Source: Promethearchaeota archaeon
Lineage (GTDB): Archaea > Asgardarchaeota > Lokiarchaeia > Sigynarchaeales > SOKP01
Assembly (NCBI GenBank): GCA_019058515.1
Contig: JAHPYY010000025.1
Span: 1 to 29,831, forward strand
Length of the DNA: 29,831 nt
Reading direction: 5' to 3'
The notes beneath the pieces were generated by a model. It ran no database searches. It saw nothing but the letters and a program-made list of their open reading frames with translations, and had not been told where the DNA came from. The translations under genes were made by a program, and so were the position numbers. Below, piece after piece: positions 1-29,831 of this stretch; position 1 is the first letter of the stretch, and every line of letters begins with the position of its first letter.

Positions 1-39
1 CAGTATAACTACATCCACGGCTACGAAGAAGGAACTTAA
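1..39 (+). CDS. ahcY: C-terminal end of adenosylhomocysteinase (partial, runs in from the left)
   Basis: The first 12 codons plus stop read QYNYIHGYEEGT. Archaeal S-adenosylhomocysteine hydrolases end in a very similar way (…TEEQ..YL.SW..GT). The identification is strengthened by a second, longer copy at 443-532, which shows 29 codons of the same C-terminus. The enzyme hydrolyses S-adenosylhomocysteine to adenosine and homocysteine, recycling the product of methyltransferases in the cytosol. Only the tail is visible, so whether the upstream gene is intact cannot be judged here. Confidence 0.7.
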   Translation, partial: QYNYIHGYEEGT

Positions 40-60
40 ATTTTTTTTACTTTTTTATCT

Positions 61-70
61 TTATATAATC
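61..70 (+). promoter_or_regulatory. TATA-like box of the cupin gene
   Basis: The sequence TTATATAATC lies about 32 nt upstream of the cupin start codon at 97. That is the spacing expected for an archaeal TATA box driving a transcript with almost no 5' leader. I see no Shine-Dalgarno sequence before the start, which fits leaderless translation. Confidence 0.45.
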
Positions 71-96
71 TATTTTTTTTTCCTAAAACTAGAAAA

Positions 97-441
97 ATGA
101 TAATTAGAAAAGATTCTGTTAATCCAATTGATTTTTCAGGATTAAAGATTTATGATTACAGTAAGGGAATGGATCTAAAATCATCTTTTGCAGTAATTCA
201 TGTACCTCCTAATCAAACCCATGCAAAATCTTGGTCTACGCGCTCTGACAAATTCTATTACATCATTACTGGACAGATAGAATTTTTTTTAGAGGGAAAA
301 GATTTTACTTTATCTGAAGGAGACTTCTGTGTAGTTTCAAACGGACAACGATTTGCCTATAAAAATAATAATAAAATTACTGCGGTTCTAATTTTGATTC
401 ATACCCCGTCTTTTAACATTAATTTTGAAAGATTTAAATAG
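97..441 (+). CDS. Small single-domain cupin protein
   Basis: This 114-residue protein fits a single cupin beta-barrel. Cupin motif 1 is visible as a His/Lys-containing stretch (THAKSWSTRSDKFYYIITG) followed by a Gly-rich turn. Motif 2 appears as EGDFCVVSNGQRFAY. Small cupins of this size often bind a metal or a small ligand; the exact role cannot be read from sequence. The metal ligands are incomplete compared with classic cupins, so it may bind a ligand without being an enzyme. The gene sits between the true 3' end of ahcY and a truncated second copy of that 3' end, so it is either an insertion or part of a rearranged duplicate. It has its own TATA-like box. Confidence 0.7.
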   Translation: MIIRKDSVNPIDFSGLKIYDYSKGMDLKSSFAVIHVPPNQTHAKSWSTRSDKFYYIITGQIEFFLEGKDFTLSEGDFCVVSNGQRFAYKNNNKITAVLILIHTPSFNINFERFK

Positions 442-442
442 G

Positions 443-532
443 ATGCTTAAGCTTCAATCCATGGGTGTTGATATCGATAAATTGACCGAAGAACAATATA
501 AATACATCCACAGCTACGAAGAAGGAACTTAG
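443..532 (+). pseudogene. Duplicated 3'-end fragment of adenosylhomocysteinase
   Basis: An open frame of 29 codons starts at an ATG two bases after the cupin stop and ends in KYIHSYEEGT. The last 12 codons match the gene end at 1-39 at all but about three bases. The whole 29-residue stretch (MGVDIDKLTEEQ in its middle) matches the C-terminus of archaeal SAH hydrolases. It is therefore a truncated repeat of the gene's 3' end, not an independent gene, although it could still be translated as a short peptide because a start and stop are intact. Confidence 0.7.
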
Positions 533-589
533 GAGATAAGATTTTAGCTTATTTACTTTTATTATGTTCCATATCTTACAAGGATAATT

Positions 590-682
590 ATGAAATTTCT
601 TAAATATATATCTGGATCAGCAGGGTATGAAATATGCTGTCCTATAGGACACTCTTTAATATGGGAATATTGGAGAGCATGA
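590..682 (+). CDS. Possible 30-residue peptide, unrecognised
   Basis: An ATG at 590 opens a short frame beginning MKFLKYISGS and ending WEYWRA. A purine-rich stretch (AAGGATAA) lies just upstream at a reasonable distance for a ribosome binding site. The peptide contains two adjacent cysteines and no recognisable domain. It could equally be a remnant of a decayed gene, as the surrounding 1.5 kb holds two other gene fragments. Function unknown and reality uncertain. Confidence 0.2.
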   Translation: MKFLKYISGSAGYEICCPIGHSLIWEYWRA

Positions 683-706
683 AAAAAACATTTTTTTTAT
701 TTATAC

Positions 707-1330
707 TCACATTTCAAAAACGATTGGAGTTTTAAGTTTAGTTCCGAATCCTCTAATAGCTGATGCATTGATAAATGTAATATCAAAATCATCGAATGTT
801 TCCTTATATACACCATACGCCTCATGAATGTGACCAAAAATGAGATATCGAGTTTTTATTCGTTTAAGCGCGTCAAGCAAGTTTCTATTACCTAAATGCT
901 TTCCACTAATTGTCAAGTCACCAATTTTATAGGGCGGAAAATGAGTGATTAGAATATCTATATTAGATGGAATTGTTTGCCAAAATATCGAGAGATCTTG
1001 CTGTTTTTTGGTTAATTCGATTTGATTTTTTAACCAATAACTCCATGAAGTGCCCCATATTTTTAAATTCTCGATATTGAGTAAATCATGTTGTAAATAA
1101 ATGGCATTGGTTATATTATCAAGGATTTTTTTTGGAGCTAAATCGTGATTTCCATCAACAATTATTTTATATTTATGGGGTAAAGCACCTAAAAACTCAT
1201 TGAAATCAATTAAGCTTTGTTCATTGCCTGCTTCAGTCATATCTCCGGCAAAAATGAAAACATCTCCGTCTGGAACCTCTAAATATCTATGCATCCCATG
1301 AGTATCTGCGCTGCATACAATTTTCAACAT
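707..1330 (-). CDS. Calcineurin-like metallophosphoesterase (MPPED-like)
   Basis: The 207-residue protein has the metallophosphoesterase motifs in order: SADTHG (D9, H11), AGDMTEAG (D30), DGNHD (residues 59-63), THFPP near residue 131, and GHIHEAYG near residue 166. These residues bind a two-metal centre that hydrolyses phosphomono- or phosphodiesters. The compact length and the GHIHEAYG ending resemble the MPPED1/MPPED2 (239FB) group of class III phosphodiesterases found in eukaryotes and bacteria, but the substrate cannot be assigned. It is cytosolic: no signal peptide or membrane helix is visible. It stands alone, with gene remnants on both sides. Confidence 0.85.
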   Translation of the reverse strand: MLKIVCSADTHGMHRYLEVPDGDVFIFAGDMTEAGNEQSLIDFNEFLGALPHKYKIIVDGNHDLAPKKILDNITNAIYLQHDLLNIENLKIWGTSWSYWLKNQIELTKKQQDLSIFWQTIPSNIDILITHFPPYKIGDLTISGKHLGNRNLLDALKRIKTRYLIFGHIHEAYGVYKETFDDFDITFINASAIRGFGTKLKTPIVFEM

Positions 1331-1418
1331 TTTTAATTAATGAATGATGATTAAAAGGTAATCAATGCTAAAGTAAATAAGGTGCTTTTAACAAAAAAAT
1401 AAATTTATTTTAAATCAA

Positions 1419-1550
1419 GGGAAAATTTTTGCTTCCGGTGGTAAGGAAATCCTAACCAAAGAAAATATTGAAAAAGTTTATGGTGTAAAAGTGAGTATCC
1501 TACGAAATGGAGATCAATACTTTATAATACCCGATGCAACTTTAAAATAA
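1419..1550 (+). pseudogene. C-terminal remnant of an ABC-transporter ATPase (iron/cobalamin type)
   Basis: A 43-codon stretch in one frame reads GKIFASGGKEILTKENI, then EKVYGVKV, and ends in an intact stop. This is the pattern found after the Walker B/H-loop region of FepC/BtuD-like ATPases (G-x-I-x-A-x-G…LT-x-E-N-I…V-YG-V-x-V). Nothing of the nucleotide-binding core is found upstream. It is a truncated leftover of a siderophore or cobalamin importer ATPase gene. Confidence 0.6.
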
Positions 1551-1616
1551 GGGTTTTTATTCATATCTTTTCGGCAAATAATTTGAAATGAATATGGAAA
1601 CTTGATTTCAACATTT

Positions 1617-2195
1617 CTACTCAGTGCTAATACACGGATGAGAGCGTATATCACGGTGTGATTGGTTTTTAGGATCCTCCTCGGCCATTTTTTTAAACTC
1701 ATCCATAATAGCATACATCCAATCCGCTAATTTAACATTTAAAGGTGAATCATAAGAGGGTAAATGTGGTTTTATATCAATTATGGGACTGCCATCTATA
1801 GCATCTAATCCCTCAACAATTAAAACATTTCCTTTCCGTTCCACTAATTTCACTGTAGTTTTACAAATCGGATTCGGTCTTACGGGAGATCTAGTGGCGA
1901 AGATTCCTTTGATCGGCATGTTTTTCATACCAGCAGGATGCACCTTTTTAATTTGGCGCGCTTGTTCTGGAGTTTTATGAGTCCAAAACAGGATTACAAG
2001 ATGTGAAAAATCCTCAATACCATCCAAACAATCAATAAATTCATTTTTAATTAATAAATGAGAGATTGACTTATGTTGTCTTCGTTCTCTAGCAACTTTA
2101 TTGCTCAGTTCGATGTCATTATTGGAATATTTTAAGATATTCTCTTTATTTTGACTCTTTACGTATCCAACTGGGGCTACTACATAATTTGACAT
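1617..2195 (-). CDS. trmO: TrmO-like tRNA m6t6A37 methyltransferase (TsaA/YaeB family)
   Basis: The 192-residue protein matches the TrmO beta-barrel family. Visible family landmarks include the N-terminal APVGYVKS strand, IEDFSHLVILFWTH, the strongly conserved IKGIFATRSPVRPNPI, and the later GLDAIDGSPIIDIKPHLPSYD. In bacteria and eukaryotes TrmO N6-methylates t6A at position 37 of certain tRNAs using S-adenosylmethionine. Archaeal members are less studied, so the exact substrate here is inferred. The C-terminal ~25 residues are charged and family-atypical. It is a single gene, with divergent spacing of about 250 bp to the Fe-S protein. Confidence 0.85.
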   Translation of the reverse strand: MSNYVVAPVGYVKSQNKENILKYSNNDIELSNKVARERRQHKSISHLLIKNEFIDCLDGIEDFSHLVILFWTHKTPEQARQIKKVHPAGMKNMPIKGIFATRSPVRPNPICKTTVKLVERKGNVLIVEGLDAIDGSPIIDIKPHLPSYDSPLNVKLADWMYAIMDEFKKMAEEDPKNQSHRDIRSHPCISTE

Positions 2196-2447
2196 ATATT
2201 AATGAATTTATCATACTTTTTTATACTTTAGTATTAAATTGCTTCTGGGATAAGCATAATAGAATCACTCGCTTATAGGAATCCACTTTCAACCTACCCT
2301 CCACTCCGGTTTTCTTATCATGATTTTAAATAATCTCTTTATTTGAAATTTGAAGGTTTTACAACAAAAGGCGAAAAAGAATTTCTTAAATTACATTGTT
2401 AATTTATTTTCTCATATTTCTATACTAATACTCGTTTATGCTAAATT

Positions 2448-3620
2448 ATGTTTGATATAGATAAATGTACTAGATGTGGAATGTGCTTAGAAAGTTGCCC
2501 CGTTATCGATTTAGATATTGATCAAGCAAAAGAAGAAATTGAAAACTTAATTGAGAGGTTTAGTTTCATCCTTAATGAATGTACAACCTGTGGAACTTGT
2601 GATTTGAATTGTCCTAATAATTTAACTCCATCTGATTTAATTAAGGAATTAAGACGAGCAAGAATAAAAGAACTAGATGAAGATCATAAAATCCGAAGAT
2701 CTAATAAATTCATATTCCCTTTCAATAAACCAAATGTTTTTGACTTTTACGAAAAAGTATTAATGAGTCCCGAAGAAAAGAAAAATTTAGAAGAATGGAA
2801 ATCACCTTCTAAATCGGAAGAGCTGGTTTTATTGGGATGTTCTATTTCATATTTTATGCAACATTTATACAGAAATCCTACCCTTGAAAAGCTATTAGAA
2901 GGAAAAACCTTTGCTGGAGGTATAGATTTTTGTTGTGGTGAAGTTTATTATCGCACATGCATGCCCATTCCGAAAGTAGACATTGAAGACCATTTATATT
3001 CTAAATTTTCTGATTTAGGAGTTAAGCGGTTAATTCTTTTCTGTAATGAATGCTATGAAGCCTATAAAAAAGAATACGAAAGGATTTCTAAAGATTTTGA
3101 AATCGTTTCAATGTGGGAGTATATTGCTGAAGCAATTGAAAATGGAGATTTAAAAATAACGAGAAAACTGAATTTTGAAGTTGCGTTTCACGACGCGTGT
3201 GTAGTAAAGAAATATCCTGAATTATTGCATTATCCTAGAAAGATTGTTGAAGCAACTGGTTGTAAAATAATTGAATTAGAACATAACCGTGAGAATGCCT
3301 TATGTTGCGGGTTTTCTTTGGGTTTACTTGATCAAAAACTTATGGACAAAATTCGAAAGAAGAGATTTAAAGAAATTAAGAAAGCTCATACGAAATATTT
3401 AATTACTACTTGTCCCGGGTGTATTTCCACGTTTTCATTGGATTATAAAATTCAAATGAATAACTACAAGGTTTTATCTGTACTGGAACTTCTAAGAATG
3501 AGTTGTGGTGAGGAAATCGATGAATTTAAAAATGTGAAAGTTTTTAATGGTATATTAAGTAAATCTATGGAGTTAGCTAGAGAAAGAAAGTTAAGTAAGC
3601 AAAAAGTAAGTACTCGTTAA
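2448..3620 (+). CDS. Fe-S protein with two 4Fe-4S ferredoxin motifs and CCG domains (HdrD/GlpC-like)
   Basis: The 390-residue protein starts with two [4Fe-4S] motifs, C7-x2-C10-x2-C13-x3-C17-P and C45-x2-C48-x2-C51-x3-C55-P. Two cysteine-rich CCG-type segments follow: DFCCGEVYYRTC with LFCNECYEAY, and FHDACVVKKYPELLHYPR with ENALCCGFSLG and TTCPGC. This is the layout of HdrD, GlpC and the Fe-S subunits of lactate or glycolate oxidases. Such proteins pass electrons between a flavoprotein or ferredoxin and a disulfide or quinone; the CCG cysteines can hold a catalytic non-cubane cluster. No flavoprotein or membrane partner is adjacent. The next gene starts 8 nt downstream, suggesting an operon. 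The physiological partner is unknown. Confidence 0.85.
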   Translation: MFDIDKCTRCGMCLESCPVIDLDIDQAKEEIENLIERFSFILNECTTCGTCDLNCPNNLTPSDLIKELRRARIKELDEDHKIRRSNKFIFPFNKPNVFDFYEKVLMSPEEKKNLEEWKSPSKSEELVLLGCSISYFMQHLYRNPTLEKLLEGKTFAGGIDFCCGEVYYRTCMPIPKVDIEDHLYSKFSDLGVKRLILFCNECYEAYKKEYERISKDFEIVSMWEYIAEAIENGDLKITRKLNFEVAFHDACVVKKYPELLHYPRKIVEATGCKIIELEHNRENALCCGFSLGLLDQKLMDKIRKKRFKEIKKAHTKYLITTCPGCISTFSLDYKIQMNNYKVLSVLELLRMSCGEEIDEFKNVKVFNGILSKSMELARERKLSKQKVSTR

Positions 3621-3628
3621 GGTAAGGG

Positions 3629-4138
3629 ATGGAAATTATGAATGAAAATATAGATTTAGGTTTACAAGAATTACTGGAATTGATGAGATATTCTTTTCTC
3701 AGGTTGGATGGTGCGTGGTTTATAGCTTCGGCAGAAAAATTCGGTGTGGAGGCTGCGACAGAGTTAGATATAAAAGCATGGGAGGCGTTTTCCGAAAGGT
3801 TAGGGAAGAAAATTGCGTCTATGACTAATTTAAAAGGCAGTTTTTCAGAAACCGTACCAAAATTGATGAACATCCAACATGCGCTTATGGACATGAATTC
3901 TGAAATTGTAGTGCTTAGCGAGAAAAAGATGGTTCATAGAGTGTTAGATTGCGAAGTATGGAAAATGGTCCAAAAAGTATGGGCGAACGATCAAATTCCT
4001 TGCCATAAAGTTACGCTAGCAAGCATTAAAGGGTTACTCAAAGGGGCCTTTCCAGATACGGAGTTCATTTTGGAATTTAAGAAGAAAATTCCGTTAGGAG
4101 ATCCTTATTGTGAGGTTGAAATTACTATAAAGAAATAA
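3629..4138 (+). CDS. Small protein of the DUF6125 / ATC-hydrolase-like type, function unknown
   Basis: This 169-residue soluble protein has a helical N-terminus (LQELLELMRYSFLRLDGAWF) and a C-terminal alpha/beta part ending GDPYCEVEITIKK. The pattern of an N-terminal helix with LDGxWF and a late GD-x-x-C-x-(V/F) strand is one I associate with DUF6125 and L-2-amino-thiazoline-4-carboxylic acid hydrolase-like families, where the late Cys is conserved. I am only moderately sure of that link. It is 8 nt behind the Fe-S CCG protein, and an AAGGTAAGG ribosome binding site sits directly before the start; a second ATG three codons in is an alternative start. Co-transcription suggests it works with the Fe-S protein. 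Confidence 0.6.
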   Translation: MEIMNENIDLGLQELLELMRYSFLRLDGAWFIASAEKFGVEAATELDIKAWEAFSERLGKKIASMTNLKGSFSETVPKLMNIQHALMDMNSEIVVLSEKKMVHRVLDCEVWKMVQKVWANDQIPCHKVTLASIKGLLKGAFPDTEFILEFKKKIPLGDPYCEVEITIKK

Positions 4139-4177
4139 CACTGACCATCTATTCTTCAAGATCCTTCTTAACAATTT

Positions 4178-4549
4178 CTAATTGTGCTCTAATCTTTTCT
4201 TTTCCTCTTCCAAATCTTTCTTGCGCTTCTTCTTCTCTTCTTCTCGCTCTTTTAATACGCCCTCGTCTGGATTTTCCAAAAAATCTTTATCTTCCTGAGC
4301 ATCTTTTAATTCTTTCAATACTGATCTCCTGAGATTCTTGTCCTGAAATCTAGGATCCATTGGTACGGAAAATATTGATTTGTCTATTTCTGCAATTCTA
4401 TGCCTTATTGCGGTCCGAATAAATTCAGATTTGTTTTGAAAAGCTAACCCCGCATATCTATTAATTTTTTTAAAAAACCTCTCGGTAACTAAAATTTTAA
4501 TCAATTTTCTCTTTTTATCCTCTTCATCCTTTTTTGCCATATTTTTCAT
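4178..4549 (-). CDS. Ribbon-helix-helix DNA-binding protein with charged C-terminal tail
   Basis: Residues from about 14 to 55 form a ribbon-helix-helix (CopG/Arc-like) domain: a basic beta strand (KRKLIKILVTERF) followed by two helices, the second starting NKSEFIRTAIRHRI. The last 40 residues are almost entirely Lys/Glu/Arg and should form a solvent-exposed helix or coiled coil, which is unusual for a simple repressor. Just upstream of its start lie four 11-bp tandem repeats (4580-4623), a suitable operator for a dimeric RHH protein and a sign of autoregulation. The leader between the repeats and the start is nearly all A on the coding strand. The regulated genes beyond itself are unknown. 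Confidence 0.75.
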   Translation of the reverse strand: MKNMAKKDEEDKKRKLIKILVTERFFKKINRYAGLAFQNKSEFIRTAIRHRIAEIDKSIFSVPMDPRFQDKNLRRSVLKELKDAQEDKDFLENPDEGVLKEREEEKKKRKKDLEEEKKRLEHN

Positions 4550-4579
4550 CTTTTTTTTATTTTTTTTTTAGATTAATTA

Positions 4580-4623
4580 TGATCCTTTTATGATCCTTAT
4601 ATGATCCTTTTATGATCACAAAA
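4580..4623. promoter_or_regulatory. Four 11-bp tandem repeats, probable RHH operator
   Basis: Consecutive units are TGATCCTTTTA (4580), TGATCCTTATA (4591), TGATCCTTTTA (4602) and a degenerate TGATCACAAAA (4613). The period is 11 bp, one helical turn. An AT-rich TATA-like stretch lies just beyond at about 4627-4650, so the repeats sit over the expected start of transcription of the RHH gene. Tandem same-face sites are typical for ribbon-helix-helix regulators binding cooperatively; the binding itself is inferred. Confidence 0.65.
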
Positions 4624-4676
4624 AGAATTTAAAATATTTAAATATTTACTACAAAAATGTAAAAAAACTTGAGATG

Positions 4677-4742
4677 TTCAGATTTTATGGCGTATAATAC
4701 CGGAATATTAGAAGAAGCTATTGAGGTATTTAATGGACTTTA
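4677..4742. repeat. Direct repeat, left copy
   Basis: This stretch matches 7345-7417 in the same orientation. The best part (4683-4721 against 7351-7389) has about four mismatches in 39 bp; the match breaks with a 7-nt length difference and then resumes at GGTATTTAATGGAC. The + strand can be read as a short frame starting MAYNTGILEEAIEVF, and most differences to the other copy are conservative in that frame, so both may be 5' ends of a lost gene. Confidence 0.65.
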
Positions 4743-4755
4743 TTTTTAAATTATC

Positions 4756-5634
4756 CTATTTACGGCCAGCACACAGTAGTTCGATTTTTTCTAGAAGCCT
4801 GTGTTTTTCTTGGCGATTGTAGCGCTTGTACTTCTTACTTGGAAGGTTTGACGCGTTTGGGTTGATTTCAAAAAAAAGAAGGTTTTCAAGCTCGTGCACA
4901 AATTGCGGGCATTCCTCGAACTTATTTGCCCCCAAGTTCAAGTACATTAAATTTTCGAGGTTCTTCAGGGATTCGGGCAGTTCTTGAAGGTTGTTTCCGA
5001 ATAGGTTTAACACCAGCAGATTTTTTAGGTTTCCAATTGACTCTGGCAGGCGCGAGATCTTGTTTTCTTCTAAGTTTAGGTACCTAAGAGATTTAAGTTC
5101 GCCTAACGACGAGGGGACCTCCTCAAGTTTACACCACGACACCCGAAGAAGCTTCAAGCGACTCAGAGAGGCGATCTTGTTTGGTAGAGACGGGAATACG
5201 TGTTTTTCAAAATAGATTTCCTCGAGTTGGGATAGGTCGAGGATTTCTTCGGGAAATTGCCTAAATATGGCGACGTCGTGGTGGGAAAAATACAGCCCTA
5301 TTATTTCTCCGTTCTCGTTTGCTCGATAATTATGGCGGTAATGCCGGTATTTCGAGAACGCGTACTTAAGGTCTTCAGCAACCATACGGTCTCTCTTCTC
5401 AAGGAGGGCGTTTCTTTCCTCGAGGGACAGCGTTTCGTCGGTTTGCCAAGGAAAATCGTAAACTTTACGAAGCTCGTATGAGATAGTATCGTTAGCTTCG
5501 TCTTCAAGCTCTTTTTCTAAGGGTTTTAACGAGAAATTGCGAAAATATAGAGCGTGCTCTGTCTTTTTTTGTAGTGAGTGTAGCACGTGAGCCGCGTTCG
5601 GAGCTATTCCTTTTTCTACGTATTTCTCTACCAT
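4756..5634 (-). CDS. Leucine-rich-repeat protein
   Basis: The 292-residue protein has an N-terminal charged region (1-110) and then about six leucine-rich repeats of 23 residues (roughly 112-260). Typical units include LKSLRYLNLEENKISRLPES and the following LKNLLVLNLFGNNLQELPES, with the L-x-x-L-x-L-x-x-N core and an LP-x-S/E turn of the plant/bacterial-type LRR. Such repeats are protein-binding scaffolds; LRR proteins are common in Asgard genomes. There is no signal peptide or membrane helix. Its DNA looks richer in G+C than its neighbours and it lies inside a block bounded by direct repeats, both hints of acquisition. The partner is unknown. Confidence 0.85.
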   Translation of the reverse strand: MVEKYVEKGIAPNAAHVLHSLQKKTEHALYFRNFSLKPLEKELEDEANDTISYELRKVYDFPWQTDETLSLEERNALLEKRDRMVAEDLKYAFSKYRHYRHNYRANENGEIIGLYFSHHDVAIFRQFPEEILDLSQLEEIYFEKHVFPSLPNKIASLSRLKLLRVSWCKLEEVPSSLGELKSLRYLNLEENKISRLPESIGNLKNLLVLNLFGNNLQELPESLKNLENLMYLNLGANKFEECPQFVHELENLLFFEINPNASNLPSKKYKRYNRQEKHRLLEKIELLCAGRK

Positions 5635-5752
5635 ATTGTTTTTTGGTTAAGGTTATTATGATATTAGAGTTAAAATACTATTTATACATTCACAGGGTTG
5701 CGATTTTTCGTACTTTCGTTTATTTGCGAGTTTCTCCTCATAAAAGCCTCGT

Positions 5753-6298
5753 TTATCTTTTCGGTGGACTTTCAAAATATTGTATTAAAAAATCTGATGA
5801 TGGAAAATCGAATCCTCGTTCCTTAGCCAATCTTTGAGAGTGTTTTAAAGAAGGTTTAAGGATTCGCTTACCAAAAAAGAAATCCATTGATCCTTCGAAT
5901 TGACTTGTTATTTTTTCAAAATTCTCTTGATCGTACGATTCGAGGACGCACTCTCCTTCGAAATAGATAGTCCACGATTCAGGTTGAGTCGTTAAAGAAA
6001 ACGCGAACAAGATTTTTCTCTCCACGTTGCTAATTAACTCGTGTCCAATCCAATCTATAACGTAATTGAATTGAATATTGTTCCAGTTATAATTCATTTC
6101 AAGTGCTCCTTTAATCACTTCATTATAAAACTCGAACTTTCCAAGCTTTTTAATTCCTAATGTCCGTATGAATGCAGGTTTACCGTTCTTGCCTTTAAAG
6201 GATATAGTGTTCTTTGGTTTCTTCCCTTTTTTTGCGTTATACCATTCGTATAGCAATGTAAAAAAAGAGGCAATTGTAACGAATTGAGTGGCAAACAT
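5753..6298 (-). CDS. Unknown protein with N-terminal membrane anchor
   Basis: I do not recognise this 181-residue protein. Residues 1-20 (MFATQFVTIASFFTLLYEWY) form one hydrophobic helix, followed directly by a lysine-rich stretch, so it is probably anchored with the rest in the cytosol. The remainder mixes aromatic-rich strands and helices (for example FNYVIDWIGHELISNVERK and ESWTIYFEGECVLESY) with no known catalytic motif. It is on the same strand as the LRR gene and 118 bp upstream of it, so the two might be transcribed together. Confidence 0.6.
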   Translation of the reverse strand: MFATQFVTIASFFTLLYEWYNAKKGKKPKNTISFKGKNGKPAFIRTLGIKKLGKFEFYNEVIKGALEMNYNWNNIQFNYVIDWIGHELISNVERKILFAFSLTTQPESWTIYFEGECVLESYDQENFEKITSQFEGSMDFFFGKRILKPSLKHSQRLAKERGFDFPSSDFLIQYFESPPKR

Positions 6299-6483
6299 AA
6301 ATTGATTTATTCTAATTTATATTTTTATTTTTATTTTATCAGAATTCTACATCATTAACACTATTAGGTTTACTTTATTATCAGACTATATAGATTGGAC
6401 TATAAAATATTTATATTAAATACATCCTTCTTTTTCCTAATTTTTATTGAAGTTTTGATTTATATAATATAAAGTGCTTATTA

Positions 6484-7335
6484 ATGGAACTGAATGAAGA
6501 AATTGGATTTTTCCAACGACACTTATATCTTTCAGTTCTTACGATTCTATTATTTTATCTTTTAGGATTATTATTATCTAATTTAATTACCTCTATTTTT
6601 AATATTGGATATCCTATTGCATTTATTATTGATTTTGGTATTTTAGCGATTCTATGGTTTATAATTCTACCTTTTTGCACTAGATTACCAAATAAACATA
6701 AAACCTATAAACAATATTTAAGTGATATTCAATTAACTCAGTTTAAACCAATTGGACTTAATATTTTTTTAGGATTTTTGATTGCTCTTATTTTTATATT
6801 CTGTTTTATAATTACAATGCTTCTTACAGGATATTTTATTATTAATTTTGAGTATATTTTGCCTCCAAGTTCTTGGACCCTACTAATAGCAATAACTCCG
6901 GGATTATTTGAAGAAATCGCAGCTCGAGGATTTATGTTAAAAAGTATTAATAAAAAATATAAAGAAACCAATGCGATTATTTTAAGTGCAATAATTTTTG
7001 GAATCGCTCATGGAGTAAATATCTTTTTTGGAGCATATTTTTTAGATGTCCTTGCACAGATTGCATATGCTTTTTTTGGTGGGCTTGCTCTTGGATATCT
7101 ATTTATAAAGACAAAAAGTCTTCTCCCGGGTATTATTCTTCATTATCTTATGGATGCTATTGGACCTTTATTTCTTTATCCTTTTTTTGAACCTGGTGTA
7201 GATATTATATTAAGATTTTTTGCTATGATTTTAGGAGTTGGATTATTTCCATCTTTAACATCAATTGTTGTAATCATGATTATTTTCAAGTTATATAAAG
7301 CTGGTAATACAAATAGTAATGCTTTAGAAAATTAA
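6484..7335 (+). CDS. CPBP-family intramembrane metalloprotease (CAAX protease/Abi)
   Basis: The 283-residue protein is almost entirely membrane helices (about eight). The CPBP active-site motifs are present in order: E143-E144-x3-R148 in LFEEIAARGF, F172-x3-H176 in FGIAHG, and H220-x3-D224 in HYLMDA. These glutamates and histidines hold the metal in Rce1-type prenyl-protein endopeptidases and related bacterial Abi proteins. In eukaryotes Rce1 trims CAAX proteins after prenylation; archaeal members have unknown substrates, and none of the proteins encoded here ends in a CAAX box. The gene lies inside the direct-repeat-bounded block, with its stop only 10 nt before the right repeat. Confidence 0.9.
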   Translation: MELNEEIGFFQRHLYLSVLTILLFYLLGLLLSNLITSIFNIGYPIAFIIDFGILAILWFIILPFCTRLPNKHKTYKQYLSDIQLTQFKPIGLNIFLGFLIALIFIFCFIITMLLTGYFIINFEYILPPSSWTLLIAITPGLFEEIAARGFMLKSINKKYKETNAIILSAIIFGIAHGVNIFFGAYFLDVLAQIAYAFFGGLALGYLFIKTKSLLPGIILHYLMDAIGPLFLYPFFEPGVDIILRFFAMILGVGLFPSLTSIVVIMIIFKLYKAGNTNSNALEN

Positions 7336-7344
7336 CCTGGAATA

Positions 7345-7417
7345 TTCGGGTTTTATGGTGTATAATACTGGATTATTAGAAGACGCTATCTATTATTCAG
7401 GTATTTAATGGACATTA
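7345..7417. repeat. Direct repeat, right copy
   Basis: Partner of 4677-4742 in the same orientation. Here the short frame reads MVYNTGLLEDAI and then stops after a few codons because of the 7-nt difference. The two copies bracket about 2.6 kb with the LRR, unknown membrane and CPBP genes. Confidence 0.65.
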
Positions 7418-7463
7418 AACAAAATTAAGCCTTTTTATTTTAGCGTGTCTTATATTAATAACA

Positions 7464-8126
7464 ATGAAAGCTGAATTAAGCACACTTTTTCGCTTGACTG
7501 AAGAATATGTCGAGCCTGCCAGTAGAATATTAGCACGAGCTTATTACGACGCCCCTTCATTTGTTTATCAAATTCCCGATGCATCTGAACGAAAAGGAAA
7601 CTTGAGGTATCTATTTGAATATGCAATCCGTTATGGAGTGTTATTTGGAGAAGTTTACAGCGTTTCTTCTGATCTCGAAGGAATAGCAGGGTGGATTCCA
7701 TTTAAAAAAGTTTTTCCAACAGTAGAAGATCAAGTTAAGAGTGGCGGACCAAAGGTCTTAAAACATCTTGGTAGGGAATTTACCGAGAAACGAATGCATC
7801 TTAATGATTTTTTCGAATCAATGCATAAATGTAACGCATCTTTTCCCCATCTATACCTGTATCCTTTTGGAATAACTCCTGAATTTAAGGGAAAAGGTTA
7901 CGGTAATATATTACTGAAAGCAATGTTTAAAAAGATCGATCAGGATAACCTACCCGTCTATCTCGATACAGATACAATAGAGGATGTAAGGTTTTTACAA
8001 ACACATGGATTTAAAGTAATGGAAGAATCTTTTATTCCAAACACGAATGTTCGCATCTGGGCAATGTTAAGGAGAATTTATAGTATAAACATGGACTTTA
8101 TACCAGAATTTTTACGCTTTAATTAA
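7464..8126 (+). CDS. GNAT-family N-acetyltransferase
   Basis: The 220-residue protein has the GNAT C-terminal core: strand 4 YLYPFGITPEFKGKGYG, in which GKGYG is the acetyl-CoA pyrophosphate-binding loop, then the helix NILLKAMFKKID, strand 5 PVYLDTDT and the final FLQTHGFKVMEE. The N-terminal half carries the acceptor-binding region. The overall layout (LARAYYDAP near the start, VYLDTDTIEDVRFLQTHGF near the end) is that of the general GNAT group acetylating small amines or protein N-termini; the acceptor is not identifiable. It appears to be a single-gene transcript, followed by gene remnants. Confidence 0.85.
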   Translation: MKAELSTLFRLTEEYVEPASRILARAYYDAPSFVYQIPDASERKGNLRYLFEYAIRYGVLFGEVYSVSSDLEGIAGWIPFKKVFPTVEDQVKSGGPKVLKHLGREFTEKRMHLNDFFESMHKCNASFPHLYLYPFGITPEFKGKGYGNILLKAMFKKIDQDNLPVYLDTDTIEDVRFLQTHGFKVMEESFIPNTNVRIWAMLRRIYSINMDFIPEFLRFN

Positions 8127-8137
8127 TTTTTCATTTG

Positions 8138-8461
8138 TTTGGATTAGCGTTAAAAAAAGAAGATCGATTCACACCTGACATTTATCTTGACGATGAGTAA
8201 TCTCTTAAGGAATACGAATTTGACGCAAAGGTTTATAGTATCCCTGGACATTCTAAGGGTTCGATTGGATTTCTAACCCAGTAAGGCGCTTTTTTTTGCG
8301 GGGATTTGTTAACCAATGTAAAAAAACCTGCTAAAGTCGATTTGATTGCCGATAAGGAAAGTTTCGATAAGAGTATTAATAAACTTAGAACCTTACCCAT
8401 TGACACAGTGTATCTAGGACACGGAAAACTATTCATAATCATAGAATTTTTAAACGAATAA
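8138..8461 (+). pseudogene. Decayed C-terminal half of a metallo-beta-lactamase-fold hydrolase
   Basis: One frame of 107 codons with two in-frame stops carries the late MBL-fold motifs: YSIPGHSKGSIGFLTQ (third metal-binding His), FFCGDLLTN (bridging Asp) and TVYLGHGK (last His). The N-terminal HxHxDH motif is absent, so at least 100 residues are missing. The stops are after YLDDE and after FLTQ. The frame is otherwise unshifted, so decay looks recent. It resembles glyoxalase II-like or flavodiiron-like hydrolases, but the specific family cannot be named. Confidence 0.75.
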
Positions 8462-8477
8462 AATTGAGGTGGAAAAA

Positions 8478-9030
8478 ATGTTAATTGATATTTTATCTGA
8501 CAGACCTTCCAAAAAAACCCTTAAATACTTGGCATGCTGTACGTTAGTCCTTATAGTTATTGTAATGCCCCTTGTGTTAGTTTTACTTGCCCTATCAAAT
8601 TTTTCTGGAACTCTTGAAGAAACTCAACTTGGATTCAATGGTGAGTATGTAAAATCCAAACTTTTGCTAATGAATGAACTTGAGATGTGTTTTTTTATCG
8701 TTACCAATCTTTTCGATTACATGTTTATGATAATCTATAGTACCGTCTTCTTCAGAGTCTCTTTAATACTTGCGAGAACCTTAGCACGAGATACAATTTT
8801 GAGTAAAATCGGGTATGTCTTTGCCGTATTGGGGATAACTTCTTCCTGTTGCGATGCTATGGAAAATGTCTTTTTATTATTGATGGCATCAAACCCTCTG
8901 GGTTTCCCTACATGGCTAGGAATCCTCCCACTCGAGTTTTGCCTTTGTTAAATTTCCGTTGATGTATGCAAGTTTCGGCTGGATCCTGTTAATCTCTTTA
9001 TCAAGAATAATTGTAAAAATCCGTTCCTAA
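8478..9030 (+). pseudogene. Four-helix membrane protein, frameshifted near its C-terminus
   Basis: The ATG at 8478 is preceded by GAGGTG, a good ribosome binding site, and is a better start than the GTG at 8469. The first frame encodes hydrophobic helices around residues 18-44, 70-100 and 110-140, then ends abruptly at LEFCLC (stop at 8951). In the +1 frame the sequence HSSFAFVKFPLMYASFGWIL continues to a stop at 9028-9030 and supplies a fourth membrane helix. Joining the frames around 8925-8935 gives a sensible protein of about 184 residues. No function is recognised. The adjacent decayed MBL gene makes true loss more likely than a sequencing error, but either is possible. Confidence 0.6.
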
Positions 9031-9159
9031 AATTACTATTTTTTTTCCAATTATTTAACGAAATTGGATAATATATGGATTATAATTAAAAAGTTTAAAT
9101 TAGATCGAAATAAAACATTAGTTAAATCATTACTTTAAATACATCTATATCAGAGGAAA

Positions 9160-9780
9160 ATGGAATTAAATATCAAATCCACAATTATAATCGCTTGTAT
9201 CATCTCGTTATTGGTTTTAGAATTCATATTGCTTATTTTGACACCTTTTCCCGATTTATTTAACTTTCTAATCAGATTTGCTGCATTATTTGGATTTACT
9301 TCTATGTTCTTAGCCACTGCTACAACGCCTTTCATGGTCGAATTGTACAAGATTTTTGGAAAATCCTTTATTAAGATCCATCATTTGTTTTCAATTTCAG
9401 GTTTAGTGTTGATAACGGTGCATCCCGTCGCTTTTGCTATCTCTGTCTTAGATATCACCGTATTTATTCCCGTCCTTTTTCCCTGGGATCAGTTTTGGAC
9501 GTTAGCTGGACGGCCTGCATTAATAATTATATATATTGCGGTTTTAGCTGCAATCTTAAGGAAGAAATTTCCTGATCACTGGAGACTATTCCATTTCTTA
9601 AATTATATTGCATTATTTTTCGGATACGTTCACGGCATCTTAATAGGAACCGACTTTCAAAATCCAGGCATTTTTATTTTATTTACTGCGATGATTATAG
9701 TTTCATTTGTGACCTTTGGTGTGAAAAGGTACAAGATATATAAGAGAAAACAGAAATTAAAGCAAAGAAAGACTGAATAG
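9160..9780 (+). CDS. Ferric-reductase-like heme membrane protein
   Basis: The 206-residue protein has about six membrane helices and the histidine pattern of ferric-reductase-like/YedZ-MsrQ proteins: H74, H75 and H88 around IHHLFSISGLVLITVHP, and H140, H145 and H158 in the next helices (HWRLFHFLNYIALFFGYVHG). Paired histidines on two helices would hold two b-type hemes to carry electrons across the membrane. The FAD/NAD(P)H domains of full-length ferric reductases or NADPH oxidases are absent, so it is a stand-alone heme domain and needs an electron donor partner. The C-terminus is a Lys/Arg-rich tail, probably cytosolic. No MsrP-like partner gene is adjacent. Confidence 0.8.
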   Translation: MELNIKSTIIIACIISLLVLEFILLILTPFPDLFNFLIRFAALFGFTSMFLATATTPFMVELYKIFGKSFIKIHHLFSISGLVLITVHPVAFAISVLDITVFIPVLFPWDQFWTLAGRPALIIIYIAVLAAILRKKFPDHWRLFHFLNYIALFFGYVHGILIGTDFQNPGIFILFTAMIIVSFVTFGVKRYKIYKRKQKLKQRKTE

Positions 9781-9810
9781 AGATTAATATATTATAATCA
9801 ATATTATTAA

Positions 9811-9826
9811 TTTTCTTTTTTTTCTA
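9811..9826 (+). terminator. T-tract downstream of the heme membrane protein
   Basis: A run of 14 T with a single C interruption begins about 30 nt after the stop codon at 9780. Archaeal RNA polymerase terminates at such T-tracts without needing a hairpin. Confidence 0.4.
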
Positions 9827-9875
9827 CATGAATCAATGAACTCTTTAACTAAAAAGCAATCTCATAACGATTCCC

Positions 9876-12611
9876 ATGGAAAATCAAAGTAGTATTTATT
9901 TTCAAGAGATAGAACAAGTTTTACAGCAGTTTAATACTAATACCGATGGTTTGACAGAAGAGGAGGTAAAGAAAAGATTAATTACTTACGGAGCAAATGA
10001 ACTGAAAGAACAAAAAAAAAAATCGAAATTAGTGATCTTTCTCTCTCAATTTAAAGATTTTTTAGTAATTGTCCTTATCTTTGCTGGGTTGATAAGTTTC
10101 ATTATTGGAGAGTTAGTTGAATCCATCATAATTTGGTTAATTATATTGGGAAATTCTCTTCTTGGATTTATACAGGAGTATCGAGCTGAGGCTGCGATAA
10201 ATGCTCTGAAAAAAATTGGAGCTTTAAAAGCTTTAGTTAAAAGATCTGGCAATAAAAAAGAAGTAAGTTCCCTTGACATCGTGCCTGGAGATATTGTCTA
10301 TATTGAAACTGGTGACAAAGTTCCCGCTGATGGACGAATCATAAAAGAAACCAATTTGTTTATAGATGAATCTACTTTAACCGGAGAAAGTGTACCCGTT
10401 GAAAAAACTTCGAATGTCATAATCGAAAACACTCAAAGAGAGATAACGATAAGTGAACAGAAAAATATGGTGTTTTCCTCAACTATAGTTACCAACGGTA
10501 GAGCTAATTTTGTTGTCTCAAGAACAGGAATGAATACAGAAGTAGGAAAAATTGCTGAGCTTCTACAAACTCAATTAGAATTAGACACCCCATTAAACCG
10601 AAAATTGAAAAAATTTGGCAAACAAATCAGTATTATCATTTTATTCATTTGTGTTATAATTTTTTTCTTGAAATTATTACGTCAAGAAACAATTTTAACA
10701 GCATTTATCGTTTCAATAAGCCTAGCTGTAGCTGCTATCCCTGAAGGCCTTCCTGTTGTTGTAACTAGCACTTTGGCACTTGGAGTACAAAGAATTTCTA
10801 AAAGAAACGCTATAATTCGGAAATTACCTGCGATTGAAACATTAGGATCTACAACGACAATTTGTACTGACAAAACTGGGACATTAACAAAAAATCAAAT
10901 GACTATAAAACAGCTATTTCTAAATCAGGAATATTATTCAGTTTCTGGAGAAGGATATGAACCCGTTGGAAACATTTTTGATACCAATAGTAATGTAGTT
11001 TCTCTCGAAAGCAACCAGGATTTATCTACACATATTCTAACAGGGTACATATGTAACAATGCGTCTTTAATTAAAGATGATAATAAAAAGTATTCAGTAG
11101 AAGGAGATCCAACAGAAGGAGCGTTTGTTGTATTAGGAGAAAAAGTAGGTCTTACCAAGGATGAAATCGATAAACGTTACGAACGTAAGGTAGAATATTT
11201 CTTTGATTCTGAACGAAAAAGAATGTCAGTAGTTGTTCAGGACAAAGTTAAAAACAAAGAAGTTCTCTACATGAAAGGAGCTCCGGAAATTGTTTTAAAT
11301 CTGTGTAATAGAATTCTTCTCAATGGGAAGATACAAGAATTGACAAGGGAGTATAGAAGTCAAATATTAGAAGCCAATAACGAAATGGCAAGGCAGGCAC
11401 TACGAGTTTTAGCTACTTCTTTCGATTTCTGTGAATCAGACACCTACGAATGCAAACCTACTGAGGTTGAGAAAGATTTAATATTTATTGGACTAGTAGG
11501 GATTATTGATCCCGCACGACCAGAAGCTAAAACTGCTATATCTATCAGTAAAAGCGCCGGAATCGATGTCAAAATGATTACTGGAGACCAAGCGATAACA
11601 GCAAAAGCGATTGCTAAAGAATTAGAAATTCTTAGTTCAGACAAGGAAAAGATCGTCTTAGGAAATGAAATCAACAATTTAACAGATGAAGAACTATTAA
11701 ATTCCCAAGTTTACGCTAGAGTGACCCCCGAACATAAGTTAAGAATTGTAAATGTTTTGCAAAAGAAAGGTGAAATTGTAGCGATGACTGGAGATGGGGT
11801 GAATGATGCTCCAGCTTTAAAAAAGGCTGATATTGGTATAGCTATGGGAATAACCGGTACAGATGTATCTAAAGAAGCATCAGCTATGATCCTCGCAGAT
11901 GATAATTTTGCTACTATTATTTCTGCTGTTGAAGAGGGAAGGGGAATATTCGATAATATGAAAAAATTTATATCGTTCTTAGTGTCATGCAACATTGCCG
12001 AAATTTTACTCATATTTACAGGCATATTAATTGGTTTACCGTTACCTCTCATCGCAATTCAAATTCTTTGGATAAATTTAATGACTGACGGTTTCCCTGC
12101 TCTTGCTTTATCCTCAGAACCGTATGAACCTGATTTGATGCAAAGGAAGCCAAGAGATCCTAAAGAAAATATATTAACCAAAAGAACATTTACTTCGATA
12201 ATAATTCGAGCTACGATAATAACTATCGTATCTTTAACGCTCTACTTTTATGCATTAACAATTTATGCGCCTTCATGGCAAATTCTACCTAAAGATGCTC
12301 CCGAATTATATTTACCAAGAACTTTTGTTTTTTCGACCTTATTGATATGTGAGTTATTAAATGTTTTTAACACTCGCTCCGAAAGAAGGTCGCTTTTCAA
12401 AATTAGCATCTTGTCAAACAAATATCTTTTGATTGCGGTTTTTGTTAGTCTTACATTAAATTTCGTTCTGATCTACACTCCACCTTTAGCAACTCTGTTC
12501 CAATTAGCTCCTCTGCCTCCGATTGATTGGTTAATTATTGTACCATTATCGCTCTTAACTGTTGCAAGCGCAGAGATTATCAAATGGTATTGGAGAAAAG
12601 ATGGGTCTTAA
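9876..12611 (+). CDS. P2A-type calcium-transporting ATPase (SERCA-like)
   Basis: The 911-residue protein is a full-length P-type ATPase: N-terminal cation ATPase domain, actuator motif TGES (169-172), phosphorylation site D332-KTGTLT, nucleotide domain, hinge TGDGVNDAP (638-646), and about ten membrane helices. Calcium-site residues of SERCA are matched: E290 in the helix-4 motif AAIPEGLP, N706 and E709 in helix 5 (CNIAEILL), and N734, T737 and D738 in helix 6 (NLMTDG). That set fits Ca2+ export rather than Na+/K+ exchange; Mn2+ transport remains possible. It uses ATP to pump the ion out of the cytosol. Its 3' end meets the coiled-coil gene head-on, with a T-tract between. Confidence 0.9.
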   Translation: MENQSSIYFQEIEQVLQQFNTNTDGLTEEEVKKRLITYGANELKEQKKKSKLVIFLSQFKDFLVIVLIFAGLISFIIGELVESIIIWLIILGNSLLGFIQEYRAEAAINALKKIGALKALVKRSGNKKEVSSLDIVPGDIVYIETGDKVPADGRIIKETNLFIDESTLTGESVPVEKTSNVIIENTQREITISEQKNMVFSSTIVTNGRANFVVSRTGMNTEVGKIAELLQTQLELDTPLNRKLKKFGKQISIIILFICVIIFFLKLLRQETILTAFIVSISLAVAAIPEGLPVVVTSTLALGVQRISKRNAIIRKLPAIETLGSTTTICTDKTGTLTKNQMTIKQLFLNQEYYSVSGEGYEPVGNIFDTNSNVVSLESNQDLSTHILTGYICNNASLIKDDNKKYSVEGDPTEGAFVVLGEKVGLTKDEIDKRYERKVEYFFDSERKRMSVVVQDKVKNKEVLYMKGAPEIVLNLCNRILLNGKIQELTREYRSQILEANNEMARQALRVLATSFDFCESDTYECKPTEVEKDLIFIGLVGIIDPARPEAKTAISISKSAGIDVKMITGDQAITAKAIAKELEILSSDKEKIVLGNEINNLTDEELLNSQVYARVTPEHKLRIVNVLQKKGEIVAMTGDGVNDAPALKKADIGIAMGITGTDVSKEASAMILADDNFATIISAVEEGRGIFDNMKKFISFLVSCNIAEILLIFTGILIGLPLPLIAIQILWINLMTDGFPALALSSEPYEPDLMQRKPRDPKENILTKRTFTSIIIRATIITIVSLTLYFYALTIYAPSWQILPKDAPELYLPRTFVFSTLLICELLNVFNTRSERRSLFKISILSNKYLLIAVFVSLTLNFVLIYTPPLATLFQLAPLPPIDWLIIVPLSLLTVASAEIIKWYWRKDGS

Positions 12612-12620
12612 AATAGAGTA

Positions 12621-12640
12621 TATATTTTCCTTTTTTTTTT
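12621..12640. terminator. T-tract between convergent genes
   Basis: Ten consecutive T preceded by TATATTTTCC lie in the 30-nt gap between the calcium ATPase stop (12611) and the end of the coiled-coil gene on the other strand (12642). The T-tract orientation fits termination of the plus-strand ATPase transcript. Confidence 0.5.
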
Positions 12641-12641
12641 A

Positions 12642-13652
12642 TTACATTGAGAAATCATCGATTACATCAGTAATTGTTCGAAATTTACTTAAGGAATTAT
12701 CAAAATCGTCGTTCTCTAAAAAGTTAATCGCTTCTTCAGATAATTGTTTAATTTTATCCTTAATTTCCTCAACTTTTTGAAGTTGATTCAATTCTTCCTG
12801 ACGCGTTGCTTTTAATTCACTAAATTTTACTTCAATTTCTTCTTTCTTTGAGGAGTATTGGTTAATTAGATCTTGGTGTTCAATCGATTCAGCTTTTTTT
12901 AAAATACTCTCGATGAGTTTTAGCGCTACTTCGTACTGTAAATTTTCTAAAAGCGAGGTTAATTTTTTCTCGCTTTTTCCAATGTCGCTACTAACTTTAA
13001 TTTTTTGGTTAGTAGACTCTAAAATTTTTTCGTATTTCTTAGTTATGTTTATTTCTTTAATGGATTTTGCTATCTTGATTATTTCGCTACAAATATTAGC
13101 TATGTCATTGTATTCATTCGTATTTATTTTTTCCTTTAGTGATTGATCTAAAACCGTAATTTTAGACATGCCTTCTTCGTACTTAACCTTAACAGCGACG
13201 ATTTCGCTCCGTTTGTTGGTTAACTTTCTGTTAAACACTTCATCTTTCTTTTTCTTAATGGAATTTAGCATTTCCTCAACTATTTCAACTGCTGCATCAA
13301 ACTCAAATCGTTTCGCTAATTTATCAGCTTTGTCAATAGCATTGAGAATAACCTCCATTTCTTTTTCGTCAAGCTTCTCATCAACGAAATAAAACTTATA
13401 GTCGAATCTTTTTTGTTTATTATCAACCATCTCGCAAGATGACACGAATACATTGCCATACGCGTTTTTCCAGCTAGATAGATTCTTGTGAAACCCTGCT
13501 TTTTCCAATCTTTTTGTAGTATCTATTCTTTCTACATTAATAATTTCCTTCTCACTGAAATCTGACTTATAGTTCTTAACTAAATATTTCCTGATTTCTT
13601 CCACTCTACTTAAAAACTTTTTATTGTATTTTTCAAATATCTCCTCTAACAT
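12642..13652 (-). CDS. Helical/coiled-coil protein, unknown function
   Basis: This 336-residue protein is highly charged (Lys/Glu) and helical. Residues 1-95 look like a small folded domain (SSWKNAYGNVFVSSCEMV and FDYKFYFVDEK), followed by helical-hairpin units such as DKLAKRFEFDAAVEIVEEML and LENLQYEVALKLIESILKKA, which resemble TPR-like or tropomyosin-like repeats. Its last 35 residues (LENDDFDNSLSKFRTITDVI) match the last 35 of the neighbouring 751-residue protein (VEKGEFSNSLEKYRKILDVF), so the two share a C-terminal module. It lies 63 nt downstream on the same strand and is probably co-transcribed. No enzyme motif is seen; a structural or scaffolding role is inferred. Confidence 0.7.
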   Translation of the reverse strand: MLEEIFEKYNKKFLSRVEEIRKYLVKNYKSDFSEKEIINVERIDTTKRLEKAGFHKNLSSWKNAYGNVFVSSCEMVDNKQKRFDYKFYFVDEKLDEKEMEVILNAIDKADKLAKRFEFDAAVEIVEEMLNSIKKKKDEVFNRKLTNKRSEIVAVKVKYEEGMSKITVLDQSLKEKINTNEYNDIANICSEIIKIAKSIKEINITKKYEKILESTNQKIKVSSDIGKSEKKLTSLLENLQYEVALKLIESILKKAESIEHQDLINQYSSKKEEIEVKFSELKATRQEELNQLQKVEEIKDKIKQLSEEAINFLENDDFDNSLSKFRTITDVIDDFSM

Positions 13653-13715
13653 TGTTTTCCTTCCCCATAATTATTATAAATATGCTCTCTAAGGTTTTCT
13701 CTTAATTTGTAAACA

Positions 13716-15971
13716 CTAAATTTGATTTTTGAATTTTGAAAATACATCGAGAATTTTTCGGTATTTCTCCAATGAATTTGAAAATTCGCCTTTTTCGACA
13801 AACTCTAAACCTTCTTTATTAAGTATTTTTACCTGATCCTTGAAGTTATTGGTTTGTTCATCTTTAGATTTCTGTTCTTTGTCAAAAGACTTCACTTGGT
13901 CAATTTCTTCTTGAATTCGATTAATAACTTCGGAAAATTCGCTTTCCATATGCTTTTCCCTTAAAATTTGGGAAATATCTACGACTTGCTGTTCAAATTT
14001 CAAAGCAGTTTCTAAGTCCTTACTTTCACGAGATTCTTGGAAGCATGTTTCAAGAATTCTGATTTCTTCTCTAATTTTCTCGTACTCTCGCTTTTTATTT
14101 AAATTTTCGTCTCTAAGAGCTTCTAATTTAGATTTTAATTCAGGTACTGAGTGGAATTCTAATTCCTTTAAGCAAGATTCTAGAATTTTTGACGCTTTAT
14201 CAAATTGAAAATCCTCTATCAGCTGCTTACTCTCTTTCATAGAACTTTCCATTTTTTCTTCTAAGGAAGCGATCCCTTCCCGCATACCTTTAATTTCGGT
14301 CAATTTATCGCGTATATTCCCTTTCAATTCCGTTAGATCATAGAGCTGTAATTGCTCTAGAATTGTTGAAATGTTCTCGATTGCTTCCTCAAACCGACTT
14401 TCATTAGCTAGTCTCTGAGAATCAATTAGAGATTTTTCGATTTTGACAATAAGTTTGTTAATCTGACTTCTTTTGTTAATGAGTTCGTTTCTATACTCTA
14501 CTATCTTGATTTTAGCATCAGGTAGATTGTAGAGGTTTATTTCTTCTAAACATGAATCAAGCATGTCAATGGCTTCGTCGTATTCACTTTCACGCGCCAA
14601 ATTCTGACATTCACTTAATGTTTCCTCGACTTTATGACGCAAGGATGAAATTTTCTCTTTTCTATCTTGTAATTCCTTGCGCCTTTCCTTGATTTTAGTG
14701 TGTAACTCAGGTAATTCGTACGGTTCTAACTTCTCCTTAGCAAGGTCTAATTTCTCGAGCGCTAAATCGAATTGACCCTCCTGAGCATAATTTTCGCACT
14801 CTGATAAATTTTGTTCGATTTCTTTCTGTAATACTTCCAAATTTGCTTTAGCAGAAAGTTCTTCGTCCATGAAGCTTTTCTTAATACCGTTCCATTTAAC
14901 GTTCAACTTATCGTCCTTCTGATCGTCTAATAGCTCTTGAGCTTGTTCCATCTGCTTTTTTGCTATCTTTAGGTTTCCTGAATCTATACTTTTTAATAAT
15001 TCCTTCTCTATTTGGTCAAGCATCTTTTTCACCTTTTCACTTTCATTAAGGTCTCTCTTCCATAAATCCTCATCTTTAGAAATAAAGTAAGCAACAGCAG
15101 GAATTCCCGTTAAATCAAAACTCTCTCCGTATTTTTCCTTGAAGGCAAGTACAAGAGAGTGAGCCTTAGCGATTTTGTTTTGTTCTATCAATCTATCAAA
15201 TTGAGTGCGAGTCTCCTCGCTAGCGTTTTTTATTTCTGATACGCTAAATTTTACATTGAACTGACCCATCAATCTGGCAAGAAAATCTTCCTGTTCTTTC
15301 ACGATATCTTCTAATTTAACCGTTTTCGCTAATTTAATTATTTGTCTGGCGGTCTCAATCGTTTCGTAAATCTTGCCCAACCGATAGTGGTTCATCTCAA
15401 TAATTCTTAAATCGTCGATTTCGGAGATCGTGTCAATCCTCTTTATCCTCAACAGATCCTTCAATCTTAGTTGAAGGTTCTCTTGGTCTCGCATTAAACC
15501 CCTGTCTTCTATTTCCTTAGCCAATCTTATAATTTCGTCTGAATATGCAAGGGCTTTCTTATAATCCTTTAATTGTGTTGAATTGTCAATTTTCTCCTCC
15601 AAGTCGGCTATTTTTACTAGGTATGGTTGAACCTTCTCTTCTTGTCCTGAAATGTGAGCTTCCAAATCTTCTTTCGAGAAATCACAAAGCATCATAAAAT
15701 CTTGATTTTCTGAGCCGTATTCGAATGTAATATTGCGAAGTACTTTTAAATATGGGTATGAATTCGTGAAAATTTCTCTTATTTTAGAGATATAAATCTT
15801 AAGGCTATTTGAAACGTACTTACCTTTCCAAATGTACATTATCTTTTTGAACGTGTCGTATATAGCCAAAATATTGTACAATGTGAACAATTCTAATTGA
15901 TTGTCCGTTTTTACTTCTTTAAATGTTCCTGAATAATCTAAGTTAAATATTTTTAAGCTTTTTGGTATCAT
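13716..15971 (-). CDS. Large repeat protein with gelsolin-like N-terminus and 63-residue helical repeats
   Basis: The 751-residue protein has an N-terminal domain (about 1-95) with the hydrophobic pattern of a gelsolin repeat: LFTLYNILAIYD, then KKIMYIWKGK, a helix through KIREIFTNSYP, and ITFEYGSENQDF. Residues 100-375 are charged helices with one compact break (PAVAYFISKDEDLW). Four exact 63-residue repeats follow (378-629), each a helical hairpin with the core A-x-x-(E/G)-x-(Y/F)-(D/E)-x-A, then more helix and a C-terminal module shared with the downstream protein. GAAGGTG at 15979-15985 supports the start. Gelsolin domains bind actin, and Asgard archaea encode actin and gelsolin-like proteins, so a cytoskeletal role is possible but is inference. 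Confidence 0.7.
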   Translation of the reverse strand: MIPKSLKIFNLDYSGTFKEVKTDNQLELFTLYNILAIYDTFKKIMYIWKGKYVSNSLKIYISKIREIFTNSYPYLKVLRNITFEYGSENQDFMMLCDFSKEDLEAHISGQEEKVQPYLVKIADLEEKIDNSTQLKDYKKALAYSDEIIRLAKEIEDRGLMRDQENLQLRLKDLLRIKRIDTISEIDDLRIIEMNHYRLGKIYETIETARQIIKLAKTVKLEDIVKEQEDFLARLMGQFNVKFSVSEIKNASEETRTQFDRLIEQNKIAKAHSLVLAFKEKYGESFDLTGIPAVAYFISKDEDLWKRDLNESEKVKKMLDQIEKELLKSIDSGNLKIAKKQMEQAQELLDDQKDDKLNVKWNGIKKSFMDEELSAKANLEVLQKEIEQNLSECENYAQEGQFDLALEKLDLAKEKLEPYELPELHTKIKERRKELQDRKEKISSLRHKVEETLSECQNLARESEYDEAIDMLDSCLEEINLYNLPDAKIKIVEYRNELINKRSQINKLIVKIEKSLIDSQRLANESRFEEAIENISTILEQLQLYDLTELKGNIRDKLTEIKGMREGIASLEEKMESSMKESKQLIEDFQFDKASKILESCLKELEFHSVPELKSKLEALRDENLNKKREYEKIREEIRILETCFQESRESKDLETALKFEQQVVDISQILREKHMESEFSEVINRIQEEIDQVKSFDKEQKSKDEQTNNFKDQVKILNKEGLEFVEKGEFSNSLEKYRKILDVFSKFKNQI
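14085..14840 (-). repeat. Four tandem 189-bp (63-codon) repeats inside the large coiled-coil gene
   Basis: The units cover residues 378-440, 441-503, 504-566 and 567-629. All are exactly 63 residues with no insertion. Aligned segments include LSECENYAQEGQFDLALEKL, LSECQNLARESEYDEAIDML, LIDSQRLANESRFEEAIENI and MKESKQLIEDFQFDKASKIL. A fifth, more diverged unit starts at residue 630. At DNA level they are well diverged, so the duplication is old and the spacing has been kept by selection. Confidence 0.8.
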
Positions 15972-15978
15972 TGTAAAG

Positions 15979-16022
15979 CACCTTCAAGTAATAGAAATCA
16001 AATCAAAAAAAGCTTTATAACC
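15979..16022 (-). promoter_or_regulatory. Promoter and ribosome binding site of the coiled-coil gene pair
   Basis: Reading the minus strand, a TATA-like box GGTTATAAAGCT (complement of 16011-16022) lies about 40 nt before the ATG at 15971, and GAAGGTG (complement of 15979-15985) sits 7 nt before it. Both elements point to the start at 15971. The remainder of the gap to 16263 is AT-rich and holds nothing else recognisable beyond the promoter of the divergent oxidoreductase gene. Confidence 0.5.
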
Positions 16023-16263
16023 TTAGAAAAAGAAATGCTATAAAAAACTTTCATTTGTAAAAAAATAAAAGCTATATTAACTCGTAATTAACCGAATTTT
16101 AACCTATATTTTATACTTACTTTTTTCACATTAGATTAATTACTAAATTCATTCTTGGGGAATTTGAATATTTTTTAATGGAGAGTTATTAATTTTCAAA
16201 TTTTTCCTAGTAAATTGATAAGATATAAAGTTTAAAAAAGAGTTTTAGTGATGTAATAATAAA

Positions 16264-17508
16264 ATGACTCGATATGTTATAATTGGTGGAGGACCAGCAG
16301 GAGCTATAGCTGCTTTAGAACTAAGGAAATTGGATCATTCTGGGGAGATTGTGATTATCTCAGATGAGGATTACCAATTTTACAAAAGAAGCAAAATAAT
16401 TAATTTGATTTCAAAGAGTTGTACCGAGGATGAACTTTTTATAAAAGGGAAGAACATTTACTACCAAAATAATATTGGATTTATTAATGACTATGTTAAG
16501 AAAATTGATCCTGAAAAAAATCAAGTAATTTTAAATAACGGAACACACTTCCATTACGACTACTTATTAATAGCCTCTGGTGGAAGTCCAATTATGTTGC
16601 CGTGGAAAGGAGTAAATCTAGAAGGGATTCATACTTTATACAATCTTAAAGACGCTAAAGAAGTTGCAAAGCAAGTTTGTAATGCTAAACAAGTGGTCAT
16701 TATAGGAGGAGGATCTATTGCTATGAAAGCAATTCAAAACTTTAAGAAAATTGGATTAGAGATTTCGATTATTGAAAAAGCGAGTCACTTATGGCCTATT
16801 GGGTTTGATAGGAAAGTTGCGAGAATCGTAGAACAAAAAATCAAAGAAAATGGGATTCATATTTATTTGAATGAAGAAATCGTTGAATTTAAAGGTGAAA
16901 ATAATAAAATAAGCTCAGTTGTCCTAAAGGGGGGTCGAAAACTTGCGGCAGATTTAGTAGTTATAACCATAGGAATGAGACCTAATATAAATTTTCTTAA
17001 AGACTCTGGGATTCAGGTGGATAAAGGAGTGATCGTGGATGAGTATATGAGAGCTAATTTCTCAAACATTTTTGCTGCGGGTGATGTTGCTCAACTATAT
17101 GATCCTCTTTATGAAACACCAATCCTTCACCCAACCTGGGGAAATGCTAAAAAACAAGGAAAAATTGCTGCAAAAAATATGGTTGGTAGTGCGGTAAAAT
17201 ATAAAGGAGCAATTCCGGTTCAATCCATTAAAATTTTTGGATTTACTGCCATTGCAGTGGGTATCACTCACTCAAAGAAAAATTTTGATGAACTTTCGTA
17301 TGTTTCATTTGAAAAAAAAATGTCTAGAAAATTTGTACTAAAGAATAACCATTTAATGGGGATATTAGTAATAGGAAAGAATATAAATAAGAAGGTTTTA
17401 AAGCCAATTTTAAAAAAGAAGGTGTTTGACCAGGCAATTCTACCAGATGTTAGGAATGTTCTTTGGGAAGAAGATATTAACCTTGATGAATTAATGAGTA
17501 AGGTATAA
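16264..17508 (+). CDS. FAD-dependent NAD(P)-disulfide oxidoreductase family protein
   Basis: The 414-residue protein has the FAD-binding GGGPAGA (8-14) near the N-terminus, the second dinucleotide-binding motif VIIGGGSIAM near residue 145, the TIGMRPN motif and the FAD-contacting NIFAAGDVA. This is the layout of the NADH oxidase / rubredoxin reductase / coenzyme A disulfide reductase group. The active-site Cys expected early in CoA-disulfide reductases (around residue 43) is missing: the matching segment reads FYKRSKIINL. It is therefore more like a ferredoxin/rubredoxin or NADH:acceptor reductase. The last 60 residues form a family-typical dimerisation tail. It is cytosolic, a single-gene unit with no electron-carrier gene nearby; the natural acceptor is unknown. 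Confidence 0.85.
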   Translation: MTRYVIIGGGPAGAIAALELRKLDHSGEIVIISDEDYQFYKRSKIINLISKSCTEDELFIKGKNIYYQNNIGFINDYVKKIDPEKNQVILNNGTHFHYDYLLIASGGSPIMLPWKGVNLEGIHTLYNLKDAKEVAKQVCNAKQVVIIGGGSIAMKAIQNFKKIGLEISIIEKASHLWPIGFDRKVARIVEQKIKENGIHIYLNEEIVEFKGENNKISSVVLKGGRKLAADLVVITIGMRPNINFLKDSGIQVDKGVIVDEYMRANFSNIFAAGDVAQLYDPLYETPILHPTWGNAKKQGKIAAKNMVGSAVKYKGAIPVQSIKIFGFTAIAVGITHSKKNFDELSYVSFEKKMSRKFVLKNNHLMGILVIGKNINKKVLKPILKKKVFDQAILPDVRNVLWEEDINLDELMSKV

Positions 17509-17629
17509 AGTTAATAAAAGAAAATTTCTAGACTATAATATTTACAAGATTTATCAACGCCTTCTACACGCTAAGATTCATAAGGACTTGTGTTTAAACC
17601 AGAATAAAAAGGATAAAGATAAGTATTTT

Positions 17630-18163
17630 TTAAATCGTAATCGATTTACTCATCGTAATTTTCTTAGCTAATTCCATAAACGCGTCTTCTACGTTTTCCC
17701 CAGATTTTGCTGATGTTTCGATATAATTGCATCTTCTACTCTCTGCGAAGGATTTGGCTTCATTCCTGTCGACTACCGTCCCGACATCTTCTAATAAATC
17801 CAGTTTATTTCCAATTAATATGAAAGGAATGTCCTCTCTAATGAATTTTGTTAACTCCGGATACCATCTTCCTGTTAGTTGAGAATAGGTAAAATCCCGG
17901 GTTAGATCAAAAACAAGTAGCGCTCCATTTGCTCCGCTATAGAAGTTCTTTCTCATGAATTTAAAACGCTCCTGTCCGCCAATGTCCCAGATTATCAATT
18001 TAATGTTTGCATCGTTTATCTTTATATCTTTTTTTAAGAAATCTACACCAATAGTCATCTTATAAGATGTAGCAAATTGGTTATGGATAAATCTATTTAA
18101 AAGGCTAGTTTTGCCCACAGCGGCCGGACCGACGAGAATTATTTTAAATGCAATATCAACCAT
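17630..18163 (-). CDS. Rab/Ras-like small GTPase
   Basis: The 177-residue protein is a complete small GTPase. G1 is GPAAVGKTS (12-20), switch I carries T37 in MTIGVDF, switch II is WDIGGQERF (59-67), G4 is NKLD (119-122) and G5 is ETSAKSG (149-155). The core is Rab-like, but the double glycine in DIGGQE is the form seen in Arf, Gtr/Rag and many Asgard GTPases rather than the Rab DTAGQE. The C-terminus ends KKITMSKSITI with no cysteine, so it cannot be prenylated like eukaryotic Rabs; membrane binding would need a partner. Small GTPases of this kind are abundant in Asgard genomes. The target process is unknown; the Gln of switch II suggests it hydrolyses GTP with the usual mechanism. Confidence 0.92.
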   Translation of the reverse strand: MVDIAFKIILVGPAAVGKTSLLNRFIHNQFATSYKMTIGVDFLKKDIKINDANIKLIIWDIGGQERFKFMRKNFYSGANGALLVFDLTRDFTYSQLTGRWYPELTKFIREDIPFILIGNKLDLLEDVGTVVDRNEAKSFAESRRCNYIETSAKSGENVEDAFMELAKKITMSKSITI

Positions 18164-18240
18164 TTAATTATGCCTATTTTATAAAAAAAATTTCTAGATT
18201 AAAGTAAACTCCTATTATATTTATATTTATATTTATAAGT

Positions 18241-18675
18241 TTAGAACTCAAGAACTCCATAATGGCTAGTCATTTTCCATTCGCTTCCCACTTTTGAGTA
18301 AATTTTACAAACTTGTCCTCTCCAGTGATTTCTATTCCCTTCAGAATCGATCCATAAGGTATCTATGTCAACTACAGCGAACGCACCGTCTTTCTCTTTC
18401 GAGATTTCGATTTTTTTAATTTCTCTAATGTTTCGAGCAAGCTGATGCGTATTGAATAACTTTAGCCAATCATTCCTCCAGCGATCGTAATTATACCTGC
18501 CCCATTCCAATACCCAATCCATAGGATCGTGAGATTGGGGTGTTCTTGGCCAAGGCCATACCATATCTGGGTGAAAAATAGTCATTAATAGACCAACATC
18601 TTTAGTATCCCATGCTCTAGTCTCTCTGTTAACGATCTCAATAATTTCTTCTCTAACTTTGTTGCTTGTCATCAA
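18241..18675 (-). CDS. NTF2-like / SnoaL-like domain protein
   Basis: The 144-residue protein has the typical N-terminal helix with a W and D before the first strand (REEIIEIVNRETRAWDTKD), the helix-turn LLMTIFHPDMVWPWP, and late strands AFAVVDIDTLWID, NHWRGQVCKIYSK and EWKMTSHYGVLEF. This is the cone-shaped fold of the SnoaL/ketosteroid-isomerase/DUF4440 group. Members are small-molecule isomerases, hydrolases or binding proteins; conserved polar residues in the pocket cannot be assigned to a reaction here. It is 77 bp upstream of the GTPase on the same strand, possibly transcribed with it. Confidence 0.75.
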   Translation of the reverse strand: MMTSNKVREEIIEIVNRETRAWDTKDVGLLMTIFHPDMVWPWPRTPQSHDPMDWVLEWGRYNYDRWRNDWLKLFNTHQLARNIREIKKIEISKEKDGAFAVVDIDTLWIDSEGNRNHWRGQVCKIYSKVGSEWKMTSHYGVLEF

Positions 18676-18771
18676 TTCTCTTTAGTTTTGGGTATTAATA
18701 ATAAATAATAATATTAAAATTGAGTTTATTGTTATCTAGAATTAATATCTTTCTCCAATAGGAAAATAGCG

Positions 18772-19617
18772 ATGGAATCAAAAAAACTATACCAAAAGCT
18801 TGATTTGGATTTTGATCTTAATAATCTCACCGACGATTGGAAGGATATGGAATACAATCGCTATATTAGTGAGAATTTTAAATCACGCTATATGGGAGTT
18901 CTACTTGATAATTCTGATGCGGTTGAATCTGTATTTACTGCGGTATTCCCAAGCGATAAGGTCTTAAACGAGATTTTAAGTTTAGGAAAAGAAAACATCC
19001 TTTTGGTGACTCACCATCCGATGGTTTGGGATATAAGGAATCCTTCAGTGTTTCAAAATATGAACCCGGACTTACTCCCAAAGTTAAAAGCAAAACAGAT
19101 CTCGATTTACACCTTGCATGTACCGTTAGATAAAAACGGAGAATATTCAACGAGCACCAATTTGGCAAAAGCGCTCGACATATCAATTGAAGGGGAGTTT
19201 TACGAATATTTTGGGGCAAAAGTGGGTGTTTTTGGGAAAACCGACTTGGATACACCGCAACAAATAGCTGATAAGTTAAGCACCGTCGTAGGACATAAAA
19301 CAAAACTTTGGAGCTACGGATCGGACAAAATCCGAAATCATCAAGTTGCGGTTGTGGGGGGAGGCGGGAATAATGTCGAAGGTATTGAGGAAATAATTCA
19401 GCTAGGAATCAACACCTATGTTACAGGGGTAACTGTATTAAATTTTTTTAGCAAAAATGTACACGAATTTGAGATTGAGAATGATATAAACCTTATAGGA
19501 GGGACGCATTACTCTACGGAAAAATTCGCTTGCATCGCTTTATGTAAATATTTTGAGAAAATTGGTTTAAGTTGCAAATTTATTGAAGGTTCTCCCGTTT
19601 TGGAAGATATGGAATGA
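18772..19617 (+). CDS. Nif3-like dinuclear-metal protein (NIF3/YbgI family)
   Basis: The 281-residue protein has the Nif3 metal-binding motifs: LLVTHHPMVWD (His pair), TLHVPLDKN (His and Asp), and GGTHYSTEKF near the C-terminus (His and Glu). The central segment carries the GGGGNN stretch seen in the family. Nif3 proteins form toroidal hexamers with a two-metal site in each subunit. They have been called GTP cyclohydrolase I type 2, but the real substrate is unsettled. Here the N-terminus is longer than in the bacterial short forms by about 45 residues (LYQKLDLDFDLNNLTDDW), which lacks a known motif. It is a single gene, with no clear operon partner. Confidence 0.85.
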   Translation: MESKKLYQKLDLDFDLNNLTDDWKDMEYNRYISENFKSRYMGVLLDNSDAVESVFTAVFPSDKVLNEILSLGKENILLVTHHPMVWDIRNPSVFQNMNPDLLPKLKAKQISIYTLHVPLDKNGEYSTSTNLAKALDISIEGEFYEYFGAKVGVFGKTDLDTPQQIADKLSTVVGHKTKLWSYGSDKIRNHQVAVVGGGGNNVEGIEEIIQLGINTYVTGVTVLNFFSKNVHEFEIENDINLIGGTHYSTEKFACIALCKYFEKIGLSCKFIEGSPVLEDME

Positions 19618-19651
19618 AAATTATAATGTACAAGTTCCCTTTTTTAAACAA

Positions 19652-20701
19652 TTATTTAGGATTTAAAATCTCTTCAGCGCTTACAGTTTTACCGTAAACT
19701 TCTATTCCCAGAGAGAGTAACCCATCGAGACCGATTGGTTCGTTTTCTAATCTATTTGACTGCCAAATTTTCAGACGATTAAACTCTTTCTTTATATCAT
19801 CAGCATACTTCAATTGAGTGGTTCTTACATTATTACAAAATTTACAGTCATCAGAGTGAGGAATTACCATATTTATGTGCACACCATCGAGTGAAATGTA
19901 TTTGCGCGTTAAATCCCTTGCCCGTTTGATCTCCTCGAAGCTTGCTTTTTCTGGTATGGTTACCAATCTAAGAGATCCCACATCGTGGATTAATTCAGTT
20001 ATCCTTTCTCCCCGATTTTCGAGATCTTTTAACATTCCTAAAACGCTCTCGGATAAATGTCGTTTTTCCTCTTGTTTTACGAAGGGTTTCATTAGTGTTT
20101 TCCACATTTTAGAAATATTCTTTAAAGTACTCCGTATGGAATTATAGAAGTTTAATGAATACTTCAGCACAACTTTAACTTGGTCTTCGGGAATCTCAAA
20201 CAAAGCAAGCATATTACCCGTAGGGGGAAAATCCGCAACTATTATGTGAAAGTCTATGCTCTCTGCTCTAGTATCTCGATATAATGAATCTTCAGCGTCG
20301 AGGATTTTCTGAAAGAAGATTGCGTTTTTCAAAGCTAAGGGTATTGAATCAGCGGTAAATGTGGTATCGATAAAAGTTTCAATCTGGGGAATTAACCCCA
20401 CTATTGGCATTTGTTTCATTAAGGCTTTCATTTTTGAGATTAAATCAGAGGTATACTCTTCGGCGTAAACATTAGGATCCGGTTCTATACCCCATAGATT
20501 GTCGGTAAGCTTAGTTAATTTGTTACCGATCTCTAAACTAAACAAATCAGAAAGATTGTGAGCCATATCAAAGGAAATCAACAATATTTTCTTATTTGGA
20601 AGTAATCTCGACAGCATCACGGCAGTTGATGCGCTAATAGAGCTTTTACCTACTCCGCCCTTACCTCCAAGCACAATTATTCTTTCAATCATTTGAACCA
20701 T
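19652..20701 (-). CDS. ArsA/GET3-family ATPase with zinc CxxC motif
   Basis: The 349-residue protein has the deviant Walker A GGKGGVGKSS (12-21), switch I FDMAHNLSDLF, switch II ADFPPTGNMLALFEIPE, and the zinc motif C-x2-C in DDCKFCNNVRTTQLKYADDI near residue 285. In Get3/TRC40 the CxxC pair holds the dimer together and the ATPase delivers tail-anchored proteins to the membrane; arsenite pumps (ArsA) lack this motif. So I favour a Get3-like targeting factor over arsenic export. Canonical DPAH is FDMAH here and DTAPTGH is ADFPPTGN, small variations of the switches. Either Met1 or Met4 can be the start. It lies near the ftsY-secE cluster, but on its own transcript. Confidence 0.88.
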   Translation of the reverse strand: MVQMIERIIVLGGKGGVGKSSISASTAVMLSRLLPNKKILLISFDMAHNLSDLFSLEIGNKLTKLTDNLWGIEPDPNVYAEEYTSDLISKMKALMKQMPIVGLIPQIETFIDTTFTADSIPLALKNAIFFQKILDAEDSLYRDTRAESIDFHIIVADFPPTGNMLALFEIPEDQVKVVLKYSLNFYNSIRSTLKNISKMWKTLMKPFVKQEEKRHLSESVLGMLKDLENRGERITELIHDVGSLRLVTIPEKASFEEIKRARDLTRKYISLDGVHINMVIPHSDDCKFCNNVRTTQLKYADDIKKEFNRLKIWQSNRLENEPIGLDGLLSLGIEVYGKTVSAEEILNPK

Positions 20702-21073
20702 AGAGATAATTTAAATAATTTAGATAACACGGGGAATAATAAAAAGCTGTTTAATCCAAATTCTAATCCGATAATTCATATTAGTAAAGAGGTATAAACC
20801 CGCCTACCACATTAATTTCCGCGTAGTAACTACTTGTTGAGTCAAAATTTGGAAATCTTGCGTAATTTAACTATTTAGGAAAAATTTTATTATATGGAGG
20901 TTTATCATAATTGATCATCTTCGCAAAGATGATGAATTAAAAAATATATTATATTTGTAATTATAACACAAATAATCATCTAACTCAACAAAAACAAGAT
21001 TACCTTTTATTAATTTCATTGTTTTTCAAATTAGATTAAATAAATCAATTGGTTATTAATTACTATTAAGGAA
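20702..21073. other. Intergenic region upstream of dnaG, with one inverted repeat
   Basis: These 372 bases hold no open frame that I can support. They contain the start region of the Get3-like gene on the minus strand and the promoter of dnaG on the plus strand; TTAAATAAAT around 21036 lies about 35 nt before the dnaG start. A perfect inverted repeat, ATCATCTT-CGCA-AAGATGAT, sits at 20915-20934. It is not followed by a T-run, so it is not a typical terminator, and it may be an operator or a structured leader. The rest is AT-rich with no recognisable RNA gene. Confidence 0.4.
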
Positions 21074-22287
21074 GTGATCAAGATTACTCATCAGAATGAT
21101 TTTACAACAAAATATATTATTGAAGCGAAATTCACAATTAAGGGAGTGGTCGAAAAAAGCGACATTGTAGGCGCCGTATTCGGCCAATGATAATAAAGCC
21201 ATTTCGGCTTATCGGTTAAACGGAAGGACTTCTATTAGATTTAGATTTGAGAGATCTTCAGAAGTCAGGAAGAATAGGGCGTATTGAAGTCGAAAACGAA
21301 TCAAAAGAAGGGATATCTGAAGGCATAATTATTATTCCCTCGTCTCTTACCAGAAAAGAGACCGCGTTATTGGCAGCTACAGTTGAGACTGTGTCGCGAG
21401 TAGGACCATGCGAAGCTAGTATAAAGTTATTAGAAATACGAGACGTTCGAGAAACTAAAAGGCAAAAGATCATTAAAAGAGCTGCCGAGTTACTAAAAGA
21501 ATGGGATCAAAAATCTCTTGAACCCTCTGAAATTGAAGAAAAAATAGATAAAAACATAAAATTAGGAGAAATTATTTCTTGGGGCTCGGAAAACCTTCCT
21601 GCGGGACCTGAAGTTGAAACAAGCGAAGATTTAATAATTGTCGAAGGAAGAGCAGATGTGTTAAATTTATTACGAATTGGCATTAAAAATACTGTTGCTG
21701 TACAGGGAACTCATGTGCCTAAGTCAATTATCGAATTGACGAAAACTAAGGGCGAAATTACTGCTTTTATTGACGGTGATCGAGGTGGAACCATAATATT
21801 GAACGAGTTGCTTCAAGTAGCGAAAATAGATTATGTTGCCAGAGCCCCCGAGGGTTTTGAGGTTGAAGAACTAACAAGAAAACAATTAATTAAAGCTCTT
21901 CAGAATAAAAAACCCGCCCATGGTCAGAAGGTGGAAATAACTGAAGTAAAGCAGAAAGAGCCGAAAATAAAAGAAGCCCCTCTGGCAAAACTACTAAAAA
22001 AAATAAAAGTGAAGGACAAGGATGTAATAATAAATACCGTTAGCAGTATCAAATCTGGATACAGTGTTGGGTTCAATAAAAATGGAGAGAAGATATTTGA
22101 AGTACCCGTAGCGGAACTATATAACGAAATTCAGAACTATAAAGATTCAAGACACATCATTATCGATGGAATATTAACCGAACGGTTGTTAAATCAGATT
22201 AAAAACATGAAAATCTCTTTTATAGCTTGCAAAAACAAAGAGGAAGATGTTCGAATTCCAAGCTCAATAAATGTTTTCTATTTTTAA
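21074..22287 (+). CDS. dnaG: Archaeal DnaG primase-like protein, split by a 32-nt intron
   Basis: After removal of 21188-21219 the gene encodes 393 residues, normal for archaeal DnaG. Exon 1 (21074-21187, GTG start) gives KYIIEAKFTIKGVVEKSDIV and then GAVFGQ. Exon 2 (from 21220) continues TEGLLLDLDLRDLQKSGRIG, the conserved N-terminal domain. The TOPRIM domain follows with DLIIVEGRADV and AFIDGDRGG, then the archaeal C-terminal domain (ISFIACKNKEEDVRIPSSIN). Without splicing the product stops at codon 39, and only a TTG at 21247 would restart it, losing the first 47 residues of a conserved domain. Archaeal DnaG makes RNA primers and is also part of the exosome, where it helps poly(A)-rich RNA processing. 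It converges with the OsmC gene. Confidence 0.88.
21188..21219 (+). other. Predicted bulge-helix-bulge (BHB) intron in dnaG
   Basis: The 32-nt segment contains in-frame TGA, TAA, TAA and is not a multiple of three. Its RNA pairs as follows: GGCC (21182-21185) with GGTT (21214-21217) makes the 4-bp central helix with two G-U pairs; GATAA (21189-21193) with TTATC (21209-21213) makes the inner helix; GCC (198-200) with GGC (206-208) closes the intron hairpin. The 3-nt bulges are AAT (21186-21188) and AAA (21218-21220). Cutting after the second base of each bulge, the known position for the archaeal splicing endonuclease, joins CAA to ACG and restores the frame. The outer exon-exon helix is weak (TTC 21179-21181 with GAA 21223-21225), a relaxed BHB. 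Confidence 0.82.
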
Positions 22288-22308
22288 TTTTTTAAATTTT
22301 CTCGTTTT

Positions 22309-22722
22309 TTAAGAAAACTTTACATTAATAGGAAATCCGCTAAGTATAGAATTTGAGACGATACAATACTTCTGAAATTTTTCTATACAATCCTTTATTA
22401 TATCCTCGTCGGAGTCTTTTTGGGATTTAAAGGAAATTGAGACATCTACTTGCGTAATTTCTAAGTTTAATTGGGGACCAGTGTGCTTAAGAGTTCCATC
22501 TATATTGATTATTAGATTGTCTACATTTACATTTTCTTTCTGAAGACAGTATGCAAAAGTAGTTCCTAAACATCCTCCAATCCCGATTAAAAAATACTCC
22601 ACTGAGCTTGGCCCTTGATCCGTCCCGTGAAAAGATTCTGGCTCGTCAAGTTGTATATCAGTAAATTGACGAGTTTTAGCAATATAATTTAGACCACTTT
22701 TTTGTTGAATGGATACCCTCAT
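22309..22722 (-). CDS. OsmC-family protein
   Basis: The 137-residue protein has the two OsmC cysteines in their usual settings: GIGGCLGTTFAYCLQ (first Cys, start of the central helix) and IEKFQKYCIVSNSIL (second Cys in the later helix). The N-terminal strands carry SFHGTDQGPSSVEYFL, the loop seen in the YhfA-like group of the family. OsmC/Ohr proteins are peroxidases acting on organic hydroperoxides with a Cys pair; YhfA-like members have less certain activity. It is the last gene of the minus-strand cluster starting with aIF6, 56 nt behind secE, but may have its own promoter. It converges on dnaG with a 21-nt gap. Confidence 0.85.
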   Translation of the reverse strand: MRVSIQQKSGLNYIAKTRQFTDIQLDEPESFHGTDQGPSSVEYFLIGIGGCLGTTFAYCLQKENVNVDNLIINIDGTLKHTGPQLNLEITQVDVSISFKSQKDSDEDIIKDCIEKFQKYCIVSNSILSGFPINVKFS

Positions 22723-22778
22723 TTTGATTTAAAATTTGCTAATTGAAAAAATAGATTATTGTAAACACAAAAACTGAG

Positions 22779-23024
22779 TTACGTTCTCCCTAAACGAAGT
22801 AATACTGTAAACAGTAATTGAATTACGTAAAATAATCCCCCTAAAATCACTAACCCAACCAAGATAATTTTTGCCACCGTCCAATACTCCTTTCTACTGG
22901 GCTTATTAGCAATTTTGATTATTCTTCTAATATTTTTGAAGAGACTTACAAGTCTATCGTATAGACTTGCTTTTTTCTTTTTTGAATACTTGGAATACTT
23001 TGAATCGTATTTAGGATAGGACAT
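22779..23024 (-). CDS. secE: Protein translocase subunit SecE / Sec61 gamma
   Basis: The 81-residue protein has a Lys/Tyr-rich N-terminus, the amphipathic helix LVSLFKNIRRIIKIANKPSR with the conserved KPSRKEYW, and one C-terminal membrane helix (AKIILVGLVILGGLFYVIQL). This is the archaeal/eukaryotic short SecE form with a single transmembrane segment, which clamps the SecY channel. Archaeal secE usually sits beside nusG and ribosomal protein genes. Here it follows ftsY by 44 nt, so signal-recognition receptor and translocon subunit are probably on one transcript. The N-terminal repeats of Ser-Lys-Tyr (KYDSKYSKYSKKKK) are unusual. Confidence 0.85.
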   Translation of the reverse strand: MSYPKYDSKYSKYSKKKKASLYDRLVSLFKNIRRIIKIANKPSRKEYWTVAKIILVGLVILGGLFYVIQLLFTVLLRLGRT

Positions 23025-23068
23025 TTTACTATTTGAATAAATTTTAATTTTCTAAAAAAATTTTGCTA

Positions 23069-23959
23069 TTAATTTACATCGAGAATATTTGACGCAAATT
23101 CGTCTTTATCAAATGGTTTTAAATCGCTATATCTTTGGCCTACACCAACGTAAATTATGGGTTTCTTGGTTTCGAAGGATATAGATAACGCAGCTCCTCC
23201 CTTTGCATCGGCGTCTAATTTAGTAAGTATATTTGCATCAATACCCACATATTCCTTGAATTGCTTAGCTTGATGTAACGCGTCATTCCCAGCCAAACTA
23301 TCTCCAACAAACACGATAAGATTTGGTTGAGCAACTCTGACTATTTTTTGCATTTCTTTCATCAAATTTTTGTCCGTTACTTGCCTTCCTGCGGTATCAA
23401 TAAGAACCACATCAATGTTTTTTGCTTTAGCGTGTTCAATAGCATCAAAACCTACAGACGCAGGATCTGATTTATATTCGTGTTTGATAACTCTTACTCC
23501 GACGTTACTCATATGTTTGGATAATTGCTCAATAGCTCCTGCTCTAAATGTATCCGCTGCTGCGGCTACACATGATAAAGAATTTTCCTTAAGTAGATGC
23601 GCCACTTTGGCAATTGTAGTTGTCTTTCCCGTCCCATTTACCCCAAGAAAGACGATTACATAAGGTCTGGTAGATTTTTTTATTTCAGCAATCAGATCTA
23701 TTTCTTTTTCGGGAGTTAATATCTCATTTACTACTTCTGTAAGCACCTCTAACATTGCTTTCTTAGTAGAACTAAATCGTCCTATCTGCTCTCCCTCAAA
23801 TTCACTGGCAATTTTTTCGCATATTTCTTCTGCGGTGTCAATTGCAACATCGTTACTAATTAACAGTAATTTTAAATCATAGAGGGATTTGTCGAGTTTT
23901 TTATCCGTTAATGTTTTATTTACGAAAGATGAGAACGCATATTTTAATTTGTCGAGCAT
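23069..23959 (-). CDS. ftsY: Signal recognition particle receptor FtsY
   Basis: The 296-residue protein is an SRP GTPase of the FtsY type. The N domain is helices 1-85, and the G domain shows GVNGTGKTTT (106-115), DTFRAGAIEQL (136-146), DTAGR (188-192), TKLDADAKGG and the closing GVGQRYSDLKPFD. The last motif is FtsY-specific, and there is no Met-rich M domain as in SRP54. It receives SRP-ribosome complexes at the membrane and hydrolyses GTP in a complex with SRP54. There is almost no A domain, as is common in archaea, and the first helix (MLDKLKYAFSSFVNK) may bind the membrane. It lies in the classical archaeal cluster behind prefoldin alpha, 29 nt away. Confidence 0.95.
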   Translation of the reverse strand: MLDKLKYAFSSFVNKTLTDKKLDKSLYDLKLLLISNDVAIDTAEEICEKIASEFEGEQIGRFSSTKKAMLEVLTEVVNEILTPEKEIDLIAEIKKSTRPYVIVFLGVNGTGKTTTIAKVAHLLKENSLSCVAAAADTFRAGAIEQLSKHMSNVGVRVIKHEYKSDPASVGFDAIEHAKAKNIDVVLIDTAGRQVTDKNLMKEMQKIVRVAQPNLIVFVGDSLAGNDALHQAKQFKEYVGIDANILTKLDADAKGGAALSISFETKKPIIYVGVGQRYSDLKPFDKDEFASNILDVN

Positions 23960-23988
23960 AATAACTTGCGATGAATGAAATTTTAACT

Positions 23989-24405
23989 TCAGCGTTGTGG
24001 GAGATACTGCTGCAAGTTTTGGGACAATCCTTGTAGATTTGCGTCAAGATTTTGGAGTTGTTTTCCCAAAAACTCGATTTGTTTGTTGTGCTCTTCTATA
24101 GTTTTATCTAGATACTTAATTGCTCCGTCAACGCTTTTTTCCACGACAACATCTTGACTAATATACAATAGAACTTTTTGGGTGTCTTTTATTGTAGCTT
24201 TCACATTGATAATTCCTCCAATTGGTACTAGGATTTCATCGTTAGGTTTTATTCCTTCCTTAATATTTTCAAGTGTAAACTTGGTATTTCTCATATTGTT
24301 AAGTGAAGCAGACATCAGTTCCAATTGGTTTTGAAACATATCTCTCTGTTGTTTTATGTATTGAAATTGATATAACTGTCGTTCAACTTCTTTTTGACTT
24401 TCCAT
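23989..24405 (-). CDS. pfdA: Prefoldin subunit alpha
   Basis: The 138-residue protein has two long coiled-coil helices at the ends (QKEVERQLYQFQYIKQQRDM and IEEHNKQIEFLGKQLQNL) flanking beta strands with EILVPIGGIINVKATI and VLLYISQDVVVEKSV. The central hairpin with VPIGG is the mark of the alpha class, which has two beta-hairpins; two alpha subunits and four beta subunits make the jellyfish-shaped chaperone that passes nascent proteins to the thermosome. It sits 33 nt behind eL20 and 29 nt before ftsY, the gene order found across archaea. The Gln-rich C-terminus may be flexible. Confidence 0.93.
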   Translation of the reverse strand: MESQKEVERQLYQFQYIKQQRDMFQNQLELMSASLNNMRNTKFTLENIKEGIKPNDEILVPIGGIINVKATIKDTQKVLLYISQDVVVEKSVDGAIKYLDKTIEEHNKQIEFLGKQLQNLDANLQGLSQNLQQYLPQR

Positions 24406-24438
24406 ATTGATACCCTTGATAATGTTGTTTTCTACAAA

Positions 24439-24666
24439 TTATGAGGACAATTCTCGAATCAAGTAATCTTCTACTTCATTCGGTTGGATTTCAACTACTT
24501 CTTGGATCTTTACTTGGCGTCTCAATATACCAATTGAAGTGATTTGAGAAAGAACCTTCTCTATTGCGTCTTCCTCCTTTAGGGCTCGAACTTCCTTTCG
24601 GACCAAATAATCCTTATGATTCTTTCTGTACACACCAGTAATTCTAAAGATTTTAATCTCCGACAT
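24439..24666 (-). CDS. Large ribosomal subunit protein eL20 (LX / L18Ae)
   Basis: The 75-residue protein begins MSEIKIFRITGVYRK, the usual N-terminus of archaeal LX, and continues with the beta-rich body (HKDYLVRKEVRALKEEDAIE and SQITSIGILRRQVKIQEVVE). A longer start at 24687 exists (adding seven residues), but family members start at the chosen Met. LX is the archaeal version of eL20, a large-subunit protein. It lies between aIF6 and prefoldin alpha, its classic place in archaeal genomes. Confidence 0.88.
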   Translation of the reverse strand: MSEIKIFRITGVYRKNHKDYLVRKEVRALKEEDAIEKVLSQITSIGILRRQVKIQEVVEIQPNEVEDYLIRELSS

Positions 24667-24799
24667 AGCTTGAATTCTAAAAAACATACAGTAAATTGTG
24701 TGAATAATTCATTAAATAATTCTAAGGTATTAAATTTTATTCATTAATTCTAATAAAGTTAAATCCCTTGGTTGGGTGTACGAGGCCTCGCATAAATGC

Positions 24800-25468
24800 T
24801 TAGATTTGTAAAATGGAAGTAAGCCTCATTAACTCGGGACCAGTACTATCATTTCCAAACACGCCATTGGAATCATTTACAGCCACTCCTGCTCTTAAGT
24901 AGGGATGTCCTCGATTCACAGTACTTACATCGGTTTCTACCTTTAATACCGATGAAATGTATTCAATCTCCTCATCTGTTGATAAAGGATGGACCAAGCA
25001 ACCCTTATTATTGGCAACCGAAATCGAGCCTGGAAGATACGAATTCGCAAATTCGTAAACAACAGTTTCTACATTTAAAATATCTTCAATATATTCTCGA
25101 TGCCCTTTCAATAGACTACTTATTATAGCACCTTTATCGTTACAAAGGATTAAATTTCCAAAAGCATTATCGAGAGATTTTAACACTCCTATTTGGAGAG
25201 AATTATCAACATTGCTTTTAAGTGTCTCTAATTCGTCATCCCTAACTAAATCTGGCACAAGCATACCGTATTTGTTTGCTATCAGGTAAATCCCTAATAA
25301 TTTGGAATTATTCACGGTTGCTGAATACAAAGGAAGATTAAATACTGATTTAAGTTTCTCTAAAGTCCTAGTCAACAAAGAATGAGGATACAATACAAAC
25401 GAGTTATTTGGTAACAAGTACACTCCAACATAACTCCTTCCAAATATTTGGGACTTTAAAATTGCCAT
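24800..25468 (-). CDS. eif6: Translation initiation factor aIF6
   Basis: The 222-residue protein is the full-length five-fold pseudo-symmetric aIF6/eIF6. Each of the repeats can be followed: FGRSYVGVYLLPNNSFVLYP, TVNNSKLLGIYLIANKYGML, DNAFGNLILCNDKGAIIS, ANSYLPGSISVANNKGCLVH, and GHPYLRAGVAVNDSNGVFGN. aIF6 binds the large ribosomal subunit and stops premature joining with the small one. It is the first gene of the minus-strand cluster; a TATA-like TTTAAAAAAATATATT lies about 50 nt upstream on the coding strand. Genes for eL39 and eL31, which often precede it in archaea, are not found upstream here; the neighbouring gene is divergent. Confidence 0.95.
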   Translation of the reverse strand: MAILKSQIFGRSYVGVYLLPNNSFVLYPHSLLTRTLEKLKSVFNLPLYSATVNNSKLLGIYLIANKYGMLVPDLVRDDELETLKSNVDNSLQIGVLKSLDNAFGNLILCNDKGAIISSLLKGHREYIEDILNVETVVYEFANSYLPGSISVANNKGCLVHPLSTDEEIEYISSVLKVETDVSTVNRGHPYLRAGVAVNDSNGVFGNDSTGPELMRLTSILQI

Positions 25469-25641
25469 TAACAGTGAAGATATCGTAGATTATTAAGGAA
25501 ATCTATGATACAAATCTAATATATTTTTTTAAATTGTTTTAACAAATTCTTAGCTATTTAGATTCTACTAAATATTTAATTGTCTGTTGTTGTTCTTATT
25601 TAATAATATTTATAATACCGCACGACAGAATAGTATATATT

Positions 25642-27861
25642 ATGATTGATCTAATAATTGCCTTTTTCTACTTCTTAAATACACTGGGCTTTCTAGTGTT
25701 AGAGCAGATCCTTAGTGTTAATTTATTCTTGGTGGTGTTGAGCAGAGGATACTATATTCTTATCTATTTTTTATATTATTATAACGATTTAGCCTCCCAT
25801 AAATCCGAATCGCCCATATTTACCAAGAAGAGAATTGCATTCTACGGACTAAAGCAAATTTCTATAGTATTATTTTGCATTCTATATCTACCCGTTGCAG
25901 TTTTTATCTGCTTTTATTCTCTTCTTTTAAGTAGTGGTTACTTGAAACAAATCGCAGAAAAAACGGGGATCAGTTATCTTAAGCACATGGGAACGTTATT
26001 GATGCTCTTATTTCCCCTTTTAGGACTCTTAGTTTTTGCGTTATTATCGGAGATTTATGCATTGACAGCGATTGGACTAAGTTTATTACTATACTTACAA
26101 TATGGGATGAAGCTTGTATCAACACCGTACCCTAAGGTTATAGAAAAGTGGACTATTAGCTTCTTTAATCGAAGTAAATATGGAGACTCCATAAAAGCTG
26201 TCGTATTAATAGTTTTAATCGTCATACCATCAACGATTTTAATTGGAACCGCAGTGTATACCCCTCCCAAAAAAATTACAACCAATATTACCATGAGAGA
26301 CGGAACTCAACTCGCAACAGATGTTTATTACGCTCCTGGTTCTTTTGGTGGTCCGAGACCCGTTATTTTAATAAGAACAACCTATGGAAAAGAAGGATCG
26401 GGAATGTACAAAACTTTTTATCAGCCACAAGGATATCATTTGGCCGTTCAAGATTGCAGAGGATGTTTTGATTCTGGGAATAAAGATAGTTTTATGTTGT
26501 TTCAGAGCGCTTACATGGACGGCGTAGACACGATTGAATGGATTTTAGACCAACCGTTTTGTAACGGGAAGATAGCATCTGTGGGGGCTTCGGCATTAGC
26601 AATTAACGAGTATTATTACGCAGGGATGGGACCGGAGGGATTAGTCGCTCAATCGCTCATGATTGGCACTCCCGATTTATACGATATATCTATGTACAGA
26701 GGTGGAGCGTTTATGGAGGATATTGTAATTAACTGGGTAAAAGGAACAGCTCCAGATAATTGGGAATACCAACTTGACCAGATTGCCCAACACTCGAAAA
26801 AGGACGAGTTTCACAATTCCACGTGTTTATCTATGGGTATTGGACCTACTTATAACAAGATTGATGTAGCGGCAATACATATTGGTGGATGGTACGACCC
26901 GTTCTGTCAAGGTACGCTTAATGGGTATATGGGTTACGATGACTTAGGTACCGAAAACGCAAGGGGTAAGCAATTGCTGATAATGACACCTTCAACTCAC
27001 GGGTTTCCAGGGGAAGGAAAACAAGGCGAGTTGGAATTTCCCACTCAATCAACTTCAGGTATTGATCTATACATGAGTTGGGAGCAGAACTTACTTGATT
27101 ATGCGTTACTAGGTAAAAATATTGATTGGACAGGAAATAGAGTGGCTTATTACGTTATGGGTGATGTAGACGATGAAACTATAAATGCAAACGACTATAG
27201 ATACGCAAGCGATTGGCCAATCCCCCACACGAACGATACTTGGTATCTTTCAGTAAATAACGAGATGTTAAAGAACGATAAAGGTTCTGCTAACTCAAAA
27301 ATGGACTACTTGTACGACTCGAGAAATCCTGTACCTACAATCGGTGGGAACAACCTGCTTATCGCGTCAGGCCCCTACGATCAAAGAGATGTAGAAGATA
27401 GAGACGATGTACTAGTATTTGAGACCGAAACCTTCACTTCACCTTATGAAATTATAGGTAGAATGTGGGCACACTTAACTGTAAGTTCCAATTGCACAAA
27501 CACAGATTTTACTGTTAAAATCTGCGATGTTTATCCCGATGGGCGGTCGATATTAATAAGCGATGGAATAATTAACGTTAAAAGACGAGATGGTTTTAAT
27601 ATCGACGCTCCTCCATTAAACCAAGCAGGAATAGTTGAATTGGACATTGATTTATGGTCTACCGCGTATCAAATAAATACAGGTCATAAATTAAGAGTAA
27701 GTATTTCTAGCTCAAATTATCCTCGTTTCGCAATAAATCCGAATACGGGCGCTGAGCAACAAGTCTATTCGTACCAATATCTCGAAAGAAATATAGCAAA
27801 AAATAGCATTTATGTGGGACCTGGTTATAATACTTACTTGCTTCTTCCTAATCCCATTTAA
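25642..27861 (+). CDS. Membrane-anchored CocE/X-Pro-dipeptidyl-peptidase-like hydrolase
   Basis: The 739-residue protein starts with about five membrane helices (1-215). An alpha/beta-hydrolase domain follows, opening MRDGTQLATDVYYAPG, with the oxyanion region IRTTYGKE, nucleophile S317 in VGASALAINEYYYAG, GGWYDPFCQGTLNGY for the Asp region, and H453 in TPSTHG. The C-terminal jelly-roll domain (EIIGRMWAHLTVSSNCTNTD to GHKLRVSISSSNYPRF) matches the X-Pro-dipeptidyl-peptidase C-terminal domain. CocE-type enzymes hydrolyse esters, amides or N-terminal X-Pro peptides; the substrate here is not evident. The nucleophile context G-A-S-A differs from the usual G-x-S-Y. A close paralogue follows 82 nt downstream. 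Confidence 0.85.
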   Translation: MIDLIIAFFYFLNTLGFLVLEQILSVNLFLVVLSRGYYILIYFLYYYNDLASHKSESPIFTKKRIAFYGLKQISIVLFCILYLPVAVFICFYSLLLSSGYLKQIAEKTGISYLKHMGTLLMLLFPLLGLLVFALLSEIYALTAIGLSLLLYLQYGMKLVSTPYPKVIEKWTISFFNRSKYGDSIKAVVLIVLIVIPSTILIGTAVYTPPKKITTNITMRDGTQLATDVYYAPGSFGGPRPVILIRTTYGKEGSGMYKTFYQPQGYHLAVQDCRGCFDSGNKDSFMLFQSAYMDGVDTIEWILDQPFCNGKIASVGASALAINEYYYAGMGPEGLVAQSLMIGTPDLYDISMYRGGAFMEDIVINWVKGTAPDNWEYQLDQIAQHSKKDEFHNSTCLSMGIGPTYNKIDVAAIHIGGWYDPFCQGTLNGYMGYDDLGTENARGKQLLIMTPSTHGFPGEGKQGELEFPTQSTSGIDLYMSWEQNLLDYALLGKNIDWTGNRVAYYVMGDVDDETINANDYRYASDWPIPHTNDTWYLSVNNEMLKNDKGSANSKMDYLYDSRNPVPTIGGNNLLIASGPYDQRDVEDRDDVLVFETETFTSPYEIIGRMWAHLTVSSNCTNTDFTVKICDVYPDGRSILISDGIINVKRRDGFNIDAPPLNQAGIVELDIDLWSTAYQINTGHKLRVSISSSNYPRFAINPNTGAEQQVYSYQYLERNIAKNSIYVGPGYNTYLLLPNPI

Positions 27862-27862
27862 A

Positions 27863-27885
27863 TCTTCTTTTTTTCTGTTTTTTTC
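27863..27885 (+). terminator. T-tract after the first hydrolase
   Basis: A T-rich stretch with two runs of T broken by C and G follows the stop codon by two bases. It fits an archaeal T-tract terminator separating the two paralogues, which then would have separate promoters. Confidence 0.45.
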
Positions 27886-27943
27886 AAATTCACTAAATCA
27901 ACCTGCGAAAGATTTTTTAATTCATAAGTAAATAACTTTCATC

Positions 27944-29674
27944 ATGATTGATTGGTTAATGTTTTTATTTTTTCAACTGACAATAATAGATTTCGTTCAA
28001 ATCGTAACTTTAAACCTTCTAATTACAGTCATTTCCCGGATTTATTACCTGCTAATTCGCTTTTATTACTGTAGAAATGTTTTAACACAGCCATTTGTTT
28101 ACTACCATCGAAAATTTTTTTACTATTTACTTCAGGTTTTAATAGTTTTAGTTTCCATCATATTGTTACCTTTTACATTATTTACTTCTATTTTTTCTAT
28201 CTTTCTGGGTTCGCATTATCTAAAAAAAATTGGGGAGCAAAAAAGCCTTAAATACTTAATAAACCTGAGTTCTGTGATCTCCATTACAGTCACACTTTTT
28301 ACTTCTATACTAGCTATTATATTAAACGATCTGTTTTCGATCGTATCAATAAGCTTAGCGTTAATCCTGTACTTAATTCTGGGAGTAAAGATAGTTACAA
28401 AAGCGTTGGACCAAATTTCGAAAGGTATTGCAAAAACGTCCTACAAAGATTGGACACCATTTCAACTAGTAAAAGGAATTTGTTTAGTCGCGTTAGTAGC
28501 CTTCTCATCTATCGTAATAACATATTCAGGATTATATTCTGAACCTGAACCTAAAGAATTTTTTATAGAGATGAGAGATGGCGTAAAATTAGCAACAGAT
28601 GTGTATTTCGCACCGGGGTCGTTTGGTATTGCAAGACCTGTAATACTTGTTAGAACACCTTACGGAAAAAGAGGTTGGGCCTACGATCTATATTCTGATT
28701 TCTATCTCACGCAACAGTATCACTTAGTAATCCAAGATTTAAGAGGAACATTCGATTCTGAAGGGGGAACGAATTTTCAATTATTTACTAAATCTTACCA
28801 AGACGGTGTAGACTCTATAAATTGGTTACTCTCACAAAGTTTCTGTAATGGTAAAATTGCAAGTGTAGGCGTCTCTGCATTGTGTATTAATCAGTATAGT
28901 TATGCAGGAATGGGTCCACAAGGATTAGAAGCGCAATCATTATGGTTTGGAACTCCTGAATTGTTTGATCACGCTATTTTTCAAGGTTCTTATCATAAAT
29001 CCTCTGTAGAGACTTGGTTAAAAAGTACTGCCCCCGAAAATTGGGAATTTCAAAGGGATCTGATATTTCAGTATTTCCCTCGTACAATAAATTTCAATTC
29101 TACTTCTCTTTCGATGCCTATCGGACCTCAATATTCCAATGTAAATGTGTACGGACTGCATGTTGGAGGATGGTATGACCACTTTCTTCAAGGAACTTTG
29201 GATGGCTATATCGGATACGATGATTATGGTACAATTAAAGCACAGAATCACCAAAAACTTATCATGGGTCCGTGGACGCATGGAGCAGTTTTCGGTGATA
29301 TTGAAGGGGAATTGGTGTATCCTGATAATGCTAATGGTTTTAATTTAATATTGGACTGGGAGACTCAAATCTTCGACGATGCACTCTTAGGGATTCCTGG
29401 GAGATGGGATGGTGCGAGAGTTGCTTACTATCTGATGGGAGATGTAGATGGCGAGTCCAAAGAATGGAATTATTGGAGATATGCGTATGACTGGCCTTTG
29501 GAACATGTTAACGATTCTTGGTATTTCGTTGCTGATGGGAGTCTTCAAAAAAATGACCCCGGATCAGATTTTCAAAGATTTGAATACTTGTACGACCCTA
29601 GGTTTCCTGTACCTAATTTAGGGGGACAAAATCAGCCATTTGACCTAAGCGGACCAATTTTTTCTAGTGCTTGA
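27944..29674 (+). pseudogene. Second CocE-like hydrolase, truncated at an IS607 fragment
   Basis: This paralogue of the upstream gene has the same layout: N-terminal membrane helices, MRDGVKLATDVYFAPG, nucleophile S311 in VGVSALCINQYSYAG, GGWYDHFLQGTLDGY and H446 in GPWTHG. At residue ~570 it departs from its sibling (shared …VPNLGGQN, compare VPTIGGNN) and stops after SGPIFSSA. The whole C-terminal jelly-roll domain (about 160 residues) is missing. Immediately downstream the sequence is the 3' part of a serine-recombinase gene, so truncation came from a mobile-element junction. The catalytic residues are complete, so residual activity is conceivable, but loss of the C-terminal domain usually harms folding in this family. 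Confidence 0.8.
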
Positions 29675-29831
29675 TGAGATCATTCAAAATAAAGTAAAGA
29701 GAATAATTATTACCTACAAAGATAGACTAAGTAGAGTTGGATTTGGTTTATTTTCGCATTTATTTAGGCAATTTGGATGTGAAATAACCATTATTTCCGA
29801 AGTTGGGAATGAACAATTAGATTCCAAAGAA
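29661..29831 (+). mobile_element. IS607-family serine recombinase (TnpA) fragment, 5'-truncated, runs off the right edge
   Basis: The frame reads FLVLDEIIQNKVKRIIITYK and then DRLSRVGFGLFSHLF, RQFGCEITIISE, followed by a charged stretch to the window end. This is the catalytic-domain signature of IS607 TnpA (K-V-x-x-(I/V)-x-(I/V)-T-Y-K-D-R-L-x-R-x-G-F). The N-terminal MerR-type DNA-binding part and the first catalytic segment are missing: a stop lies at 29646-29648 in this frame and the sequence to its left is the hydrolase gene. A TnpB partner, normally downstream in IS607 elements, would be outside the window. Confidence 0.85.

What the first reader, a model, noticed from the sequence alone, without database searches (positions are those of the whole stretch)
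21074..21260. BHB-type pre-mRNA intron inside the DNA primase/exosome gene dnaG
Seen directly: the dnaG frame is broken by 32 nt with three consecutive in-frame stops, and exact removal of 21188-21219 restores an uninterrupted conserved N-terminus (…AVFGQ|TEGLLLDLDL…). The segment and its flanks fold into a 4-bp central helix with 3-nt bulges on opposite strands, a 5-bp inner helix and a small hairpin. The restoring junctions fall after base 2 of both bulges, the canonical cleavage site. Established: archaeal splicing endonuclease cuts BHB motifs and RtcB ligates; protein-gene BHB introns are very rare (cbf5 of Crenarchaeota is the classic case). Inference: dnaG here is expressed only after tRNA-type splicing, linking replication/RNA decay to that machinery. 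I know of no dnaG intron reported in Asgard archaea.
Basis: partly seen in the sequence, partly recalled or inferred. Interest (0 to 1): 0.95.

Follow-up and report, generated by a model that had tools for sequence, protein, structure and literature searches.

The report
Spliced intron in archaeal dnaG gene
In an uncultured Asgard archaeon the gene for the RNA-binding protein DnaG is broken by a 32-base insert that is likely cut out of its messenger RNA by the enzymes that splice tRNA, and short inserts break the same gene in 37 related genomes, so splicing of protein messages is probably commoner in archaea than the one well-known example suggested.

Summary
The dnaG frame read from GTG 21074 stops after CAA 21187 (TGA TAA TAA). 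Deleting exactly 32 nt (21188-21219) restores conserved archaeal DnaG, and the 32 nt with their flanks can form a bulge-helix-bulge (BHB).

It is neither a one-off nor an assembly error. Of 209 Asgard genomes with a dnaG match, 37 carry a 28-43-nt insert at one of four sites within about 15 codons: FGQ|TEG, the window's site (27 genomes), TEGL|LG (8), VE|RPD (1), DI|VGA (1). Insert lengths fall in all three frames. All four pairs of the central helix form in 35 of 38 introns, the window's included. SRP54 and rpoB of the same genomes show no such break. cbf5 (6 genomes, 2 sites) and rtcB (1 genome) also carry BHB-type inserts. Relatives encode two tRNA-splicing endonuclease subunits and RtcB.

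My searches of open-access papers found no dnaG or Asgard mRNA BHB intron; cbf5 of Crenarchaeota is the known coding-sequence case.

Caveats: no RNA evidence; the BHB is not the minimum-energy fold in the window; covariation rests on 2-3 independent changes; the outer helix is displaced by 2 nt; the window's own genome is not held.

The parts
21074..21187 (+). dnaG exon 1 (38 codons if GTG 21074 is the start; true start uncertain)
   Evidence: frame and homology; start
21188..21219 (+). 32-nt predicted BHB intron TGATAATAAAGCCATTTCGGCTTATCGGTTAA
   Evidence: exact removal restores the conserved protein; inserts at the same junction in 27 other genomes
21220..22287 (+). dnaG exon 2 (TEGLLLDLDL... 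to stop)
21182..21185 (+). 5' strand of the 4-bp central helix, GGCC (exon, Gly-Gln codons)
   Evidence: pairs with 21214-21217; 4 of 4 pairs in 35 of 38 introns
21186..21188 (+). 5' bulge AA|T, predicted cut between 21187 and 21188
21189..21193 (+). inner helix 5' strand GATAA
21198..21208 (+). intron hairpin GCC-ATTTC-GGC
   Evidence: read from the sequence; present in the folds
21209..21213 (+). inner helix 3' strand TTATC
21214..21217 (+). 3' strand of the central helix, GGTT
21218..21220 (+). 3' bulge AA|A, predicted cut between 21219 and 21220

Best explanation
The 32 nt at 21188-21219 break the dnaG reading frame and are predicted to be a BHB-type pre-mRNA intron, likely cut at both bulges by the tRNA-splicing endonuclease, after which RtcB would join CAA to ACG to give full-length DnaG. 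Shown here: the broken frame, its exact restoration, inserts at the same codon junction in 27 other Asgard genomes with lengths in all three frames, the kept central helix, constraint on both exons, and endonuclease and RtcB genes in relatives. Inferred: transcription through the insert, cleavage, ligation, and that unspliced message gives no working DnaG.
For: Exact restoration. Same junction in 24 genomes of the class of G008 plus G227, G157, G158, lengths 29-43 nt. Three further dnaG sites with inserts: TEGL|LG in G147-G154, VE|RPD in G011, DI|VGA in G052. Central helix 4 of 4 pairs in 35 of 38 introns; at the FGQ site the wobble base of the exon Gly codon and its intron partner vary together: C-G 13, A-T 6, G-C 5, T-G 3, G-T 1 over 28 rows; re-dealing the 7 distinct combinations paired as well in 282 of 20000 (ignores relatedness). 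The fold with the central pairs enforced equals the minimum-energy fold in 9, and lies within 0.5 kcal/mol of it in the other 3, of the 12 introns of G147-G154, G227, G011, G157 and G158. Window against G008: exon 1 (last 57 nt) 9 synonymous changes per 12.8 sites and 1 nonsynonymous per 44.2; exon 2 (first 57 nt) 11 per 13.8 and 0 per 43.2. Controls: SRP54 and rpoB rows unbroken. RtcB in 35 of 36 intron genomes; endonuclease family PF01974 in 82 of 83 class genomes, two or more matches in 68.
Against: No RNA evidence. In the window and most FGQ-site introns of its class the BHB is not the preferred fold: central-pair probability 0.00-0.06 in 22 of 25, 0.21 in G078, 0.41 in G030 and G031. On the tree the pairing class changed only 2 (well-supported) to 3 independent times, both sides together each time; sign test p 0.5. 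Two of the window's four central pairs are G.U and the outer helix is displaced. G052, G157 and G158 have only three central pairs. Constraint is weaker in some pairs, e.g. G043-G039 exon 1 (2.5 per 12.3 against 3.5 per 44.7) and G075-G078 (8 per 12.7 against 7 per 44.3), and one pair of 17 shows no change. The endonuclease and RtcB of the window's own genome could not be looked for.
Confidence: 0.92

Rival explanations
1. The insert is an assembly or sequencing error, or dnaG here is a decaying pseudogene.
For: The window comes from a source whose reads I cannot see; three stops lie in the insert.
Against: Inserts at the same junction with different sequences in 27 other genomes; constraint on both exons; in the intron genomes SRP54 is one open frame in 35 of 37 and rpoB in 31 of 33 matched.
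Confidence: 0.03
2. Ribosomes bypass the insert or shift frame (programmed bypassing) instead of the RNA being spliced.
For: The insert is short and begins with stop codons, as a bypassed gap could.
Against: Lengths of 28-43 nt fall in all three frames, so no fixed shift serves; the codon before the resume point (TAA or TTA in most) does not repeat the take-off codon CAA/CAG, which known bypassing needs (recalled); a gap bounded by a kept 4-bp exon-intron helix is not expected.
Confidence: 0.03
3. Translation starts inside exon 2 and yields a shortened DnaG without its N-terminal domain; the insert is a leader element.
For: TTG 21247 opens a 346-aa ORF and the public relative P0001 is recorded as 346 aa from the same point.
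Against: Of 28 FGQ-site genes, 14 have no ATG, GTG or TTG in the first 20 codons of exon 2 and the others have TTG at scattered positions; exon 1 is constrained as protein. The 346-aa record probably reflects automatic gene calling (inference).
Confidence: 0.02

Closest known systems
cbf5 pre-mRNA BHB intron of Desulfurococcales and Sulfolobales (Yokobori 2009, PMC2738675; abstract and part 1 of 2 of Results read)
   Same: Short intron in a coding sequence, BHB at both borders, predicted cut between residues 2 and 3 of the bulges, host enzyme hetero-oligomeric, intron lost in some lineages, inner part variable.
   Different: Different gene and phylum; for cbf5 spliced cDNA was obtained for several species, here there is none; dnaG has inserts at four sites. 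I did not compare the crenarchaeal cbf5 intron position with the two Asgard cbf5 sites.
BHB intron in the 5' UTR of HVO_1309 of Haloferax (PMC7714728, passages)
   Same: An mRNA substrate of the archaeal splicing endonuclease.
   Different: Lies in the untranslated leader, does not break a reading frame.
tRNA introns of Asgard archaea (PMC11291895, passages: 92-95% of tRNA genes of three Atabeyarchaeia/Freyarchaeia genomes have introns)
   Same: Introns of Asgard archaea expected to be removed by the same enzymes.
   Different: They lie in tRNA genes; the passages I saw describe no protein-gene intron.

Membership tests
archaeal BHB pre-mRNA intron | interrupts a reading frame; exact removal restores a conserved protein | tested here: met
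archaeal BHB pre-mRNA intron | 4-bp central helix between two 3-nt bulges, pairing exon with intron | tested here: met
   GGCC x GGTT with bulges AA|T and AA|A; 4 of 4 pairs in 35 of 38 introns
archaeal BHB pre-mRNA intron | exon borders lie after base 2 of both bulges | tested here: met
   this is one of three equivalent joins in the window; by sequence only, not by cleavage
archaeal BHB pre-mRNA intron | inner helix inside the intron | tested here: met
   GATAA x TTATC, 5 of 5 pairs in the window; 3 to 5 of the first five in all 38
archaeal BHB pre-mRNA intron | outer helix directly next to the bulges (canonical hBHBh') | tested here: not met
   the base pair next to the 3' bulge would be C.C (or T.C) at the FGQ site; TTY of Phe can pair with GAR of Glu after a 2-nt offset (read from the flanks). 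Relaxed motifs are known substrates (PMC6379350, section 5), so this bears on 'canonical', not on 'BHB-type'
archaeal BHB pre-mRNA intron | BHB is the stable fold of the RNA | tested here: inconclusive
   not the minimum-energy fold in the window; equal to it or within 0.5 kcal/mol in the 12 introns of G147-G154, G227, G011, G157, G158
archaeal BHB pre-mRNA intron | host has a tRNA-splicing endonuclease able to cut relaxed BHBs, and RtcB | tested here: met
   in relatives only: PF01974 in 82 of 83 class genomes, 68 with two or more matches, one subunit with Tyr/His/Lys aligned to 3p1z and one without the His; RtcB in 35 of 36. Window's own genome not held; PF01974 not searched in G147-G154, G157, G158, G227
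archaeal BHB pre-mRNA intron | spliced mRNA exists | not testable with these tools
   no RNA data
group I or group II intron | catalytic RNA core of hundreds of bases | tested here: not met
   32 nt; no Rfam family reaches its gathering score anywhere in the window
programmed translational bypassing | matching take-off and landing codons | tested here: not met
   take-off CAA/CAG, last insert codon TAA or TTA in the FGQ-site rows; the rule itself is recalled

The most novel reading that the evidence does not exclude
Asgard archaea carry a living population of BHB introns in protein genes, repeatedly gained and lost: in dnaG (four sites), cbf5 (two sites, one inside the Asp codon of the GTLDP motif) and rtcB (the RNA ligase that would seal the messages, its own included), so that RNA decay, rRNA modification and RNA ligation depend on, and may be tuned by, the tRNA-splicing machinery.
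Probability: 0.6. Interest if true: 0.9.

Novelty: new member of a known kind. Interest (0 to 1): 0.82.

Why it matters
A 2020 paper states that, besides its own 5'-UTR case, cbf5 of Crenarchaeota was the only BHB intron reported in an archaeal mRNA (PMC7714728, passages). Inserts of the same kind in dnaG, cbf5 and rtcB of the archaea closest to eukaryotes would mean that some annotated Asgard proteins are truncated only on paper, would supply many natural substrates for mRNA splicing by protein enzymes, and would make intron gain and loss in archaeal messages testable among close relatives (intron-free G001 and G002 group with intron-bearing G008 and G046).

Tried and rejected
Second intact dnaG: in the class of G008 only the mixed bin G073 shows one (it also has two rpoB); not testable for the window's genome. 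Group I/II intron: no Rfam hit. Pseudogene. Frameshift or bypassing: against lengths in all frames. Internal start in exon 2: not conserved. Poor sequence: against controls. Formal covariation test on the tree: too few independent changes. Free folding: does not favour the BHB in the window. At G052 the automatic search for a canonical BHB gave only a join that loses conserved residues, so I propose a relaxed motif with 3 central pairs by eye. The first cut search in cbf5 of G157/G158 required Glu and gave 2 of 4 pairs; allowing Asp gave 4 of 4, so that cut was chosen after the first result. For cbf5, rtcB, TEGL|LG and VE|RPD the best-pairing cut was taken among those that restore the protein. 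An idea that the FGQ site is a hot spot because GGCC pairs with itself, so that a small duplication would build a BHB, was not tested.

Full report
What is there. Read from GTG 21074, the dnaG frame runs 38 codons to CAA 21185-21187 and then meets TGA TAA TAA; the same protein continues in another frame from ACG 21220 to the stop ending at 22287. Deleting 32 nt (21188-21219) joins ...DIVGAVFGQ to TEGLLLDLDLRDLQ..., a stretch nearly invariant in an alignment of 23 rows (P0001 lacks that part). The joined protein scores 428.3 bits against NCBIfam NF003108 (DnaG), the downstream ORF alone 359. Three equivalent junctions exist because exon and insert both end in AA.

The motif. Exon GGCC (21182-21185) pairs with insert GGTT (21214-21217), leaving bulges AA|T and AA|A; GATAA pairs with TTATC inside, and a GCC/GGC hairpin closes it. 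Letter shuffles of the insert (4000) gave four central pairs in 0.9% and both helices in none. Against this, the free minimum-energy fold of the 82-nt context is a different one (-16.5 against -12.5 kcal/mol with the central pairs enforced), and no outer helix adjoins the 3' bulge.

Relatives, first scan. A scan of GTDB contigs gave 16 loci. I aligned 14 of them with the window (L014, a partial gene, and L015, a micrarchaeon, were left out): L012 and L013 carry inserts at the same junction, of 30 and 37 nt, the other 12 none.

Class. The class of L013's genome (G008) holds 83 genomes, 76 with a dnaG match. I read 76 loci from 75 of them (G038 begins inside the gene and was left out). Twenty-four genomes have the FGQ|TEG insert, 29-43 nt long; G011 has a 37-nt insert at VE|RPD and G052 a 30-nt insert at DI|VGA. 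That is 26 of 75.

Phylum. In the phylum of G008, 209 of 227 genomes have a dnaG match. Outside the class I judged insertion from the continuity of the N-terminal match and fetched the split ones and some partial ones (20 stretches, 19 genomes). G147-G154 (8 genomes) have 28-31-nt inserts at TEGL|LG; G227, G157 and G158 have 31-34-nt inserts at the FGQ site. Total 37 genomes with a dnaG insert. Small in-frame inserts without a stop, or inserts in partial genes, could have been missed outside the class. G147-G154 may be Hermodarchaeia, but the names on the database hits are mixed.

Conservation of structure. In the 25 FGQ introns (24 loci of the class and the window) the four central pairs form in 25 of 25; the third pair, between the wobble base of the Gly codon and the intron, is C-G 10, A-T 6, G-C 5, T-G 3, G-T 1. 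Over 38 dnaG introns 35 have four pairs; G052, G157 and G158 have three. Re-dealing the 7 distinct exon/intron combinations paired as well in 282 of 20000, but that ignores relatedness: on the protein tree the pairing class changed only 2-3 independent times, both sides together each time, which cannot reach significance. Central-pair probabilities are 0.32-0.98 in the 12 introns of G147-G154, G227, G011, G157 and G158, but 0.00-0.06 in 22 of the 25 class FGQ introns (0.21 in G078, 0.41 in G030 and G031).

Evolution. On a 93-row DnaG tree the FGQ label needs at least 11 changes, 4 of them forced by well-supported branches; the TEGL|LG rows are one clade (100/100). Intron-free G001 and G002 group with intron-bearing G008 and G046 (100/93), which suggests exact loss, or repeated gain. 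In 17 pairs of intron-bearing genes compared over 57 nt on either side, nonsynonymous change is mostly far below synonymous change (window-G008: exon 1 1/44.2 against 9/12.8, exon 2 0/43.2 against 11/13.8); weaker in exon 1 of G043-G039 and of G075-G078; none at all, of either kind, in G025-G027.

Controls and other genes, 36-37 intron genomes. SRP54 (model TIGR01425, below its curated cut-off as in the archaeal controls) is one open frame over the model in 35 of 37; G157 is partial and G075 lacks it. Lower-scoring rows of that search (paralogues such as FtsY) include some with stops (G158, G054, G078, G026, G014 and weak ones), which I did not examine. rpoB matches in 33 of 37: 31 full, G051 to position 575, G026 in two pieces, no stops in any listed row. 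RtcB is full and uninterrupted in 30 of 36; absent in G030; in pieces or gapped in G014, G026, G059, G151; split in G062. The split in G062 is a 29-nt insert with central TTGG x CCAA and bulges AT|A and AA|A whose removal restores GVGYDINCGVRLL. cbf5 is uninterrupted in 29 of 37, partial in G062, not found as such in G147, and interrupted in six: G148-G151 at NLD|KPP (40-42 nt, CTGG x CCAG or CCGG) and G157/G158 inside the Asp codon of GTLDPKVTG (29-30 nt, CACT x GGTG). In the 26 class genomes with a dnaG insert, cbf5 is uninterrupted in 25 and partial in G062. These genes were chosen by me, not sampled, so no genome-wide rate follows.

Machinery. PF01974 is found in 82 of 83 class genomes, with two or more matches in 68 (my count from the table); no interrupted row was examined there. 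One subunit of G051 aligns with EndA 3p1z over Tyr, His and Lys, the second lacks the His (that these are the catalytic residues is recalled). A review states that only (alpha-beta)2 and epsilon2 endonucleases efficiently remove introns with relaxed BHBs (PMC6379350, section 5 read). RtcB is found in 35 of 36. PF01974 was not searched in G147-G154, G157, G158 and G227.

How it likely works. The transcript would fold locally at the Phe-Gly-Gln codons, the endonuclease would cut after base 2 of each bulge, and RtcB would join the exons. The N-terminal domain split by the intron binds RNA in Sulfolobus DnaG, an exosome subunit (PMC4227792, passages), so unspliced message would give only a fragment of about 38 residues. 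Regulation through splicing is possible, not shown.

Literature. Eight searches of the held open-access library (listings) showed no dnaG intron and no Asgard mRNA BHB intron. Passages of PMC7714728, PMC11291895, PMC6125680 and PMC12397907 and parts of PMC2738675 and PMC6379350 were seen. Subscription papers and preprints were not searched, so prior report elsewhere cannot be excluded.

Noticed in passing
L143 (rtcB of G062), minus strand, around locus 1485-1512: A 29-nt BHB-type insert splits the gene of the RNA ligase RtcB; removal restores GVGYDINCGVRLL.
   Followed up: partly
L145, L146 (G157, G158) and L147-L150 (G149, G151, G150, G148): cbf5 carries BHB-type inserts at two sites, one inside the Asp codon of GTLDPKVTG, the other at NLD|KPPGP.
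   Followed up: partly
L147, L148 (cbf5 of G149 and G151): Cbf5 also holds a large intein-like insertion after AGTYIRKL, beginning with Cys and containing a TPDHEIL block (open frames around 900 aa). Intein reading is by eye.
   Followed up: no
window 21064-21090 and the same place in 52 loci: The start codon of dnaG is uncertain: GTG 21074 lies in a Shine-Dalgarno-like GGAAGTGATC, two relatives (G029, G066) have an in-frame TAG at codon 3 and G075 is out of frame there, so translation may begin downstream, perhaps at an ATT.
   Followed up: partly
window 29640-29831: The second of two CocE-like hydrolase genes (27944-29674) ends early, and the last bases read as a serine-recombinase/resolvase fragment (DRLSRVGFGLFSHLFRQFGCEI), as if a transposon sat in the gene (family by eye).
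   Followed up: no
G073 (L048, L063): One bin holds an intron-free and an intron-bearing dnaG and two rpoB, so it is probably a mixture.
   Followed up: partly
window 21170-21213: The intron core GCCATTTCGGC resembles the exon GCCGTATTCGGCC just upstream; in the window the two can pair in the free fold, and the likeness could hint that the intron arose by local duplication (seen).
   Followed up: no
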